This document shows positions 1-64,000 of a stretch of 64,000 nt of DNA, piece by piece. Made by a program: the position numbers and the translations under genes. This DNA comes from Planotetraspora kaengkrachanensis. Its GTDB lineage: Bacteria > Actinomycetota > Actinomycetes > Streptosporangiales > Streptosporangiaceae. The DNA lies in the NCBI RefSeq assembly GCF_016862895.1, contig NZ_BONV01000005.1:124001-188000 (forward strand), in the 5' to 3' direction. Under the pieces are notes generated by a model. The model was not told the DNA's origin. It saw only the letters and a program-made list of their open reading frames with translations, and searched no databases. The first letter of the stretch is position 1, and every line of letters starts with the position of its first letter.

Positions 1-546
1 GATCGCGTTGGCGGTGATGCCGAAGGGGCCCAGTTCGATGGCCAGGGTTTTGGTGAACCCCTGCAGGCCGGCCTTGGCGGCGGCGTAGTTGGCCTGGCCG
101 CGGTTGCCGAGCGCCGAAGCCGACGACATGCACACGATGCGGCCGTATCCCGCCTCCACCATGTGCCGCTGCGCGAATTGGCTGGCGATGAAGGCGCCGC
201 GCAGGTGCACGTCCATCACGGTCGTCCAGTCGTCGTCGGTCATCTTGAAGAGCAGGTTGTCGCGGATGATGCCGGCGTTGTTGACGAGGATGTGCAGCCC
301 GCCGAACATGTCCACGGTTCCGTCGATCGCGGCCCGCATGTCCTGGCGGCTGCTGACGTCGGCGGCGAAGGCCGTCGCCGCGCCACCGGAGGCCGTGATC
401 TCCGCGGCGACGGCCTTCGCGTTGTCGCCGTCGCGGTCGATCACGGCGATACTCGCGCCGAGCGCCGCGAGGTGGCGGGAGATCTCGGCGCCGATCCCCT
501 GGCCGCCGCCGGTCACGACGGCGACCTTGTCAGCGAAGTCGCGCAT
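1..546 (-). CDS. FabG-like short-chain dehydrogenase/reductase (C-terminus outside window)
   Basis: NAD(P)-dependent SDR, probably acting on a 3-hydroxy/3-oxoacyl thioester in the beta-oxidation set encoded just upstream. The 182 visible residues hold the cofactor motif TGGGQGIG (12-19), NNAG (89-92), the catalytic Ser in CMSSAS (about 141) and the YAAAK Tyr/Lys pair (154-158). The C-terminal substrate loop and VDGG-type end lie beyond the window. The ATG at 546 follows a good AAGGAAGGAAG ribosome site. It is 41 bp downstream of the acyl-CoA synthetase gene on the same strand, so it is probably the third gene of the thiolase operon. Exact substrate not readable from sequence. Confidence 0.9.
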   Translation of the reverse strand, partial: MRDFADKVAVVTGGGQGIGAEISRHLAALGASIAVIDRDGDNAKAVAAEITASGGAATAFAADVSSRQDMRAAIDGTVDMFGGLHILVNNAGIIRDNLLFKMTDDDWTTVMDVHLRGAFIASQFAQRHMVEAGYGRIVCMSSASALGNRGQANYAAAKAGLQGFTKTLAIELGPFGITANAI

Positions 547-587
547 GGAACTTCCTTCCTTGGAGGAGACAACAGCGGGTGAGAGGC

Positions 588-2141
588 TCAGCCCGTGACG
601 GTGCCCGGAGACCGGTATCGGTCGCGGAGCAGGCGCTTGTAGAGCTTGCCCGTGGGAAGCCGGGGCAGGCTGTCGACGAAGTCCACCGACCGTGGGCATT
701 TGTAGTGGGCGATCCGGTCGCGGCAGTAGGCGATGAGTTCGGCGGCGAGGCCGGGTCCTGCCGCGGCGGGGTCGACGAGCTCGACCACGGCCTTGACCTC
801 CTCGCCGAGGTCGGGATGGGGAACGCCGATGACGGCGACGTCCGCCACCGCGGGGTGGGCCGCGAGAAGGTTCTCCGTCTCCTGGGGGTAGATGTTGACC
901 CCACCAGAGATGATCATGTGGCTCTTGCGGTCGGTCAGGTAGAGGTGGCCGTCGGCGTCGAGGTGCCCGATGTCCCCGACCGTGGAGGCGAGGCCGCGAT
1001 CGTCGCTGATCCGGTTCTCCGCGGTCTTGGCAGGGTCGTCGAAGTACACGAAATTCGTCGCGCCGCGGAACCACACGGTTCCGTCCACGCCGGGCGGAAC
1101 GGGACGCTGCTCGTCGTCGAGGATCTCGACCTCACCGATGATCGCCCTGCCGACCGTTCCCGGGTGCGCCAGCCACTGCTCCGAGTCGCACCACGTGAAG
1201 CCGTTCCCCTCCGTCGCGCCGTAGTACTCGAGGACTATCGGGCCGAGCCAGTCGATCATCGCCTGCTTGACCGGGACGGGACACGGCGCGGCTCCGTGCA
1301 CGATCCGCTCCAGTGACGACAGGTCGTAGCGGTCGCGCACCTCCCGGGGCAGCCGCAACAACCGGATGAACATGGTCGGCACCATCTGGCAGTGCGTGAT
1401 GCGGTGCTTTTCGACCAGCGCGCACCACTGCTCGGCGTCGAACCGCTCCATGACGATGACCGTGCCGCCGAGGCGCAGCGCGCCCGCGACGCTCCCCTGC
1501 GGCGCGGAGTGGTACAGCGGCGCCGGGTTCAGGTATGTCAGGCCCTCACGGAAGCCCAGCAGGTCACGGACCCAGTCGAGGACCTCGTCGGCGTCGCCTG
1601 GGCGCAGATCCTGGAGCGGCCGGCAGATTCCCTTCGGCCGTCCGGTGGTCCCCGACGAGTAGAGCATGACGTTGCCGCGCTCCTCGTCCGCCACGGGCAC
1701 GCCGGGGTGGCGCTCGACGGCGGCCGCGAAGGGCTCCCACCGCTCGTCCGGCTCCTCGAGCCCGACCATGAGGAACCGTTCGACCTCCGGGCACTCTTCC
1801 GCCGCCTTCACGACGACGTCGCGGAGCGTCACGGTGCCGACGAACACCCGTGCCCTGCAGTTGCCGACGATGTAGGCCACCTCGTCGGCCGTGAGGTGCG
1901 TGTTGATCAGCGTGTAGTACAGCCCGGTGCGTTCGGCCGCGGATTCGATCACGAGCAGTTCGAGGCGGTTCTCGGCCATCACCGCGATGTGGTCGCCGCG
2001 CCGCAGGCCCTGGTCACGCAGCAGGTGGGCCACCTGGTTCGCGGCGTACTCGAGCTGGGCGAACGTGAGCGACCTGCCCGAGTCCGCCATGACGACGGCG
2101 GGCTTGTCAGGGTGGGCGACGGCGTGGTGGCCCGGGTACAT
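588..2141 (-). CDS. Acyl-CoA synthetase (AMP-forming, FadD-like)
   Basis: Activates a carboxylic acid to its CoA thioester through an acyl-adenylate. The 517-residue protein is of family length. It carries the ATP-binding P-loop YSSGTTGRPKG (161-171), the YYGATEG adenine motif near 311 and the C-terminal TGKLYKR motif with the adenylation Lys near 503. ATG at 2141 is preceded by GAGGAG. It lies between thiolase (40 bp upstream) and SDR (41 bp downstream) on the same strand. With the neighbouring dehydrogenases and importer this suggests uptake, activation and beta-oxidation of one acid class. Chain length or ring structure of the substrate cannot be told from the motifs. Confidence 0.93.
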   Translation of the reverse strand: MYPGHHAVAHPDKPAVVMADSGRSLTFAQLEYAANQVAHLLRDQGLRRGDHIAVMAENRLELLVIESAAERTGLYYTLINTHLTADEVAYIVGNCRARVFVGTVTLRDVVVKAAEECPEVERFLMVGLEEPDERWEPFAAAVERHPGVPVADEERGNVMLYSSGTTGRPKGICRPLQDLRPGDADEVLDWVRDLLGFREGLTYLNPAPLYHSAPQGSVAGALRLGGTVIVMERFDAEQWCALVEKHRITHCQMVPTMFIRLLRLPREVRDRYDLSSLERIVHGAAPCPVPVKQAMIDWLGPIVLEYYGATEGNGFTWCDSEQWLAHPGTVGRAIIGEVEILDDEQRPVPPGVDGTVWFRGATNFVYFDDPAKTAENRISDDRGLASTVGDIGHLDADGHLYLTDRKSHMIISGGVNIYPQETENLLAAHPAVADVAVIGVPHPDLGEEVKAVVELVDPAAAGPGLAAELIAYCRDRIAHYKCPRSVDFVDSLPRLPTGKLYKRLLRDRYRSPGTVTG

Positions 2142-2181
2142 CCGGCGGCTCCTCGGAATGAGTGGGGACGGGAGGATGCGC

Positions 2182-3381
2182 TCAGGCGACGTCGAACAGC
2201 CCGGCGGCGCCCATGCCGCCGCCGACGCACATCGTGATCACCACGTGGCGGGCGCCACGCCTGCGGCCTTCCAGCAGCGCGTGGCCGACGAGCCTGGCGC
2301 CGCTCATGCCGTAGGGGTGGCCGATGGAGATGCCGCCGCCGTTCACGTTGAACCTGTCAGGGTCGATGCCGAGTTCGTCGCGGCAGTACACCGCCTGCGA
2401 GGCGAACGCCTCGTTGAGCTCCCACAGGTCGATGTCGTCGACGGTCAGCCCGTGTGCTTTGAGCAGCTTGGGGATGGCGAAGACGGGCCCGATGCCCATC
2501 TCGTCCGGCGCGCACCCCGCCACCGCGATCCCGCGGTAGACCCCGAGCGGTTCGAGGCCGCGGCGCTCGGCCTCCCGGCGTTCCATGAGGACGGAGGCCG
2601 AGGCCCCGTCGGACAGCTGCGAGGAGTTCCCCGCGGTGACGCAGGCCCTGGCCGTCACCTGCCCGTCGGGCAGGACGGTCCGCAGGCCCGCAAGCACCTC
2701 CATCGTCGTGGCCGGGCGGTTGCCCTCGTCCCTGCTCAGCGTGACGTCCTCGTAGCGGACCTCGCCGCTCTCCGCGTCGACGATCTTCTTACGGCTCGGC
2801 AACGGGACGATCTCGTCGTCGAACCGGCCCGCCTCCTGGGCCGCCGCCGTCCGCCGTTGGGAGCTGAGAGCGAACTCGTCCTGCCGCTCGCGGCTCACCT
2901 TGTAGCGCTCGGCGACGATCTCCGCCGTCTGCAGCATCGGCATGTACAGGTCAGGCACGTTCGCGACGAGCCACGGGTCCTTCGCCCGGTAGCCGTTGAG
3001 GTGCTCGTTCTCCACGACCGAGACGGACTCGACGCCGCCGCCGACCGTGATCCGCATGCCGTCGGCGAGGATCTGCTTGGCGGCGACGGCGATCGCCATC
3101 AGGCCCGACGAGCACTGGCGGTCGATCGTCATCCCGGGGACGGATTCGGGCAGCCCGGCGCGCAGCAGGCCCTGCCGTGCCACGTTCGCCCCGGACGATC
3201 CCTGCTGCAGCGCGCAGCCCAGGATCACGTCGTCGACCTCGGCGCCGTCGATCCCGGCCCGCTGGACGGCGGCCGCGACGACGTGCCCGGCGAGTTCCTG
3301 TGCCTGGGTGTCGTTGAACGCACCACGCCGCGCCCTGCCGATCGGCGTTCGAGCGGTGGAGACGATGACGGCTTCTCGCAT
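2182..3381 (-). CDS. Acetyl-CoA acetyltransferase family thiolase
   Basis: Thiolytic cleavage of a 3-oxoacyl-CoA in beta-oxidation, or the reverse condensation. The 399-residue protein begins [15 protein letters not shown]. The nucleophilic Cys is at about 90 (DRQCSSG), the catalytic His at about 355 ([11 protein letters not shown]) and the second Cys at about 385 (CVGGGMG), so the site looks complete. An open frame extends further upstream, but ATG 3381 matches the family start and the extension would cover the divergent control region. First gene of the leftward thiolase-FadD-SDR operon, back to back with the MaoC operon. A perfect 18-bp palindrome sits between the two. Confidence 0.94.
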
Positions 3382-3475
3382 GCTGGGCTCCCAACGGCCG
3401 CGCCCCGGAGGAGCGGACTTCGGCGATGCACGGAAGGTCGGATCCGGGCTAGGCGAATCGACAGTAACCAAAGAT

Positions 3476-3493
3476 GAACTTGAGCTCAAGTTC
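3476..3493. promoter_or_regulatory. Perfect 18-bp palindrome, probable operator of the divergent thiolase/MaoC operons
   Basis: GAACTTGAGCTCAAGTTC is its own reverse complement. It lies between the thiolase start (3381) and the MaoC start (3557), where a repressor could control both. Its right side, TTGAGCTCAAGTTCTGATAG, matches the element upstream of the enoyl-CoA hydratase operon (TTGACCTCAATTTCAGATAG) at 17 of 20 positions. Probably the site of one of the two TetR proteins encoded nearby (7208-7864 or 14061-14744); the assignment is inference. Confidence 0.7.
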
Positions 3494-3556
3494 TGATAGG
3501 AAGTAGGGCGACGACCACGGCCCACGCCGGCGTGCGGCCGAGAGACAGGGGCTTCC

Positions 3557-4030
3557 ATGGGTGCTCCCGTGCGTCCGCGCACACTCGCCGACCTGCAGGA
3601 CCTGATCGGAACCCCGCTCGGGCCGACCTCGTGGACCGAGGTCACGCAGGAGGCGATCGACACCTTCGCCGAGGTCACCGGCGACTCCCAATGGATCCAC
3701 GTCGACCCCGCACGGGCCGCGGACGGGCCGTTCGGCACGACCGTCGCACACGGGCTCTACACCCTGTCGCTTCTTCCGGTGCTCTCGACACGGCTCATGC
3801 GGTTCGACGGATTCGCCCACAGTCTGAACTACGGCTATGACCGGATCCGTTTTCCCGCCCCGGTCCCCGTCGGCTCCCGGCTGCGGATGACCCTCACCGT
3901 CGCCGCCGCGGAACGGGCGACACATGGCGGGATCCAGATCCGGACGAGCCAGACGGTGGAGTGCGACGCCGCCGGCAAACCCGTGCTCGTCGCGGAAAGC
4001 ATCGCCCTGGTTTTCGAGGCGAGCGCGTGA
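3557..4030 (+). CDS. MaoC-family (R)-specific enoyl-CoA hydratase
   Basis: Hot-dog-fold hydratase of 157 residues that adds water to a 2-enoyl-CoA, probably handing its product on in the same pathway. The hydratase signature appears as [15 protein letters not shown] (about 37-51, with the Asp/His pair) followed by [11 protein letters not shown]. The single-domain length fits NodN/MaoC-like hydratases. ATG follows AGGGG. It heads the rightward operon; its TGA is 32 bp before the chosen start of the first acyl-CoA dehydrogenase and overlaps an alternative GTG start of that gene. Confidence 0.92.
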
Positions 4031-4062
4031 GCTCCCTGAACCGACGATCCAGTGAGGTACGG

Positions 4063-5253
4063 ATGACTGACGACGAGGCGATCTCGGCCGACCTGGCCCT
4101 CAGGGTGGAACGACTGCTCGACGACGTCGACCTGGCCCGCATCGGCCGGGAGGACTTCCTCGGCGCCCGATTCGACGCGGGCCTCGCCTGGGTGCACTTC
4201 CCACCGGGCTGCGGCGGCCTGGGGCTGCCCGTCGAATTCCAGGAACTCGTCGACTCGCGGCTGCGCGCCGCGGGCGCGCCCGAACACCTGCCGGGCCGCA
4301 ACGGCATCGGACGCGGCATGGCCGCACCGACCATCGCGGCCTTCGGCACCGAGGAGCAGAAGACGCGCCTGCTGCGTCCTCTGTGGACCGGCGAGCACGA
4401 GTACTGCCAGTTGTTCAGCGAACCCGGCGCGGGATCCGACCTCGCGGCCGTCGCGGCCCGCGCGGTGCGCGACGGCGACACCTGGGTGGTCAACGGCCAG
4501 AAGGTCTGGACGTCGAGCGCGCACACGGCGCGACGCGCGATCCTCGTGGCGCGCACCGACGCCGACGTCCCGAAGCACCGTGGCCTGACGTACTTCATCT
4601 GCGACATGACCGATCCCGGCGTCGACGTCCGGCCGCTACGTCAGATCACAGGTGAGGCCGAGTTCAACGAAGTGTTTCTGACCGACGTCAGGATTCCCGA
4701 CGCCGATCGCCTCGGAGAGGTCGGCGAAGGCTGGCGGGTCGCGACGCTGACCTTGAACAACGAACGGGTGGCCATCGGCGGCGGCGTCCCCCGGGAGCAG
4801 GGCATGATCGGCAAGGCGGCCCAGGCGTGGCGGGAGCGGCCGGAGCTGCGCGACCCCGCGATGCACGACGAGTTGATGCGCCACTGGGTGGAGGCCGAGG
4901 TCGCCCGCCTCTCCGCCGTCCGCATGCGGCAGCGTCTCGCGGCCGGCCAGCCCGGTCCCGAGGGTTCGGCGATGAAGCTGACCTTCGCCCGCCTGGCTCA
5001 GGCGATCTCCGGGTTCGAGCTCGAACTCCTCGGCGCGGACGGCCTGCGCTACGACGACTGGACGGCGCGCCGGCCCGAGAGTGTGGACTACACCGGACGC
5101 GGAGCGGGCTACCGCTACCTGCGGGCGAAGGGCAATTCGATCGAGGGCGGGACGTCGGAGATCCTCCGCAACGTCATCGCCGAACGCGTTCTCGGCCTGC
5201 CCGCGGAACACCGGACCGACAAGGACATCCCGTGGAAGGACGTGCCCCGATGA
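4063..5253 (+). CDS. Acyl-CoA dehydrogenase, first subunit of a pair
   Basis: FAD-dependent alpha,beta-dehydrogenation of an acyl-CoA. The 396 residues include the substrate/FAD segment FSEPGAGSDL, a WTSSAHTA flavin-contact stretch and the C-terminal GGTSEILRNVIAERVLGLP. ATG 4063 has GAGG upstream. An in-frame GTG at 4027 overlapping the MaoC stop (GTGA) is a real alternative and would add 12 residues. It overlaps the next dehydrogenase gene by ATGA. Two adjacent, coupled ACADs are typical of actinobacterial heteromeric FadE pairs such as those of steroid side-chain breakdown, so the proteins probably form one complex. Substrate unknown. Confidence 0.92.
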   Translation: MTDDEAISADLALRVERLLDDVDLARIGREDFLGARFDAGLAWVHFPPGCGGLGLPVEFQELVDSRLRAAGAPEHLPGRNGIGRGMAAPTIAAFGTEEQKTRLLRPLWTGEHEYCQLFSEPGAGSDLAAVAARAVRDGDTWVVNGQKVWTSSAHTARRAILVARTDADVPKHRGLTYFICDMTDPGVDVRPLRQITGEAEFNEVFLTDVRIPDADRLGEVGEGWRVATLTLNNERVAIGGGVPREQGMIGKAAQAWRERPELRDPAMHDELMRHWVEAEVARLSAVRMRQRLAAGQPGPEGSAMKLTFARLAQAISGFELELLGADGLRYDDWTARRPESVDYTGRGAGYRYLRAKGNSIEGGTSEILRNVIAERVLGLPAEHRTDKDIPWKDVPR

Positions 5254-6350
5254 CCGACGCCGACCTGCTGTACGGCGACGTCGAAGAAGAGCTTCGCGCG
5301 AGCGTGCGCCGGCTGCTCGCCCAGCGTGTCTCCCCGGCGGTCCTGGCCGCGGCCTACGACGAGCCCGCCGGCTTGTCCGCCCTGTGGCGGGGCCTGGCCC
5401 GCGACCTGGGCGTCGCCGCCCTGCTGATCCCCGAGGAGCTCGGCGGAGTGGGCGCCACCGCGCGCGAGGCCGCCGTGGTGGCCGAGGAGATCGGCCGTGC
5501 GGTGGCACCCGTCCCTTTCCTCACCAGTTCCGTGATCGCCACTGTGGCCCTGCTCGAGGCCGGAGACCACGAGACGCTCGCGGTCCTGGCCGCCGGCGAG
5601 GCGACCGCGGCGCTCGCCCTGGGGTTCGGCGCGGCCGCGCCGCCGGTGGCGGCCACTGTGAAGGCGACCCCCGCGGGCCTGTCCGGCCACGTCGCGACCG
5701 TGGCCGATGCGGGCACCGCCACCGTGCTCGTCGTGCCGGCGGAGGGCGCCGACGGACTCGAACTGCACACGGTCACCGCGCCCGGGCCTGGGACGACGGT
5801 GACGCCGGTGCCGTCGCTCGACATGACCAGGCCCGTCGCCGACGTCGCGTTCGACGGAGCGCCCTCGCGCAGGATCGACCGGGGCGACGCGCGCGGGGCG
5901 GTCGCCGAGGCGCTGCGCGCGGGCGCCGTACTCCTCGCGTCCGAGCAGATCGGCGTCGCGAGCCGGTGTTTCGAGATGACGCTCGACTACGTCAGGCAGC
6001 GCTACCAGTTCGGCCGCTCGATCGGGTCGTTCCAGGCGGTCAAGCACCGGCTCGCCGACCTGTGGGTGGAGGTGGGGCAGGCGGGCGCCGCGGCGCGCTA
6101 CGCCGCCGACACCCACGCCCGCCGGGATCCGGACGTCGCGGTCGCCGCCGCGGTCGCGCAGTCCTACTGCGGCACCGTGGCCGTGCACGCGGCCGAGGAG
6201 TGCGTGCAGCTTCACGGTGGCATCGGGATGACCTGGGAGCACCCCGCTCACCTTTACCTCAAACGCGCCAAGGCCGACCAGCTCGCGCTCGGCACTCCCT
6301 ACGAGGCGCGGAGCGCGCTTGCCGCCCTGGTCGGGCTGCCGCGCGCCTGA
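5250..6350 (+). CDS. Acyl-CoA dehydrogenase, second subunit of a pair
   Basis: A 366-residue acyl-CoA dehydrogenase with a divergent, alanine-rich middle domain. The C-terminal flavin/dimer region is well conserved: RQRYQFGRSIGSFQAVKH and LHGGIGMTWEHPAHLYLKRA. ATG 5250 overlaps the upstream stop (ATGA), implying translational coupling and fixed stoichiometry with the first dehydrogenase. The degenerate mid-domain is what is usually seen in the partner subunit of an alpha2beta2 FadE pair. That these two proteins form a heteromer is inference from layout and family knowledge. Last gene of the operon, followed by a hairpin. Confidence 0.92.
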   Translation: MTDADLLYGDVEEELRASVRRLLAQRVSPAVLAAAYDEPAGLSALWRGLARDLGVAALLIPEELGGVGATAREAAVVAEEIGRAVAPVPFLTSSVIATVALLEAGDHETLAVLAAGEATAALALGFGAAAPPVAATVKATPAGLSGHVATVADAGTATVLVVPAEGADGLELHTVTAPGPGTTVTPVPSLDMTRPVADVAFDGAPSRRIDRGDARGAVAEALRAGAVLLASEQIGVASRCFEMTLDYVRQRYQFGRSIGSFQAVKHRLADLWVEVGQAGAAARYAADTHARRDPDVAVAAAVAQSYCGTVAVHAAEECVQLHGGIGMTWEHPAHLYLKRAKADQLALGTPYEARSALAALVGLPRA

Positions 6351-6360
6351 GCGGCCGAGG

Positions 6361-6385
6361 GCCGGCCACATGGTTCGTGGCCGGC
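6361..6385. terminator. Hairpin between convergent operons
   Basis: GCCGGCCAC and GTGGCCGGC form a perfect 9-bp stem around a 7-nt loop, extendable by GAG/CTC with a bulge. It fills the 36 bp between the rightward dehydrogenase stop and the leftward enoyl-CoA hydratase stop, so it can end both transcripts. There is no T-run, as usual for high-GC actinobacteria. Confidence 0.65.
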
Positions 6386-6386
6386 C

Positions 6387-7205
6387 TCAGCGGCCCTGGA
6401 ACACCGGCGCCCGCTTGGCGGCGAAGGCCGCGACAGCGGCGGCGTGGTCGTCCGTCTCCGCGCACCGCATGATCTCGTTGACCTCGAGGTCCATGCAGGT
6501 CGGCAGATCGTGGTCGACCGCGCGGAGCACGTTGCCCTTGATGGCCGACAGTGCGACCGCGGGGCCTGCCGCGAGCGCGCGGCCCCAGTCGAGCGCCGCC
6601 TTCAGCGCCTCACCCGCCGGCACGACCCGGTTGACCAGCCCGGTCTCCGATGCCTGCGCCGCGCTCATCCGCGGGGAGAACATCAGCAGCTCCAGGGCCT
6701 TGGCGGTGCCGAGCATCCGCGTCAGAAACCACGTCGCGCCGTAGTCGCCGCTCAGCCCGACGCGGGCGAACGCCGTCACGAAGACCGAGGCCTCCGAGGC
6801 GATCCGCAGATCGCAAGCCAGCGCGAGGCCGAGTCCCGCCCCCGCCGCGGCGCCGTCCACGCACGCGATCGTCGGTTTCGCCATCGCGTGCAACCGGCCG
6901 GCGGTCGCGCGCTGGAACCGGCGCTGGCGCTCGAGCCTCTCGTGCGACGGCGCCGCGTCCGTGCCCTCCTCGGCGAACGCCTTGACGTCGCCGCCCGCGC
7001 AGAACGCGCCGCCGGCGCCGGTGAGGACGACGCACCGCACCTCATGGTCCGTCTCGCACGCTTCCAGCGCGGCGGCCAGCGCTTCCAGCATGGAGTCGCT
7101 CAGGGCGTTACGGCGTTCCGGCCGGTTCAAGGTCAGGATCGCGACACCCTGGTCGATCTCGGTGAGCAGTTCGCCGGTGCCTGTCTCAAGGACGCGTGAC
7201 GCCAT
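6387..7205 (-). CDS. Enoyl-CoA hydratase/isomerase family protein
   Basis: Crotonase-fold protein of 272 residues, expected to hydrate or isomerise an enoyl-CoA. Visible family segments are LTLNRPERRNALS near the N-terminus, the oxyanion-hole stretch GAGGAFCAGGDVKAF, and GAAAGAGLGLALACDLRIAS. ATG 7205 is chosen because AAGGAG sits 5 nt upstream; a GTG two codons earlier is too close to that site. It starts 2 bp after the stop of the TetR gene and is the last gene of the importer operon, tying substrate import to degradation. Confidence 0.92.
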   Translation of the reverse strand: MASRVLETGTGELLTEIDQGVAILTLNRPERRNALSDSMLEALAAALEACETDHEVRCVVLTGAGGAFCAGGDVKAFAEEGTDAAPSHERLERQRRFQRATAGRLHAMAKPTIACVDGAAAGAGLGLALACDLRIASEASVFVTAFARVGLSGDYGATWFLTRMLGTAKALELLMFSPRMSAAQASETGLVNRVVPAGEALKAALDWGRALAAGPAVALSAIKGNVLRAVDHDLPTCMDLEVNEIMRCAETDDHAAAVAAFAAKRAPVFQGR

Positions 7206-7207
7206 TT

Positions 7208-7864
7208 TCACTCCTTCGAAGCGGGTGAGCCGTCCGCGGCGTCAGGCGGGATGGTGAGCCCGAGCGCGGCGCCCCACAACATGGACAGTGTTCGCACCGC
7301 CTGGTCGAAGTCCACCGGTTTCGTCACCGCCGGGTTCCCGACGAACAGCGAGTACGCCGACCTGCTCACCATCGAGGTGAGCGCGATCGCCGTCGAGTAG
7401 GGGTCCAGCCCGTCGGGCAGCACACCGAGGCGGCCGACGGCGAGGATGTGCGCCTCCGTCCGGGCGAGGTAGGCCTTCGACCGCTCGGTGAGCATCTCCT
7501 GCACGCCGGGGTCGAACGTCGCCACCTGTTCGATCACCCCCATCAGCGCGGCGTTCTCCCGGTATCTGACCAGGTATCTCCTGGTGGAGCGGGCGATGCC
7601 GCGTGCGGCCTGCTCGGTGTCGCGGTATTCGACCTCGCGTGTCGTCGGCGCCGTCCTCGACAGCACGCTCGTGGCGACGACGCGGAACAGCTCCTCCTTC
7701 GTCGCGAAATGCGTGTAGAAGGTGCCGTGCGCGACCCGGGCCTCGCTCGCGATGTCGGTGATCCGCGCGTTCAGGAACCCGTCCCTTTCGAACACGCGGC
7801 GTCCCGCCTCGACGAGCGCGTCGTAGGTGCGCTGGCCTCGCGGCGTCCGCCGTACCGTCGTCAC
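7208..7864 (-). CDS. TetR-family transcriptional regulator
   Basis: A 218-residue TetR repressor. The N-terminal helix-turn-helix region reads RVFERDGFLNARITDIASEA then HGTFYTHFATKEELF. The C-terminal ligand domain is generic. The GTG start at 7864 overlaps the stop of the permease gene (GTGA), which makes the normal 218-residue TetR size; the open frame further upstream is inside the permease gene. It is unusual for the regulator to be co-translated in the middle of a transporter operon. Its HTH closely resembles that of the TetR at 14061-14744, suggesting related operators. The ligand is probably an acyl-CoA of the pathway, by inference. Confidence 0.93.
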   Translation of the reverse strand: MTTVRRTPRGQRTYDALVEAGRRVFERDGFLNARITDIASEARVAHGTFYTHFATKEELFRVVATSVLSRTAPTTREVEYRDTEQAARGIARSTRRYLVRYRENAALMGVIEQVATFDPGVQEMLTERSKAYLARTEAHILAVGRLGVLPDGLDPYSTAIALTSMVSRSAYSLFVGNPAVTKPVDFDQAVRTLSMLWGAALGLTIPPDAADGSPASKE

Positions 7865-8979
7865 CGCGTCGGCTCCGCGGACGCCGGGACGGAAACGGCC
7901 GCGGCGAGCTCGCCGTCCGCGGCGACGCCGGTCGGCGGACCGCTTCTGCGGCGGCGCACGGCACGGACGCCGTTGTCGACGACCCCGGCGAGACCGCCGG
8001 GCAGGAAGAGCACGAAGAGGATGAAGACGACGCCGAGCAGCAGTTGCGGCTGGGCGAGCGGAACGCGGACGACGTCCGGCAGTGCGGCGACGCCCGCGGA
8101 CGAGGTGATGGCGGGCAGGCGTTGCTGAAGCAACGTGTACACGACGGCCCCGAGCAATGCGCCCCACACGCGGCCGCGGCCGCCGAGAATCAGCATGATC
8201 ACCAGTCCGATGGAGAAGCTCAGTGACGTTTCGCCGGGGTCGGCCGCGCCGAGCAGGATGGCATACACGACTCCGGCCACACCGGCGAGCGTCGAGGCGA
8301 TGAGGGCGACCACCAGCTTGTAGGTGTAGACGGTGAACCCCATCACTTCGGCGCGCAGCTCATTCTCCCGGATCGCGCGCCACACGTGCCCGATCCGCGT
8401 CGTCGTCAGCCATCGGGCGAGCGCGAACGTGCCCACCAGGAGCGCGAGCGCCAGCCAGTAGACGTGCTTGGTGTTCACGATGCCGACCAGCGCCGCGGGG
8501 AGCTTCTCGAACGGGATGGTCACCCCGTCGGCGCCGCCGCTGCCCAGATAGTTCTGACCGATGGCGATGGCCATCAGCTGCGCGGCCGCGAGCGTCACCA
8601 TCGAGTAGGCGATCAGGCTGGCGCGCAGCGCGACCGCGTTCACGATCACGGCCGCCACGACGGTGATCCCGACGGCCGACGCCGCCGCCGTCCAGAACCC
8701 CACCGGGGTGAAGGCCAGCAGCATCACGAAACCGTAGGACCCCAGCGCGAAGAACATGCCGTGGCCGAAGGAGACCAGGCCGGTGTAGCCCATCAGCAGG
8801 TCGTAGGTGATCGCGAGCGCGGCGATCACATATGCGGTCCCGAGCACCTGCAGGCTGCCGATGCCGCCCACCGTGTCGGGCAGGACGCCCAGGCCCGGCA
8901 CCGCCAGGAAGGGCGCGCAGGCCAGCAGGGCAACGACGCCCACCAGCACGAGTGGTGTCACGAGTTTTCTCACCGTCAC
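7861..8979 (-). CDS. Branched-chain amino acid-type ABC transporter permease (LivM-like)
   Basis: Inner-membrane permease, 372 residues, with repeated hydrophobic helices and the LivM-type signature run LGTAYVIAALAITYDLLMGY then GLVSFGHGMFFALGSYGF. It forms the channel with the LivH-like protein encoded 7 bp upstream. GTG 8979 is the start. A basic, Ala/Pro-rich C-terminal tail extends past the last membrane segment. Transporters of this HAAT class often import carboxylates other than amino acids; with the surrounding acyl-CoA genes an acid is the likelier cargo, which is inference. Confidence 0.92.
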   Translation of the reverse strand: MTVRKLVTPLVLVGVVALLACAPFLAVPGLGVLPDTVGGIGSLQVLGTAYVIAALAITYDLLMGYTGLVSFGHGMFFALGSYGFVMLLAFTPVGFWTAAASAVGITVVAAVIVNAVALRASLIAYSMVTLAAAQLMAIAIGQNYLGSGGADGVTIPFEKLPAALVGIVNTKHVYWLALALLVGTFALARWLTTTRIGHVWRAIRENELRAEVMGFTVYTYKLVVALIASTLAGVAGVVYAILLGAADPGETSLSFSIGLVIMLILGGRGRVWGALLGAVVYTLLQQRLPAITSSAGVAALPDVVRVPLAQPQLLLGVVFILFVLFLPGGLAGVVDNGVRAVRRRRSGPPTGVAADGELAAAVSVPASAEPTR

Positions 8980-8986
8980 GCCCCGT

Positions 8987-9889
8987 TCAAATCAGCCGGA
9001 TCTTCTTCCCGCCGACACCCTCGGGCCGCAGGAGCAGCATCGCGCCCATGAGGATGAAGGAGAGGATCTCGCCCAGGCCCGGATTCACGTAGAAGTTCGT
9101 GAACTGCTGCAACAGGCCCACGGCCAGCGCCGCGATCGCGGCGCCGCGCAGCGATCCGAGTCCGCCGACCACGAGCACGATGAAGGCGTACAGGAGGTAC
9201 GTGTCGCCGATCGTGGTGTTGACGGCGTTCGCGTAGAGGGCGGCGAGCACGCCGCCCAGCCCGGCCACCGCCCCGCCGACCGTGAAGATCAACGTGAACG
9301 AGTGGCGGACGTCGATGCCGAGCGCGCGCACCATCTCGCGGTTCTCGACGCCCGCGCGCACCACCAGCCCGTGCCGGGTGTGCTTCAGGAACGCCTCGAG
9401 CGCGATCAGCAACAGGACCGCGACGCCGATGAGCACGAAGTCACCGCGCGCGATGTGCGCGCCGAAGATCTCGGTGGTCGTCCTGGTGAACCACGGCGGA
9501 GTCGGGACCGCCCGGCTGTCCGGCCCCCAGATCCCGTTCAGCAACGCGACCAGCGAGAACCCCAGCCCCGCCGTGACGAGCAGCTGGTCGAGGTGGTCCC
9601 GCTGGTAGAGCGCGCGGAGCAGCACCCGCTCGGTGAGGAAGGCCAGCGCCCCGCCGACCACGACGCCGACGAGCAGCGCGAACAGGAGGGTTCCGACGGA
9701 CGGCCCCGCGGCGAGGCTCGAATGCCGCAGCACGAACCAGCCTGCGTACGCGCATGCCGTCAGGTAGGCGCCGTGCGCGAACGTCAGCACCCGCATCAGG
9801 CCGAAGATCAGCGCGAGGCCGGACCCGAGCAGGAAGTAGACCGCGCCGACGGACAGGCCAGTGAAGATCATCAGGATCACGTTGCTCAT
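8987..9889 (-). CDS. Branched-chain amino acid-type ABC transporter permease (LivH-like)
   Basis: Permease of 300 residues and family length, with about eight hydrophobic segments and the LivH hallmark GLALIFGLMRVLTFAHGAYL near the N-terminus. It pairs with the LivM-like subunit. ATG 9889 overlaps the stop of the ATPase gene upstream (ATGA). Part of the five-gene importer SBP-LivG-LivF-LivH-LivM read leftward. Confidence 0.93.
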   Translation of the reverse strand: MSNVILMIFTGLSVGAVYFLLGSGLALIFGLMRVLTFAHGAYLTACAYAGWFVLRHSSLAAGPSVGTLLFALLVGVVVGGALAFLTERVLLRALYQRDHLDQLLVTAGLGFSLVALLNGIWGPDSRAVPTPPWFTRTTTEIFGAHIARGDFVLIGVAVLLLIALEAFLKHTRHGLVVRAGVENREMVRALGIDVRHSFTLIFTVGGAVAGLGGVLAALYANAVNTTIGDTYLLYAFIVLVVGGLGSLRGAAIAALAVGLLQQFTNFYVNPGLGEILSFILMGAMLLLRPEGVGGKKIRLI

Positions 9890-10617
9890 GAGCCGGCCCC
9901 CGATATGGCGGATTCGACGCTGAGGTAGGCCCGTACGGTCTCGTCGTCGTCGGCCAGCCGGGTGGCGGGGCCGTTGAGGACGATCGCGCCGTCGACCATC
10001 ACGGCGATGTGGTCGGCCAGCCGGCGCGCGACGGCGAGGTTCTGCTCCACCATCAGCACCGTGGTCTGCCCGGCCGTGCGCTCCAGCACGTCCACGACTT
10101 CACGCACCACCACCGGGGCGAGCCCCTTGGTCGGCTCGTCGATCAGCAGCAGGTCGTTGTCGTTCAGCAGGCCGCGGGCGAGCGACAACATCTGCTGCTG
10201 GCCGCCCGACAAGGTCCCCGCCAGGTGTTTCGTGCGGTTCTTCAGCTCGGGGAAGAGCTCGTACACCAGGTCGTAGCGCGGCCGTCCGCCGCGGCGTTCC
10301 GCGATGCGGAGGTTCTCCCCCACCGTCAGTCCGTGGAACACGTCGCGGTCCTCGGGGACGTAGCCGATCCCCCGCCGCACGATGTCGTGCGTCTCCTCCT
10401 GGCCGATCTCGTCCCCGGCGAACACGACCCTGCCGGTACGGCGGACGAGCCCGAGGACGGCCCGCATCGTGGTGGTCTTGCCGACGCCGTTACGGCCGAG
10501 CAGCACCGTCACCCGGTGCCGCGGCACTGTCAGGCGGACCCCTTGCAGGATGTGGGAGTCGCCGAGATAGGCGTGCAGGTCGGTCACTTCGAGAAGGGGG
10601 TCGTGGTCCGGGTTCAC
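9886..10617 (-). CDS. ABC transporter ATP-binding protein (LivF-like)
   Basis: Cytosolic ATPase of 243 residues. Walker A is GRNGVGKTT, the ABC signature LSGGQQQM, Walker B LLLIDEPTKGLAP and the switch His lies in MVEQNLAVA. TKGLAP after Walker B is characteristic of LivF. GTG 10617 overlaps the LivG stop (GTGA) and its stop overlaps the LivH start, so translation is coupled on both sides. Confidence 0.94.
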   Translation of the reverse strand: MNPDHDPLLEVTDLHAYLGDSHILQGVRLTVPRHRVTVLLGRNGVGKTTTMRAVLGLVRRTGRVVFAGDEIGQEETHDIVRRGIGYVPEDRDVFHGLTVGENLRIAERRGGRPRYDLVYELFPELKNRTKHLAGTLSGGQQQMLSLARGLLNDNDLLLIDEPTKGLAPVVVREVVDVLERTAGQTTVLMVEQNLAVARRLADHIAVMVDGAIVLNGPATRLADDDETVRAYLSVESAISGAGS

Positions 10618-11378
10618 AGCGGCTCCCCCAGGTAGGCGTCGCGAACCGTCGCGTCGGCGACGACGCTCTCCGGCGTGTCGAAGGCGAGCAGGGCGCCGTG
10701 GTGCATGACGGCGACCCGGTGTGCGAGCTCGAGAACGACGTCGATGTGGTGCTCGACCATCACTACGGTGGCGTCGGTGTCGCGCTGCACGTCGCGGATC
10801 AGCTGCATCAGCGACGGCAGGTCCTCGTTGTTCACCCCGGCCATCGGCTCGTCGAGCAACACGATCGTGGAGCCGCTCGCGAGCATGATCGCCAGCTCGA
10901 GCTTCCGCCGGTCCCCGTGCGAGAGCGATCCGGCCGGCGTGTGCCGGGCCCCGTCGAGGCCCACTCGCGCGAGGTGCTCGCGGATCGGGGCGAGTGCGGC
11001 GGCCGAGCGGCCCGGCGCGCGCCAGAGCCCGCCGAACCGCTGGTCCTTCGCCTGCGTGGCCAGCCGGACGTTCTCCAGGACCGTGAGGCCGAGGAAGAGG
11101 TAGGAGGTCTGAAAGGTGCGGCCGAGCCCGAGCCGGGCACGACGCGCGGGACTCGCCCTCGTCACGTCCCGGTCGTGCAACGCGACCCGCCCCCGGGTGG
11201 GGCGCATGGTCCCGCTGACGACGTTCAGCAGGCTGGTCTTGCCGGCGCCGTTGGGCCCGATCACCGCCACGAGCTCACCTGCGGCGACGCCGAACGTGAC
11301 GTCGCGCAGGATCTGAGCCCCGTCGATGACGAGGCTCAGATCCTCGACCGCGAGGGCCGCGGACTCCATGTCGGTCAC
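10614..11378 (-). CDS. ABC transporter ATP-binding protein (LivG-like)
   Basis: ATPase of 254 residues: Walker A GPNGAGKTS, signature LSHGDRRKLE, Walker B IVLLDEPMAGVN and switch His in MVEHHIDVV. LSHGDRR and MAGVN are typical of LivG-type subunits. GTG 11378 starts 1 bp after the stop of the binding-protein gene. Forms the heterodimeric motor with the LivF-like subunit. Confidence 0.94.
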   Translation of the reverse strand: MTDMESAALAVEDLSLVIDGAQILRDVTFGVAAGELVAVIGPNGAGKTSLLNVVSGTMRPTRGRVALHDRDVTRASPARRARLGLGRTFQTSYLFLGLTVLENVRLATQAKDQRFGGLWRAPGRSAAALAPIREHLARVGLDGARHTPAGSLSHGDRRKLELAIMLASGSTIVLLDEPMAGVNNEDLPSLMQLIRDVQRDTDATVVMVEHHIDVVLELAHRVAVMHHGALLAFDTPESVVADATVRDAYLGEPL

Positions 11379-11379
11379 G

Positions 11380-12597
11380 TCACTGCCTCTTGATGGGGTC
11401 GGTGACGGGGGTCTCCATCTCCTCGGGCGTGTAGGCCTTCACGAGCACCGGGGTCCACGAGCCGTCCGCGCCTTCGGTGAGCCGCACGGCGAACTGCGGG
11501 GTCAGCTCGGCATGGTCGGCGGCGCGCATCGTGACCTTGCCCTGGGGGCTCGTCCACGTGTAGTCGTCCAGCGACGAGGCCATCTTCTTCACGTCGTTGC
11601 CGCCTGTCTGGACCGCGTGGACGATCATCGCCGCCGCGTTCCAGCCCGTGGGGTCGTCGTACTCGATCTGGTGCTTGCGCTGCTCCGACCAGGAGATGAG
11701 GAACTTCTCCTCGTCGTTGCCGGAGAAGCCCGGGTAGTAGTACAGGCTGAACAGCGCGTTCTCCACACCTTTCGGCCCGAGGGCCTGGCCGATCGCGGCG
11801 TAGGTCTCACGTGTGATCAGGTAGCCGACGAACCGGCTGGTGTCGAAGACCCCCTGGGCGCGCAGCGCGGCGAAGAGCTGATCGGTGCCCGCGCCGACCC
11901 ACGAGCTGTAGATGTAGTCGGGGTTCTCGGCCTTGATCTGGGCAGCCACCGCGGTGAAGTTCGTCGTGGTCGTGGGCAGCAGGTGCTTGGTCGACTCGAT
12001 GCCCAGCGGGTCGATCTGGGCCTTCAGCGACGTGTAGGTGTCCTGTCCGTACGCGTAGTCCTGCCCGACGTAGGCGAGCCTCTTCGACGACAGGTCCCCT
12101 TCGCCGAGCAGCTTCGGGAAGATCTTCGAGCCGTTCTTGTTCGCGTTGCCGAACACCAGCGGGCTCATGCCGGTGAGCTGGTAACTCGCCGAGCCTCCGG
12201 GCAGATAGATGACGTTGTTCTGCACCGCCTGCTGGGCGACCGGGATGGCGATCGACGAGTCGGTGATGCCGGTGAGGAACGTGGCCCCCGACGCGATCAT
12301 GCTCTTGGCCTTGGCGATGCCCACCGCCGGCTTCCCCGTGTCGTCGGCGTAGGTGATCTCGATCTTGCGGCCGTCGACCGTGTTCGTGCCCTTGGTGAGG
12401 TAGTTGAGCCCGGCTTCGAGCCCGTTGCGGAAGTCGGCCGCCTGCACGGCGTACGTGCCGGTGATAGACGAGATGACGCCGACCTTGACGGTGTCGGAGC
12501 CTCCTGAGGCGGAACCCGAGGTCGAGCATGCCGCCATGGCGAGCCCCAACGGGACCATGAGCAGCGCCGCGCGAAGACGTGCGCCGGTGACGCGCAT
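11380..12597 (-). CDS. Substrate-binding lipoprotein of the HAAT ABC importer
   Basis: Extracellular binding protein of 405 residues, tethered by a lipid: the lipobox LAMAAC puts the modified Cys at about 24. The mature part begins VKVGVISSITGTYA, the usual periplasmic-binding-protein type I start. ATG 12597 is chosen because CAGGAG lies 5 nt upstream; a GTG two codons earlier overlaps the ribosome site. First gene of the importer operon. The specificity pocket cannot be read by eye, and members bind branched amino acids, aromatics or short carboxylates. Confidence 0.93.
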   Translation of the reverse strand: MRVTGARLRAALLMVPLGLAMAACSTSGSASGGSDTVKVGVISSITGTYAVQAADFRNGLEAGLNYLTKGTNTVDGRKIEITYADDTGKPAVGIAKAKSMIASGATFLTGITDSSIAIPVAQQAVQNNVIYLPGGSASYQLTGMSPLVFGNANKNGSKIFPKLLGEGDLSSKRLAYVGQDYAYGQDTYTSLKAQIDPLGIESTKHLLPTTTTNFTAVAAQIKAENPDYIYSSWVGAGTDQLFAALRAQGVFDTSRFVGYLITRETYAAIGQALGPKGVENALFSLYYYPGFSGNDEEKFLISWSEQRKHQIEYDDPTGWNAAAMIVHAVQTGGNDVKKMASSLDDYTWTSPQGKVTMRAADHAELTPQFAVRLTEGADGSWTPVLVKAYTPEEMETPVTDPIKRQ

Positions 12598-13006
12598 AGA
12601 CACTCCTGAGTTTCTGGTGACCAGCCGTCGAACTGCGCCGCGATGCGGTGCAGACGGGAATGTGGGGACAGACCGGGGACTGTGAGGCGCGTCTCTGTCT
12701 ATTTGACTATGAGGTCGGTGTCAAGTTACAGATCCTTAACGCGGCCAAACCGCCTCCCGCGACATGCCGTTTCTCCTGCTAATTCGGCGTTTTCAGCGCA
12801 TGGCGAGCGGCGGCCCGAGCAGAGCTACTTGACGCTGACCTCAATCTCAGCTTGAGTGTGACCCACGTAACACTCGCGCCCTCATCCCCAGCTCAGGAAT
12901 CCCTTGAGTGGATTACGGCTGGGCGGGGGCCCGGCGGGCCACGCATTCGGCCATGCGCACACCGCGAATCCCGATCCTCACAAGCGAGACCGTTTGGGAG
13001 ACGGCA
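12598..13006. other. Divergent control region between importer and SGNH esterase operons
   Basis: About 400 bp without a convincing gene. It contains TTGAC-N12-GTCAA (12703-12724) nearer the importer and the shared operator-like element at 12829-12856, with AT-richer DNA around 12700-12740 that suits a promoter. Short open frames here lack ribosome sites and family features. Confidence 0.6.
12829..12856. promoter_or_regulatory. Operator-like element shared with two other control regions
   Basis: TTGACGCTGACCTCAA is followed directly by TCTCAGCTTGAG. The first 22 bases match the element at 14865-14886 in all but two positions, both C/T changes. CTCAA at 12840-12844 and TTGAG at 12852-12856 form an extra inverted repeat. 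Placed between the importer binding-protein gene and the SGNH esterase gene. Likely a TetR site; not proven. Confidence 0.6.
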
Positions 13007-13912
13007 ATGAAGACAACGATCACCTCCCTCCGCCCGCGGGCCGGCGCATGGCGCCGTCTGGCGGCCGTCGTCTTCGGTGCGGCCGCGGGCGCCGCGCTGA
13101 TCGCGGCGCCCGCCCCGGCCGCGTCCGCGAGCACGCCGAGCGCGCTGTATGTCGCGCTCGGCGACTCCTACACCTCGGGTTACGGCCTGCCGACGCAACT
13201 GACCAGCCCGGCGATCATCGCGGGCTGCGGCCAGTCGTCCAGCAACTATCCGAAACTCGTGGCGGCGCACTACGGCATAGCGGTCGACGACCGCAGCTGC
13301 GCGGGCGCCACCACGGCGGCGTTCACCAACTGGCAGGGCGCCAACCCGCCCCAGACCAGCGCGCTCGGCCCGAACACCGTGCTGGTCACCATCGGCATGG
13401 GCGGAAACGACGTCGGATCCTCGATCATCACCACCTCGTGCCTGCAGGCCGGCGCCGCCAACCACAGCTGCCAGACGTCCCAGTTGAACAACCTGATCAA
13501 CACCAGCCTGGCGAACCTGGCCGCCCACCTGCCCGGCGACATCGCGAACATCAGGGCGCTCGCCCCGAACGCGGCCATCGTCTACGTCGGCTATCTGACC
13601 GGTCTGCCCAGCCTGTCCACGTGGACCGCGACCGGGTGCTCGTCCAACCTGCCGTACTACCCCGGCGACATCGCCTGGCTGAACAACTTCGGGCAGCGGC
13701 TCAACAACACCATCAGGACGGCCGCCCAGTCTCAGGGCGCGATCTTCGTCGACGCCCTGAACATGAGTGCCGGCCACGATCCGTGCCGGCCCGTCGGCAC
13801 CCGCTGGAACGAGGGGATCCACCCGGCCGCACCGGCGACCGCGACCTTCCACCCGAACCTCGCGGGCCACTCCGCGTACGCCTCAATGATCATCAGCGCT
13901 CTGGGAGGCTGA
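13007..13912 (+). CDS. Secreted SGNH/GDSL-family esterase or lipase
   Basis: Extracellular hydrolase of 301 residues. A signal peptide (basic RPRAGAWRR, hydrophobic run, ASA near 42) precedes the catalytic block I LGDSYTSGYG with Ser at about 54. Block III is GMGGNDV and the C-terminal block V HPNLAGH carries the catalytic His. Cys pairs in the mature part fit a secreted enzyme. ATG 13007 follows GGGAG. It may release acyl chains for the adjacent importer, but that link is only positional. A strong hairpin follows the stop. Confidence 0.92.
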   Translation: MKTTITSLRPRAGAWRRLAAVVFGAAAGAALIAAPAPAASASTPSALYVALGDSYTSGYGLPTQLTSPAIIAGCGQSSSNYPKLVAAHYGIAVDDRSCAGATTAAFTNWQGANPPQTSALGPNTVLVTIGMGGNDVGSSIITTSCLQAGAANHSCQTSQLNNLINTSLANLAAHLPGDIANIRALAPNAAIVYVGYLTGLPSLSTWTATGCSSNLPYYPGDIAWLNNFGQRLNNTIRTAAQSQGAIFVDALNMSAGHDPCRPVGTRWNEGIHPAAPATATFHPNLAGHSAYASMIISALGG

Positions 13913-13920
13913 CTTTCCTT

Positions 13921-13952
13921 CGGGTCCGGCCCTCGGTCGGTGGCCGGACCCG
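13921..13952 (+). terminator. Terminator hairpin of the SGNH esterase gene
   Basis: CGGGTCCGGCC and GGCCGGACCCG form a perfect 11-bp stem with a 10-nt loop, 8 bp after the stop codon. It is followed by a C-rich stretch rather than T residues. Confidence 0.8.
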
Positions 13953-14060
13953 CCTTCCCCACCCGCGGTTCAGCCGGTGGTGCGCTTGGTGGAGCGGCCG
14001 CTCCGCGGTGTGCCGCGGGCGGGCTTCGCCTCAGGGCCCGCGGCGGGCTCCTCCGCCTCT

Positions 14061-14744
14061 TCACCGACCGGTTTTGATCTTCAGCGCGTTCACCCAGAGC
14101 CGGGTGAGCATCGAGACGAGTTCCTCGAACGGGATGTCGTCACCGAGGACGTAGGTGCCGTAGGCCATCCGGCCCACCATCGCGTCGACGGCCTTGGCCG
14201 CGAGCAGCGGGTCGAGGTCGGGATCGGCCAGGCCGCGTTCCTGCAGTTCCCTGATGCTGCGGGCGTTGCGCCGCGCGAAGGCCTCTCCGCGTTTGCGTCG
14301 CAGCTCGCGCAGGTTCTCGTCGCACGTGGCCGCCTGCTCGAGCGCGCGCATGAGCCGGGCGTTGCGGCGATACCACATCAGGTAGGCGCGGTTGCCGGCC
14401 TCGATCTCCGCGATCGGCCCGCCGCCGCGAGTCGCCGCGCGGACGTGCGGGTGCAGCGCGGAGTCCTGGACCTGCTCGAGAACCGCGGTGAAGATCTCCT
14501 CCTTGCTGTTGAAGTACACATAGAAGGAGCCGACCGAGACGTTGGCCTCGCTGCTGATGTCACTCAGACGGGCGTCGAGGTAGCCGTCGTGCTCGAAGAC
14601 GCGGCGGGCCGCCGCTATGAGCCGCTCTCGCGTGCGCTGGCCGCGCGCGGTGGCGGGCAGGGGACGCTGCCCCGCGGTGTCGGCCTCGTCGGCGGCGACG
14701 TCGTGCGGGGTGTCTGCTGAGGTGGGACGGGATCGTGATGGCAT
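14061..14744 (-). CDS. TetR-family transcriptional regulator
   Basis: A 227-residue regulator with an N-terminal extension of about 30 residues before RGQRTRERLIAAARRVFEHD. The HTH is LSDISSEANVSVGSFYVYFN. It is divergent from the enoyl-CoA hydratase/kinase/ACAD operon starting at 14954, with the TTGACCTCAA element between them, so it probably represses that operon and itself. Its DNA-binding region resembles the TetR at 7208-7864 (RVFE-DG--- AR--DI-SEA pattern), fitting a shared operator. Confidence 0.93.
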   Translation of the reverse strand: MPSRSRPTSADTPHDVAADEADTAGQRPLPATARGQRTRERLIAAARRVFEHDGYLDARLSDISSEANVSVGSFYVYFNSKEEIFTAVLEQVQDSALHPHVRAATRGGGPIAEIEAGNRAYLMWYRRNARLMRALEQAATCDENLRELRRKRGEAFARRNARSIRELQERGLADPDLDPLLAAKAVDAMVGRMAYGTYVLGDDIPFEELVSMLTRLWVNALKIKTGR

Positions 14745-14828
14745 GTCACCGACAGCGTAGCTGAGGATCGCGTCAACGCGAACAAGGCCGCACTACAGGC
14801 CGTCAACCACGCTTTACCAGCTCGGCGG

Positions 14829-14848
14829 GGTTCCGGATGACCGGAACC
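14829..14848. repeat. Inverted repeat in the TetR/hydratase divergent region
   Basis: GGTTCCGG and CCGGAACC are perfect 8-bp arms around ATGA. It lies 17 bp from the TTGACCTCAA element. Could be a second operator or a hairpin in the TetR leader. Confidence 0.45.
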
Positions 14849-14864
14849 GGGCGGCCAAGCATAA

Positions 14865-14886
14865 TTGACGTTGACCTCAATTTCAG
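14865..14886. promoter_or_regulatory. Operator-like element upstream of the hydratase-kinase-ACAD operon
   Basis: TTGACGTTGACCTCAA followed by TTTCAG; the core TTGA-CC-TCAA has dyad symmetry. Nearly identical to the element at 12829 and related to the palindrome at 3476. Located 68 bp before the enoyl-CoA hydratase start and 121 bp from the TetR start. Best candidate site for the adjacent TetR protein. Confidence 0.65.
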
Positions 14887-14953
14887 ATAGAACCGACGAG
14901 GTCGGCGCCCGGCCCGGCGGCGGCCTCCCCCACAGCGAAAGGTCGGTGGTGAC

Positions 14954-15754
14954 GTGCCGTACTCGGAGATCGAGCGGCATCGCGACGACTCGGGTGTCGT
15001 GACGATCACGATGAACCGCCCCAGCAAGCTCAACGCGTACACCACGACGATGTGCGAAGAGCTGTCGGCGGCCATCGACGACTTCGCCCGCACCGACGCC
15101 GACCGCGTGCTGGTCCTCACGGGCGCCGGGCGCGGCTTCTGCTCCGGCGGCGACCTGTCCGGCCACTTCGAGGCCCTCAAGGCCACGACCCGCCAACTGG
15201 GCCACGCCGCCGTGATGCGCGAGGGCATGCATCCGGTCTCCCGCCGGCTGTTCGCCCTGGACAAACCCACGATCGCGATGGTCAACGGTCCGGCCGTCGC
15301 CGGCGGCCTCGCCCTGGCGCTGCTGTGCGACATCCGTGTCGCCGCCGACACGGCCGTCCTCGGAGACACGAGCGGCGCGGCCGGAGCGCTCCCTGACGAG
15401 GGAGGCGCGTGGCTGTTCCCGCGCGTCATGGGGTACGACCATGCCTTCAAGATGGTCGCCCTCAGCGAGAAGTACGACGCCGCCACGGCCCTGCGGCTCG
15501 GCCTGGTCACCGAGGTCGTGCCCGCCGCCGAGCTGCGTGAGCACACGATGGGACTCGCGCGGGACCTCGCGTCGCGGGCCGCCGTCACCCTCCGTATCGC
15601 CAAACGGATCATGCGGCGCGGCCTCGAGTCCACGTTCGAGGCGTCGCTCGGCGACGCCGAGATGGCGGTCGTGATGAACAACGACACCGAGGACGCCAGG
15701 GAGGGCGTCACCGCCTTCCTCGAACACCGCCGCCCCAAGTTCGAAGGCGCGTGA
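14954..15754 (+). CDS. Enoyl-CoA hydratase/isomerase family protein
   Basis: Crotonase-family protein of 266 residues. Family segments are ITMNRPSKLNAY, the oxyanion-hole stretch GAGRGFCSGGDLSGHFEA, and NGPAVAGGLALALLCDIRVA. The later DEGGAWLFPRVMG is usual for actinobacterial EchA-type hydratases. GTG 14954 gives the usual N-terminus. First gene of a six-gene rightward operon; the SDR gene follows after 6 bp. Likely hydrates an enoyl-CoA made by the ACAD11-like enzyme downstream. Confidence 0.92.
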   Translation: MPYSEIERHRDDSGVVTITMNRPSKLNAYTTTMCEELSAAIDDFARTDADRVLVLTGAGRGFCSGGDLSGHFEALKATTRQLGHAAVMREGMHPVSRRLFALDKPTIAMVNGPAVAGGLALALLCDIRVAADTAVLGDTSGAAGALPDEGGAWLFPRVMGYDHAFKMVALSEKYDAATALRLGLVTEVVPAAELREHTMGLARDLASRAAVTLRIAKRIMRRGLESTFEASLGDAEMAVVMNNDTEDAREGVTAFLEHRRPKFEGA

Positions 15755-15760
15755 AACGGG

Positions 15761-16558
15761 ATGACCGAAACCCCCCACGCGGGTGGTGAGCGCTCGGCGC
15801 CGCTGGCCGGCCGCACCGCGCTCGTCACCGGCGGGTCCCGCGGCATCGGCCTGGGAATCTCCTGCCTGTTCGCCGAACTCGGCGCGAACGTGCTCATCGT
15901 GTCCCGCCGCGAGCCCTCCCTCCTCGAGGCGGTCCGCTGCATCACGGAGACCGGCGTGGCCCCCGCCGCCGTCGCCTACCGGGTGGGCAGGGCGGATTCG
16001 GAGGACGACGCGCACGCGAGCGTCGCCTTCGCGATCGAGCGGTTCGGGGGCCTCGACATCCTGGTCAACAACGCCGCGACGAATCCCTACTTCGGGCCCC
16101 TGGTCGGGATCAGCCGCGGCCAGGCCGACAAGACCACCGGCGTCAACCTCTGGGGTCCCCTCATGTGGGTCCAGGCCGCCTGGGAGCAGTGCATGCGCGA
16201 CCACGGCGGCGCGGTGCTCAACATCTCCTCCACCAGCGGGATCGACGTGGACGTCGACCTCGGCTGGTACGGCGCCACCAAGGCCGGGCTGATCCACCTC
16301 ACCCGGCTGCTCGCGATGGAGCTGGCGCCGGCGGTCCGCGTCAACGCGATCTGCCCGGGCCTGGTCAAGACCGACATGTCCCGCGCGTTGTGGGAGAACG
16401 GCGAAGACGAGGTCGCCGCGACCATGCCACTCGCCCGGCTGGGAACACCCCGGGACATCGCCGAGGCCGCCGCCTTCCTCTGCTCCGACGCCGCCTCCTG
16501 GGTGACCGGGCAGACGCTGGCGGTCGACGGCGGCTATCTCGTACGGCCCTCGACATGA
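15761..16558 (+). CDS. Short-chain dehydrogenase/reductase
   Basis: Classical SDR of 265 residues: cofactor motif TGGSRGIGLG near 27, NNAATNPYFGP, catalytic Ser in ISSTSG, YGATK as Tyr/Lys pair and the GQTLAVDGGY C-terminus. Expected to oxidise a hydroxyacyl-CoA or reduce the ketone with NAD(P). Its TGA overlaps the ATG of the kinase gene, so the two are translationally coupled. Confidence 0.93.
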   Translation: MTETPHAGGERSAPLAGRTALVTGGSRGIGLGISCLFAELGANVLIVSRREPSLLEAVRCITETGVAPAAVAYRVGRADSEDDAHASVAFAIERFGGLDILVNNAATNPYFGPLVGISRGQADKTTGVNLWGPLMWVQAAWEQCMRDHGGAVLNISSTSGIDVDVDLGWYGATKAGLIHLTRLLAMELAPAVRVNAICPGLVKTDMSRALWENGEDEVAATMPLARLGTPRDIAEAAAFLCSDAASWVTGQTLAVDGGYLVRPST

Positions 16559-17574
16559 CCGACCTCCCGGGTCTCGACCTGAGCAAGCTGGAGGTCTGGC
16601 TGGACCGGAACCGGCCCGGCCTGCGTCGAGGCGGGCTCAGCGGCGAATTGCTGACCGGCGGGAAGTCCAACCTCACCTACCGGCTCACCGACGGCGTGAC
16701 CGTATGGGCGTTGCGCCGTCCGCCGCTCGGCCACGTGTTGCCGACCGCCCACGACATGACCCGGGAGTTCCGCGTGATCGGCGCCCTGCGCGGAACGGGG
16801 ATCCCGGTCGCCGGTGCCGTGGTGCTCGGCGACGACCCCGAGGTCGCGGCGGCACCGTTCTACCTGATGGACTTCGTCGACGGCCGCGTCCTGAGCACCG
16901 CCGAGGACACCCTCGCGCTGTCCCCCCAGGAAGCCGCCAGGACCGGTGAGCTGCTGGTCGACACGCTCGCCGCCCTCCACGCGCTCGACCCGGAGTCGGT
17001 CGGGCTGGGGGATTTCGCCCACCCGGCCGGATTCCTCCGCCGGCAGGTGACGCGCTGGCACCAGCAGTGGCGCTCTTCGGAGACCCGCCCGCTCGACCTG
17101 CTCCAGACCACCGTGGACAGGCTCTCCACGACGGTGCCCGACGGAGCGCGACCGGCGATCGTGCACGGCGACTTCCGGCTCGCGAACACGATCTTCACGT
17201 CGGCACTCGACCGGATCGCCGCCGTCATCGACTGGGAGATGGCCACGGTCGGCGACCCGCTCACGGACCTGGGCGTGCTCATGGTCTACCAGTCACTCGC
17301 CGCCGACGGCGACTTCGGCCTCGCCCCGCTGCCGCCGGCCGCGGGCCACCTCACCGCCGCCCAAATGGCCGGACGGTACCAGGCACGGTCGTCCCGCGAC
17401 CTCGGACGCCTGAACTGGTACATCGGGTTCGGCTTCTTCAAATTGGCAGTCATCTCCGAGACCATCCGCCATCGCCACCTCGCCGGACAGACGCTGGGCG
17501 CGGGCTTCGACCGCCCCGTCGACGACGTCCCGGCGATGCTCAAGGCGGCTCTGCAAGCCCTCTCCGACGATTAG
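16555..17574 (+). CDS. APH-type phosphotransferase, ACAD10/11-like kinase domain as a separate protein
   Basis: Aminoglycoside-phosphotransferase-fold kinase of 339 residues. The catalytic loop is HGDFRLANTIF and the metal-binding DFG equivalent is IDWEMATVGDPLTDLG. Both match the kinase half of ACAD10/11, not antibiotic kinases. In that system the kinase phosphorylates the hydroxyl of a 4-hydroxyacyl-CoA and the dehydrogenase half then removes phosphate to give the enoyl-CoA. Pseudomonas LvaA/LvaC is the two-gene bacterial equivalent. Here the next gene encodes the matching dehydrogenase. ATG 16555 overlaps the SDR stop. Function is inferred from family and pairing. Confidence 0.88.
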   Translation: MTDLPGLDLSKLEVWLDRNRPGLRRGGLSGELLTGGKSNLTYRLTDGVTVWALRRPPLGHVLPTAHDMTREFRVIGALRGTGIPVAGAVVLGDDPEVAAAPFYLMDFVDGRVLSTAEDTLALSPQEAARTGELLVDTLAALHALDPESVGLGDFAHPAGFLRRQVTRWHQQWRSSETRPLDLLQTTVDRLSTTVPDGARPAIVHGDFRLANTIFTSALDRIAAVIDWEMATVGDPLTDLGVLMVYQSLAADGDFGLAPLPPAAGHLTAAQMAGRYQARSSRDLGRLNWYIGFGFFKLAVISETIRHRHLAGQTLGAGFDRPVDDVPAMLKAALQALSDD

Positions 17575-17583
17575 GGAGACACC

Positions 17584-18810
17584 ATGGACTTCGCGCACAG
17601 TGAGCGATCCCTCCACCTGCAGGAGAAGCTGCGGCAGTTCCTCGACGAACAGGTCTACCCCGCTGAGCCGGTCTACGAGGAGCAGGCGGCGGTCAACCGC
17701 GCGGCCGGCGCCACCTTCCGCACACCGGCCGTGCTCGCCGACCTCAAGGTGGAGGCGCGCAAACGAGGGCTGTGGAACCTGTTCCTGCCCGACGAGCGGC
17801 ACGGGGCCGGGCTGAACGTCCTCGACTACGCGCCGATCGCCGAACTGAGCGGCCGCTCGCACCTGATAGCGCCCGAGGTGATGAACTGCTCGGCCCCCGA
17901 CACCGGCAACATGGAACTGCTCGCCATGTTCGCCACCGAGGCGCAGGCCGAGCAGTGGCTGACCCCACTGCTCGAGGGCGAGATCCGGTCCTGTTTCTCC
18001 ATGACCGAACCGGCCGTGGCCTCATCCGACGCCGCCAACATCGCCACCACCATCACGCTCGACGGCGACGAATACGTCGTCGACGGCCGCAAGTGGTGGT
18101 CGACCGGAGCGCTCCGCGAAGAGTGCAAGGTCGCCATCGTGATGGGGGTCAGCGACCCCGACGCCGCCAAGTACTCGCGCCACTCGATGATCCTGGTGCC
18201 GCTGGACACTCCCGGGGTGACGGTCGAACGCTCCACCAGCGTCTTCGGTTACGACGACGGCCCCCACGGCGGGCACGGCATCATCCGCTACGACAACGTC
18301 CGGGTGCCGCGCGAGAACCTGCTCGGCCCGCAAGGCGGCGGCTTCATGATGGCGCAGGCCCGCCTCGGACCCGGCAGGATCCACCACTGCATGCGCTCCA
18401 TCGGGATGGCCGAGCGGGCGCTCGAACTGATGTGTGACCGCGCCGCCTCGCGGACGACCTTCGGGCGGCCGATCGCCTCGCACGGTGTCGTCCAAGGGTG
18501 GATCGCCGAGTCGCGCCTGGCCATCGACCAGGCCCGGCTGATGGTCCTCAAGGCCGCGTGGCTCATCGACACCGTCGGGGCCGGCAAGGCCAGAACCGAG
18601 ATCTCTGCGATCAAGGTGGCCGCGCCCCGTGCGGCGAGCTACGTGCTCGACCGGGCCATCCAGGTGCACGGCGGCGCCGGTGTCTCGGCGGAGACCCCGC
18701 TCGCCGGAGCCTGGGCCCAGCTCAGGACCCTGCATCTGGCCGACGGGCCGGACGAGGTGCATCTGCGCTCGATCGCCCGTCAGGAACTGCTCCGCAGAGG
18801 CGTCGCATGA
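17584..18810 (+). CDS. ACAD11-like acyl-CoA dehydrogenase
   Basis: FAD enzyme of 408 residues, closer to the C-terminal half of ACAD10/11 than to ordinary FadE. It has MTEPAVASSDAAN, KWWSTGA, HSMILVPLDTPGV, GGHGIIRYDNVRVP, RLGPGRIHHCMRSIG and LADGPDEVHL. Together with the kinase encoded 9 bp upstream it would turn a 4-hydroxyacyl-CoA into an enoyl-CoA by way of 4-phosphoacyl-CoA. ATG follows GGGAGACACC. The stop overlaps the next SDR gene (ATGA). Residues in flavin- and substrate-contact motifs look intact. Confidence 0.92.
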   Translation: MDFAHSERSLHLQEKLRQFLDEQVYPAEPVYEEQAAVNRAAGATFRTPAVLADLKVEARKRGLWNLFLPDERHGAGLNVLDYAPIAELSGRSHLIAPEVMNCSAPDTGNMELLAMFATEAQAEQWLTPLLEGEIRSCFSMTEPAVASSDAANIATTITLDGDEYVVDGRKWWSTGALREECKVAIVMGVSDPDAAKYSRHSMILVPLDTPGVTVERSTSVFGYDDGPHGGHGIIRYDNVRVPRENLLGPQGGGFMMAQARLGPGRIHHCMRSIGMAERALELMCDRAASRTTFGRPIASHGVVQGWIAESRLAIDQARLMVLKAAWLIDTVGAGKARTEISAIKVAAPRAASYVLDRAIQVHGGAGVSAETPLAGAWAQLRTLHLADGPDEVHLRSIARQELLRRGVA

Positions 18811-19589
18811 CCCCGGCGGGTGCGGTCGTCGTCGTCACCGGCGGCGGCAGCGGCATCGGCGCCGCCCTCGCGACCCGGTTGGCCGCCGAGGGTGCCGAAG
18901 CGGTCATCGTCGCCGACATCGACGCCGCGGCCGCACGGTCCGTCGCCGGGCGAATCGGCGGAGTCCCCGAGCCCCTCGACGTCGCCGACGCGACCTCGGT
19001 CACCGACCTGGTGGAGCGGACGGTGGCGCGGTTCGGTCGCATCGACCTGTTCTGCGCCAACGCGGGAGTCGCCACCGAGGTCGGGCTCGACGCATCGGAC
19101 GAGACGTGGAGGCGGGCGTTCGACGTCAACGTCATGGCCCACGTGTACGCGGCGAGGGCGGTCGTGCCGCACATGCTCGCCCGCGGCGGCGGGCACTTCC
19201 TGGCCACGGCCTCGGCGGCCGGGCTGCTCACGGCGCCGGCCGACGCGCCCTACTCGGTGACCAAGCACGCCGCCGTCGGATTCGCCGAGTGGCTCGCGAT
19301 CGCCTACGGCGACCGCGGCATCGGCGTCAGCGTGCTGTGCCCCATGGGGGTGGCCACCCCCATGCTGATGCGGCCCCTCGAGGCCGGCGCCGCCTCCGCC
19401 AAGGCCGTGGCGGCGTCGGGAGAGATCCTCAGTCCGGAGTCCGTCGCCGACGCCGTGATCGAGGGGCTCGCCGCGGAGGAGTTTCTGATCCTCCCGCATC
19501 CGGAGGTCGGCACCTTCTGGGCGAAGAAGGCCGCACGCCCGGATCGCTGGCTGACGGCCATGCGCAGGCTCGGTGGCGAGCCCTCCTGA
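18807..19589 (+). CDS. Short-chain dehydrogenase/reductase
   Basis: SDR of 260 residues: TGGGSGIGAAL near 12, CANAGVATEV in place of NNAG, catalytic Ser in ATASAAG and YSVTK. It lacks the VDGG ending and instead finishes in a hydrophobic/basic tail typical of SDRs acting on larger lipophilic substrates. ATG overlaps the ACAD stop. It may oxidise the 3-hydroxyacyl-CoA made by the hydratase; substrate unproven. Confidence 0.9.
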   Translation: MTPAGAVVVVTGGGSGIGAALATRLAAEGAEAVIVADIDAAAARSVAGRIGGVPEPLDVADATSVTDLVERTVARFGRIDLFCANAGVATEVGLDASDETWRRAFDVNVMAHVYAARAVVPHMLARGGGHFLATASAAGLLTAPADAPYSVTKHAAVGFAEWLAIAYGDRGIGVSVLCPMGVATPMLMRPLEAGAASAKAVAASGEILSPESVADAVIEGLAAEEFLILPHPEVGTFWAKKAARPDRWLTAMRRLGGEPS

Positions 19590-19617
19590 CTGATCCGGCA
19601 ACTGGGAGCGACACATC

Positions 19618-20331
19618 ATGGGCAAGCTCGACGGCAGGATCGCCGTCGTCACCGGCGGCTCGTCCGGCATAGGGGCGGGTACGGCCCGCCACCTGAGAGA
19701 CGAGGGAGCTGAGGTCTGCGTCACCGACGTCAGCCCTCCCCGCGAAGACGGCGGCCTGATGTACCTCGAACACGACGTGTCCTCTGCCGACGCGTGGCTG
19801 CGGGTGCGCGATCTGGTCGTGTCGGAGTTCGGCAGGGTGGACGTCCTGGTGAACAACGCGGGAATCTTCCTGCCCGGCATGATCGCCGACATCTCGCTGG
19901 AGGTGTGGCACCGCACACTCGCCGTGAACCAGACCGGCATCCTGCTCGGGATGCAGACGTTCGCCGGCGCCCTGGAGGAGTCCGGTCGCGGTTCCATCGT
20001 CAACATGTCGTCGTACGCGGGCATGCAGGGGCATGGGACATCCGTCGCCTACCAGGCGGCGAAGTGGGCCGTACGCGGCATGACCCGCTTCGCCGCACGC
20101 GAGTTCGCCCCTCGCGGGATCCGCGTCAACGCCGTCGTGCCGGGATTCATCGACACGCCCATGATGGCCGCCGGAGGCGACGCACTTCGGGACACCGTCG
20201 TGCGCCGCACTCCGCTCGGCCGCCTGGGCGAGGTCGCCGACATCGCGTACGCGATCGGCTATCTGGCCGGTGACGAGAGCGCCTTCGTCACCGGGACCGA
20301 AATCGTCCTGGACGGCGGGATGCTCGCGTAG
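19618..20331 (+). CDS. Short-chain dehydrogenase/reductase
   Basis: Classical SDR of 237 residues with TGGSSGIGAG (about 12-21), DVSSADAW, NNAGIFLPG, MSSYAG, YQAAK and the C-terminal ETVLDGG-type motif EIVLDGGMLA. ATG 19618 is 28 bp after the previous stop. Last gene of the operon. Three SDRs in one operon suggest successive or alternative hydroxyl oxidations of the substrate skeleton. Confidence 0.92.
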   Translation: MGKLDGRIAVVTGGSSGIGAGTARHLRDEGAEVCVTDVSPPREDGGLMYLEHDVSSADAWLRVRDLVVSEFGRVDVLVNNAGIFLPGMIADISLEVWHRTLAVNQTGILLGMQTFAGALEESGRGSIVNMSSYAGMQGHGTSVAYQAAKWAVRGMTRFAAREFAPRGIRVNAVVPGFIDTPMMAAGGDALRDTVVRRTPLGRLGEVADIAYAIGYLAGDESAFVTGTEIVLDGGMLA

Positions 20332-20385
20332 CGGCCTGATCGGGCGGCCCCGGCTCCGCGGACGCCTGACGGCGACCGTGGCAGG

Positions 20386-21048
20386 TCAGGAGTTCCGCGG
20401 GGCCACCAGGCCGGATTCGTAGGCGAGGACGACGAGCTGGGCGCGGTCACGGACCCGAAGCTTGACCATGGCACGGTTGACGTGGGTTTTCGCGGTCATC
20501 GGGCTGATCACCATGTGGTCGGCGATCTGGTCGTTGGAAAGTCCCCGCGCGACCAGGGCGACGGCCTCGCGTTCGCGGTTGGTCAGCTCTTCCAGCGCCC
20601 GGGTGCTGTGGGAGCCGACCGGCTGGGCGACGTATCTGTTGATCAGCTTGCGCGTGATCGACGGTGCGAGCAGGGCGTCACCGCGCGCGGCGACGCGTAC
20701 ACCGTGCAGGAAGTCCTCCGGCACGATGTCCTTGACGAGGAACCCGGCCGCGCCGGCGCGCAGCGCGTTGAAAACGTACTCGTCCAAGCCGTAGTTGGTC
20801 AGGATGACGACGTGCACCCCGGCCAGAGCCGGGTCCGCGGCGATGCGCCGGGTCGCCTCGATGCCGTCGACGACCGGCATCTGGATGTCGATGAGCGCGA
20901 CGTCGGGCCGGTGTTCCCGGACCAGAGCCAGGCCCTCTTCGCCGTCGGCGGCCTCGGCCACCACCTCGATGTCGTCTTCGAGGTCGAGGAGCATGCGGAA
21001 TCCGCTGCGAAGGAGCGGCTGGTCGTCGACCAGCAGGACGCGGATCAT
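20386..21048 (-). CDS. NarL/LuxR-type response regulator
   Basis: DNA-binding response regulator of 220 residues. The receiver domain has acidic DD at 8-9, phospho-acceptor Asp at about 54 (ALIDIQMP) and the conserved Lys in LVKDI. The C-terminal LuxR-type HTH is LTNREREAVALVARGLSNDQIA. ATG 21048 overlaps the sensor stop (ATGA), which sets the start; the open frame above it lies inside the sensor gene. Partner of the adjacent histidine kinase; target genes unknown, possibly the neighbouring membrane protein. Confidence 0.95.
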   Translation of the reverse strand: MIRVLLVDDQPLLRSGFRMLLDLEDDIEVVAEAADGEEGLALVREHRPDVALIDIQMPVVDGIEATRRIAADPALAGVHVVILTNYGLDEYVFNALRAGAAGFLVKDIVPEDFLHGVRVAARGDALLAPSITRKLINRYVAQPVGSHSTRALEELTNREREAVALVARGLSNDQIADHMVISPMTAKTHVNRAMVKLRVRDRAQLVVLAYESGLVAPRNS

Positions 21049-22172
21049 GCCGTGTGGTCCACGGGGAGCTCGGCCTGGACCGTGAAGCCGCCCTCGCCGC
21101 GCGGCTCGGCACGCAGCCAACCGCCGAGAGCGGTGACGCGCTCGCGCATGCCGAGCAGTCCGACTCCGGGCGTCGGGGCGGTGCCCGGCGCCGCCGTCCC
21201 GTCGTCGTCGATGCGGATCGCGAGGGTGTCCGGACGGCAGTCGATCCGGACCGACGCCGTGGCGGCGTCCGCGTGACGGGCGATGTTGGTGAGCGACTCC
21301 TGAACGATCCGGTAGACGGTCCGGTCCACCGCCACCGGCACGTCGTGCCGCCGTCCCTCGATCGTCAGGGTCGCGTCCAGGCCGATGGTGCGGGCCCGTT
21401 CCACCAGTTCCTGGACGTCGTCGAGCCCACGCGGAGGGGCCGTGTCGTCGTCACGCAGCGCCTCGAGGGTCGCGCGCAACTCCCTGGTCGCCTCACGTCC
21501 GGCCTCCTGGATCGCCAGCAGGGCCTCCGGCACCTGTTCACCACGCTTGCGGGCCACGTGAACGGCGACTTCCGCCTGCACCTTGATGACCGAGATCTGG
21601 TGGGTGAGCGAATCGTGCAGCTCCCGCGCGATGTGCAGCCGTTCCTCCGCGGCGCGGTGCCGCGCGGTCTCCTCCCGGGTGCGCTCGGCCTCGTCCGCCC
21701 GCCGCTCGGCCTGCCGCAGCGCTTCGCCTGCGGCGCCTGCTGCGATCAGCCAGGCCAGCTCGAGGGCTCCTCTGGCCTGCGCGAAGGCCTCGCCCGTGTC
21801 GTGCAGGCCAGAGGCGAGGGCCGCGAGAGGCAGGGCGGCCAGCATGGTCACGCTCGCCAGCACCGTGACGGCACGGTGTCCGGCTCGTACGGCCGCGTAC
21901 ACCGCGAACAGGTACGCGACGGCGGGCACGTCGAAACCGGCCGCCTGGTGACCCACCGCGCAGAGCCCGGTCACGACCAGGATGGGAACCGGGGCCCTGC
22001 GGCGCGCGGCCAGAGTCAGGCCGCCGACCGTCAGCAGTGCGTAGCCGAGCAGATCACGGTAAGCGCCGGAGTGCTCTCCGGACAGTCCGGTGACCAGCAG
22101 CGCCGCCGCCACGCCGACGGCGATCACCCAGTCGGTGACACCTGCCGGGACAGCGAACCGCCCTTTGCCCAT
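21045..22172 (-). CDS. Sensor histidine kinase (HisKA_3/DesK-NarX type)
   Basis: Membrane sensor of 375 residues with about five or six N-terminal hydrophobic segments, no large extracellular domain, and a coiled-coil-like Arg/Glu stretch near 155-178. The phospho-acceptor His is at about 186 (IARELHDSLTHQ). The ATPase part has VQESLTNIARHA and GVGLLGMRERV. Signal is probably sensed in or at the membrane. Co-translated with the response regulator. Confidence 0.94.
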   Translation of the reverse strand: MGKGRFAVPAGVTDWVIAVGVAAALLVTGLSGEHSGAYRDLLGYALLTVGGLTLAARRRAPVPILVVTGLCAVGHQAAGFDVPAVAYLFAVYAAVRAGHRAVTVLASVTMLAALPLAALASGLHDTGEAFAQARGALELAWLIAAGAAGEALRQAERRADEAERTREETARHRAAEERLHIARELHDSLTHQISVIKVQAEVAVHVARKRGEQVPEALLAIQEAGREATRELRATLEALRDDDTAPPRGLDDVQELVERARTIGLDATLTIEGRRHDVPVAVDRTVYRIVQESLTNIARHADAATASVRIDCRPDTLAIRIDDDGTAAPGTAPTPGVGLLGMRERVTALGGWLRAEPRGEGGFTVQAELPVDHTA

Positions 22173-22387
22173 GCGCGCACTCTAACCAGATGTCCGTGCG
22201 GGCGACTCCTGCGCACGGATGACCGGCCGTCTACCGCATACGCGGTACTTTCGCGGCTCCTGCCGCGACTGCGGCAACCGGCACCGGCGTCGGCGGCAGC
22301 GCGAATTGCCTGCGTCCGCACGACGACCGCGGACGGGTCCGGCGGACATGCTCAGGCGGTGTCCAGTCGTGAGAGAAGGAGCACCCG

Positions 22388-22819
22388 ATGTCCGTCCGTC
22401 ATCTGCTCGTCGCCGCCGCGGCGGCCCTGCTCGGGGCCCTGATGATCGCCGCGCCCGCGGCCGCGCACGTCTCGGTCCAGCCGGACCCCGTCGGCGCCTA
22501 CACCTTGACCGCCGGTCGCCTCTGGTCCGTCGTGGCCGGGCTGCTGGGGCTGATCGGCGCGGTCGTCGGCGGGCTGGCCATGGCCCGCTCCGCCGGTCGC
22601 GTCGGCACGGGCTCCGGCAGAAGGGGCGCCGTCGTGGCCCTCGTCGCGGGGCTGGCCGGCGCGGTCGTCGGCGGGGTGGTCGTGGCCGCCGCCGACGGTG
22701 GGCCCGGCACCGGCTACGGAATAGTCGGAGGGTACGCGGCCCTGGCGGTGGGGCTGGTCAGCACGGCCCTCGGCGTGCTGGTTCTGGCCCGCACCCGCCG
22801 GCCCGGACCTGGTCTCTAG
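22388..22819 (+). CDS. Small membrane protein, DUF6223-like
   Basis: A 143-residue protein with an N-terminal signal or anchor segment (VRHLLVAAAAALLGALMIAA), the sequence HVSVQPDPVGAYTLTAGRLW, and three further Gly/Ala/Val-rich membrane helices with arginines on one face. YTLTAGRLW resembles proteins I associate with DUF6223; that name is from memory. No catalytic residues are seen. ATG follows GAAGGAG. It converges with the multicopper oxidase gene, the two stops overlapping by 4 bp, and is divergent from the sensor kinase gene. Function unknown. Confidence 0.82.
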   Translation: MSVRHLLVAAAAALLGALMIAAPAAAHVSVQPDPVGAYTLTAGRLWSVVAGLLGLIGAVVGGLAMARSAGRVGTGSGRRGAVVALVAGLAGAVVGGVVVAAADGGPGTGYGIVGGYAALAVGLVSTALGVLVLARTRRPGPGL

Positions 22820-24663
22820 GAGATCTGCCAGGGCCGCATGATCTCGTTGTCTTCGTGCTCCAGCATGTGGCAGTGCTGGATGTACGTGGCGGGGAACTCA
22901 CTCCGGGTGCCGGCGATCCCGTCGATGGGCGGGGGCACGTCGAACCTCAGGGCGATCCGGGTGACCATCGCGGGATAGGCGACGACGGTGTCCTTCCAGC
23001 CTTCCTCGTCGGCTGCCGGTGGCATCACCGGGCCCTTCAGGTAGTGGGCGAGAACAGGCTGGGAGGCGGGCCTGCGGCCCTGGGAGACCCAGCTCTTGTA
23101 GGCCGCGAGGTAGGCCTTCGCGTCGAACCGTTGCCGGTTCAGCACGTGGAACTGCACCAGGTGCACGTGCATCGGATGGCCGTCGCCAGAGGTGTTGACG
23201 TACTCCCAGATCTCGGTGGTGCCCGCCTTGGGGAACTCCTCGACGGGGTCGTCGAAGAAGCGCTGGTTGATCGCCAGATGGGTGGACTTGCCGCGGGCGT
23301 CGCGGTTGGCGGTGATGACGAACTCGCGGCGGGGCAGTCCGTGGGTGGGCCGTGCCGGTGTGACCGGCCGAAGGGACAGCCGGTCCGCCGGTGCGCTCTG
23401 GTCCGGGCCGGAGAGCGCGTTGCTCACTCGGAGCTGCATGATCTCGGGCATGGGGACGGGCTTGTCGCCCTGGGGCAGGGGCGTGGGTGCGTCGTTCATC
23501 ATGGTGATCCGTGTGCCGGCCTGCGTTCCGGTCAGGTCGACGATGACGTCCGCTCGCATGGCGGGGCCGAGCAGGAGGCTGGTGAGGCGCAACGGCGCGG
23601 CGCGGAGGCCGCCGTCGGTGCCGATCAGCCAGAACGACAGCCGCGCGCCGCCGTCTTGGAACCACAGGTGGAAGAAGCGCTGGTTGGAGCCGTTGAGGAG
23701 GCGCAGCCGGTAGCGTCGTGGCTCCATGTCCAGGTACGGGTAGGCCTTGCCGTTGACCACCGGGATGGTGCCGAAGAAGTTCGGATTCCACTTGGGGTGG
23801 TAGGGCGTGGGGCCCCTGTCGGGATAGGACAGCGCGCCGTCCGGGGTGAGGTTGCGGTCCTGCAGGATCAGCGGCACCTCGAAGTCGCCGCGGGGCAGGG
23901 GCAGGCTGTCTTCGAAGGCGTCGCGGACCAGATAAAGGCCGGCCAGTCCGGCGTAGATGTTCAGCCTGGTGATGGCCATCGCGTGGTCGTGGTACCACAA
24001 CATGGTGGCCTGCTGGCGGCTGGTGTAGGCGTAGACGGCCTCGTTCGGACGGGCTCCGTCCAGGGTGGCGTAGACGGGACCGTGCAGACCGTCCGGCGTG
24101 AACCACGCCTCAGGATGGCCGTCCGACTGAGGGGAGTCGAAGCCGCCGTGGAGATGAGGCACGACCCACACGTTGGGCTCGGCGGGAAAGTTCTGCGGCA
24201 TCCGCCCCCCGGGTGGATCGGGCGGCACGCCGGGAACATCCCGCCACAGCGTGACGTCCACCGCTGATTGCAACAGGTGCGTGGTGGGCAACTGGTTGCG
24301 GTAGCGCACCACGACCGGACGGTCCCGGCGCGCGACCAGTGTCGGTCCCAGATAACCCAGGCCCACCGGTCCGTCCGCGCTCACGGCCCAAAAGCCCCAC
24401 GCCTGTCCGGCCGGCAGGTCACGATGGAACCGCCACGGGCTCTGCAGCATCGCCAGCTCGTAGTAGTCCGCCCCCGGGTAGGCCGCCGCCTGTCGCGGCG
24501 TCGGTGTGGGCAACCTCGGCACGGCATCGACGTACTTGGCCAGCCGCGTTCCTTCCACCAGGCCGACATGACCGACGCCGGAGGCGGCGGCACCCGCACC
24601 CACCAGCAGGAGCGCGAACTCCCTTCTGGTCAACTCCACCGATCGCAGCCTTCGCCGATTCAT
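22816..24663 (-). CDS. Tat-exported multicopper oxidase (CotA/phenoxazinone-synthase-like)
   Basis: Secreted copper oxidase of 615 residues. The twin-arginine signal RREFALLLVGAGAAASG is at about 13-29. Copper-binding motifs in order are HLHG (170-173), WYHDH (223-227), HPMHVHLVQF near 495 and HCHMLEHEDNEIMRP (597-611), so both the type 1 and the trinuclear sites are complete. Met/His after HCH fits the CotA/PHS group of bilirubin-oxidase-like laccases. It would oxidise phenolics or metals outside the membrane using oxygen. The divergent neighbour is a frameshifted MFS gene. A short Cys-rich open frame lies upstream on the same strand. Confidence 0.94.
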   Translation of the reverse strand: MNRRRLRSVELTRREFALLLVGAGAAASGVGHVGLVEGTRLAKYVDAVPRLPTPTPRQAAAYPGADYYELAMLQSPWRFHRDLPAGQAWGFWAVSADGPVGLGYLGPTLVARRDRPVVVRYRNQLPTTHLLQSAVDVTLWRDVPGVPPDPPGGRMPQNFPAEPNVWVVPHLHGGFDSPQSDGHPEAWFTPDGLHGPVYATLDGARPNEAVYAYTSRQQATMLWYHDHAMAITRLNIYAGLAGLYLVRDAFEDSLPLPRGDFEVPLILQDRNLTPDGALSYPDRGPTPYHPKWNPNFFGTIPVVNGKAYPYLDMEPRRYRLRLLNGSNQRFFHLWFQDGGARLSFWLIGTDGGLRAAPLRLTSLLLGPAMRADVIVDLTGTQAGTRITMMNDAPTPLPQGDKPVPMPEIMQLRVSNALSGPDQSAPADRLSLRPVTPARPTHGLPRREFVITANRDARGKSTHLAINQRFFDDPVEEFPKAGTTEIWEYVNTSGDGHPMHVHLVQFHVLNRQRFDAKAYLAAYKSWVSQGRRPASQPVLAHYLKGPVMPPAADEEGWKDTVVAYPAMVTRIALRFDVPPPIDGIAGTRSEFPATYIQHCHMLEHEDNEIMRPWQIS

Positions 24664-24714
24664 CCCCTACCTGACACACGCCCGAATTCCCGCCTACATG
24701 CGGATATAACTCGC

Positions 24715-24783
24715 TTAAGCCATGAGTTTGGCCATATTCGCCCCGCAGGCCTCGCAAGGGCATGCCGCAGGATTAAAGATCAT
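24715..24783 (-). other. Possible 22-residue Cys-rich leader peptide upstream of the multicopper oxidase
   Basis: ATG to TAA on the same strand as the oxidase, ending 51 bp before its start. The peptide ends NPAACPCEACGANMAKLMA, with three Cys in a CxCxxC pattern and a later Met, plausible for copper. There is no clear ribosome site and third codon positions are less GC-biased than in neighbouring genes, so it may be chance. Confidence 0.2.
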
Positions 24784-24831
24784 GTAACCGCTCGCTACAT
24801 TCAGGAATGTGATGCAGGCCGGAGCACCACG

Positions 24832-26030
24832 ATGACCTCGGGGCCGGCCGCGGCCGGCACGTCCCAGGCGGCGTCGCGACCGCACATGTGGCCGCTCTAC
24901 GCCGCGGGGTTCACCACCGCATTCGGCGCTCATGGCATCGCGACAACCTGGGCGGCTTCTCCGGGGACGCGGTGACCTCACTGCTGGTCCTGGGCGGCCT
25001 GCTGGCCCTCTACGACGGGGCCGAGGTGGTGCTCAAGCCGCTGTTCGGCACGCTCGCCGATCGTGTCGGCGCCCGCCCGGTACTGCTGGGCGGGCTCGTC
25101 GCCTTCGCCGCCGCCTCCGTCCTGTACGTCATCGCGGACAGCCCCGGCTGGTTGTGGGCGGCCCGTCTCGGTCAGGGCGCCGCGGCGTCAGCCTTCTCGC
25201 CCTCGGCCTCCCTGTTGGTCGCCCGGCTCAATCCCGCGGCCCGGCACGGCCGGGCATTCGGCTCCTACGGCTTCTACAAGTCGATCGGCTACACCCTCGG
25301 CCCACTTCTCGGCGGAGCCCTGGTGTGGGCGGGCGGCCTACGACTCCTGTTCGGCGTCCTGGCGATACTCGGAGTGGCGGTCGCCGTATGGGCCGCGCTC
25401 GCCGTCCCCGCCGCTCCCCCACTGGCCAAGAGCCGTCAGACGGTGCTGGACCTGGCCCGGCGTCTGACCGACCCGGCCTTTCTCGGGCCGACCGGCGCAC
25501 TGGCGGGTGCGACCGCCGCGCTGTCGGTCGGCGTGGGCTTCCTGCCCGTCTCCGGCGCCGCGTCAGGCCTCGGCACCGTGGCCACCGGCGCCGCGGTGTC
25601 GGTCCTCGCCGGCTGCGCCGCCCTCGTCCAACCCCAGGCCGGGCGCGCACTGGACGCCGGACGCATGACCGCCCGAGGAGGCGTCACGGCAGGATCGCTG
25701 ATCACCGCCGCCGGCCTCGGATGCGCGCTGCTGCCGGGACTGACCGGCGTGCTGTCCGCCGCCGCCCTCATCGGCGCCGGGACCGGCCTGGTCACTCCGC
25801 TCGGCTTCGCCGCCCTGGCGGCCGCGACCCCCGCCGGACGGCTCGGGCAGACGTTGGGCGCCGCCGAGCTGGGGCGGGAGCTCGGCGACGCGGGCGGGCC
25901 GCTGCTCGTCGGCGGCGTCGCCGCCCTGGCGACCCTCATGTACGGCTACGCCTCGCTCGCCGTCCTTCTCGTGCTCGGCCTGGGGCTCGGCCTCCTGATG
26001 CGGCGCCGCGCGAACACCGCGCATCAGTAG
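24832..26030 (+). pseudogene. MFS transporter gene broken by a one-base frameshift
   Basis: The start ATG 24832 (GGAG 7 nt upstream) encodes a family-like N-terminus ending MWPLYAAGFTTAFGAHGIA. The continuation, NLGGFSGDAVTSLLVLGGLL and then FGTLADRVGARPVLLGG (MFS motif A), lies in another frame from about 24945. Restoring one base near 24943-24945 joins the two into one roughly 400-residue protein with about 11 to 12 helices. The in-frame continuation of the 5' part stops at 24975. Either a true recent loss or a sequencing error; the rest of the frame is undamaged. Divergent from the multicopper oxidase. Confidence 0.75.
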
Positions 26031-26537
26031 CGGCCGCGGTCAGAACAAAAGCAGTCAGCGCACCGAACCCGGCCCGAAGGGGCATGCGCACAGAAACTCG
26101 GAGACGATGTCGGCGGATTTTTAGGCGTGATCCCCGAATTCCGTCGCCGCCCAGATCGAGGGAGATGCCTCGTCTCATGAATACCTTCCTTGAGGCGCCT
26201 GACAGACCCGCCGGCCTGGCGTTCAGGTGCCGCTGTATGCCCGGTATATGAGCACGTGGCAAGGGCTTCCCGTCCTGTCCGGAAGGCTGAAGACGACGGC
26301 GGCGCAGGCCCGGCCCCCGCTGGTACGCGGGGCGCGAAAACGCGATGGAGGCCGTTTCCGCGGCGTCCGCTTTTTGTGCCAAACGTCACGGAAACGAAAC
26401 CCTTTGAAATCGAAACAGGCATTGCCGGCGGCCGTTGATCACGCGGTGGGAACGCTTTGCACTCGCTTGGATGACGCGCCATCCATTCGCCTTCACGCGC
26501 GGCGTCGTAACGAGGTGAACAGGAATGGAGGCGCTCC
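26031..26537. other. 507-bp intergenic stretch without a supported gene
   Basis: Between the broken MFS gene and the vWA lipoprotein gene. Short open frames on both strands lack ribosome sites, family features and the usual codon bias. The right part (26330-26480) is somewhat AT-richer and could hold the vWA promoter; I see no strong palindrome. Confidence 0.5.
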
Positions 26538-27989
26538 ATGAAAGCACGTGTCATCTCCGCCGTCGTCGCGCTGGCCCTGCTGGGCTCGGCGTGCGGCGGT
26601 GGCGGCGAGTCCAGTTCTCCGAGTTCCGGCGGGATGTCGGGCGACGGCCCCGGGGCGACCGCACCCGCGGAACCCGGCGGACCGACCGACCAGCAGCCGT
26701 CCACATTCGCCCTCGACGTCGACACCGCGTCGTACGGCTACGCCCGCCGGGCCATCCAGGAGGGCCGGTGGCCCGAGCCCGATCAGGTGCGCATTGAGGA
26801 GTTCGTGAACGCGTTCCGCCAGGACTACGCGGAGCCTGACGACAACGGCTTCGCCGTGCACGTCGACGGCGCCCGGTCGAACGGCGCCGCGATCGTCCGC
26901 GTGGGCCTGCAGACACGCCGGAAGGACTCCATGGCGCGCAAGCCGGCCAACCTGACGTTCGTGGTGGACGTGTCCGGCTCGATGGCGGAGGCGGGCCGCC
27001 TGGACCTGGTCCGCGGGGCCCTGCACACCCTCGTCGACCAGCTCACGCCGGGCGACCAGGTGTCGATCGTCTCCTTCAGCTCCTCGGCGCGGGTGCTGAC
27101 GCCGATGACCCCGGTGTCGGAGCGCTCGAGCCTCCATGCGGCGATCGAGGGACTCGTCCCCGAAGGCTCGACCGGCCTTGAAGACGGACTGGTCACCGGC
27201 TACAGGGAGGCGTCGCGCGCGTTCCGGCCGTCGATGACCAACCGGGTGATCCTTCTGTCGGACGGGCTCGCCAACTCGGGCGAGACCGAATGGCAGGGCA
27301 TCTTGGATCGGGTCCGCGACTACGCGGGCAAACAGGTCACGCTGTTGTGCGTGGGGGTCGGGCGTGATTACGGCGACCACCTGATGGAGCAACTCGCCGA
27401 CAACGGCGACGGGACGGCGGTCTACGTCCGCTCGCTCGACGAGGCACGCAAGGTGTTCGTCGACCAGTTGCCCGCGACGCTCGACGTCCGGGCACGCGAC
27501 GCCAAGGCGCAGGTCGTGTTCAACCCGGGCCTCGTCGAGTCGTACGAGCTGGTCGGGTACGAGAACCGGGCGCTGCGGCCCGAGGAGTTCCGTGACGACT
27601 CCCGCGACGGCGGAGAGGTCGGTCCCGGCCACGCCGTCACGGCGCTGTACTTGGTGCACCTGCGGCCCGGCGCCTCGGGGCAGCTCGCCACCGCGACCGT
27701 CCGATGGCTCGACCCGGACACCGGACGTCCGTCGGAGGTGAGCGGATTGCTGGACACCGAAGGTCTGTCGCCCGACCTGTGGAGCTCCACCGGGCCGCGC
27801 TTCCAGGTGGACGTGGTCGCCGCGGCCTTCGCCGAGCGGCTGCGCACGCGCTGGGAGCAGGGGGACGGGCGTTTCGGGCTCGGGCTGGAGGACCTGTCGG
27901 CCCACGCGCTGCGCCTGGCCGGGACCACCGAGGACCCGGACGTGACCGAGCTCTCGGATCTCATCGCCCGCGCCCGATCGCTCGGCTGA
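26538..27989 (+). CDS. YfbK-like von Willebrand factor type A lipoprotein
   Basis: Surface lipoprotein of 483 residues: lipobox LLGSAC with Cys at about 19, then a Gly/Ser/Pro linker (20-55). Next is an N-terminal vWF-associated region (FALDVDTASYGYARRAI, EEFVNAF), a vWA domain with MIDAS motif DVSGS (144-148), and a C-terminal DUF3520-like part. GGAGG lies 6 nt before ATG. These proteins bind metal through the MIDAS and are thought to act in envelope protein interactions; no enzyme activity is expected. Stands alone, followed by a strong hairpin. Confidence 0.92.
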   Translation: MKARVISAVVALALLGSACGGGGESSSPSSGGMSGDGPGATAPAEPGGPTDQQPSTFALDVDTASYGYARRAIQEGRWPEPDQVRIEEFVNAFRQDYAEPDDNGFAVHVDGARSNGAAIVRVGLQTRRKDSMARKPANLTFVVDVSGSMAEAGRLDLVRGALHTLVDQLTPGDQVSIVSFSSSARVLTPMTPVSERSSLHAAIEGLVPEGSTGLEDGLVTGYREASRAFRPSMTNRVILLSDGLANSGETEWQGILDRVRDYAGKQVTLLCVGVGRDYGDHLMEQLADNGDGTAVYVRSLDEARKVFVDQLPATLDVRARDAKAQVVFNPGLVESYELVGYENRALRPEEFRDDSRDGGEVGPGHAVTALYLVHLRPGASGQLATATVRWLDPDTGRPSEVSGLLDTEGLSPDLWSSTGPRFQVDVVAAAFAERLRTRWEQGDGRFGLGLEDLSAHALRLAGTTEDPDVTELSDLIARARSLG

Positions 27990-28035
27990 CCTCGCGAGCC
28001 CCCGCGGTGCTGTTGAGCGGAGCCGCCGCGGGGTT

Positions 28036-28066
28036 GTTCGCCGGGCCGCACGGCGGCCCGGCGAAC
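28036..28066. terminator. Bidirectional terminator hairpin
   Basis: GTTCGCCGGGCC and GGCCCGGCGAAC are perfect 12-bp arms around a 7-nt loop, placed between the converging vWA gene and metallophosphoesterase remnant. No T-run on either side. Confidence 0.8.
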
Positions 28067-28086
28067 ACTTCATGAGGCGACCGGCG

Positions 28087-29135
28087 TCAGCCGTCCGACC
28101 GCCTGCGGTGCAGGGTGAACCGCTCGAAGACCGACAGGTCGCCGTGCGGCTTGTTCACGTTGTAGTACGTCACCGTCATGGTCGTGGTGTCGCCCCGGTG
28201 GCGGCCCGGGTCGACGTCGAACGCCGCGAAGCCGTACGGGTGGTCGAGGTCGCGGACGCCGATCCAGACGGCCTGCTCCTTGACGTAGGTCGAGGTGTGC
28301 CCTCCGCCGGGGTTGGGGGTGACCGCGGTGATGACCTTTCCGGTGCCGTCCTTGAAGAACGACCCGTTGGTGGTGCCGGAAACGCCGCCGCCGCCGAGCA
28401 CCATGTACACGGTTCCCTTGGAGGTGTCGACGATGTCGGTGCGGGTGGACACCGGGTTGGGGGTGAGCGTCTCGGTGCCGCTCACCACGCCGCGCACGGG
28501 GAGCGACCGCTCGTAGTTGTGCTCGTGACCGCAGACAACCAGGTCAACCTGGTACTTGTCGAACAGCGGGCCGTACGCCTGGCGCAGCCCGATGTCGGCG
28601 CCGTTGGCGTCGGAGGAGCTGATCATCACCTGGTGCATGGCGACGACGATCCAGTCGATGTCGCGCGAGGCGCGGGCCTTGCGCAGTTCCTTCTCCAGCA
28701 ACGCCAGCTGGCGGCCGCCGGAGTAGCCGTGGATGTAGTAGTCGCCGCCGTCCTGCAGCGCGACCTCGTCGTTCTGCAGCACGATCACCCGGACCGAGCC
28801 GGCGGTGAAGGCGTACCAGAGGTTCCTGAGCTCCTCGTCCGTCTCGGTGGAGGGCAGCTCGAAGTACGTCTGGAAGGCTTCCAGGCCGATCGGGCCGTTG
28901 CCCGACTCGATCTCGTGGTTTCCCGCCGCGGGCATCCACGGGCGGAAACGGGCCGACCGGGTGTTGTCGGTGAAGAAGTTGTTCCAGGTGCGGACCCGGT
29001 CGACGTCCCTGTTGGCGTAGCACAGGTCGCCGTTGAGCAGGTGGAAAGGCCGGCGCCGACCGATCCCAGCAGGCCGAGAGCGCTACGGCGGGACAGGCGG
29101 CTGGGCTTGTCCTCGCTGTCGTGGGAAGTGTCCAC
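28087..29135 (-). pseudogene. Secreted metallophosphoesterase with large internal deletion and frame change
   Basis: From GTG 29135 (AAAGG upstream) the protein starts with a Tat-like signal, RLSRRSALGLLGSVGAGL. The reading then jumps near 29050 into another frame at PFHLLNGDLCYAN, a mid-protein metallophosphoesterase motif. The rest is clean to the stop at 28087: MPAAGNHEIE (metal ligands), GHEHNYERS and a PYGFAAFDVDPGRH C-terminal region. Intact relatives have a fibronectin-like domain and the first metal-binding motif between signal and LLNGDLCYAN. Those roughly 150 residues are absent here, so the product cannot be active. A 282-residue open frame from ATG 28935 is only the C-terminal part. 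Confidence 0.8.
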
Positions 29136-29302
29136 AATCGTGCCTTTCGTTACATCGAACGAAGGAACGCTCGCGCACCGCGATGAGCACCCAGTGAACG
29201 CGACCTTGCCGATCATCACGAACCGGTCCAACAAACATGCACCGGTATAAAGCAGTCATAAGTTGCCGGTTTGCGCCCCGTTATCTGCGGCGACGCCCCG
29301 CG

Positions 29303-29965
29303 TCATGCCCGGGCGAGCAGGCCGGCGAGCATGGCCTGAAGGATGTCGGCGTACATGGCGGCGAAGTCCACCCGGGAGCCCGCGAGCCGGGGATCGGCCG
29401 TCGCCTCGACGACCGTCGGGGTCGGGTCGCTGAACGGCCACAGGCCCACCAGTGAGACGACCGCGTACTTGCTCAAAGTGATCGCGTCGTCCGCGCCGAG
29501 GGCCGGCACCCGGTCTCTGAGCAGCTCCACCAGCCTGGCCCGGTGCTCCAGTTCGGCGAGTTTGTAGGCGCGTACGGTGTCCGCGGAGACGTTGCGCTCC
29601 AGGACGCTCGGCAACAGGCTCCACAGCCGGCACAGGATCGGCCGGGCGGCGAGCGAGTCGGCCCAGGCCCGCATCACCAGGTCGGGCTCGCAGGGCGGGG
29701 CCGGCCACTCGTCTGCCAGGGCCTCGAGCCAGGACACCTGCAGCCTGTCGAGAAGCCCGAGGAAGACCCCCTCGCGGCTCTCGAAATAACGCACCACGTG
29801 CGTCTTGGACACACCCAGCCGGCGTCCGAGCTCCCGGAGGCTGATCTCCTCCGCCGGCATCTCGGCCAGCAACGCCTCCGCGGCGACCAGGATCTCCTGC
29901 CGGCGCAGCTCTCGGTGCTCGGGCCGCCTGGCCCGCTGGAAGGCCGGCACCTCCACGTCGTCCAT
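29303..29965 (-). CDS. TetR-family transcriptional regulator
   Basis: Repressor of 220 residues with HTH EISLRELGRRLGVSKTHVVRYFESREGVF and a ligand domain. ATG 29965 is preceded by GAGGAGG, preferred over an upstream GTG. Divergent from the ALDH/AKR/CMD operon, with a strong two-armed operator between them, so it very probably represses that operon and itself. Inducer perhaps an aldehyde or phenolic, by inference from the target genes. Confidence 0.94.
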   Translation of the reverse strand: MDDVEVPAFQRARRPEHRELRRQEILVAAEALLAEMPAEEISLRELGRRLGVSKTHVVRYFESREGVFLGLLDRLQVSWLEALADEWPAPPCEPDLVMRAWADSLAARPILCRLWSLLPSVLERNVSADTVRAYKLAELEHRARLVELLRDRVPALGADDAITLSKYAVVSLVGLWPFSDPTPTVVEATADPRLAGSRVDFAAMYADILQAMLAGLLARA

Positions 29966-30008
29966 CGGTCCTCCTCGCCGCACAGCGGATCCTGATCACT
30001 CCAGGGTA

Positions 30009-30080
30009 GCGGTCCAGTGGACACTTGATAGGTGTCCATTGGACCGCTATGCTTTCCGGACATAACGGTCCATTGGCCAC
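30009..30080. promoter_or_regulatory. TetR operator cluster between regulator and ALDH operon
   Basis: GCGGTCCAGTGGACAC (30009-30024) and GTGTCCATTGGACCGC (30032-30047) are inverted copies with one mismatch around a 7-nt spacer. Each copy is itself a TCCA-N-TGGA palindrome. A third copy, CGGTCCATTGGCCAC, lies at 30066-30080, 18 bp before the ALDH start. Placement over both divergent promoters fits repression by the adjacent TetR. Confidence 0.85.
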
Positions 30081-30098
30081 TTATGAGAGGGGAATCTC

Positions 30099-31535
30099 GT
30101 GATCACTTACGACAGGCTGTACGTGGGCGGACGGTGGGTCGCCCCCGCCACCGGGGACGTCCTGGAGGTGCGTTCGCCGCACGACCGATCGCTGGTCGGG
30201 ACCGCGCCGCACGCCGCTCCCGCCGACGTCGACGATGCGGTCGCCGCCGCGCGGCGGGCGTTCGACGAGGGGCCCTGGCCGCGGATGAGCCCGCAGGAAC
30301 GGCGTGCGGTGGTGGAGCGCTTCTCCGAACTGCACACGGCGCGCGCCGAGGAGTTCGCGGCTCTGGTCACCGCCGAGAACGGCACACCGCTGTGGTTCAC
30401 GCGCTGGACGCACCAGTCGGGCGTCCCGGAGCAGACCGACGCGTACCTGCGCGCCGCCGCGGCCCTCGAGTGGGAGGAGCAGGTGGGCTCCGTGGGCGAG
30501 GTCCCGACGCTGCTGCGCCGCGAACCCGTGGGCGTGGTTGCCGCGGTGATCCCGTGGAACGCGCCTCACCAGTCGGCGCTGGTCAAGCTGGTGCCCGCGC
30601 TGCTCGCCGGGTGCACGGTGATTCTGAAGGCCTCTCCGGAGACGGCGCTGGACGCCCTGGCCCTCGCCGAGGTCTTCGACGAGGCCGGCCTCCCCGAGGG
30701 CGTGGTGAGCATCCTGCCCGCGGGCCGCGAGACGAGCGAGTACCTGGTCACCCATCCGGGCGTGGACAAGATCGCCTTCACCGGTTCCACCGCGGCGGGC
30801 CGGCGCATCGCCGCCATCGCGGGAGAGCAGCTCAAGAGGGTCAGCCTTGAGCTCGGCGGCAAATCCGCCTCGATCATCCTCGAGGACGCCGACCTGACGG
30901 CGACCGTGGAGGGCCTGAAACACCTGTCGCTGGGCAACAACGCAGAAAGCTGCGTGGCGCACACCCGGATCCTCGCCCCGCGCAGCCGGTACGAGGAGGT
31001 CGTCGGCGCGCTCAAGACCATGATGGAGGGACTGCGCGTCGGCGACCCCGCGGACCCGCGGACCTTCATCGGGCCGATGGTCCGCGCCGACCAGCAGCAG
31101 CGGGTCCGCTCCTACATCGAACTCGGCGTCGCCGAGGGCGCCAGGCTGGTCACCGGCGGGCCGGAGACGCCCGAGGGACTGGCAGGCGGGCACTACGTCC
31201 GTCCGACGCTGTTCGCCGACGTCGACGGCGGCATGCGGATCGCCCGTGAAGAGATCTTCGGCCCCGTCCTGGTCGTCATCCCCTTCGACGACGAGGACGA
31301 CGCCGTCCGCATCGCCAACGACTCCGAGTACGGCCTCGGCGGTGGCGTGTGGACCGCCGACCGGGACCGCGGCATACAGGTCGCCCGCGGGATCCGCGCC
31401 GGATGGCTGTCCGTCAACGGAGCCCCCGCCGCCTTCGACGGTGCCTTCGGCGGCTACAAGAGCAGCGGCATCGGCCGCGAGTTCGGCGCCACGGGCCTCG
31501 CCCAGTACATCGAGTACAAGACCATCGCCGCTTGA
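30099..31535 (+). CDS. Aldehyde dehydrogenase family protein
   Basis: NAD(P)-dependent oxidation of an aldehyde to the acid; 478 residues. IPWNAPHQSALVKLVPAL forms the cofactor region, FTGSTAAGRRI the nucleotide turn, the general base Glu is at about 251 (LELGGK) and the nucleophile Cys at about 285 (NAESCVAHTRI). GTG 30099 follows AGAGGGGAA. First gene of the TetR-controlled operon; the aldo/keto reductase starts 17 bp after its stop. Confidence 0.95.
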   Translation: MITYDRLYVGGRWVAPATGDVLEVRSPHDRSLVGTAPHAAPADVDDAVAAARRAFDEGPWPRMSPQERRAVVERFSELHTARAEEFAALVTAENGTPLWFTRWTHQSGVPEQTDAYLRAAAALEWEEQVGSVGEVPTLLRREPVGVVAAVIPWNAPHQSALVKLVPALLAGCTVILKASPETALDALALAEVFDEAGLPEGVVSILPAGRETSEYLVTHPGVDKIAFTGSTAAGRRIAAIAGEQLKRVSLELGGKSASIILEDADLTATVEGLKHLSLGNNAESCVAHTRILAPRSRYEEVVGALKTMMEGLRVGDPADPRTFIGPMVRADQQQRVRSYIELGVAEGARLVTGGPETPEGLAGGHYVRPTLFADVDGGMRIAREEIFGPVLVVIPFDDEDDAVRIANDSEYGLGGGVWTADRDRGIQVARGIRAGWLSVNGAPAAFDGAFGGYKSSGIGREFGATGLAQYIEYKTIAA

Positions 31536-31552
31536 AATTCAGGAGGACCACT

Positions 31553-32575
31553 GTGCGGGAAGCCCGTATCACCCTCGGTCACACCGACATCCCCATCCGG
31601 CCGATCGGCCTGGGCTGCATGGGAATGTCCCAGTTCTATGGCGACGCCGACGAGGAGGAGTCCGTCGCCACGATCCACGCCGCCATCGACGCCGGCATCG
31701 ACTTCTTCGACACCTCCGACATGTACGGCGCGGCCGGCGCGGCCACCGGCCAGTCCCAGAGGGGCTTCGGCCACAACGAGGAGCTGCTCGGCCGCGCCGT
31801 GCGCGGCGTGCGCGACGAGTTGGTCCTGGCCACCAAGTTCGGCGCGCGGCCCTCCCCGGGGGGCGGAGTGGTCCTCGACGGAAGCCCCGAGTACGTGGCC
31901 ACCGCCTGCGACGCCAGCCTGCGCCGCCTCGGCGTCGACCACATCGACCTCTACTACATCCATCGCCTCGACACCACCTTGCCGGTCGAGGACACCGTCG
32001 GCGCGATGGCCGACCTGGTAACTGCGGGCAAGGTTCGCGCGATCGGGCTCAGCGCGGTCGGGCCGGACATACTTCACCGGGCGGCCGCGGTGACGCCGAT
32101 ATCGGCCCTTCAGAGCGAGTACTCGCTCTGGGCCCGCGAGGTGGAGCAGGAGGTGCTTCCCACCTGCCGCGAGCTGGGCATCACCTTTGTGCCGTACAGC
32201 CCTCTGGGGCGAGCCGCGCTCGCCGGCCGCTTCACCAGCGGCACCTCGTTCTCCAGCGACGACTTCCGCTCCACTCTGCCCAAGTTTCAGGAAGAGAACT
32301 TCGCGGAGAACCTCCGCCTCGTCGAGGGCCTGAAGGCGTTCGCCGACGAACGGGGACACGCACCTGGGCAGGTCGCCCTGGCCTGGCTGCTCGCCCAGCC
32401 CTACGACATCGCACCCATCCCCGGCACGAAGCGGGCGGCGTACGCACGCCAGAACGCCGCCGCGACGGCCGTGCCGCTGAGCGCGGACGACCTCGCCTTC
32501 CTCTCGGGCCTGTTCGATCCCGCGCGGGTGCGTGGCGGCCAGTACGGCGCGCTCAACGTGCGCCCCCAGCACTGA
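31553..32575 (+). CDS. Aldo/keto reductase
   Basis: NADPH-dependent TIM-barrel reductase of 340 residues in the AKR13-like group. The catalytic tetrad is seen in FFDTSDMYG (Asp, Tyr), LATKFG (Lys) and YYIHRLD (His). The cofactor loop near the C-terminus is PIPGTKR. GTG 31553 has AGGAGG upstream. Co-transcribed with ALDH, so the operon can both reduce and oxidise carbonyls, as in reactive-aldehyde defence or aromatic aldehyde use. Confidence 0.93.
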   Translation: MREARITLGHTDIPIRPIGLGCMGMSQFYGDADEEESVATIHAAIDAGIDFFDTSDMYGAAGAATGQSQRGFGHNEELLGRAVRGVRDELVLATKFGARPSPGGGVVLDGSPEYVATACDASLRRLGVDHIDLYYIHRLDTTLPVEDTVGAMADLVTAGKVRAIGLSAVGPDILHRAAAVTPISALQSEYSLWAREVEQEVLPTCRELGITFVPYSPLGRAALAGRFTSGTSFSSDDFRSTLPKFQEENFAENLRLVEGLKAFADERGHAPGQVALAWLLAQPYDIAPIPGTKRAAYARQNAAATAVPLSADDLAFLSGLFDPARVRGGQYGALNVRPQH

Positions 32576-32637
32576 TCTCCGCACTCGGGGCGTACTACGC
32601 CCACCCCTCCGAAACGACAAGCGATCGAGGAACCACC

Positions 32638-33051
32638 ATGACCGGCAACCAGAAGGAACCCGGCTACGCGGCCGCACTCGACACGGCCGCGCGGCTGCTC
32701 GGCCGGCGGCTGGAGCCGTTCCTGGAACTCGGCCCGGGCGAGCCGGCCAACGCCGCCGACTTCACGCGCCTGGCCACACTGCACACCTTCGGCGACGCAT
32801 GGCCGCGCACCGACGTCCTCGACACCCGCACCCGCGCCCTCATCTCCATGACGATCGCCGCCACCCTGGGCACGCTCGAACCGCTGCGCGGGCAGCTCCG
32901 CATCGCACTCAACACCGGAGTCGCTCCGGAGGAGATCGTCGAGACGTTCATCCACATCGAGGCGTACGCCGGCGCCGCCCGGGCCTTCGACGGCTATCAG
33001 ATCGCCCGGCAGGTCTTCCTGGAGGCCCACGCAGCCGAAGACCCTCGGTAA
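32638..33051 (+). CDS. Carboxymuconolactone decarboxylase-family protein
   Basis: All-helical AhpD/CMD-fold protein of 137 residues, with RTRALISMTIAATLG and APEEIVETFIHIEAYAG as family segments. The CxxC of AhpD-type peroxidases is absent, so it is nearer gamma-carboxymuconolactone decarboxylase-like proteins, though true decarboxylase activity is not assured. Last gene of the TetR-controlled operon, 62 bp after the AKR. Confidence 0.9.
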   Translation: MTGNQKEPGYAAALDTAARLLGRRLEPFLELGPGEPANAADFTRLATLHTFGDAWPRTDVLDTRTRALISMTIAATLGTLEPLRGQLRIALNTGVAPEEIVETFIHIEAYAGAARAFDGYQIARQVFLEAHAAEDPR

Positions 33052-33104
33052 GGGGCAGTACTCGCGCCTGTCAGTAGCACTGCGCTCACCACGAAGTCCC
33101 TGGC

Positions 33105-33200
33105 TGGGCCGGATGGTGCCGCCGGCCGCTTGGTATCCCTTGTCGGCGAACGTCTTCACGTTGCTGCTGGTCAGTACGTCGATGGGGCCAATGGATCGGG
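33105..33200 (-). pseudogene. Scrap of an IS5-type transposase
   Basis: Read leftward, the translation DVLTSSNVKTFADKGYQAAG followed by GTIR matches the region around the second DDE Asp of actinobacterial IS5-group transposases (LTxxxVxTFADKGYxGAGGT pattern). No start, N-terminal domain or C-terminal Glu motif remains and no terminal inverted repeats are visible. A fossil of a past insertion between the CMD and GNAT genes. Confidence 0.6.
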
Positions 33201-33298
33201 CTCGAACGGCAGCGGCGTGGACAGCGACTTGCGCGTTTTCGATTAATCAGCGGCGGCCGCGGCCTTCCCGCAGCCGACCCACGAGCAAGATCAAGGCT

Positions 33299-33793
33299 CT
33301 ATGGCTGGAGGTCGCGCCGGTACCAAGTGCCTGACTTGCCGCCGAGATCGGCCGGGGTGGCAGGGCCGACCGAGACGAACCCGGCCTTGGCCAAGACTTT
33401 CTGGGACGCGGCGTTGTCGTGGGAGGTGGCCGCCCGCAGTGTGAGCAGGCCGTGCATCGCAGTCGCCATCCGGCACAGCTCCCGGACCGTCGCGGTCGCC
33501 ACGCCACGGCCGGCGACCCGCTCCGCGACCCGGTAGCCGAGTCTGGCAGTGCCGTCCGCCAAGTCGTACAGGTTGAACCTGCCGAGTACCGAGCCGTCCT
33601 CGGCAACGAGCACATAGAAGGCACAGATGCCGGCCTCCTGCTCGGCCAGCGAGGCGTTGTACCGGTCGGTGAACTGGTCGAAGAAGTCGTCACCGCGGTC
33701 GGAGATCGAGGCAGCGAAGTAGGTGCGGTTCGCCAGCTCGAAGGCCAGGACCGCCGGGGCGTGGCCGGCATGCAGCCGCTTGAGCTCGGGCAT
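33299..33793 (-). CDS. GNAT-family N-acetyltransferase (RimJ/RimL-like)
   Basis: Acetyl-CoA-dependent acetyltransferase of 164 residues. The acetyl-CoA loop appears as RVAGRGVATATVRELC and the C-terminal ATSHDNAASQKVLAKAGF is the conserved beta-5/alpha-4 region of the RimJ group. Substrate may be a protein N-terminus or a small amine; context does not decide. Downstream of the tandem P-loop gene on the same strand after 192 bp. Confidence 0.92.
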   Translation of the reverse strand: MPELKRLHAGHAPAVLAFELANRTYFAASISDRGDDFFDQFTDRYNASLAEQEAGICAFYVLVAEDGSVLGRFNLYDLADGTARLGYRVAERVAGRGVATATVRELCRMATAMHGLLTLRAATSHDNAASQKVLAKAGFVSVGPATPADLGGKSGTWYRRDLQP

Positions 33794-33985
33794 TGCCCGA
33801 CTCTACCCAGATCGTGCGCTGAGGCCACCTGAGTTTCCGCCAGTGGCAGACAGCCCCAGAACCAGGGCACATCACGATCTACGGCTGGAGTGCCCGGCTA
33901 CCGTGATCGGCATGGGGCTTTCCTCAGCGGTCAGATGGGGATTTCGCTGTCCGGTGGCGGCTGACCCTGCTCAAGAGGACTGCGT

Positions 33986-35158
33986 TCAGCGGCAGAGATT
34001 CGGCCAGTTGCCGCCGCGAGCCCGTACGTCCGCGGCCACCTCTTTCACCGACCGGCCGTCGGTGTCAACGCGCAGATCACCTGCCCCGGCGCTGTCGAGC
34101 GCCTTGGCCTCGAAGGCCGCTCGTTCGGCGATACGGTGCAGGGCGTCCGAGTTCAACCCCTTCAGCCCATCACCCGGTAGGGCCGGCCCGCCTCCCCGGC
34201 CACGCTGCGCGACGCGCTCGGCCAGCGTTTCTGGACCCGCATGCAAGCGGCACACGGTCAAGGCCGTTCCGGGCAGCGACTCGGTGTAGCCGCGGACAAT
34301 GTCGTCCGAGTCGGCCTCCCCGGAGACGACCAGGCACCGGGCACCCGCCGCTCGGTGCCCTGCCCAGATGGCCGCAAGGTTGCGGGCCTTGAGGCGATGG
34401 CTGTCCACGTCGTCGTCCGCGACGGGACGCAGCGCACCGATCTGCTTCACATCGACATAGGCGGCACGCACGCCGGTCCGGTAGACCTGCATGAAGATCT
34501 CGTAGCCGACCGTCGACTTCCCAACCGCCGTAGCACCGCACAGCCACAGCACGGGTACCGGCACGGTAACGGGTGCGGCGTCCACCGAGGTCGGGTGGTT
34601 CTGCCGGTCGACGACACTGTGGACCGTCGCGGCGGGGAGGATGCCCGGCCATCCCCCCGCACGCTCACAGACCAGCCGGGCGGCCTCGGACACCACTAAG
34701 CCGCCCGTATCCACGCACACGTCGGCGTAGTCACTGTGTTCCAGGGCTTCCGCTTCAACGACCGCCTCCGCCACCAGATCCGGACGCCATCCCCGCGCGA
34801 GGAACCGTTCCTTGAGTTCAGCGCTATCGACGCGCAGGCGGCACACGGTGAACGCAGCCTCAGGAAGAAGGGCGGTGTACTCACGAACCTCGTCGGGAGT
34901 GTCAACGAAGCCAGCAAGGACCAGACACCGCACCCCTTCCTGCAGGAAGTTCGGCCACATCGCAGCCAGATTCCGCGCGCGGAGGCGATGCGTCACGCCC
35001 TCTGGCATGGGGTAGCACAGGCTGATCTGGTCAGCGTCGACAAACGCCGTCTTGACGCCAGCGCGACTCAGCTGCGCGAACACCTCCCAGCCAACCGTGG
35101 ACTTCCCGACACCCGTGGGCCCCGACAGCCAGAGCAGAGGCAGGGAAACGTTGCTCAT
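33986..35158 (-). CDS. Tandem P-loop kinase-like protein (two homologous NTPase halves)
   Basis: A 390-residue soluble protein built of two similar halves. Half 1 (about 1-170) has Walker A GPTGVGKST (13-21), VDADQISL, HRLRARNLAAMW and LAGFVDTPDEVREYTALLP. Half 2 (about 201-390) repeats these as GATAVGKST (208-216), VDVKQIGA, HRLKARNLAAIW and VSGEADSDDIVRGYTESLP. Both P-loops look intact. The fold resembles small-molecule kinases (APS/gluconate kinase group), but no substrate motif is recognised. ATG 35158 starts 5 residues before the first strand; no clear ribosome site is seen and longer in-frame starts exist. Confidence 0.85.
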   Translation of the reverse strand: MSNVSLPLLWLSGPTGVGKSTVGWEVFAQLSRAGVKTAFVDADQISLCYPMPEGVTHRLRARNLAAMWPNFLQEGVRCLVLAGFVDTPDEVREYTALLPEAAFTVCRLRVDSAELKERFLARGWRPDLVAEAVVEAEALEHSDYADVCVDTGGLVVSEAARLVCERAGGWPGILPAATVHSVVDRQNHPTSVDAAPVTVPVPVLWLCGATAVGKSTVGYEIFMQVYRTGVRAAYVDVKQIGALRPVADDDVDSHRLKARNLAAIWAGHRAAGARCLVVSGEADSDDIVRGYTESLPGTALTVCRLHAGPETLAERVAQRGRGGGPALPGDGLKGLNSDALHRIAERAAFEAKALDSAGAGDLRVDTDGRSVKEVAADVRARGGNWPNLCR

Positions 35159-35463
35159 CCGCGCGACAGTAGCGGGCCCCGGTGGAACGAGCGAGTGCAT
35201 TTCGCCGCCGTCAGGGGGTGGGTGAGGCTCCGAACAGCACGGACACGGGGGCTGCCCCCTCAAGGGCGACCGCCACTCAGAATGGAAAGGGCTCATTCTC
35301 CAACCGCTGTTCCTGGGTTCCGGCCCGAGCCGACGGTTCATCCGTCGACTCATCCGGCGGCAAAGACTTCAATAAGCCGTTCCAGCTCTTGACGTAACGG
35401 TCGTTTCCCGTCCTCGGTGCGGCATACCATGCGGCTCGCCGGAGCAGTGCATGGAACGCATAC
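35159..35463. other. 305-bp divergent intergenic region
   Basis: Between the leftward tandem P-loop gene and the rightward secreted hydrolase gene. It probably holds both promoters. No strong palindrome found. The right half is AT-richer than the surroundings, as is the hydrolase gene that follows. Confidence 0.45.
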
Positions 35464-36414
35464 ATGAAAGATTTTGAAATGTCCAAGCGAATTGCGGCCA
35501 TTTTTTGCGCCGTCATAATGGCGCTTGCCATGATGCCGGCCGATTCCTCCACGGCCTCGACCTCACGTCAGGAACGTTCGTTCGACTACGGACCGGCGGA
35601 GCTCACGGCGATTTGGCATCCGCTTTCCTCCGGCAGGCGACCTGTGGTCATCATGGTCCACGGTGGCGGTTGGCGCAGGGGCACACGAGAGTCGTTGAAC
35701 GACCACGCGAGATTCATGGCCGATCGCGGATATCAGGTGTTCAACCTGGACTATCGGCTGAAAGTGCCGTGGCCTGCCCCCCGAGACGACATCGCGGCCG
35801 CGTATGACTGGATCGCGGCCAGGGCTGGATACTTCGCCGCCGACCTGTCCGATGTCGTACTGTTCGGCGACTCGGCTGGGGGCCAGTTGGTCACCAATCT
35901 CGGGACATTGGGACAGGCGGGATACGTGTTCCGGGCAGTCGTCGGGATGTCACCGGTCGCCGACCCCGAGATGGCCTACGACGACGGCATGAAGACCGGC
36001 TCATCCGATCACGACAAGGTGCTTCGCGACGCGGCGTTCATTCTCGCCGGTGAGTGTGAGCCGGTGACATGCCCGGATACGTGGCGTTCGATGGCGTCGA
36101 AAACGAACGCCGGCGCAGGCGATCCGCCGATGTTTCTCATCCACTCGGCCGATGAATGGGTTCCGCCGAAACATTCGACTGAATTGTGCGCGGCGCTGGC
36201 GCGCCACGGTGTGCCGTGCACGGTGAAGGTGTATCCCGGCAGCGATCACGCCATGGGTGTCTGGAATCAATCGGCCGGTGACGTGATGTCGTTCATCGAT
36301 TTGGTGACCGGTGATTCGGCCGAAGAACGGGCCGCGGGCCGCGCGTTGATTGCGGGTGTTCACCTCGGGGCTGTCGTAAACATCCCTGCGGGGATCTCAC
36401 ATACCGCACAGTAA
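35464..36414 (+). CDS. Secreted alpha/beta hydrolase (BD-FAE/esterase-like)
   Basis: Exported hydrolase of 316 residues. Signal peptide MSKRIAAIFCAVIMALAMMP with a short leader before it, then HGGGWRRG (oxyanion hole), catalytic Ser in FGDSAGGQ, Asp in the HSADEWVPP region and His in PGSDHAMGVW. Carboxylesterase or acetyl-xylan/feruloyl-like activity is possible. Start may be ATG 35464 or the in-frame ATG 35479; neither has a strong ribosome site. Coding GC bias is weaker than in neighbours, hinting at acquisition. It lies 333 bp upstream of the dioxygenase cluster, so co-function is unproven. Confidence 0.9.
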   Translation: MKDFEMSKRIAAIFCAVIMALAMMPADSSTASTSRQERSFDYGPAELTAIWHPLSSGRRPVVIMVHGGGWRRGTRESLNDHARFMADRGYQVFNLDYRLKVPWPAPRDDIAAAYDWIAARAGYFAADLSDVVLFGDSAGGQLVTNLGTLGQAGYVFRAVVGMSPVADPEMAYDDGMKTGSSDHDKVLRDAAFILAGECEPVTCPDTWRSMASKTNAGAGDPPMFLIHSADEWVPPKHSTELCAALARHGVPCTVKVYPGSDHAMGVWNQSAGDVMSFIDLVTGDSAEERAAGRALIAGVHLGAVVNIPAGISHTAQ

Positions 36415-36747
36415 TCACCCTAGACGGAAAATTTCCCATACCTATGGTCGAGGCCGCCTATTCAGCGGGTATGCCCGGATCGGTCGAAATATACGGATGT
36501 AACGCTACCTCGAATTGAAGCCGTGGCACGCCAGGCGTCGATGTGAGCGGTATGCCCTGACCGCGACGGCACCGGGACACTCTGAGGATCCAGATTCCCG
36601 GCGTCGCCACCTGGCGGCCGGCTTTTCCTGCCGAAGTCGCCTGCACCTGGCCGGATCCGGCCGGGAGGGTTCGCCGCACTGCCGGACGCGCAGTCGCCGG
36701 CGAGCGATCCCGCCGATCGCGACTCGAGTTGGAAGAGGCGGTTCGCC
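36415..36747. other. 333-bp upstream region of the dioxygenase cluster
   Basis: No gene supported. Contains GGAAAATTTCC (36426-36436, a short palindrome) soon after the hydrolase stop and AT-richer DNA to about 36510, then GC-rich DNA leading into the GTG start with GAAGAGG upstream. A promoter for the PhyH-HisC-MFS operon is expected here. Confidence 0.45.
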
Positions 36748-37695
36748 GTGGCTTCGAACAAGAAATTCATGCTCACCGACGAGGAGATGGAACTCCTGCC
36801 CACGGAGGAGGACGTTCATTTCTACCGGGAGCACGGCTGGTATCTGTCCAATCGGTTGTTCACCGACGAAGAGATCGACGAAGTCAGGGAGAGCACCGAG
36901 CGGTTCTACGGGGGTCATCGAGATCGACGCCTCCCCAGAAAACCGCCGGCAGTGGCGTACTGGGCGCCCCAGTACGGCGACGTGCAGCGGCACAACGACT
37001 ACATCGCGTATGAAAACGCCACGGTGAGCCGGATCCTGTGCAAGCCCCTCGTCGGCGCCGTTGCGGCTCTGCTGATGGCGACACCCGAGGCGAGGCTCTG
37101 GAGCAGCACGCTCATCTACAAACCGGGCCGGCGCGACGAGCCGAGCAATGTCGTCCCCTGGCACATCGACCTCCATCACTGGAGTGTCTGCACATCGGAG
37201 AATCTCGTCACCGCGTTCGTTCCACTGCACGATTGCCGCGAGGAGCACGGAACGCTCCGGGTGATCGATGGAAGCCACAACTGGAAGGCGCTCCCCCTCG
37301 AAGCAGGCGACGACGAGACCCAGCATTTCGCGAACCGAGATCCAGAAACGCTGGAGCGAACTCTCGAGCGAAACGCGGAATACAACAACACTGAACTCAG
37401 GAAGATCTCGCTGGCCGTCGAGAAAGGCAAGGTCAGCTTCCACCACTGCAAGACCTACCACGGTAGCGGTCCGAATCTCAGCGGCGAACCGCGGCGTGTC
37501 GTGACGGTTCGTTTCCAAGACAGGGACAACGAATATCGAGAGTTCCGCAGGCCCGGCGGGGAAAATGCTCGCTACAGCCATGACGAACTGGTCCGCCGAA
37601 CCGGCGACGGCCGTCCCGACTATTCCGACCCGGATTACTGCCCGGTGGTCTGGCGTCAGCCGCAACCCTGTCCCGCCGAAGACGGCCGACGGTGA
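36748..37695 (+). CDS. Phytanoyl-CoA dioxygenase (PhyH)-family Fe(II)/2-oxoglutarate oxygenase
   Basis: Non-haem iron oxygenase of 315 residues, expected to hydroxylate a small molecule using 2-oxoglutarate and oxygen. The iron triad is visible: HxD at 139-141 (VPWHIDLHHW) and distal His at about 238 (HHCKTYHGS). The 2-oxoglutarate-binding Arg is near 249 (GEPRRVVTVRF). EEHGTLRVIDGSHNWK is the PhyH/EctD-type segment. GTG 36748 follows GAAGAGG. It leads a three-gene operon with an aminotransferase and an exporter, suggesting an amino acid or amino-acid-derived substrate. Not close enough to ectoine hydroxylase to assign. Confidence 0.9.
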   Translation: MASNKKFMLTDEEMELLPTEEDVHFYREHGWYLSNRLFTDEEIDEVRESTERFYGGHRDRRLPRKPPAVAYWAPQYGDVQRHNDYIAYENATVSRILCKPLVGAVAALLMATPEARLWSSTLIYKPGRRDEPSNVVPWHIDLHHWSVCTSENLVTAFVPLHDCREEHGTLRVIDGSHNWKALPLEAGDDETQHFANRDPETLERTLERNAEYNNTELRKISLAVEKGKVSFHHCKTYHGSGPNLSGEPRRVVTVRFQDRDNEYREFRRPGGENARYSHDELVRRTGDGRPDYSDPDYCPVVWRQPQPCPAEDGRR

Positions 37696-37723
37696 GGCTT
37701 CGACTCGAAGAAAGGCAGGAATC

Positions 37724-38788
37724 ATGAGCGGAAACGCGCCGCGAATGCGGAGCTCGCTGGACGCGGTGCCGGTATTCGAACCGGGCGTCGGCCGGCTGGG
37801 GGCGGTCAGCCACCACATGAACTTCAATGAGAACCATTTCGCGCCCTTGCCGAGCGTGCTCGACGTCGTGCGGGAGACCGCGGCGAGTTTCAACCGCTAC
37901 CCGGACATGCTGAACAACGACCTGGTCGAAGGCATCGCCGAGCACTTCGACGTGGCGCCCGAGAACGTCGCGGTCGGCGGCGGCGGAGCCGCGGTACTCC
38001 AGCAGCTCCTCCTGGCCGTGGTGGACCAAGGGGACGAGGTCGTGTTCGCGTGGCGTTCGTTCGAGGCCTATCCGATCTTGAGCTCGGTCGCCGGAGCCCG
38101 GCAGATCCGCGTGCCGCTCTCCGGCGCCGATCAGGACCTGGAGGCGATGCTCGATGTGATCACCGATCGGACGCGTCTGGTGTTCGTGTGCAACCCGAAC
38201 AACCCGACAGGCACCGCGGTCGATCACAAGGCCCTGGACGCCTTCATCGACCGTGCTCCGGAGCACGTGTTGATCGTTCTCGACGAGGCGTACCGGGAAT
38301 TCGTCCGGGCTCCCGAGATCCCGGACGGCATCAGGCGATACCGCGACCGGCCGAACGTCGCCGTGCTGCGCACCTTTTCCAAGGCGTACGGCCTCGCCGG
38401 CCTGCGGGTGGCATTCACGGTGGCGCATCCGGCGGTCGCGCGGGCCGTACGCAAGACGGCGTTGCCGTTCGGCGTCACTCGGCTGGCCGAGCGCGCCGCC
38501 CTGGCCTCCTTGCGGGCGACGGACGAACTCTCCGAGCGGGTGGAGGCGATCGTGAAGGAGCGGGAGCGCATGATGAGCACTCTCCGCGCACAGGGGTGGC
38601 CGATGGCCCAGACCGAGGCGAACTTCGTCTGGCTTCGCCTGGGAGAGCGGTCGGCCGACTTCGACGAAGCGTGTCAGCGCGCGGGCGTGCTCGTCCGGGC
38701 GTTCCCCGGCGAGGGGGTCCGGATCACGGTCGGTCCCGAACCCGCGAATGACATCGTTCTGTCCGTCGCCGCCGAATTCGCCCGCTGA
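37724..38788 (+). CDS. HisC-like PLP-dependent aminotransferase
   Basis: Fold-type I aminotransferase of 354 residues. PLP-binding Lys is at about 220 (TFSKAYGLAGLR), Asn in CNPNNPTG (156-163) and Asp in LDEAY (186-190). Overall pattern matches histidinol-phosphate aminotransferase, but no other his genes are near and the setting is a dioxygenase/exporter operon. It may therefore transaminate a secondary-metabolite intermediate or aromatic 2-oxo acid. ATG 37724 follows AGGCAGGA. Its TGA overlaps the ATG of the exporter gene (TGATG). Confidence 0.91.
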   Translation: MSGNAPRMRSSLDAVPVFEPGVGRLGAVSHHMNFNENHFAPLPSVLDVVRETAASFNRYPDMLNNDLVEGIAEHFDVAPENVAVGGGGAAVLQQLLLAVVDQGDEVVFAWRSFEAYPILSSVAGARQIRVPLSGADQDLEAMLDVITDRTRLVFVCNPNNPTGTAVDHKALDAFIDRAPEHVLIVLDEAYREFVRAPEIPDGIRRYRDRPNVAVLRTFSKAYGLAGLRVAFTVAHPAVARAVRKTALPFGVTRLAERAALASLRATDELSERVEAIVKERERMMSTLRAQGWPMAQTEANFVWLRLGERSADFDEACQRAGVLVRAFPGEGVRITVGPEPANDIVLSVAAEFAR

Positions 38789-40032
38789 TGAAGCCGCCGA
38801 CGCCTCCGCGGACCAAGCCGTCGCCGATGATGCTGGCGATCCTCATCTCGCTGAGCATCGGCGGCCTGATGTCGTCGGACATCAACCTGCCGGGGATGAA
38901 TCTGACGGCGACGTCTTTGGGCGTGCCGGTGTCCGCCGTACAGGCGTCGTTCGGGCCCTATCTGATCGGGTTGCTGGTCGCCCAGCTGCTCTATGGACCG
39001 CTGTCCGACGCGCACGGCCGCCGGCTGCCGATACTCGCCGGATTCTCGGTCTACGCACTGGCGTCGCTGGCCTGCGCCTTCCCCGGGGACATCACCGTCT
39101 TCACGGCCGCCAGGCTGCTTCAGGCGCTCGGCGCCGGCGCGGGCCTGGTCGTCGCCAGGGCGATGATCGGCGACCTGTACGACCGGGAGACCGCAGCGCG
39201 GGTTCTGGGCCTGATCATGCCGTGGATGGGCGCTTCGCCGGCGTTTGCCCCGTTCATCGGCGGCTATTTGACGCAATGGTTCTCGTGGCGAGCCCCGTTC
39301 CTGTTCACCGCCGCCCTGGCTGCGGTGACCGTGATCGCGGCGCTGTTCCGGCTGCCCGAGTCCCGGCCGCACGCGGCGCGAACCCGTCGTCTGCGGGAGA
39401 CCGCCGGGAACTACCGGAAACTGATCGACAGCCCAGGTTTCTGGCGTTACGGCGTGAACCTGGCCATGGGATACGCCGTATACACGGGCTACCTCGTCGG
39501 CTCACCGGCGATCTTCCACAGAATGGGTGTCGGCACCGCGGCCAACGGCTATTGCTACATCCTGATGTCGGTCGCTTTCATATCCGGCAACCTGGTTTCC
39601 CGCCGGTTGGTGAAGAGCACTCCCATCGATGAACTGCTGACACGCGCGCACCTCATCTTCGCGGGAGGGGCGCTGGCCTTCCTGGTGTTCTCCCTGTACA
39701 GCCCGCTCAACCTGTGGCCGATGCTGATTCTCATGGCTGTGGTCAACGTCGGCAACGGCTTCATCTTCCCGTTGTCGGTGGCAGGCGGAGTGACCGGGTT
39801 TCCCGCCTTCCCTGGTGCGGCATCCGGTCTGCTCGGGGCGTGTCAGATGGGTGGCGGAACCGTGGCGTCCTTCATCGTCAGCGTCAGCCCGAAGGACAGC
39901 CGAAGCATGAGCCTGTTCGTGACGGTGTGTGCGATAGCCGGTGTCGCGGCCTTCCTCGCCCTTCGAAGGCCGATTCAGCCCCCGGTCGTCGCCGGCCGAA
40001 CCTCTCCCCGCCACCCGGCCCCGGAGTCCTAG
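38788..40032 (+). CDS. Bcr/CflA-type MFS drug or metabolite exporter
   Basis: Twelve-helix transporter of 414 residues. The first helix SDINLPGMNL is characteristic of Bcr/CflA transporters, motif A is GPLSDAHGRRLPIL, followed by RLLQALGAGAGLVVARAMI. Translation is coupled to the aminotransferase gene by TGATG overlap, a strong sign that it exports the pathway product or gives self-protection. Its stop overlaps the stop of the convergent sigma-factor gene by 3 bp. Confidence 0.93.
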   Translation: MKPPTPPRTKPSPMMLAILISLSIGGLMSSDINLPGMNLTATSLGVPVSAVQASFGPYLIGLLVAQLLYGPLSDAHGRRLPILAGFSVYALASLACAFPGDITVFTAARLLQALGAGAGLVVARAMIGDLYDRETAARVLGLIMPWMGASPAFAPFIGGYLTQWFSWRAPFLFTAALAAVTVIAALFRLPESRPHAARTRRLRETAGNYRKLIDSPGFWRYGVNLAMGYAVYTGYLVGSPAIFHRMGVGTAANGYCYILMSVAFISGNLVSRRLVKSTPIDELLTRAHLIFAGGALAFLVFSLYSPLNLWPMLILMAVVNVGNGFIFPLSVAGGVTGFPAFPGAASGLLGACQMGGGTVASFIVSVSPKDSRSMSLFVTVCAIAGVAAFLALRRPIQPPVVAGRTSPRHPAPES

Positions 40033-40964
40033 CTCGGAGACCGGCTCATGGCGGTCTCCTGCTCGACCCGTGAGAGCTTCTCGGGGTTGCGCACCGCGTA
40101 GAGCCCGGTGATGAGGCCGTCGTCGATGCGTACCGCGATGACGGTGTTGATCTCGCCGTTCAGCCGGTGGATCAGGGCCGGGTGGCCGTTGACCTGTGCC
40201 GGCTGCAGCGACGCCGCCGCGCCGAACCTGCTCAGCCTGGCGGCCAGGAAGGCAACGCTTTCGGCCCCCACGATGGGCACAAGCGCGGCCTGCACGGCTC
40301 CCCCGCCGTCGCCCAGGAAGACGACATCCGGCGCGAGCAGGTCGAGCAGGCGTTGCAGGTCGCCGGTTTCGATCGCGCGCTGGAACGCCTTGAGCGCGTC
40401 GCGGGTCTCGTCCGGAGAAACGGGTCCGCGGGGCCGGCGCGCGGCGACGTGTGCCCGTGCCCGGTGGGCGATCTGGCGGACCGCGGCCGCGCTCTTGTCG
40501 ACGGCTTGCGCGATCTCGTCGTACTCCAGGTCGAACACCTCGCGTAGCACGAACACCGCCCGCTCGGTCGGCGCGAGCGTCTCCAGCACCAGCAGCATCG
40601 CCATCGAGAGGCTGTCGGCCAGTTCGACGTCCTCGGCGACGTCCGGCGCGGTCAGCAGCGGCTCGGGCAGCCAGGGGCCGACGTAGGACTCCTTGCGCCG
40701 GCGAAGCGTACGCAGCCGGCTCAGCGCCTGCCGGGTGGTGATCCGGACCAGGTAGGCACGCGGATCCCGCACCGCATCGAGATCGACGCCCGTCCACCGC
40801 AGCCAGGTCTCCTGCAGGACGTCTTCGGCGTCGGCCGCGGAGCCGAGCATCTCGTAGGCGACGGTGAACAGCAGGTTCCGGTGGGCGACGAACGCCTCGG
40901 TGGCGGAGTCCGTGCGGCCGCCGCCGGCGAGCGGCTCAGCCGCGTCCGTTGTCCTCTCGCTCAT
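40029..40964 (-). CDS. ECF41/SigJ-type RNA polymerase sigma factor
   Basis: Extracytoplasmic-function sigma factor of 311 residues with a fused C-terminal SnoaL-like domain. Region 2 is NLLFTVAYEMLGSAADAEDVLQ, region 4 APTERAVFVLREVFDLEYDE. The ECF41 linker and tail motifs are present: WLPEPL, DGGGA (usually DGGGK) and NPEKL. In this group the C-terminal domain regulates the sigma itself, so no anti-sigma gene is expected and none is seen. ATG 40964 follows CAGGAG. The start region carries a perfect ECF41 promoter, implying autoregulation, and the divergent flavoprotein gene is the likely target. Confidence 0.94.
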   Translation of the reverse strand: MSERTTDAAEPLAGGGRTDSATEAFVAHRNLLFTVAYEMLGSAADAEDVLQETWLRWTGVDLDAVRDPRAYLVRITTRQALSRLRTLRRRKESYVGPWLPEPLLTAPDVAEDVELADSLSMAMLLVLETLAPTERAVFVLREVFDLEYDEIAQAVDKSAAAVRQIAHRARAHVAARRPRGPVSPDETRDALKAFQRAIETGDLQRLLDLLAPDVVFLGDGGGAVQAALVPIVGAESVAFLAARLSRFGAAASLQPAQVNGHPALIHRLNGEINTVIAVRIDDGLITGLYAVRNPEKLSRVEQETAMSRSPS

Positions 40965-41008
40965 GACCGGCTCCTGCCTGTTGGTTCTCGTCTGCGCCAC
41001 ATGCACAT

Positions 41009-41035
41009 GACGCCGGTCCCCACCGTTTTGTGACA
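41009..41035 (-). promoter_or_regulatory. ECF41-type promoter of the sigma gene (TGTCACA-N16-CGTC)
   Basis: On the leftward strand TGTCACA (41035-41029) is followed after exactly 16 nt by CGTC (41012-41009), 45 bp before the sigma start codon. This is the published ECF41 target consensus with no mismatch, so the sigma factor very likely controls its own gene. Confidence 0.85.
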
Positions 41036-41069
41036 ACCGTGATCTATGGCGTATGTCACATCGCCGCGC

Positions 41070-41096
41070 TGTCACAGGGATCGGGTCGCCGGCATC
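41070..41096 (+). promoter_or_regulatory. Probable ECF41-type promoter of the flavoprotein gene (one mismatch)
   Basis: TGTCACA (41070-41076), 16 nt, then CATC (41093-41096) in place of CGTC, reading towards the oxidoreductase that starts at 41209. Another TGTCACA at 41054-41060 has no CGTC-like element at the right distance. Confidence 0.55.
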
Positions 41097-41208
41097 TCCA
41101 TGGTCGTCAGGACGCCGCGCGGACGATCCGCGCGGTACGCCACTCCATGAGCGAGGAGGGCTCGCCGACGCCCACCGCGGCGTGTCCGACCTGTGTGAAA
41201 GGAAAATC

Positions 41209-42549
41209 ATGAGTTCAGCGCTTGAAACCCTTCGCCGCGACTTCGGCGGCGACATCGTCGAACCGGGCGGAACGGAGTACGCATCGGCCAGCCGCTCGGT
41301 ACTGGCTTCGGGCAGTCCGGCCTATGTCCTGCGGCCCAAGAGCGTCGGGGACGTCCGAGCGGGTGTCCGATTCGCCGCCGGCGCGGGGCTTCCGCTGTCC
41401 GTGCGAGGCGGCGGCCATGCCTTCGCGGGCTTCGGCACCAACGACGGCGGCGTCGTGATCGACCTCAGCATGCTCGCAAAGGTGGAGATCATCGACCACG
41501 AACGTCACCTCGTGCGGATCGGCGGCGGCGCCACCTGGGGTGACGTCGCGGCCGCCCTGGCCCAGCATGGCCTGGCGATCTCCTCGGGCGACACCAAGAG
41601 CGTCGGTGTCGGAGGGCTGACGTTGACCGGCGGCATCGGCTGGAAGGTCAGGAAGTACGGCCTGGCCCTGGACAACATGGTCACCGCAGAGGTGGTCACA
41701 GCCGGCGGAACGGTCGAGCAAGCGAGCTCGGAAAACAACCCGGAGCTGTTCTGGGCCATCCGCGGAGGCGGCGGCAACTTCGGAATCGTGACCGCCTTCG
41801 AGTTCGTGGCACACCCTACGACAGACGTCTTCCACGGCAAGATCGCCTTCCCCGCATCGGAGGCGGCCACCGTGCTCCAAGGCTGGGCGGACCACCTCCG
41901 CACCGCCCCCGAAGAGCTCACCTCCACCGCGGACTTCGCCAATCCGTTCGCCGGCGGCCCCGAAGCGCCGGTCGAGATCCACGTCGCCTTCGACGGCGAT
42001 GACCCGGAACTCGCCGCTGAGGCGATCGACCCGATCCGCCGGCTCGGCACGGTGATCGACGACGACATCGCGCTCAAGCCCTACGCGGACACGCTCGTGG
42101 ACGGCGCGACACCGCCGCCCGGAATCCGGTTCGTCCCCCGAAGCGCATTCGTCGACAACGAATCGGTGCCCGAGGTCCTACAGATCCTTGCCGAGGCCGG
42201 CGCTTCGGAAGGCTCGCCGTTCATCTCCGTCCGCAGCGTCGGCGGTGCCGTGTCCCGAGTCCCCGACGACGCCACCGCCTACGCGCATCGCCAGGCGGAA
42301 TTGATGTTCGTGACCACCATCGCGGGTCCGGGACCGGTCGTCGAGGCCGCTCGTCCGGCTCTGGAGGCGATCTGGGAGAGACTCGCACCTCACATCAACG
42401 GCGCCTACGCCAACTTCCTCGCTTCCGCCACCGAGGAGGACGTCGCCGCGATCTATCCGACGGAGACCCACAAACGGCTCGCGGCGGTCAAGCGCCGGTA
42501 CGACCCCGCCAACCTGTTCGCCCGCAACCACAACATCCGGCCCCAGTAA
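41209..42549 (+). CDS. FAD-binding (BBE-like) oxidoreductase
   Basis: PCMH-type flavoenzyme of 446 residues. FAD-binding part: RPKSVGDVRAGVRFAAGAG, LSVRGGGHAFAGFG with the His that can bind flavin covalently, and VGGLTLTGGIGWKVRKYGLA; the second (Cys) attachment residue seems absent. The C-terminal berberine-bridge-like tail has YDPANLFARNHNI. ATG 41209 follows AAAGGA. Oxidoreductases are the usual neighbours and targets of ECF41 sigma factors, and the intergenic region carries matching promoters. Substrate unknown. Confidence 0.92.
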   Translation: MSSALETLRRDFGGDIVEPGGTEYASASRSVLASGSPAYVLRPKSVGDVRAGVRFAAGAGLPLSVRGGGHAFAGFGTNDGGVVIDLSMLAKVEIIDHERHLVRIGGGATWGDVAAALAQHGLAISSGDTKSVGVGGLTLTGGIGWKVRKYGLALDNMVTAEVVTAGGTVEQASSENNPELFWAIRGGGGNFGIVTAFEFVAHPTTDVFHGKIAFPASEAATVLQGWADHLRTAPEELTSTADFANPFAGGPEAPVEIHVAFDGDDPELAAEAIDPIRRLGTVIDDDIALKPYADTLVDGATPPPGIRFVPRSAFVDNESVPEVLQILAEAGASEGSPFISVRSVGGAVSRVPDDATAYAHRQAELMFVTTIAGPGPVVEAARPALEAIWERLAPHINGAYANFLASATEEDVAAIYPTETHKRLAAVKRRYDPANLFARNHNIRPQ

Positions 42550-42560
42550 GCCCTGGCGGG

Positions 42561-43661
42561 TCAGGGGGCGAGGGTGAACCAGTCGGTGAAGCCGCTCGGG
42601 TCGTGGCGGCCGATGGCGCCGTGCTCGAACAGGCCGTAACCGATCGCCCCATCGCAGGTGACCCGGCCCACGTGGTCGACGATGCCGAACATCATCCGGC
42701 CCGCCACCTCAGGCGACTCCAGGTCGTACGTGACACGCTCGGTGAAACCCGGGCCCTTCCAAACGCCGTGGGACCAGTCGGGATCGCTCCCGTAACCGGC
42801 GCCGATGTGCAGCGCCACCGGCAGCAGCGACTCGACCTCCAGCACGACGGGCTTGCCCTCCGCGCCGGTGCACCGGATCACCGCCCCGGTGGGGATCCGG
42901 GTGCCGGACGCGTACGAGACGGTCACCTGAGGCCAGCCGAGCTGCTCGACCCGGCCGTCGCGCCACACGCGGGTGCAGTCGTTGAGAGTGCGGAAGCCGT
43001 CCGGGTTCTCCTGGAGGATCAACACGACGGCGTAGTCGTCGAACCGCAACGGCATGTAGACCCACCACATGCCCTCGAACGGCGGGTCCGACGGCCGCCC
43101 GGCCGGCTCGGGCTCGCCCACCGGGCGGATGCCCCACGAGCGGTCGCGGGTGCCGACCCAGCGGTCGGGCGTCACCGCGATCTCCTCGCCGTCGACGACG
43201 ATGACACCGGACCACGTGCCGACCTGGGCGAAACGCTGCGCGTCGAGGGTGACGCGGCTACCGGAGCGCAGGATGTGCGGCTGCTCCTGGACGACGGGGA
43301 ACGAACCCTCCCACGTGAGGTCGAGGGCGACGCCCTCGGTCTCGTCCATGACGACCCGCAGCTTCTGCAGCGGCTCGACGACCTCGACGCGGTAGGGGCC
43401 CACCCGCTGGTTCAGCCGGTCGTCGTCGATCGCGTCGCCCAGGTGTACGGCCGTCTGCGTGCCGCCCCTGCGGACCAGCACGAAGGCGTCCTTGGTGCCG
43501 AGGTTCGGGTACCAGCCCATTCCGGAGATCACGAAGATGTCGCCCGTACGGTCGTGGGCGTTGAAGTAGCAACGGTCATAGAAGTTGCGGTCGCTGGTCG
43601 CGGCCCAGGTGACCGGCAGCGGCGCCTGATGGATGGGGTACTCGTCGAGCGGACTGACCAC
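42561..43661 (-). CDS. Conserved protein, DUF7064/7065-like, partner of a phosphotransferase
   Basis: A 366-residue soluble protein without signal peptide. Conserved-looking segments are RDRSWGIRPVGEPEP, GMWWVYMPLRFDDYAVVLIL and FVISGMGWYPNLGTKDAFVL. The beta-rich pattern suggests a CrtC/lipocalin-like fold. I associate it with uncharacterised actinobacterial DUF7064/7065 proteins, which is recalled and not shown. GTG 43661 starts 2 bp after the stop of the kinase gene, so the two are coupled. It converges on the flavoprotein gene (11 bp gap). Probably binds or modifies a lipophilic substrate; function unknown. Confidence 0.85.
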   Translation of the reverse strand: MVSPLDEYPIHQAPLPVTWAATSDRNFYDRCYFNAHDRTGDIFVISGMGWYPNLGTKDAFVLVRRGGTQTAVHLGDAIDDDRLNQRVGPYRVEVVEPLQKLRVVMDETEGVALDLTWEGSFPVVQEQPHILRSGSRVTLDAQRFAQVGTWSGVIVVDGEEIAVTPDRWVGTRDRSWGIRPVGEPEPAGRPSDPPFEGMWWVYMPLRFDDYAVVLILQENPDGFRTLNDCTRVWRDGRVEQLGWPQVTVSYASGTRIPTGAVIRCTGAEGKPVVLEVESLLPVALHIGAGYGSDPDWSHGVWKGPGFTERVTYDLESPEVAGRMMFGIVDHVGRVTCDGAIGYGLFEHGAIGRHDPSGFTDWFTLAP

Positions 43662-43663
43662 GT

Positions 43664-44791
43664 CTACGCACCTACCTCGTCGAGAAGCCTTTCGAGCAAC
43701 GGCCGCGAGTGCATGAGGGTCTCGATGTCGCCGGGGCGCTCCACCTCACCGAAGTGGATCTGCCGCGCGCCGGTGCGCATGAACACGATGCACCATCGCA
43801 CGCCGTTGTACACGTGGTACCACTGCAGATCGCCCAGGGCCACACCGGTGAGCTTCTCGTACGTCGCCTTCGCGTCCTCCTCACGGAGGAAGTGCGGCAT
43901 GCCCGGCATCTCCATCACCGCGGTGATCGACTCGAAGACCTGGTGGGCGAAGATCAACCATGACATGTCGAGCTCGCGCGGGCCGATCGCGGCCATCTCC
44001 CAGTCGAGCACGGCGACCGGCGCGAAGTCGCGGTAGAGGATGTTGCCGATCCGCGAGTCGCCCCAGCTGAGGACCGTGTCACCGGCCTCCGGCAGGTTCG
44101 CCGTCAGCCAGGCCAGACCGCGCTCGACGAGCGGTGAACGGTCCAGGTCGGTCACCGCGAAGTCGTACCACGCGCGCGTGCGCGCCAGGTTCCGGGCGAG
44201 CAGGCTGTCGCCGTCCGCGCCCTCGCGCGGCGTGAGGAACCCGAACGTCGAGGACGCGTCGGGGATGGCGTGCAGCTTGGCGATCATCTCGACCGAGACG
44301 TCCTGCAGGCGGCGCTGCTCCTCCGGTGTGGCGTCGTACAACCAGTTGGCGCCGAAGGTGTACGGCAGCACGTCGGGCGGGACGACGCCCTCGACCCTGT
44401 CCATGAGGAAGAACGGGCTGCCGATCACCTCACCCGTCGGCTCCATCCACCGAACCCGCGGGACGGGCACGTCGGTCAGTTCGCCGACCAGTCGCATGGC
44501 GTCGTACTGGTCCTGAAGGGCGTATTCGGGGAACACGGGAACGTCTTCCGCGGCCGGAGTGACGCGCGCGACGAAACGGCCGGTCCGCGGCAGTCCGTTC
44601 TCGGTCCAGGTGGCGTCGACGAACAACGTCTCCGACGACAGGCCGTTGGCGTCGGCCCCCTGGTGCACCACGACGTCGGGATTCGAGGCGCCGGCGGGCA
44701 GGACGGTCGCCAGCCACTCGGCGAGACGGGGAGGAAAGGCATGGGGATCGCGGCCGGAACGCCGCATCATCTTCTCTGCCGGGCGGTCCAT
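43664..44791 (-). CDS. APH-type phosphotransferase
   Basis: Kinase-fold protein of 375 residues. The catalytic loop reads SWGDSRIGNILYRD: the usual HGD has Trp for His but the Asp and Asn are kept. The metal site is LDWEMAAIGPRELD. FFLMDRVEGVVPPDVLPY is typical of actinobacterial homologues near lipid and steroid genes. The ATG at 44791 has GGAGGGAG upstream, preferred to an earlier in-frame start. First gene of a two-gene operon behind a TAGAAC-N2-GTTCTA palindrome. Probably phosphorylates a hydroxylated acyl-CoA or sterol-derived compound rather than an antibiotic; inferred. Confidence 0.9.
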   Translation of the reverse strand: MDRPAEKMMRRSGRDPHAFPPRLAEWLATVLPAGASNPDVVVHQGADANGLSSETLFVDATWTENGLPRTGRFVARVTPAAEDVPVFPEYALQDQYDAMRLVGELTDVPVPRVRWMEPTGEVIGSPFFLMDRVEGVVPPDVLPYTFGANWLYDATPEEQRRLQDVSVEMIAKLHAIPDASSTFGFLTPREGADGDSLLARNLARTRAWYDFAVTDLDRSPLVERGLAWLTANLPEAGDTVLSWGDSRIGNILYRDFAPVAVLDWEMAAIGPRELDMSWLIFAHQVFESITAVMEMPGMPHFLREEDAKATYEKLTGVALGDLQWYHVYNGVRWCIVFMRTGARQIHFGEVERPGDIETLMHSRPLLERLLDEVGA

Positions 44792-44837
44792 CGAACTCCC
44801 TCCGGGCGACGCATTCTGAATTCTGCGGAAACCCCAG

Positions 44838-44851
44838 TAGAACAAGTTCTA
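44838..44851. promoter_or_regulatory. KstR-like operator palindrome
   Basis: TAGAACAAGTTCTA fits the mycobacterial KstR consensus TnnAACnnGTTnnA exactly and has perfect 6-bp arms. It is 46 bp upstream of the phosphotransferase start. No kstR gene is in the window, so the cognate TetR would be encoded elsewhere. Confidence 0.6.
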
Positions 44852-45030
44852 GACTCGCGATTACATTACACCGGGAACGGCGAGGGAAATAGCGGGAATT
44901 TCCGGGCCTGTCACGCTCCGAGCCCTTCCTGCCACGGATGCCAGGCATGCCGTAAACCCGCAGCTCATGAGCGGGCGTGAGCTCCGGACGGCGAAAGACG
45001 CACTGGAGACCATCTCAGGAAGGAACCCAG

Positions 45031-45563
45031 GTGATACAGGTTCCTACAGCGCGTCGCGCGGGCGAACATTTCAGCCCGGACGTCGCCCGGCATCGGGGAC
45101 TGAGGGCCGCGACCCGGGGCCCCGGGTTCCCGTCAGGCCTGATGCGATTTCCCGCCGGACGGCACGCCCCACTGCGCGGCGTGCCGGTCGCGGCGAGCCG
45201 CGGCACGATCGTCAACGTCTCCAGCACGTACGGCCACCGGCCGCTGCCCGGAGCCGCCCACTACGCGGCCTCCAAGGCGGCCCTGGAGCAGTTGACGCGC
45301 AGCCGGGCGCTGGAACTCGCCGCCGACGGCGTCCGGGTGAACGCCCTGGCCCCCGGCCCGACGGAAAGCCAGGCCCTGGCCGCGGCGGGACTGCCCGAAC
45401 CGTGGTCGAGCAGATCAAACAGGATGAGACCGCCCGCATCCCACTCGGCCGCCGCGGCACCCCGGAGGAGGTGGCCGCGTGGATCGTGCGCCTGGCCGAC
45501 CCGGCCGCCACGTGGATCACCGGTCAGGTCCTCACCGTCGACGGCGGCCTCGAGCTCACCTGA
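45031..45563 (+). pseudogene. Truncated and frameshifted short-chain dehydrogenase
   Basis: A strong ribosome site (AGGAAGGAACCCAG) precedes GTG 45031, but the first 50 codons show no SDR Rossmann motif. SDR sequence begins at SRGTIVNVSSTYGHRPLPGA (catalytic Ser) with HYAASK (Tyr/Lys), and continues to LAAAGLPE. One base is then missing near 45399, and the C-terminal part VVEQIKQDETARIPLGRRGT through VLTVDGGLEL lies in another frame. So the gene lacks its cofactor-binding half and is frameshifted. Its stop is 15 bp from the convergent sigma gene. Confidence 0.7.
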
Positions 45564-45577
45564 GCAGTCAGGCGGCC

Positions 45578-46477
45578 TCAGCGCCAGGAGCGCAGCTTGT
45601 CCGGGTTGAGCACCATCCAGATGTCGGTCAGCCGGCCGCCGCGCACCTCGGTGGCGAGCACCGCGACCACCCGGCCGTCGAGCCGGGCGACCAGCCCCGG
45701 CCGGCCGTTGACCTCGGCCTCGGCCACCTCCTGGCCGAAGTCCCTGCGGAGCAGCCCCAGGAAGTACCGCGCGGCCTTCTCCGCACCGTGGATCGGCCGC
45801 CGCGCCGCCCGGATCTTGCCTCCGCCGTCCGAGATCACGGTCACCCGCGGGTCCAGCAGCTTGATCAGCGCGTCGAAGTCGCCCGTCTCGCAGGCGTCCT
45901 TGAACGCGGCCACCACGTTCCTGTGCTGATCCGGTGCGATGGCCCGGTGACGGTTGGACTGGATGTGCCTGCGCGCGGAGGCGGCGAGTTGCCGGCACGT
46001 CACCGGAGTGCGCCCGACCACGGCGGCGATCTCCGCGAACGGCATCTTGAACACGTCGTGCAGGATGAACGCGACCCGCTCCGCCGGGGTCACCGCTTCC
46101 AGCAATACCAGCATGCTCATGCTGATCGACTCGTCCAGCGTCACCCGGTCGGCAGGATCGGCGTCCCGGGGCGCCGCGCTGGTCCACGCGCCGTCATCGG
46201 GCAGCGGCTCGGGCAGCCACTCCCCCGCGTACCGCTCCCGCCGCACCCGTGCAGAGGCCAGATGATCAAGACAGATCCGGCCGGTCACCCGGACCAGCCA
46301 CGCGGTCGGCGCCTCGATCGCGAGCCGCTCCTGCTCCGTCAGGGCGTACCAGCGGGTGTAGGCCTCCTGCACGATGTCCTCGGCGTCGTGGATGGAGCCG
46401 AGCATGCGGAACGCGACGCTCATCAAAGCGGCACGCTCGGTGAAGATCGAGCGCAGCGAGCCGTTCTCATCCGCCAT
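45578..46477 (-). CDS. ECF41/SigJ-type RNA polymerase sigma factor
   Basis: A second ECF sigma of 299 residues with the C-terminal SnoaL-like domain. Region 2: ALMSVAFRMLGSIHDAEDIV; region 4: TPAERVAFILHDVFKMPFAE. Signature motifs WLPEPL, DGGGK and NPDKL are all present, the canonical ECF41 set. ATG 46477 follows GAGGAG. A remnant flavoprotein start overlaps the beginning of this gene on the same strand, and an intact flavoprotein gene is divergent at 46698. I did not find a TGTCACA-N16-CGTC promoter here, unlike the first sigma gene. Confidence 0.94.
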   Translation of the reverse strand: MADENGSLRSIFTERAALMSVAFRMLGSIHDAEDIVQEAYTRWYALTEQERLAIEAPTAWLVRVTGRICLDHLASARVRRERYAGEWLPEPLPDDGAWTSAAPRDADPADRVTLDESISMSMLVLLEAVTPAERVAFILHDVFKMPFAEIAAVVGRTPVTCRQLAASARRHIQSNRHRAIAPDQHRNVVAAFKDACETGDFDALIKLLDPRVTVISDGGGKIRAARRPIHGAEKAARYFLGLLRRDFGQEVAEAEVNGRPGLVARLDGRVVAVLATEVRGGRLTDIWMVLNPDKLRSWR

Positions 46478-46601
46478 CGCGGCTCTCCTCGATCGACCCC
46501 ACCGGCATGATCGCCACCTGGTCGCCGGCCGTGCCGGCGAGGCGGTTCGCGCACATCACCCCGGCATACCCGCCGTCTGGGACGACTATCTTCTGGTGCA
46601 T
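46467..46601 (-). pseudogene. N-terminal remnant of a NAD(P)/FAD-dependent oxidoreductase
   Basis: ATG 46601 opens MHQKIVVPDGGYAGVMCANR, clearly the dinucleotide-binding start of NDH-2-like flavoproteins (normally KIVVLGAGYAGxxAA-R). It soon loses similarity and stops at 46467 after 44 codons, overlapping the sigma-factor start by 11 bp. The glycine motif is already damaged (VPDGGYAG for VLGAGYAG). Flavoproteins of this family are common sigJ neighbours, so this looks like a deleted partner gene. Confidence 0.7.
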
Positions 46602-46697
46602 CACAGGTGTTCTCACACCCACTTGACGACACAGCCCCGCCGAACGTGAACTTCCCGGGCCGCTCACATCACGCGGAGCCACCTCGTCGTATCGAGC

Positions 46698-47801
46698 ATG
46701 AGACGACTCCACGAAGCACATGTGGCGGTGCTGGGCGCCGGATACGGCGGCCTGCGCGCGGCCTTCGGGCTGGCACGGGACGTCCGGGTCACGCTGATCG
46801 ACCCCGCCGACTCCTTCACCGAGCGGGTGCGGCTCCACGAGCGGGCGGCGGGCCGCCAGGACGTGCGGCACACGCTGCGGCCGCTGCTGCGGGCGTCCGG
46901 CGTCACGCACCTGGCGGAACGGGTGTCCCGGATCGACACCGCCGCCTCCGAGGTGCACACCGACGACGGCCGCGTCGTCGGTTACGACCGGCTGGTGTAC
47001 GCCCTCGGCAGCCGGACCGGCGACCCCGGACCGGCCCGCCCGGGCCGGGTGTTCACCGCGGAGACCGCGGCGGAACTGCACCGGCGGCTGCACGGCGAGT
47101 TCGGACGGCTCACCGTGGTCGGCGGCGGGCCGACCGGCGTGGAAACCGCGGCCGAACTGGCCGAGTCGCACCCGGAGTGGGACATCCGGCTCGTCACCGC
47201 CGGGCAGGTCGCCCCAGGCGTCTCCCGGCGCGGCCGGGCGCACATCCGATCCGTCCTGACCGGCCTGGGCGTGGCGATCGAGGAGGACCACCAGGTCCCC
47301 GACGCCGACGATCTCGACTCCGACGTCGTGGTCTGGTCGGCGTCCATGGTGCCCAACACCGAGATCGCGAAGGCGGCGGGACTGACCCTGGACGAGCACG
47401 ACCGGATCACCGTCGACCCGGCGCTGCGCTCTACGTCCCACCCGGAGGTCTATGTCGCCGGGGACGCCGCCGCCGCGTACACCCCGGTCTCCGGTCCGCT
47501 GCGGATGGCCTGCGCCACCGCGCTGCCGGTCGGGCTGCACGCGGCCCGCTCGGTGGTCCGGGACCTCGGAGGCCTGGAGCCCCGGCCGTTGAAGTTCTCC
47601 TATTACGCCCAGTGCATCAGCCTCGGCCGCCACGACGGGCTGCTCCAGTTCGTCGGCAGGGACGACTCCCCGCGCGACCGCATCCTCACCGGGCGGGCCG
47701 CCGCGCTGGTCAAGGAGCAGATAGTCCGCACGACGGTACGCACCATCGTGATGACCGCCCGCAGTCCGCGTGCCGCCCGGCTGATCCCCGGTGTGAACTG
47801 A
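46698..47801 (+). CDS. NAD(P)/FAD-dependent oxidoreductase (NDH-2-like)
   Basis: Two-dinucleotide-domain flavoprotein of 367 residues. FAD motif AVLGAGYGGLRAAF near the N-terminus, NAD(P) motif VVGGGPTGVETAAELAE near 140, and the second FAD motif VYVAGDAAA near 255. The family length and end (ILTGRAAALVKEQIVR) fit the group found beside SigJ-type sigma factors. No membrane-anchoring C-terminal helix is obvious, so it is probably soluble or peripheral. No clear ribosome site precedes the ATG, so it may be leaderless. Likely target of the divergent sigma factor. Confidence 0.92.
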   Translation: MRRLHEAHVAVLGAGYGGLRAAFGLARDVRVTLIDPADSFTERVRLHERAAGRQDVRHTLRPLLRASGVTHLAERVSRIDTAASEVHTDDGRVVGYDRLVYALGSRTGDPGPARPGRVFTAETAAELHRRLHGEFGRLTVVGGGPTGVETAAELAESHPEWDIRLVTAGQVAPGVSRRGRAHIRSVLTGLGVAIEEDHQVPDADDLDSDVVVWSASMVPNTEIAKAAGLTLDEHDRITVDPALRSTSHPEVYVAGDAAAAYTPVSGPLRMACATALPVGLHAARSVVRDLGGLEPRPLKFSYYAQCISLGRHDGLLQFVGRDDSPRDRILTGRAAALVKEQIVRTTVRTIVMTARSPRAARLIPGVN

Positions 47802-47843
47802 CCGGCACCAGGGGCGAGAGCCCCTCGCGCGATGTCGCCGAGG

Positions 47844-48434
47844 TCAGCGGTGTGGGCGTAGCCCAGCGATGAGGAGTTCGACCATGCGGCGTGCGTCGTA
47901 GCGGGGATCGCTGTCCGCGCCGAAGCAGAGATTGCCGACGCCTCGCATGAGTTCGTACGCATCGACGTCCGGGCGGATCTCGCCGGCGACGGCTGCGGCT
48001 TCGAGCAGTTCGGCGCAGACGGGTACGAGACGGTCGAGGAAGTAGGCATGCAGCGCCTCGGAGCCCGCGTTGTCGGCCTGCAGCACGGCGGCGAGTCCGT
48101 GTTTGGTGACCAGGAAATCGACGAAGAGGTCGATCCACCGCCCCAGTGCGGCATGCGCGGAGGCGCTGGTGGCCAGCAGGGCCGGCCCGGCATCGGCGCA
48201 GGCGTCGACCTGGTGCCGGTAGACGGCGATGATGAGATCCGCTCGCGTCGGGAAGTGGCGATAGATAGTGCCCAGCCCGACGCCGGCCTTGGCCGCGATG
48301 TCGCGTACCGGCGCGTCCACGCCTGACGTGACGAAGACCGCGGCGGCCGCACCGAGCAGGGTTTCCTTGTTGCGCCGGGCGTCCTTCCGCCTGGACGGGG
48401 CCGACTGCCCCGCGCCCTCGTCGCCGTCGCTCAC
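47844..48434 (-). CDS. TetR-family transcriptional regulator
   Basis: Repressor of 196 residues. HTH: APVRDIAAKAGVGLGTIYRHFPTRADLI; C-terminal domain with HGLAAVLQ and the helix carrying MRGVGNLCFG, as in SbtR-like regulators. GTG 48434 follows AAGGAG; the longer open frame upstream would cross the operators. Divergent from the aldo/keto reductase gene with two identical-type palindromes between, so it is the probable repressor of that gene and itself. Confidence 0.94.
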   Translation of the reverse strand: MSDGDEGAGQSAPSRRKDARRNKETLLGAAAAVFVTSGVDAPVRDIAAKAGVGLGTIYRHFPTRADLIIAVYRHQVDACADAGPALLATSASAHAALGRWIDLFVDFLVTKHGLAAVLQADNAGSEALHAYFLDRLVPVCAELLEAAAVAGEIRPDVDAYELMRGVGNLCFGADSDPRYDARRMVELLIAGLRPHR

Positions 48435-48467
48435 CGCGCCGCTCCTTCCACCCGCCGTTTGCAAAAA

Positions 48468-48505
48468 CGGAACCACGTTCCGTATCGTTTCGGAACGAGG
48501 TTCCG
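48468..48505. promoter_or_regulatory. Paired TetR operators CGGAAC-N3-GTTCCG
   Basis: CGGAACCACGTTCCG (48468-48482) and CGGAACGAGGTTCCG (48491-48505) are perfect palindromes with the same 6-bp arms, 23 bp apart centre to centre. The whole block is also roughly symmetric (CAAAA at the left end, TTTTG at the right). Fits cooperative binding by the adjacent TetR. Confidence 0.85.
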
Positions 48506-48588
48506 TTTTGCTCATGATGTCAGAGCAGGGACCCGATGGCCAAGCCATGAAACGCCCCGCACTTCCCCCGCGATGAGGAGCCACAGTC

Positions 48589-49608
48589 ATGCAGAACCGC
48601 ACCTTGGGCCGCACCGGCGTGCAGGTCAGCACCCTCGCGCTCGGCGCGATGAACTTCGGAAAAATCGGGCGCACCACCCAGGACGAGGTCACCGCCATCG
48701 TCGACGCCGCCCTGGAGGCGGGGATCAACCTGATCGACACCGCCGACGTGTACAGCGGCGGCGAGTCGGAGGAGATGGTCGGCAAGGCCATCACGGGCCG
48801 CCGCGACGACCTCGTGCTGGCCACGAAGGCGACCATGCCGATGGGCGACGGGCGCAATCGCCGGGGCAGCTCGCGCCGCTGGCTGGTCACCGCACTGGAG
48901 GACAGCCTGCGCCGGCTCGGTGTCGACCACGTCGACCTCTACCAGATTCACCGGTGGGATCCGAACACCGGCGACGAGGAGACCCTGTCGGCGTTGACCG
49001 ACCTGCAGCGCGCGGGAAAGATCCGCTACTTCGGCTCCTCGACCTTCCCCGCCTACCGCATCGTGCAAGCCCAGTGGGCCGCCCGCGAGCATCACTTGAG
49101 CCGTTACGTCACCGAACAGCCCAGCTACTCGATCCTGCAGCGCGGTATCGAGACCCACGTCCTGCCCGTGACCGAGCAGTACGGGCTCGGCGTGATGGTG
49201 TGGAGCCCGCTGGCCTCGGGCTGGCTGTCGGGCGCGATCCGCGAGGGCAGGGAGATCACCACCAGCCGCTCAACGTTCATGCCGCAGCGCTTCGACACCA
49301 CCATCCCCTCCAACCGGGCCAGGCTCGATGCCGTCGAGCGACTGGCCAAGGTCGCCGACGAGGCCGGCCTGACGATGATCCAGCTCGCACTCGGCTTCGT
49401 GACCGCCCACCCCGGCGTCACCAGCGCGCTCATCGGCCCCCGCACGCTGGACCACCTGCACGCGCAGCTCGCCGCCGCGGACATCACGCTCTCCGCCGAC
49501 GTGCTCGACGCGATCGATGCCATCGTCGCCCCCGGCACCGACCTCGCCGCGCACGAGAAGAACGACACCACGCCGGCGCTGCTCGACCCGTCACTGCGGC
49601 GCCGCTGA
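48589..49608 (+). CDS. Aldo/keto reductase
   Basis: NADPH-dependent reductase of 339 residues of the YajO/AKR type. Tetrad segments LIDTADVYSGG, LATKATMP and DLYQIHRWD are intact, and the cofactor site near the C-terminus is SALIGPRTLDHL. GAGGAG precedes ATG. Under control of the divergent TetR, which suggests induction by a carbonyl compound or drug. Confidence 0.94.
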   Translation: MQNRTLGRTGVQVSTLALGAMNFGKIGRTTQDEVTAIVDAALEAGINLIDTADVYSGGESEEMVGKAITGRRDDLVLATKATMPMGDGRNRRGSSRRWLVTALEDSLRRLGVDHVDLYQIHRWDPNTGDEETLSALTDLQRAGKIRYFGSSTFPAYRIVQAQWAAREHHLSRYVTEQPSYSILQRGIETHVLPVTEQYGLGVMVWSPLASGWLSGAIREGREITTSRSTFMPQRFDTTIPSNRARLDAVERLAKVADEAGLTMIQLALGFVTAHPGVTSALIGPRTLDHLHAQLAAADITLSADVLDAIDAIVAPGTDLAAHEKNDTTPALLDPSLRRR

Positions 49609-49927
49609 TCGCCCAAGCGGCAGCCTCCACATCGGCGATCTGCCGCGTCCCGGGTCGTGGCTGGTGGAGGTTGGGGTTTAAGAGGTGGGCGACGATTTCC
49701 TTCAACCCGGGGCCTTTACAAAGTAGATTTCTATTGCGGGTCGGCGCCCGCCGTACCGGATCGAAGCCCGGCTTCCCGGCGGGCGCCGACGTCCCTGCCG
49801 AAGCCCTCCCGGTGGACGGGCCCGGTCGCCCACCGGACCCGTCTCCCCCGCGGTTCCACGCCCGGGACTCGGGCTGCCCCTCCCCGTCCGCGACCGTGGC
49901 CCGGCCGACAGCACGTGGCGGGAGGAG
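49609..49927. other. 319-bp intergenic stretch with a long inverted repeat
   Basis: No gene supported between the AKR and ArsR genes, whose 3' ends face each other here. The notable content is the inverted repeat at 49740-49790 and an AT-richer patch at 49710-49738. Confidence 0.5.
49740..49790. repeat. 14-bp inverted repeat with nested hairpin
   Basis: GTCGGCGCCCGCCG (49740-49753) and CGGCGGGCGCCGAC (49777-49790) are perfect complements. The 23-nt loop contains GAAGCC-C-GGCTTC, itself a hairpin. Could be a bidirectional terminator for the convergent AKR and ArsR genes. Confidence 0.65.
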
Positions 49928-50281
49928 CTACTGCGAATCCCGCTCCGCCGCCTCGGCGGCGCGCTTGACGTTCGCCAGCCTCCTGTCCCACTTGGAGGCG
50001 AGGGCGGACATCCACCGCGCAGTCGCGTCCAGCGCCGCGGGCCGCACCGCGTACCGCACCTCGCGGCCCACCTTTCTGCCGGAGACCAGCCCCGCCGCGT
50101 CCAGGACGGACAGGTGCTTGACCACCGCCTGCCGCGAGACGGGAAGTCGTTCGGCGAGCGTCGTCGCGGTGGCCTCACCCTGTGCGGCCAGCAGATCGAG
50201 CAACTTGCGTCGCGTCGGGTCGGCCAGCGCGACGAGGATGTCGTCGACCGTCTCGACGGCGTCGCCGCGTTCGTCCGTCAC
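49928..50281 (-). CDS. ArsR-family transcriptional regulator
   Basis: Winged-helix repressor of 117 residues: LADPTRRKLLDLLAAQGEAT, recognition helix VSRQAVVKHLSVLDAAGLV and wing GREVRYAV. No metal-binding Cys cluster, so not a metal sensor of the classical type. GTG 50281 overlaps the SRPBCC stop (GTGA). ArsR regulators of this kind commonly pair with SRPBCC proteins; here the regulator is the second gene. The 17-bp inverted repeat upstream of the pair is the likely binding site. Confidence 0.93.
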   Translation of the reverse strand: MTDERGDAVETVDDILVALADPTRRKLLDLLAAQGEATATTLAERLPVSRQAVVKHLSVLDAAGLVSGRKVGREVRYAVRPAALDATARWMSALASKWDRRLANVKRAAEAAERDSQ

Positions 50282-50724
50282 ACGGACGACTTCTCGACGC
50301 GCGTCTTGAACGCGTCGAGCACCTGGGGCCAGCCGCTGGTGTTGTTCTCCATCGCCTGGCCGCGCAGTTCCTCGGATCCGGCCAGCGCCGCGAACCCGCT
50401 CTCGACGACGCGCAGCCGCGTGTGGTCGCCCTCCTGGGTCAGCGTGAACTCGACGAGGGTGCTGTTGTCCTCGCGCAACTCCTCTCCGGGGAACGCGCTG
50501 GTCCAGCGGTAGGCCACGTACGTCGGCGGGTCGACCTTCTCCACGCGCACCGGGAATTGGCCGTACTCCGCGTTCTTGACCACGGTCGAGTCGCCGGCCG
50601 CGGCGACAGTGCCGGCCGAACTCTCCTCGTCGGCCACCCAGAACCCGGGCTGGGCCACGAGCGGCCAGACCCGCTCCAGGGGCGCCGCGATCAGGGTCTC
50701 CCGCTCGATCCGGTCCTCACTCAT
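50278..50724 (-). CDS. SRPBCC (AHSA1-like) domain protein
   Basis: Helix-grip-fold ligand-binding protein of 148 residues: IERETLIAAPLERVWPLVA start, FPVRVEKVDPPTYVAYRW, LVEFTLTQEGDHTRLRVVESGF and a C-terminal SGWPQVLDAFK helix. Probably binds a hydrophobic ligand in its central cavity; enzyme function is uncertain. ATG 50724 is followed downstream by the coupled ArsR gene. ATG preceded by AAGGAGTC. Confidence 0.92.
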   Translation of the reverse strand: MSEDRIERETLIAAPLERVWPLVAQPGFWVADEESSAGTVAAAGDSTVVKNAEYGQFPVRVEKVDPPTYVAYRWTSAFPGEELREDNSTLVEFTLTQEGDHTRLRVVESGFAALAGSEELRGQAMENNTSGWPQVLDAFKTRVEKSSV

Positions 50725-50753
50725 GACAGGACTCCTTCGTTGTCGCCAGCGAA

Positions 50754-50805
50754 TGCAACTCCAGGGTTGCACATCGATTCCGCAACGCGCAACCCTGGAG
50801 TTGCA
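50754..50805. promoter_or_regulatory. Long perfect inverted repeat, probable ArsR operator
   Basis: TGCAACTCCAGGGTTGC (50754-50770) and GCAACCCTGGAGTTGCA (50789-50805) are perfect 17-bp complements with an 18-nt spacer, 30 bp upstream of the SRPBCC start. Each arm also holds a shorter GCAACyCnrGGGTTGC-like dyad. Strong candidate for autoregulation by the coupled ArsR protein. Confidence 0.75.
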
Positions 50806-50821
50806 CTTCGTCGATTTCGGC

Positions 50822-51847
50822 TCAGTGCTCCCGGTAGAAGTCGGCGACGGCGGCGAACGCCGCCTTGGGCTCCCACGGCATGTCGGGATAGGCCTGTCCG
50901 AGGCGGTCCTCGTAGACCTTGACGACGCCGTAGCTCGCGAGGTCCAGGTCCTCGCGAGGGTCCCCGTCGGGACGGTGCGGGTGGTCGTAGAGGGCGAAGG
51001 TGAACACGAAGGTGCTGTCGACTCCCCCGGCGTCGAAGGCCTCCAGCAGCTCACGCACGTACGCGGCCTGACCGGCCTCGTCGCGGACGTGCTCGCCGTT
51101 CAGCCGCACAGGCCTGCAGGTGTCCTTGTCGTACTCGACGACCTCCAGACCGCGGGCGCCGAGGTCGCCGGCGCCGCGGTAACCGGCGGCGCCGAACTCG
51201 GTGATCGCCACCGGCCTGCCCTGAGCGACGAGCGTGCGGACGCCCTCGGCGAATCGGTCGGCGACCTCGGCCGACCGGTAGAGATCCACGGACATGAAGT
51301 CGAAGAGCTCCCCGTCGACGCGCTCCAGCGGCACGGAGGCGTAGGTCACCTTGCCGCCGAACCGCTTCCTGACCAGTGTCACCGCCTCGGCGAGGAAGTC
51401 GTTGATCCGTGCGCTGAGCTCGCCGAGTTCCTCGGGCGCCCGGCCCGGCCGGGTCAGGAACCCGACCCGCTCGCCGACGTGGTCGCCCGGCAGGAAACCC
51501 TTGTTCATCAGGCTGTGCTCGGCGCCGACGACGAACACGACCTCGGCTCCCCTCAACCGGATGCGCTCCGCGCGCTCGGCGCAGTCGGCGAACAGCGACA
51601 ACATCTCATCCGTGGTCAGTTCCAGCGGATAGGGAGAGAACCACACCTCCAGGCCGAGGTCGGCGGCGTACCCCGCCGCGAACTCCAGCCGATCCGGATC
51701 CCCGCCCATGACGCGCACCGCGTTGCAGTGCAGGTCGTCACGGATGACGCGCAGCTCGCGCCTGACCACCTCAGGGTCGAAACCCTCGTGCCCGATCGCC
51801 CCGTTGTAGACGAAGCCGGTGTCGTAACTGATGCCTTTGGCCCGCAT
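50822..51847 (-). CDS. TIM-barrel glycosidase-like protein (often labelled abortive infection protein)
   Basis: A 341-residue cytosolic protein, start MRAKGISYDTGF. Segments DDLHCNAVRVMGGDPDRL, LGLEVWFSPYPLELT, VTYASVPLE, DFMSVDLYR and PVAITEFGAAGYRG follow the strand pattern of GH-A-type barrels, with a candidate nucleophile Glu in ITEFG. Databases often call homologues abortive infection proteins; nothing in the sequence shows anti-phage function. ATG 51847 follows GGAAGAGAG and is preferred over longer in-frame starts. Divergent from a TetR gene, with operator-like repeats between. Confidence 0.82.
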   Translation of the reverse strand: MRAKGISYDTGFVYNGAIGHEGFDPEVVRRELRVIRDDLHCNAVRVMGGDPDRLEFAAGYAADLGLEVWFSPYPLELTTDEMLSLFADCAERAERIRLRGAEVVFVVGAEHSLMNKGFLPGDHVGERVGFLTRPGRAPEELGELSARINDFLAEAVTLVRKRFGGKVTYASVPLERVDGELFDFMSVDLYRSAEVADRFAEGVRTLVAQGRPVAITEFGAAGYRGAGDLGARGLEVVEYDKDTCRPVRLNGEHVRDEAGQAAYVRELLEAFDAGGVDSTFVFTFALYDHPHRPDGDPREDLDLASYGVVKVYEDRLGQAYPDMPWEPKAAFAAVADFYREH

Positions 51848-51876
51848 GTCGCGCTCTCTTCCAGCGAGGAAATTAG

Positions 51877-51945
51877 GGTACGGCGAGTACCGTAGTTGCC
51901 GGCATGTCGAGACTGCAACCAGAATGTGAGGGTACGGCCGGTACC
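51877..51945. promoter_or_regulatory. Two GGTAC-N5-GTACC operator-like repeats
   Basis: GGTACGGCGAGTACC (51877-51891) and GGTACGGCCGGTACC (51931-51945) lie 29 bp before the leftward barrel gene and 19 bp before the rightward TetR gene. One site near each start fits autoregulated divergent control. Confidence 0.75.
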
Positions 51946-51964
51946 GATCGTGAAGCAGGGGGCC

Positions 51965-52585
51965 ATGGCGGAGGATCCGAGCGGACGGCCGGGCGCCGGG
52001 CACACGCGGCGACGCGGCGCCGCCCTGGAGGAGGCGATCATGCAAGCCGCGGTGGACGAGCTGACCGAGTCCGGATATTCCGGGCTGACCATGGACAAGG
52101 TCGCGGCCCGCGCGGGCACCAACAAGAACGCCATCTACCGCCGCTGGCCGAACCGGCTCGCACTCGGCCTCGCCGCCTACCGGCAGCTGGCCTCGACCGT
52201 CCCGCCGCCCGACACCGGTGATCTGCGCGGCGACGCCCTCGAGCTGCTACGCCGGGCGAACCGCCACTGGAGTTCTCCCCTCGGCGCGATCCTGCGCGAA
52301 CTCATCTCCGCCTCCGGCGGCGCGGCGGAGCTCCTCGCACAGGTTCAGGATCAGTCCGGCGACGCCGTGGCCGCCCCCTGGCTGATCGTCCTCGGCCGCG
52401 CGGTCGCCCGCGGCGAAGCCTCCCCCGAAGCGCTCCATCCACGGGTCGCCACCGTGGCCATCGTCCTGCTGCGCAACGAGTTCGTCCTGCGCGGGATCCC
52501 CTCCGCGCCCGACGACGTCCTCGTCGAGATCGTCGACGAGGTGTACCTCCCGCTGGTACGGCGGCGCGGTCCGGCCGCGAACTGA
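51965..52585 (+). CDS. TetR-family transcriptional regulator
   Basis: Regulator of 206 residues: HTH YSGLTMDKVAARAGTNKNAIYRRWPNRLAL, then a TetR_C-type domain (GAILRELISASGGAAELL). ATG 51965 has GGGGGCC upstream. Longer in-frame starts would place the second operator inside the gene, so the short form is preferred. Likely represses the divergent barrel-protein gene. Confidence 0.93.
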   Translation: MAEDPSGRPGAGHTRRRGAALEEAIMQAAVDELTESGYSGLTMDKVAARAGTNKNAIYRRWPNRLALGLAAYRQLASTVPPPDTGDLRGDALELLRRANRHWSSPLGAILRELISASGGAAELLAQVQDQSGDAVAAPWLIVLGRAVARGEASPEALHPRVATVAIVLLRNEFVLRGIPSAPDDVLVEIVDEVYLPLVRRRGPAAN

Positions 52586-52595
52586 CTTCAGCGCC

Positions 52596-53492
52596 TCACG
52601 CGGGCGTGAGGACGAGGTCGAACTCGATGAGCTTGAACGGCGCCGCCACGCCGTATTCAGCGGCGCGTGCGGCGTCGTCGACGTCCACGGCCGGCCGGAC
52701 CAGGCTCGGCTTGACGCCGAACACGGCGTCGGTGTCCAGATACGGGCTGCCCTCGAGGAACAGGTGGGTGGTCACCGGCCGGTAGCCGGAGCAGCCGCCG
52801 ATGAAGTGGACGTGCGCGGGCCGGTGGGGGTCGCGGCGGGTGGCGTGCAGCAGATCGCCTACCGGCCCGTCCACGGGGATCGGGTAAGGGGCCGGGAGGA
52901 CGCTGCGGAACCAGAAGCGGCCCTCGTGGTCGGCGGTGAACAGGCCCCGCAGGTTGAGCTCCGGCTGCACGCCGGGCTGCTGCACGTCGTAGAAGCCGTC
53001 GCCGTTGGCCTGCCAGACGTCGACCAGCGCCCCGGGGAGCGCCTCGCCGCCGATCCCCAGTACCCGGCCGGCGACCACGCACGGGACGCCGTTGCGGTCG
53101 AGGGAGATGTCCGCGCCGAGCTCCCGCACCGGCGAGTCGACCATGTGGAACGGCCCGAGCACGGTGGACTCCGTGGCGCCCCTGGGTTTGCGGTTGTTGA
53201 TCGCGTCGACGAGCATCGAGACGCCGAGGACGTCGGAGAGCAGGATGAACTCCTGACGCACGGCGTCGCTCTTTTGCCCGGTGGCGGTGAGGAAGTCGAT
53301 GGCCCGCTGCCATTCCTCATGGGTCGGCTCGACATCGCGGATGAAGTCGTGCAGGTGCGTGACCATGCTCTCCAGGATGGTTCGCAACCGCTCGTCGGGC
53401 GTCTGCGCCCAGCGTGCGTTGACCAGCGCGGTCGCCGAACTCTCGGTGAACTCGGCGGGCGTCCCTGAGAGCGCGGTCGGATTCGTGGACAC
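52596..53492 (-). CDS. Intradiol ring-cleavage dioxygenase (catechol/hydroxyquinol type)
   Basis: Fe(III) enzyme of 298 residues that opens a catechol-like ring between its hydroxyls. An N-terminal dimerisation domain (about 20-100) is followed by the catalytic beta-sandwich. The four iron ligands are seen: Tyr about 168 (DGFYDVQ), Tyr about 203 (APYPIP), His about 227 and 229 (RPAHVHF). GTG 53492 is chosen for AAGGAG 6 nt upstream. Long N-terminus and length favour hydroxyquinol 1,2-dioxygenase or a related activity. No other ring-cleavage pathway genes are adjacent. Confidence 0.92.
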   Translation of the reverse strand: MSTNPTALSGTPAEFTESSATALVNARWAQTPDERLRTILESMVTHLHDFIRDVEPTHEEWQRAIDFLTATGQKSDAVRQEFILLSDVLGVSMLVDAINNRKPRGATESTVLGPFHMVDSPVRELGADISLDRNGVPCVVAGRVLGIGGEALPGALVDVWQANGDGFYDVQQPGVQPELNLRGLFTADHEGRFWFRSVLPAPYPIPVDGPVGDLLHATRRDPHRPAHVHFIGGCSGYRPVTTHLFLEGSPYLDTDAVFGVKPSLVRPAVDVDDAARAAEYGVAAPFKLIEFDLVLTPA

Positions 53493-53638
53493 TTGACACT
53501 CCTTAGGCGTGGCCACCCTGTTCCTGCTTGTTCCTGCAATGTATCGAGGCCGCCCGCGCCGCCCTCCGTCGCGTCCTCCCTCGCGCGATCAGCCCGTACG
53601 GCGGTGCGCGCCGCCACGGCCCGGCGCGGGCGGCGCCT

Positions 53639-54547
53639 TCACCCCTGCGCCCGGTGGACGCGGTCCAGAACCGCGAGTTCGTCCGTGGACAGGCGCAGTG
53701 CGCCGGCGGCGACGTTGTCGGCCAGATGCCCGGGGTCGCCGGTGCCGGGGATCGCGAGAACATGTGGCCCCCGGTGCAGCGTCCACGCGAGCCGCACCTG
53801 CGCCGCGCTCGCGCCGTGCGCCCGCGCGACGGTGAGGACCTCCTCGCTCTCCACGCCGCTCGCCCCCGCCTGTCGTCCGGTGCCCGCGATCGCGTAGAAC
53901 GGCACGAACGCGACTCCTTGCTCACCGCACGCGCGCAGGAAGTCGTCCTGCTCGGGCCGCACGCCGATGCCGTACATGTTCTGCACGCCGACCACGGGCG
54001 CGATCGCCTGCGCCTCGGCGAGGTGGGCGGGGGTGACGTTGGACAGGCCGAGATGCCGGATGAGCCCCGCCTCGCGCAGGCGGGCCAGCGCGAGGAACCG
54101 CTCGGCGATCGACTGGGTTCCGAGGACGCGCAGGTTCACCACGTCGAGGTGGTCCCTGCCGAGCTGACGCAGGTTCTCCTCGACCTGGCCGCGTAACTCC
54201 GCGGGGCCGGCGTGGGGCAACCAGTGGCCCGACGGGTCGCGGCCCGGTCCGACCTTGGTGGTGATGACGAGGTCGTCGGGGTACGGGGCCAGCGCGTGGT
54301 TGATCAGCTCGTTGGCGGAACGCAGCGGCGAGAAGTAGAACGCCGCGGTGTCGATGTGGTTCACGCCGAGTTCGACGGCGCGGCGCAGCACGCCGACGGC
54401 CTGGCGGCGCCCGCTCGAGGCGGCGTCCGGCCTGAGCGCCTCGCCGTGCTGCGTCAGGCGCATCGCGCCGAAACCGATCCGGTTGATCTCCAGGTCGCCC
54501 AGTGTCCAACTGCCGGAGGCCGCTGCGGTGATCGTTGTCGAGGTCAT
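53639..54547 (-). CDS. Aldo/keto reductase-like protein
   Basis: AKR-fold protein of 302 residues with HIDTAAFYFSPLRSANELI (Asp, Tyr), TTKVGPG (Lys) and C-terminal AIPGTGDPGHLADN. The position normally holding the catalytic His reads DVVNLRVLG, so His is replaced, as in a recognisable actinobacterial subgroup. Start could be ATG 54547 or ATG 54568 seven codons earlier. Divergent from an ArsR/DUF5937-type regulator that probably controls it. Confidence 0.9.
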   Translation of the reverse strand: MTSTTITAAASGSWTLGDLEINRIGFGAMRLTQHGEALRPDAASSGRRQAVGVLRRAVELGVNHIDTAAFYFSPLRSANELINHALAPYPDDLVITTKVGPGRDPSGHWLPHAGPAELRGQVEENLRQLGRDHLDVVNLRVLGTQSIAERFLALARLREAGLIRHLGLSNVTPAHLAEAQAIAPVVGVQNMYGIGVRPEQDDFLRACGEQGVAFVPFYAIAGTGRQAGASGVESEEVLTVARAHGASAAQVRLAWTLHRGPHVLAIPGTGDPGHLADNVAAGALRLSTDELAVLDRVHRAQG

Positions 54548-54618
54548 GTCCGGATGATCCTCATACATGTAGCCTGACCGCCAATGATTAAGACATATCC
54601 GAATCCGGAGGTTCGCCG

Positions 54619-55605
54619 GTGCCGGCGGAGCTGACGTTCTCCGCGAGCGACCTGGCGCAGATGCGGTTCGCCGTCTCACCGATGTGGGAGGTCGGGCCCA
54701 GTTTCCGGCTGTTGCGATCCGGCTCCGCCCATCCCGTGCACCGGAGGTGGGCCGAGCAGGTCCGGCCGCGGACGGCGGCGGCCGGCCTGGACCGGGGCTG
54801 GCTCGCCGAGCTGATCCCGCCGTCCGGCTATGTGCCCGACTTCCTCAACCCGGCGCCCGCCGGGCCGGCTCCCACGCTGGCGGAGGAACTGGCCGTGGTG
54901 GTGGCGACGCCCGCCGACCGGGTGCGCCGGGAACTCGACCGCCTGGCGCACGAGCAGGGCCGTCTCGGCCCCCGCGCCCGGAACCTGTACACCGACCCCC
55001 GGGCCTGCCTGACCCGGGTGGCCGAGGAGATCGAGGTCTACTGGGAGCTCGCGCTGGCGCCCTACTGGGCGCGAATCCGCGCCGTGCTCGACGCCGACGT
55101 CTTCCATCGGGCCCGGCAGGTCGCCGAACACGGCGCGGCCCACCTCTTCAACGACCTGCATCCCTGGGTGAGCTGGGACGACAGCGCGCTGCGGCTGGCC
55201 CGGCGGCGGGCGCTGTCCCGCGAGACGGCGGGCGAGGGGTTGTTGCTGATCCCCTCGGCCTTCACCGGGCCGGGCCTGTTCACCCGCTTCACTCCGCCGG
55301 ATCCGCCGCAGCTCGCCTACCCGCCACGCGGTCTCGGAACACTGTGGGAGCCTCGGCCCGTCACCGGCACCGGCGCCATCGCCGCCGTGCTCGGCCGCTC
55401 TCGCACCCTGCTGCTGACCGAACTGGACACGCCGGCGTCCACCACCGAACTGGCCGGTCGCACGGGCCTGTCCCCCGCCGGTGTGTCCCAGTGCCTCACC
55501 GCGCTGCGGGACGCGGGACTGGTCAGCGCCCACCGGGCCGGCCGCTCCGTGCTCTACGCCCGCACCGCCGCCGCGGAAACGGTCCTCGCCGCCGCGGGTT
55601 CGTGA
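54619..55605 (+). CDS. ArsR-type regulator with N-terminal DUF5937-like domain
   Basis: A 328-residue regulator. About 250 residues of helical ligand-like domain (FSASDLAQMRFAVSPMWEVG, EEIEVYWELALAPYWARI) are followed by a C-terminal winged helix, TELAGRTGLSPAGVSQCLTALRDAGLV. This layout is known for DUF5937 transcription regulators. GGAGG 7 nt upstream of GTG 54619 supports the start. Divergent from the AKR-like gene. Confidence 0.9.
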   Translation: MPAELTFSASDLAQMRFAVSPMWEVGPSFRLLRSGSAHPVHRRWAEQVRPRTAAAGLDRGWLAELIPPSGYVPDFLNPAPAGPAPTLAEELAVVVATPADRVRRELDRLAHEQGRLGPRARNLYTDPRACLTRVAEEIEVYWELALAPYWARIRAVLDADVFHRARQVAEHGAAHLFNDLHPWVSWDDSALRLARRRALSRETAGEGLLLIPSAFTGPGLFTRFTPPDPPQLAYPPRGLGTLWEPRPVTGTGAIAAVLGRSRTLLLTELDTPASTTELAGRTGLSPAGVSQCLTALRDAGLVSAHRAGRSVLYARTAAAETVLAAAGS

Positions 55606-55606
55606 G

Positions 55607-56557
55607 TCAGGCGGGAGCCGTCCCCTGCCGGCGGGCGAGCCAGGAAGCGTAGTGCGGGCGGTCGGCGATCGCCTCCCGATGCGCCTGCGCCGCGAACTCG
55701 GTCAGCTCCTCGGCACGCCCCGCGAGCGGGCCGTCCCAGCGCCAGGCCACGTGGTGCCGCAGCCACAACGGGTTGCCCGCGAGCGGGCGGACCACGATGC
55801 CCGGGCCGTCCTGCACCGTGGCCTGGCAGGGTGAGACCGCGTGCCCGCCCGCGACCAGCTGCCGGATCATCGTCTGCTCCGTCATGCTGTGCGGGACCCG
55901 TGGCGTGAACCCCGCCTCCTGGCACGCGGAGTAGACGCACTCGGGCCAACCGACGCCGTCGGGCGGCGAGATCACCCAGTCGTCGTCGGCGAGATCGGCC
56001 AGGCGCACGTCCTGTTCGCCGGCGAGCGGGTGGTCGCTGCTCATGAGCACGAAGACCGGTTCGGTCGCCACGAGGCGCATGCCGACCGAGGGAACGGCGG
56101 GCAGCTCGTTGCCCGGATAGTCGACCAGGGTCGCCGCGTCGAGGCGGCGCGAGGCCAGCAGATCGAGCAGGAGCCGCGGCGAGTACTCGGTGTGCACCGT
56201 GATCGACACGCCCGGCACGGCGAACAGCCTGCTGAGCAGTCCGGACAACATCGGCGTCACATATCCGCCGATGCGCGCGACGTCCGGCCGGTCGTCGTAG
56301 GCGCTGACGCCGCTGAGCAGCTCGTCCACGGTGAGCAGGATCGACCTGGCCCGCGTGAGCACGAACTGGCCGAACGGGGTCGGGGTGACGCCGAGGCGCT
56401 CGCGCCGGAAGAGCTGCCCGCCGAACGCCCCTTCGACCCGCTGAAGCTGGGCGGTCAGCGCCGGCTGCGACACGCCGACGGCGGTGGCGGCCTTGCTGAG
56501 ACTTCCCGCGTCGGCGATGGTGCAGATCACCCGCAGATGGCGAAGCTCCAGCTGCAC
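55607..56557 (-). CDS. LysR-family transcriptional regulator
   Basis: A 316-residue regulator with winged HTH LRVICTIADAGSLSKAATAVGVSQPALTAQ-type N-terminus and a two-lobe effector domain. GTG 56557 is chosen because GGGAGAGG lies just upstream; a GTG six codons earlier lacks a site. Divergent from the proline iminopeptidase-like gene, 111 bp away, which is its likely target in the usual LysR arrangement. Confidence 0.93.
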   Translation of the reverse strand: MQLELRHLRVICTIADAGSLSKAATAVGVSQPALTAQLQRVEGAFGGQLFRRERLGVTPTPFGQFVLTRARSILLTVDELLSGVSAYDDRPDVARIGGYVTPMLSGLLSRLFAVPGVSITVHTEYSPRLLLDLLASRRLDAATLVDYPGNELPAVPSVGMRLVATEPVFVLMSSDHPLAGEQDVRLADLADDDWVISPPDGVGWPECVYSACQEAGFTPRVPHSMTEQTMIRQLVAGGHAVSPCQATVQDGPGIVVRPLAGNPLWLRHHVAWRWDGPLAGRAEELTEFAAQAHREAIADRPHYASWLARRQGTAPA

Positions 56558-56668
56558 AGCGGCCTCTCCCTTCACCCCTATAACTCCAGGAATATACCCC
56601 TTCGGGATTTGCCGGATATTTCATGGTTCGTGCAGGGTGGAGGGCGAGCCCGACCAGAGGAAACCTTC

Positions 56669-57922
56669 ATGCCCGTCACTCACCGCCATTCCGGATACGT
56701 CTTCACCGATCACACGATCACGGTCCCGCTGGACCATGCCGTCCCCGGCGGCCGGACGATCGAGGTGTTCGCCCGTGAGGTGGTCGCCGTGGACAAGGAG
56801 CCCTCCGGCCTGCCGTGGCTGCTCTATCTCGAAGGCGGTCCCGGCAACCGGGGCCCGCGCGAACTGCCCGCCTGGCTGGCCCGGGCGACCCGCGACTACC
56901 GGGTGATCCTGCTCGACCAGCGGGGTACGGGACGAAGCACTCCCATCACCCGGCAGACCGTGACCGATCTGGCGTCTCCCGCGGACGACCTGCGTCTCTT
57001 CCGGGCCGACAACATCGTGCGCGACGCGGAGCTGCTCCGTGCGCACCTCGCGGGCGACCGCCCGTGGAGCGTCCTCGGCCAGAGCTACGGAGGGTTCTGC
57101 GCGGTCACGTACCTGTCGCTGGCCCCCGAGGGCCTGCGCGAGGTGATGATCACAGGCGGGCTGCCCTCGCTGACCGCCTCGCCGTACGACGTCTACCGGG
57201 CGGCCTACCCGCGGGTCCTGGCGCACAACGAGCGCTTCTTCTCCCGCTATCCGGGCGACCAGCAGATCGCCGACCGGGTCGTGGACCACCTGCGGGAACA
57301 CGAGGTGTCCCTGCCGGGCGGCGACGCGCTCACACCGCGCAGGTTCCAGACGCTGGGCATCACGTTCGGCCAGGCACGGCGCTTCGACCTCGTCCACCAC
57401 CTGCTGGACGAGGCGTTCACCGGGAACGGCCGGCTGTCGGACGTGTTCCTTCGCCGGGTCGACTCTGTCGTCTCCTTCGCCGAACACCCGCTCTACGCCC
57501 TGCTGCACGAGATGGTCTACTGCCAGGGCGAGGCCTCGGCCTGGGCCGCGCACCGGGCGCTGGACGAGTTCCCCGAGTTCGATCCGGAGCGAGGCGGACC
57601 GGTCCGGTTCACCGGCGAAATGGTCTTCCCGTGGCACTTCGAGGAGGACCCCGTGCTCGCACCTCTGCGCTCGTCCGCCGAGCAGCTCGCCGCGTACACC
57701 TCCTGGCCGCACCTCTACGACCCCGACCGGCTGGCCCGCAACACGGTGCCGGTCGCCGCGGCGATCTATCACGACGACATGTACGTCGACCGCGAGCACT
57801 CGCTCGTCACGGCCGGAGCGGTGGGCGGGCTCGTCCATTGGATCACCAACGAATACGCCCACGACGGCCTCAGCCGCGGCCCGGCCGTACTGGACCGGCT
57901 GATCACGATGGTGCGCGGGTGA
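56669..57922 (+). CDS. Proline iminopeptidase-like alpha/beta hydrolase (peptidase S33)
   Basis: Serine hydrolase of 417 residues. EGGPGNRGP (55-63) is the oxyanion segment, DQRGTGRS the S33 signature, nucleophile Ser at about 139 (GQSYGGF), with late Asp and His in AIYHDDMYV and GLVHWI regions. No signal peptide, so cytosolic: removes N-terminal Pro from peptides or hydrolyses related amides. AGAGGAAA precedes ATG. Probably activated by the divergent LysR protein. Confidence 0.93.
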   Translation: MPVTHRHSGYVFTDHTITVPLDHAVPGGRTIEVFAREVVAVDKEPSGLPWLLYLEGGPGNRGPRELPAWLARATRDYRVILLDQRGTGRSTPITRQTVTDLASPADDLRLFRADNIVRDAELLRAHLAGDRPWSVLGQSYGGFCAVTYLSLAPEGLREVMITGGLPSLTASPYDVYRAAYPRVLAHNERFFSRYPGDQQIADRVVDHLREHEVSLPGGDALTPRRFQTLGITFGQARRFDLVHHLLDEAFTGNGRLSDVFLRRVDSVVSFAEHPLYALLHEMVYCQGEASAWAAHRALDEFPEFDPERGGPVRFTGEMVFPWHFEEDPVLAPLRSSAEQLAAYTSWPHLYDPDRLARNTVPVAAAIYHDDMYVDREHSLVTAGAVGGLVHWITNEYAHDGLSRGPAVLDRLITMVRG

Positions 57923-57961
57923 CCGCGTCCGCCCGTCCCTGACGACACGACTGACGGCGCG

Positions 57962-58056
57962 AATTCAACGTATCGCTATTTATTCATGCATATTAAGAAA
58001 TAGCCATTTGAATTAGCTTCTCAAGCCATAAATCCAGAGTTATCCCAACTTGGGAT
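57962..58056. promoter_or_regulatory. AT-rich control region with nested dyads upstream of the M64 peptidase
   Basis: AATTCAA (57962-57968) pairs with TTGAATT (58008-58014) and GCTATTT (57975-57981) with AAATAGC (57998-58004), making nested inverted repeats in the most AT-rich stretch of the window. ATCCCAACTTGGGAT (58042-58056) is a separate perfect 7+1+7 palindrome. They lie 66-160 bp before the peptidase start. Could be operators or, for the nested dyad, a terminator of the upstream gene. Confidence 0.5.
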
Positions 58057-58121
58057 GGGCGGATCGGGCGGCGCGAGGCGGATAGTGCAGGCACGCTCCG
58101 TTTCCTGCTGGAGGTCCCCCC

Positions 58122-60356
58122 GTGCGCATCCCCAGGCCGTTCGCGGCCTTGGCGGCCCTGTCGATGACCGCCGCCCTGCTCACCGTCCCCATCACCAACG
58201 CCGGCGCGGAAACCGCCGCCACCGCGGCCGCCGGCAGCGCCACCGTGGTGCCGCTCCAGGTCACCGGCGACCCCGCCAAGCGCTTCAACCTCATCATCAT
58301 GGGCGACGGCTACACCGAGGACGAACAGTCCACGTTCGCCGCGGACGCCGATCACCACCTCAACGTGTTGTGGTCGATCGAGCCGTACAAGTCGTACCGC
58401 AACTACTTCAACGTCTACCGGGTGGACATCGTCTCCGGCGCGTCCGGCGTCGGCTGCGACCCCGACCTGTCCGCGGGCCGCAAGACCACACCGCTGAGCA
58501 TGGGCTTCTGGGGCGGCTGCAACGCCTCCAGCGTCCAGCGGCTGCTCACCCTGAACAACTCGGCCGCCAACACCTACGCGAACATGGTCCCGGGAACGCG
58601 CAGCGCCAACCGGCAGATCCTGGCGCTGGCCAACAGCGGCACGTACGGCGGCGCGGGCGGCGCCTACGCCACCGCCTCCGGGCACAACTCCATGTCGGCC
58701 CTGATCGCCCCGCACGAGATCGGCCACTCGCTCGGCGGCCTGGACGACGAGTACTCCTACTACTCGCGCGGCGTGGACGGCGGCCCCTACGCGGGCGGCG
58801 AGCCGGCCTCGGCGCACCACACCCTGCTGACCGGTCAGCAGATGCTCGACCAGCACAAGAAGTGGTGGCGCTGGCTCGGCGAGCCCAGCGAGGCCGGCGG
58901 CGTGATCGGCAGATACGAAGGCGGCCTGTACAAGAGCAGCGGCGTCTGGCGGCCCAGCGAACACTCGATCATGCGAACCCTGGGCTACTACTACGACCAG
59001 GTCAGCCGAGAGATCATGACCCAGAAGATCGCGGCCAAGGTCAGCCTCATCCAGAGCGAAACGCCCACGGCCGCACCCGTCGGCGCCGACCGGGTGCTGT
59101 GGGTCGAACCGATGCACCCGAACACCCATTCGCTCACCACCACGTGGAGCGTGGACGGCACCGAGCTCTCCGGCCACGCCACCTCGCTCGACCTGCGCTC
59201 ACTGAGCCTGCCGCCCGGCACGCACAAGGTGACGGCGACGGTCGCCGATCCGACCGGCTTCGTCCGCGACCCCGCCATCCGCGCCGCGCTCACCGCGACC
59301 CGCACGTGGACGGTGGACACCGGCCTGACCACCACCCCCGTGGCGACCGGACCCGGCTTCCTCTCCTCCACCCCGACGGGCCTGCCCGTGGCCCGCGACG
59401 AGGTCGTGTACGCCGAGACCCCCCATCCCGACGACCACGTCCCCACCGTCACCTGGGCACTCGACGGCACCCGCCTCGACGACACCGACGGCGACCTCGA
59501 CCTGGGCGCCGTACAGCTCACGCCCGGAGACCACACCCTCACCGCCGCATCGGACGGCCAGACGCTCACCTGGACCGTGGACGACTCCCTGCCCACGACC
59601 GACTACGAGCTCTCCGAACCGCTGGCCGGGTCGGGCGACGCCTACGTCTACAACGGACCCTTCACCATGCGGCTCACCGGCCAGGACGACCAGCCCGGAT
59701 ACGTGGTGCGGGAGTCGCGGGTCGACGGTGACGGCTGGTTCAACTACTTCGGCTGGCCGACCTCCGCCGACCTGCCGTGGACGTTCAGCGAGAGCGGCAC
59801 CACCATCGACAGCCTCACGTACGGCAAGCTGCCCCGCGGCGCGCACACCGTCGAATACCGCTCCATCGACGCCGCAGGCAACTACGGGCAGCCGAAGAGC
59901 TTCACGGTGACGACCCTGGCACCGCCGCCGGCCTGCACCACGACCATCACCGGCTCACGCAAGGGATCCCTCACGGTCACCTCAGGAGTCACCTGCCTCG
60001 ACGACGCCGACGTCAGCGGCTCGGTGACGGTGCGCCGCGGCGCGTCGCTGGTGGTCGACGGCGGCACGATCAGGGGCGGGCTCACCGCGGCGTCCGCCGC
60101 CGAGGTGCACCTGCTCAAGGCCGACGTCAGCGGTTCGGTCGCGGTCTCCGGAACGACCCGGGCGCTGGTGATCGGCGGCTCCGACATCAAGGGCGCGGTG
60201 AGCCTGACCGGCAACACCGCGACGGAGACGGCCGTCGTCACGGGCACCACCGTCCACGGTGCCATGTCCTGCGCCGCGAACGCGCCCGCACTCTCCGACG
60301 CCGGGGTGGCCAACCATCTCACCGGCACCGCCCAGTGCGGCGCCCTCGCCCCCTAG
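58122..60356 (+). CDS. Secreted M64-family zinc metallopeptidase with C-terminal beta domains
   Basis: Exported protease of 744 residues. Signal peptide 1-30 (FAALAALSMTAALLTVP, ends NAGAE), then the peptidase domain FNLIIMGDGYTEDEQ with zinc site HEIGHSLGGLDDEY at 198-211. After about 315 come two similar Ig-like repeats (VGADRVLWVEPMHPNTHS and VARDEVVYAETPHPDDHV), a further beta domain and a Thr/Ser/Gly-rich tail of short repeating strands (SGSVTVRRGASLVVDGG, SGSVAVSGTTR), like a beta-helix. GTG 58122 follows GGAGG. The stop codon lies inside the first unit of a tandem repeat. Confidence 0.92.
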   Translation: MRIPRPFAALAALSMTAALLTVPITNAGAETAATAAAGSATVVPLQVTGDPAKRFNLIIMGDGYTEDEQSTFAADADHHLNVLWSIEPYKSYRNYFNVYRVDIVSGASGVGCDPDLSAGRKTTPLSMGFWGGCNASSVQRLLTLNNSAANTYANMVPGTRSANRQILALANSGTYGGAGGAYATASGHNSMSALIAPHEIGHSLGGLDDEYSYYSRGVDGGPYAGGEPASAHHTLLTGQQMLDQHKKWWRWLGEPSEAGGVIGRYEGGLYKSSGVWRPSEHSIMRTLGYYYDQVSREIMTQKIAAKVSLIQSETPTAAPVGADRVLWVEPMHPNTHSLTTTWSVDGTELSGHATSLDLRSLSLPPGTHKVTATVADPTGFVRDPAIRAALTATRTWTVDTGLTTTPVATGPGFLSSTPTGLPVARDEVVYAETPHPDDHVPTVTWALDGTRLDDTDGDLDLGAVQLTPGDHTLTAASDGQTLTWTVDDSLPTTDYELSEPLAGSGDAYVYNGPFTMRLTGQDDQPGYVVRESRVDGDGWFNYFGWPTSADLPWTFSESGTTIDSLTYGKLPRGAHTVEYRSIDAAGNYGQPKSFTVTTLAPPPACTTTITGSRKGSLTVTSGVTCLDDADVSGSVTVRRGASLVVDGGTIRGGLTAASAAEVHLLKADVSGSVAVSGTTRALVIGGSDIKGAVSLTGNTATETAVVTGTTVHGAMSCAANAPALSDAGVANHLTGTAQCGALAP

Positions 60357-60429
60357 AGGGTGATCACGCACCCCTCGCCCCTCAGAGGGTGATCACGCAC
60401 CCCTCGCCCCTTAGAGGGTGATCATGCAC
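60342..60429. repeat. 29-bp tandem repeat overlapping the end of the M64 gene
   Basis: Three units with a period of exactly 29 bp: GTGATCACGCAC at 60360, GTGATCACGCAC at 60389 and GTGATCATGCAC at 60418, each preceded by AGAG and G-rich sequence and linked by CCCTCGCCCC. The first CCCTCGCCCC is the last coding part of the peptidase gene. GAGGG and CCCTC in each unit can pair. Confidence 0.85.
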
Positions 60430-60470
60430 ACTTTCGGCCGCGTGCCGCACGAACTGCGGAAACGCATTTC

Positions 60471-60535
60471 GTGATCAAGCACGGATTCGGCCGCACCCAT
60501 GGTGACCTGCCCGGTCACCATGGGTGATCATGCAC
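60471..60535. repeat. Two further GTGATCANGCAC copies flanking a 12-bp hairpin
   Basis: GTGATCAAGCAC at 60471-60482 and GTGATCATGCAC at 60524-60535. Between them CCCATGGTGACC (60496-60507) and GGTCACCATGGG (60513-60524) are a perfect 12-bp stem with a 5-nt loop, a likely terminator for the converging M64 and MerR genes. Confidence 0.8.
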
Positions 60536-60584
60536 TCCAACGAAGCCCGTCCGCCGGCGGAATCAGCCTGTCGTCGACGAGGCG

Positions 60585-61268
60585 TCAGGGTTCGCGGGCG
60601 CAGAGGTACGCGTCCAGGTCGGCGGCGCCCCTGAGCATGGCGCGGCCCCGGGCGGACAGGCGGGCCTGCCAGTCGCGCAGCGTCGACTCCAGCGGGGCGA
60701 CGCCTCCGGCGGAGCGGACCTGAGCGATCAGCGGGGCGATCTGCTCCAGCAGGTAACCGCCCCGCCTGAGCTGGTGGGCCAGCCGGACGTCCCGCACGTC
60801 GGCCGCGCTGTAGACCCGGTAGCCCGTCTGCGGATCGCGGCGCGGCCGGACCAGCCCGGCGTTCTCCCATTTGCGCAGGGTGGCAGGGCGGATGCCGAGC
60901 CTCCTGGCCAGCGGGCCGATGAACGTGTCGCCCCGCTCCTGGGGCACGGGCGCCAGATCGCGGAGCGCGGCCTCGACGGCCTGGAGGGTTAGACGGTCGT
61001 CGAGGAGCTGGCCGTGGCTCTCGTCGACGAGCCGCAGCGCGTCCTCTGCGGCACCCCGGTTGACCGCCTGCATGATCGACGTGGCCGTCTGGTGACCGTG
61101 CCCGGGCACGAGGGCGAGGAACGCGCGCAGGGCCTGCGCGTGCAACGGCGTATAGGTGCGGTAGCCGTGGACGGTTCGTTCGGCCGCGGGCAGGATCCCG
61201 GCGTCCTCGTAGTTCCTGATCGCCTGGGTGGACAGGCCGTGCTCACGCGCCAGGTCCACTGGCCTCAT
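60585..61268 (-). CDS. TioE-like MerR-family regulator with two HTH modules
   Basis: A 227-residue regulator with two MerR-type DNA-binding regions. The N-terminal one is VDLAREHGLSTQAIRNYEDA with GYRTY, and a second near 110-150 is RRLGIRPATLRKWENAGLV with GYRVYSAADV. A duplicated MerR HTH is the mark of TioE-type regulators. No effector Cys residues. ATG 61268 gives the family start. Divergent from the erythromycin-esterase homologue and probably its regulator through the TTCAAC-N6-GTTGAA dyad. Confidence 0.9.
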   Translation of the reverse strand: MRPVDLAREHGLSTQAIRNYEDAGILPAAERTVHGYRTYTPLHAQALRAFLALVPGHGHQTATSIMQAVNRGAAEDALRLVDESHGQLLDDRLTLQAVEAALRDLAPVPQERGDTFIGPLARRLGIRPATLRKWENAGLVRPRRDPQTGYRVYSAADVRDVRLAHQLRRGGYLLEQIAPLIAQVRSAGGVAPLESTLRDWQARLSARGRAMLRGAADLDAYLCAREP

Positions 61269-61337
61269 GGATGCATCACCGATTGAAGGTCCATCGCGAC
61301 AGAAAGGGGATTTTCTCGGAAAAGTTTACATCGAGTG

Positions 61338-61355
61338 TTCAACGATACCGTTGAA
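61338..61355. promoter_or_regulatory. MerR-type dyad TTCAAC-N6-GTTGAA
   Basis: A perfect 6-bp inverted repeat around GATACC, 70 bp from the MerR start and just 3 bp before ATG 61359 of the esterase homologue. If it is the operator, the esterase mRNA may be nearly leaderless; alternatively translation starts at GTG 61335. Confidence 0.55.
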
Positions 61356-61358
61356 GGT

Positions 61359-62516
61359 ATGGATATCAAGGAAACGGCCCGGCCGCTCGATGGCACGGGC
61401 GTCTCGGCGTTCCTCCGGTCGCTTCCCGCCCTGCCCCTGCTGCTCGGCCTGGGCGAGGCCAGGCACTTCGTGGGGGAACTCGGCGACGTGCGCAACGAGA
61501 TCTTCCGGCATCTGGTCGAGCATGAGGGCTACCGGTCGTTCGCCATCGAGAGCGACTGTCTCAAGGGCCTCATGGTCGACGACCACCTCGCCACGGGCGC
61601 GGGCACGCTCGACGACGTCATGGAACACGGCTTCAGCCACGGCTTCGGCGCGTCCCCGGCCAACCGCGAGCTCGTGCGCTGGATGCGCGCGTACAACGAG
61701 GAACACGAAGAAAAGCTCCGGTTCTACGGCTTCGACGGTCCATTGGAGTATTGGGCAGAGAGCCCGCGCCAGGCGCTCACCGGCCTCCACGGCCTCCTCG
61801 ACGGCCCGCTCCCGTGCACGATGGAAACCCTCGACGCGCTGCTCGGCCCGGACGACCGATGGACGAACGAGGCCACGGTCATGGACCCGTCCCAGTCGAT
61901 CGGCCAGTCCGCCGACGCCCAGCGGCTGCGGCTGATCGCCGACGACCTGGTGGCGCTGCTCGACACGCAGGCGCCGCGGCTGAGCGCGGAGGACGGGGAG
62001 AGGGCGGCACTGTACGGGCGCACCGCCGTCGGCCTGCTCCGCTACCACCATTGGATGGCCGACACCTCCCCGGCCCGGATGGCCAGGCTGTCGGGCCTGC
62101 GTGACGCGATGATGGCCGCCAACCTGCGTGCCGTCGCCGAACACGGTCCGGCCCTGGTCTTCGCCCACAACGTCCACCTGCAGCGGAACAAGAGCCTCAT
62201 GCCGCTCGGCGACCAGCAGTTGGAGTGGTGGAGCGCGGGGGCGATCACCGGGACGCATCTGGGCGACCGCTACGCCTTCCTGGCCTCGGCCTTCGGCACG
62301 GCCGGCGACGACACCCCGCCCCCGGACACCGTCGAGGGCGTCCTGTCCACGCTCCCGTGGGACCGCTCTCTCATCGACGCCCGCCGCCTGGCCGGCGCCA
62401 TCACGAAGCCCGCCCCGCGCGTCTCCCACGACTTCCGCTATTTCCCGCTGGACCCGGCCCAGCTGGACATGATCGACGGCGTCGTCTTCCTCAAGCAGGC
62501 CGTAAGGCTGGGTTGA
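61359..62516 (+). CDS. Erythromycin esterase family protein
   Basis: EreA/EreB-fold hydrolase of 385 residues. Family hallmarks are LGEARHFVGELGDVRNEIFR (the GE-RH catalytic segment), FAIESD, HGFSHGFGASPANRELVRWM, FYGFDGPLEYW and AHNVHLQRNKS with a catalytic His. Members linearise macrolides or act on unknown substrates; resistance cannot be claimed from sequence. ATG 61359 lacks a good ribosome site and an in-frame GTG at 61335 is an alternative. Paired with the divergent TioE-like regulator and followed by a strong hairpin. Confidence 0.9.
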   Translation: MDIKETARPLDGTGVSAFLRSLPALPLLLGLGEARHFVGELGDVRNEIFRHLVEHEGYRSFAIESDCLKGLMVDDHLATGAGTLDDVMEHGFSHGFGASPANRELVRWMRAYNEEHEEKLRFYGFDGPLEYWAESPRQALTGLHGLLDGPLPCTMETLDALLGPDDRWTNEATVMDPSQSIGQSADAQRLRLIADDLVALLDTQAPRLSAEDGERAALYGRTAVGLLRYHHWMADTSPARMARLSGLRDAMMAANLRAVAEHGPALVFAHNVHLQRNKSLMPLGDQQLEWWSAGAITGTHLGDRYAFLASAFGTAGDDTPPPDTVEGVLSTLPWDRSLIDARRLAGAITKPAPRVSHDFRYFPLDPAQLDMIDGVVFLKQAVRLG

Positions 62517-62521
62517 CGGAC

Positions 62522-62554
62522 GCGTGCGTGCCAAGCGGAGCCTGGCACGCACGC
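62522..62554 (+). terminator. Terminator hairpin after the erythromycin-esterase gene
   Basis: GCGTGCGTGCCA and TGGCACGCACGC are perfect 12-bp arms with a 9-nt loop, starting 5 bp after the stop codon. Confidence 0.85.
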
Positions 62555-62722
62555 CCGCCGATCACAGCGTTCCGTCTGCGCGAATCCCGGGCCGGCCACC
62601 GTCGGGGTCCAGTCGAGGCTTCGGAGTTTCTCAAGATCAAATTTTTTCCGACCCTACGCCTTTACATTGTAGATCACTATCGACCGCCCTCGGAAGGTGA
62701 TCTCGCCCGGTTAGATGGGGGA

Positions 62723-63430
62723 ATGACTGCCGCAGATCTCGCGAAGCGCCTCCCCGGCATCCCGACCGTCCGAGCGTTGAGCCGCTCCTATGCCGTCCTG
62801 GACGCCATCCTGAGTCCGGACGGCTCCCCCACCTACACCTTCGACGCCCACTGGGCCGCGGGTGAAGAGCTTGCCGCGATGACCACCGGCAGCGGAGACG
62901 AGTACTCGATCGTCTTCACCCGGGCAGGAGCATTCATCCGCGGGTTCGACCACGAATCCCCGATGAGTCCCTACCGTGACGACGACACCTACGCGACCTG
63001 GCCCGGCCTGGTCGAGTCGGTCCCCCGCGAGTTCGCGTCCCAGATCGACGAACCGGCCTTCTGCCACCACGTACCGACCGGCAAGGTGCTGGCGGCCACC
63101 GTCTGCCTGTGGCGCCTGCACGACGACCCGGCCTGGCGGTGCGGCGACATCGCCTACCCGAGGGAGGGCGGCCTGGCCGACCCCGACGGCTCAGGCTGGA
63201 TGTTCGCGATGCTCGCCGACGCCACCCCGGAGGGCTACCGTGCCTATGCCGAGGACTTTTTCGAGGTCTCGCTCGATCCGGCCGCCATCCGGGAGGTCTT
63301 CGAGCACCGCCCGCTGACCGCGGACCTGGTCAGGCGGATCAACCCCGAGGCGGACCTCGCCGCCCTCGAGGAAACCCTCGAGACCATCGGCTACCCGCCC
63401 GGATCACCTGATCGCGAGGCAGGGCTCTGA
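62723..63430 (+). CDS. Conserved actinobacterial hypothetical protein
   Basis: A 235-residue soluble, acidic protein. Recognisable conserved pieces are AVLDAILSPDG, YTFDAHWAAGEELAAM, GSGDEYSIVF, GFDHESPMSPY and PEGYRAYAEDFFEVSLD. I know it as a widespread Streptomyces-type hypothetical family of unknown function; no catalytic motif, signal peptide or membrane segment is seen. ATG 62723 has a G-run very close upstream. Its end overlaps the convergent response-regulator gene by about 40 bp. Confidence 0.82.
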   Translation: MTAADLAKRLPGIPTVRALSRSYAVLDAILSPDGSPTYTFDAHWAAGEELAAMTTGSGDEYSIVFTRAGAFIRGFDHESPMSPYRDDDTYATWPGLVESVPREFASQIDEPAFCHHVPTGKVLAATVCLWRLHDDPAWRCGDIAYPREGGLADPDGSGWMFAMLADATPEGYRAYAEDFFEVSLDPAAIREVFEHRPLTADLVRRINPEADLAALEETLETIGYPPGSPDREAGL

Positions 63431-64000
63431 CGACCTACCCCAGCGTGCGAACCTCCGTGCAGGATCGCGGCCTGAACTCGGCTGCGCAGGCCGAGCTTGC
63501 CCAGCATGCGGCTGACGTGCGTCTTCGCGGTCGCCTCGCTCATGTCGAGCTCGCGGGCGATCTCCGCGTTCGACAGCCCCCGAGCGACGCAGGCCAGCAC
63601 CTCGCGCTCACGCGGCGTCAGAACGCCGAGATCGCGGGGCTCGGGTTCGCTCGTACGCGCGAAGGCGCCGATGAGGCGGCGTGTCACCGACGGGGAGATC
63701 AGCCCGTCCCCGCGCGCCACCAGCCGTACGGCCTGGATCAGCGCGTCCGCGTCGGTGCTCTTGAGAAGGAATCCCGCCGCGCCCGCGCGCAGGGCGCCGA
63801 ACACGTACTCGTCCAGGTCGAAGGTGGTGAGGATGAGGACGTCGGCGACGCCGGCCAGTTCGCGCGTGGCCGAGATGCCGTCGAGCCGCGGCATGCGGAT
63901 GTCCATGAGCACGACGTCCGGCCGCGTCTCCATGGCCGTCCGCACCGCCGCCTCCCCGTCGGCCACCTCGGCGATCACCTCGATATCGGCCTCGCCCTCC
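63391..64000 (-). CDS. NarL/LuxR-type response regulator (N-terminus outside window)
   Basis: About 203 C-terminal residues of a two-component regulator. The receiver part shows ADGEAAVRTAM, the phospho-Asp in DVVLMDIRMPRLDG and Lys in LLKSTD. The LuxR HTH is LTPREREVLACVARGLSNAEIARELDMSEATAKTHV. Similar in layout to the regulator at 20386-21048 but a distinct protein. The tail after RVQAAILH is longer than usual and overlaps the opposite gene, so a 3' sequence change is possible. Its kinase gene should lie just beyond the right edge. Confidence 0.93.
   Translation of the reverse strand, partial: EGEADIEVIAEVADGEAAVRTAMETRPDVVLMDIRMPRLDGISATRELAGVADVLILTTFDLDEYVFGALRAGAAGFLLKSTDADALIQAVRLVARGDGLISPSVTRRLIGAFARTSEPEPRDLGVLTPREREVLACVARGLSNAEIARELDMSEATAKTHVSRMLGKLGLRSRVQAAILHGGSHAGVGRQSPASRSGDPGG

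What the first reader, a model, noticed from the sequence alone, without database searches (positions are those of the whole stretch)
36748..40032. Compact PhyH dioxygenase - HisC-like aminotransferase - MFS exporter operon
Seen: an intact Fe(II)/2-oxoglutarate oxygenase (HxD and distal His present), a PLP aminotransferase with all active residues, and a Bcr/CflA-type exporter. The last two genes overlap by TGATG. No his genes, NRPS or PKS lie nearby. Family knowledge: such oxygenases often hydroxylate free amino acids or their oxo-acids. Inference: a minimal pathway that makes and exports a hydroxylated or transaminated amino-acid-like metabolite, perhaps with the upstream secreted hydrolase. 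I do not recognise a described cluster with this content.
Basis: partly seen in the sequence, partly recalled or inferred. Interest (0 to 1): 0.72.

Follow-up and report, generated by a model that had tools for sequence, protein, structure and literature searches.

The report
Relocating aromatic amino-acid oxygenase operon
A compact four-gene unit in the soil bacterium Planotetraspora probably oxidises an aromatic amino acid (or its oxo-acid), converts it with a specialised aminotransferase and exports it; its oxygenase belongs to a family usually found beside enzymes for unusual phenylglycine-type amino acids, but its reaction is not known.

Summary
The three genes are real: PhyH oxygenase 36748-37695, aminotransferase 37724-38788, MFS 38788-40032 (TGATG overlap). 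The unit is really four genes: the signal-bearing hydrolase (35464-36414) travels with them. The 4.7-kb block is in 4 of 5 Planotetraspora genomes, in three different neighbourhoods, with dN/dS 0.10-0.53. The aminotransferase is not HisC but a diverged extra copy of the actinobacterial aromatic-amino-acid aminotransferase; HisC and the housekeeping copy lie elsewhere. Outside the genus, 58 of 62 loci examined for this oxygenase carry a 4-hydroxymandelate-synthase-like gene near it, often with hydroxymandelate-oxidase-like, HpgT-like or prephenate-dehydrogenase genes. Some compact, ketosynthase-free versions carry an exporter; one has, 4.6 kb away, the best match (61-62%) outside Planotetraspora that I found to the window's MFS. 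Best reading: oxidation, transamination and export of a free aromatic amino acid, a Planotetraspora variant in which an aromatic aminotransferase stands in place of the mandelate route. Substrate, product and reaction are unknown. Both enzymes have Planotetraspora-specific changes at or near the active site (K/R to Leu beside HxD; Val to Ala in the aminotransferase pocket). New variant of a known kind.

The parts
35464..36414 (+). alpha/beta hydrolase (BD-FAE / Abhydrolase_3 type) with an N-terminal signal-like stretch and a GDSAG motif; part of the conserved block
   Evidence: Pfam BD-FAE 83.9 bits; beside PhyH in 4 Planotetraspora loci. Signal and motif read by eye from the translation, no signal predictor run.
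36748..37695 (+). PhyH-family Fe(II)/2-oxoglutarate oxygenase; H139, D141, H238, R249; L142 where 61 of 61 near relatives have K or R
37724..38788 (+). diverged aromatic-amino-acid aminotransferase (PRK03321 / Pat subfamily), PLP lysine K220
38788..40032 (+). Bcr/CflA-type MFS transporter, overlapping the aminotransferase stop (TGATG)
35349..40019 (+). extent of the block shared with P. thailandica (91.8% nt identity) without matching flanks in the stretches compared; the P. mira match lies within 35362-39968

Best explanation
The four genes are a self-contained unit for making and exporting a small aromatic amino-acid-type metabolite. The PhyH enzyme oxidises (most simply, hydroxylates) an aromatic amino acid or aromatic 2-oxo-acid of the phenylpyruvate/tyrosine type, using O2 and 2-oxoglutarate. 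The adjacent diverged aromatic aminotransferase interconverts the oxo-acid and amino-acid forms of the substrate or product. The Bcr/CflA transporter exports the product, and the secreted hydrolase may act on an esterified or conjugated form outside the cell. The unit is a Planotetraspora variant of compact operons in which the same PhyH family works with a 4-hydroxymandelate-synthase-like enzyme, a hydroxymandelate-oxidase-like enzyme, an HpgT-like aminotransferase and an exporter. Shown: gene content, co-conservation, the family links and the residue changes. Inferred: the substrate class, the direction of transport, and the role of the hydrolase.
For: The block is present in 4 of 5 Planotetraspora genomes in three different neighbourhoods. 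The aminotransferase has Phe at the position that is Phe in the characterised aromatic aminotransferase of M. tuberculosis and Tyr in HisC (PMC4703992, abstract and passages; own alignment), and PRK03321 scores 477 bits against a cut-off of 374. Of 62 non-Planotetraspora loci of this PhyH family, 58 hold an HmaS-like gene: 51 within 500 bp on the same strand, and the other 7 about 1.2 kb away on the same strand with the Hmo-like gene between (L017 and L208 are the same contig by length, so 57 of 61 distinct). The MFS has its best match outside the genus, 61-62%, 4.6 kb from such a PhyH in L194; the other matches found are 45-49%.
Against: The window unit has no HmaS/Hmo/HpgT neighbours, and the only HPPD-superfamily hit in this genome is an ordinary-looking HPPD, so the phenylglycine link is by family, not by pathway. 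The HmaS label itself is mine: the curated model calls two of these neighbours 4HPPD above its cut-off and the S. angustmyceticus gene is annotated hppD. PhyH in Planotetraspora lacks the K/R next to HxD, so its substrate may differ. The nearest solved folds (SnoN, SnoK, MysH, GriE, a proline hydroxylase, EctD; 17-22% identity) include an epimerase and a carbocyclase, so the chemistry need not be hydroxylation. Some Bcr/CflA relatives are importers by name (FslD; PunC is called a transporter). In P. phitsanulokensis the MFS match splits into two frames. 3 of 40 Streptomycetaceae loci (L229-L231) have the PhyH without HmaS or HpgT, and six more distant PhyH loci (L068-L072, L107; 36-44%), left out of the 62, have no HmaS either. 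The PhyH-aminotransferase-MFS order was not seen outside the genus.
Confidence: 0.5

Rival explanations
1. The unit protects the cell: it oxidises and transaminates an incoming toxic aromatic compound or antibiotic, and the MFS pumps it out.
For: Bcr/CflA transporters include drug pumps; the unit is small, sits in different surroundings in different species, and has no scaffold-building enzyme.
Against: Many PhyH relatives sit in biosynthetic loci with HmaS-like and sometimes prephenate dehydrogenase genes; a specialised aromatic aminotransferase would be an unusual detoxification enzyme (inference).
Confidence: 0.15
2. The unit is for uptake and use: the secreted hydrolase frees an aromatic acid or amino acid outside, the MFS imports it, and PhyH plus aminotransferase bring it into central metabolism.
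For: The hydrolase is part of the block; FslD in the same transporter family is named as an importer and PunC as a nucleoside transporter.
Against: The block holds only these four genes; the nearest relative of the MFS lies by an HmaS-PhyH operon, and other compact operons carry a DMT transporter there.
Confidence: 0.15
3. The aminotransferase is simply the strain's histidinol-phosphate or housekeeping aromatic aminotransferase and the neighbourhood is accidental.
For: Closest curated name is histidinol-phosphate transaminase.
Against: HisC lies in a hisD-hisC-hisB stretch with hisF nearby and a separate Pat exists in the same genome; the trio enzymes form their own clade with SH-aLRT 100 on a long branch; the four genes stay together in differing surroundings.
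Confidence: 0.03
4. PhyH here makes an epimerised, desaturated, ring-closed or halogenated product rather than a hydroxylated one.
For: Best fold matches are the epimerase SnoN and the carbocyclase SnoK.
Against: The HxD Asp is present, which argues against halogenation (the halogenase rule is recalled); identity to SnoN/SnoK is only about 20-22%.
Confidence: 0.17

Closest known systems
Compact HmaS-Hmo-PhyH-HpgT-exporter operons (annotated plasmid record NZ_CP104318.1, Streptomyces angustmyceticus; Wenjunlia vitaminophila; four unnamed Streptomycetaceae genomes)
   Same: Same PhyH family (53% identity between the S. angustmyceticus and window proteins), an aminotransferase and an exporter near it, no ketosynthase found in the loci (full annotation seen for S. 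angustmyceticus only)
   Different: The Planotetraspora unit lacks HmaS and Hmo, uses another aminotransferase subfamily, adds a secreted hydrolase, and has a changed residue next to HxD
4-hydroxyphenylglycine pathway of glycopeptide clusters (Pdh, HmaS, Hmo, HpgT; recalled)
   Same: PhyH relatives lie with HmaS-like, Hmo-like, HpgT-like and prephenate dehydrogenase genes in various combinations
   Different: That pathway has no PhyH enzyme (recalled); none of its genes was found beside the window unit
Aromatic aminotransferase ArAT (Rv3772, PDB 4r2n/4r5z)
   Same: 307 bits; F110 and F246 positions, PLP lysine and arginines conserved
   Different: Val86, Tyr15 and Ser85 positions are Ala, Phe and Gly in the window protein
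EctD ectoine hydroxylase, GriE leucine hydroxylase, MysH, SnoK/SnoN
   Same: PhyH fold
   Different: 17-22% identity in the fold search; EctD model score 29 bits against a cut-off of 336.5
Bcr/CflA MFS transporters
   Same: TIGR00710 above cut-off
   Different: None of the equivalog models among the 25 best listed (of 52) reaches its cut-off

Membership tests
PhyH Fe(II)/2OG oxygenase | HxD...H iron triad and 2OG arginine | tested here: met
   H139, D141, H238, R249 invariant in 31 of 31 rows and in 74 of 74 rows; Pfam 87 bits
PhyH Fe(II)/2OG oxygenase | fold of the family | tested here: met
   AlphaFold2 mean pLDDT 89.7; best Foldseek hits are PhyH-type 2OG enzymes, E down to 2.2e-17
Ectoine hydroxylase EctD | score above the equivalog cut-off TIGR02408 | tested here: not met
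   29 bits against 336.5
HisC histidinol-phosphate aminotransferase | equivalog score and histidine-gene context | tested here: not met
   TIGR01141 266 bits, just below its 276.55 cut-off; HisC itself is in a his operon elsewhere
HisC histidinol-phosphate aminotransferase | Tyr at the Y127 position | tested here: not met
   Phe in 4 of 4 trio proteins, Tyr in 2 of 2 HisC rows (meaning of the residue from PMC4703992, passages)
Actinobacterial aromatic aminotransferase (Pat/ArAT) | PRK03321 score and Phe110/Phe246 pocket | tested here: met
   477 bits against 374; both Phe kept
Actinobacterial aromatic aminotransferase (Pat/ArAT) | transamination of Phe, Tyr, Trp | not testable with these tools
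   needs enzyme assay; pocket residue V86 is Ala here
Bcr/CflA MFS | TIGR00710 cut-off | tested here: met
   248.9 against 200.9 bits
4-hydroxyphenylglycine pathway | HmaS, Hmo and HpgT in the unit or genome | tested here: not met
   none in the block; HmaS search of the own genome found one hit, an HPPD with Phe at the diagnostic position; Hmo and HpgT were not searched in the own genome

The most novel reading that the evidence does not exclude
This PhyH family catalyses an undescribed oxidation at the level of 4-hydroxyphenylpyruvate, tyrosine or 4-hydroxymandelate, feeding a large group of uncharacterised actinobacterial clusters; Planotetraspora carries a relocating, mandelate-free version in which a re-tuned aromatic aminotransferase and a changed oxygenase pocket make and export a new free aromatic amino acid.
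Probability: 0.35. Interest if true: 0.68.

Novelty: new variant of a known kind. Interest (0 to 1): 0.5.

Why it matters
It offers a four-gene system, small enough to express whole, for finding what the PhyH enzymes do in the many clusters that pair them with 4-hydroxymandelate-synthase-like enzymes (79 of 394 sampled Streptomycetaceae genomes hold this PhyH family). Solving the reaction in the minimal unit would give a function to that family and possibly a new aromatic amino acid.

Tried and rejected
HisC/housekeeping reading: rejected. EctD-like ectoine hydroxylation: rejected on score; ectoine genes were not looked for. Halogenase: unlikely because the HxD Asp is present (rule recalled). 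Phenylglycine pathway inside this genome: the only HmaS-type hit is an HPPD; Hmo and HpgT were not searched there. Whether the Planotetraspora PhyHs are nested inside the HmaS-linked clade or sister to it could not be resolved (HmaS-linked rows on one side of a branch in 24% of 200 bootstrap trees; basal fork left open). An early run used the aminotransferase query out of frame; and later used the right frame. Literature: 10 of 10 searches used., which asked for PhyH or 2-oxoglutarate terms together with HmaS, hydroxyphenylglycine or HPPD terms, found no paper. One search listed 13 papers; two of them hold both 'hydroxymandelate synthase' and 'phytanoyl-CoA' (PMC12816917, PMC3739788), have titles on human enzymes or disease, and were not opened. 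One search listed two papers, neither holding the PhyH term. The library holds open-licence PMC papers only, so this is weak evidence of novelty. The KS/ACP/AMP-ligase clusters around the PhyH relatives could not be tied to a known compound.
Full report
The window lies in a genome placed with Planotetraspora (G000, contig 5; nearest named record P. phitsanulokensis, PhyH 95% identical).

Unit boundaries. Nucleotide comparison of window 26001-48000 with 21-kb loci shows, in P. thailandica, one continuous match, 35349-40019 at 91.8% identity, and no other match over 120 bp; P. mira matches within 35362-39968 in two pieces (74% and 82%); P. phitsanulokensis shares the surroundings too, 35312-44902 at 95% and more upstream. 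The block therefore contains the signal-bearing hydrolase at 35464-36414 as well. PhyH and the trio aminotransferase are in 4 of 5 Planotetraspora genomes and absent from G204; G204 also gave no MFS match at 1e-90. The surroundings differ in three ways: the downstream FAD oxidase of the window passes 1e-100 only in the window genome and P. phitsanulokensis, and the ortholog of an upstream gene (30099-31532, an aldehyde-dehydrogenase-like protein by my reading, no family search run) lies about 100 kb from the block in P. thailandica. dN/dS is 0.10-0.28 for PhyH, 0.16-0.19 for the aminotransferase, 0.22-0.24 for the MFS and 0.23-0.53 for the hydrolase; P. phitsanulokensis was left out for the MFS because its match splits into two frames.

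Aminotransferase. It scores 477 bits against PRK03321 (cut-off 374) and 266 against hisC (cut-off 276.55). Its best solved relative is 4r2n, the M. tuberculosis enzyme that PMC4703992 shows to be an aromatic-amino-acid aminotransferase without HisC activity (abstract and passages seen). The genome has HisC in a hisD-hisC-hisB stretch with hisF nearby, and a second Pat at 55% identity. All 61 of 61 genomes searched in the order, the window's included, have a match at 1e-80 or better. In a 40-row tree the four trio enzymes form one clade (SH-aLRT 100) on a branch of 0.88, apart from the five housekeeping Pats of the genus (quick method, no bootstrap). The Phe that marks aromatic aminotransferases is kept, while positions equal to Val86, Ser85 and the lid Tyr15 are Ala, Gly and Phe in 4 of 4 trio rows against Val, Ser and Tyr in 33 of 33 other Pat rows (the third Pat of P. 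thailandica was set apart: Val, Ser, His). This suggests a re-shaped aromatic pocket.

Oxygenase family. With the window query, 3 of 396 genomes sampled from the phylum, the own one included, pass 1e-40; with the S. angustmyceticus query, 79 of 394 Streptomycetaceae genomes pass 1e-60. I examined 62 loci: 21 (L020 dropped because its gene is cut; six distant loci, L068-L072 and L107, not counted and without HmaS), one plasmid, and 40 of the 109 matches listed. An HmaS-like gene is in 58 of 62, within 500 bp on the same strand in 51 and about 1.2 kb away on the same strand in 7; the four without it are L018, L229, L230 and L231. L017 and L208 are the same Wenjunlia contig by its length. Other neighbours within the loci: Hmo-like 32, HpgT-like 23, KS 46, E1-alpha 31, DUF3050 15, prephenate dehydrogenase 15, S. 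angustmyceticus-type DMT 6 of 62; flanks are limited, so these are lower bounds. Of four loci lacking an HpgT-like gene whose flanks I extended, three had one farther out.

Labels. HmaS-like rests on PDB 2r5v as best hit over HPPDs for one protein, L015 (that 2r5v is HmaS is recalled), and on a Tyr in the last motif in 20 of 20 sequences, and in S. angustmyceticus, where the genome's own HPPD has Phe (its meaning is recalled). Against it, the NCBIfam model 4HPPD covers two of them above its cut-off and the S. angustmyceticus gene is annotated hppD. The Streptomycetaceae loci L192-L231 were not checked for the Tyr. HmaS turns 4-hydroxyphenylpyruvate into (S)-4-hydroxymandelate (PMC13111500, passages). 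The Hmo label is weaker: 4-hydroxymandelate oxidase 5zzp scores 295 bits, but lactate and glycolate oxidases score higher. HpgT-like is my label; the hits are multi-substrate and aminoadipate-type aminotransferases and MppQ.

Compact operons. In S. angustmyceticus the order is HmaS-Hmo-PhyH-HpgT-DMT transporter-prephenate dehydrogenase (annotation plus my labels). Similar KS-free loci are L017/L208 and L192-L195. In L194 no DMT was found; instead an MFS 61-62% identical to the window's lies 4.6 kb from the PhyH, with a PhzF-like gene on the other strand between (PhzF read by eye). In 388 Streptomycetaceae genomes the other seven MFS matches that pass 1e-70 are 45-49%, and in 342 genomes of the order only four Planotetraspora and one 46% match pass 1e-90. 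Only four or five candidates per genome were scored, so a better match could have been missed.

Pocket change. In 61 of 61 near relatives the residue after the HxD Asp is K or R (31 R, 30 K); it is Leu in 4 of 4 Planotetraspora proteins. Tyr144 becomes His (59 Tyr and 2 Phe of 61), Gln119 becomes Ser (56 Gln and 5 Asn), Phe118 becomes Trp (55 Phe, 6 Trp). That these residues touch the substrate is inferred from their nearness in sequence to the iron site, not shown. The Planotetraspora clade has support 100/99 on a long branch. The substrate is therefore probably related but not identical.

Model. The oxygenase family is tied by neighbourhood to tyrosine-derived oxo- and hydroxy-acids; the aminotransferase is of the aromatic type; an exporter is found in both kinds of compact operon. 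Common ground of the two contexts is the phenylpyruvate/tyrosine level, so I place the oxidation there (inference). The predicted structure (pLDDT 89.7) has only distant solved relatives, so neither substrate nor reaction can be read from the fold. Direction of transport and the role of the hydrolase are open.

Literature. Searches found no paper with the PhyH/2-oxoglutarate and HmaS/hydroxyphenylglycine/HPPD terms asked; two papers on human enzymes hold both words and were seen as a listing only; the papers were seen as a listing only. The kind of thing is known (a small amino-acid-modifying operon); the combination and the HmaS-PhyH link appear undescribed within what I could search.

Noticed in passing
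L108:2761-10469 (P. thailandica): A third Pat-type aminotransferase lies with a DAHP synthase, an Rv2466c-like protein, a DUF3050 protein (70% identical to that of L019) and an AMP-binding/PP-binding/thioesterase protein: another probable aromatic cluster that recruited Pat.
   Followed up: partly
L009-L016, L019, L059, L061-L066, L106, L196-L228 (not every one): A widespread cluster type: AMP ligases, ACP-like proteins, ketosynthases, HmaS-like, PhyH, often E1 alpha/beta, DUF3050 or prephenate dehydrogenase. No known product could be assigned. DUF3050 is the family of MgoB of the mangotoxin operon (PMC3298696, passages).
   Followed up: partly
L006:10001-13324: In P. phitsanulokensis the match to the window MFS splits into two frames near 13055, and its PhyH stops ten residues earlier.
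   Followed up: no
L229, L230, L231: Three Streptomycetaceae PhyH loci without HmaS or HpgT group together in the tree and carry similar-looking neighbour proteins (by eye), so a different pathway may use a branch of the same oxygenase.
   Followed up: no
L159, L160 (Planktothrix agardhii plasmids): A 40% identical PhyH lies on plasmids about 5.4 kb from a PLP aminotransferase, with an alkene reductase beyond it.
   Followed up: no
window 40029-41255: A SigJ-type sigma factor gene lies convergent to the MFS, overlapping its end by four bases as ORFs; it is outside the block shared with P. thailandica.
   Followed up: no
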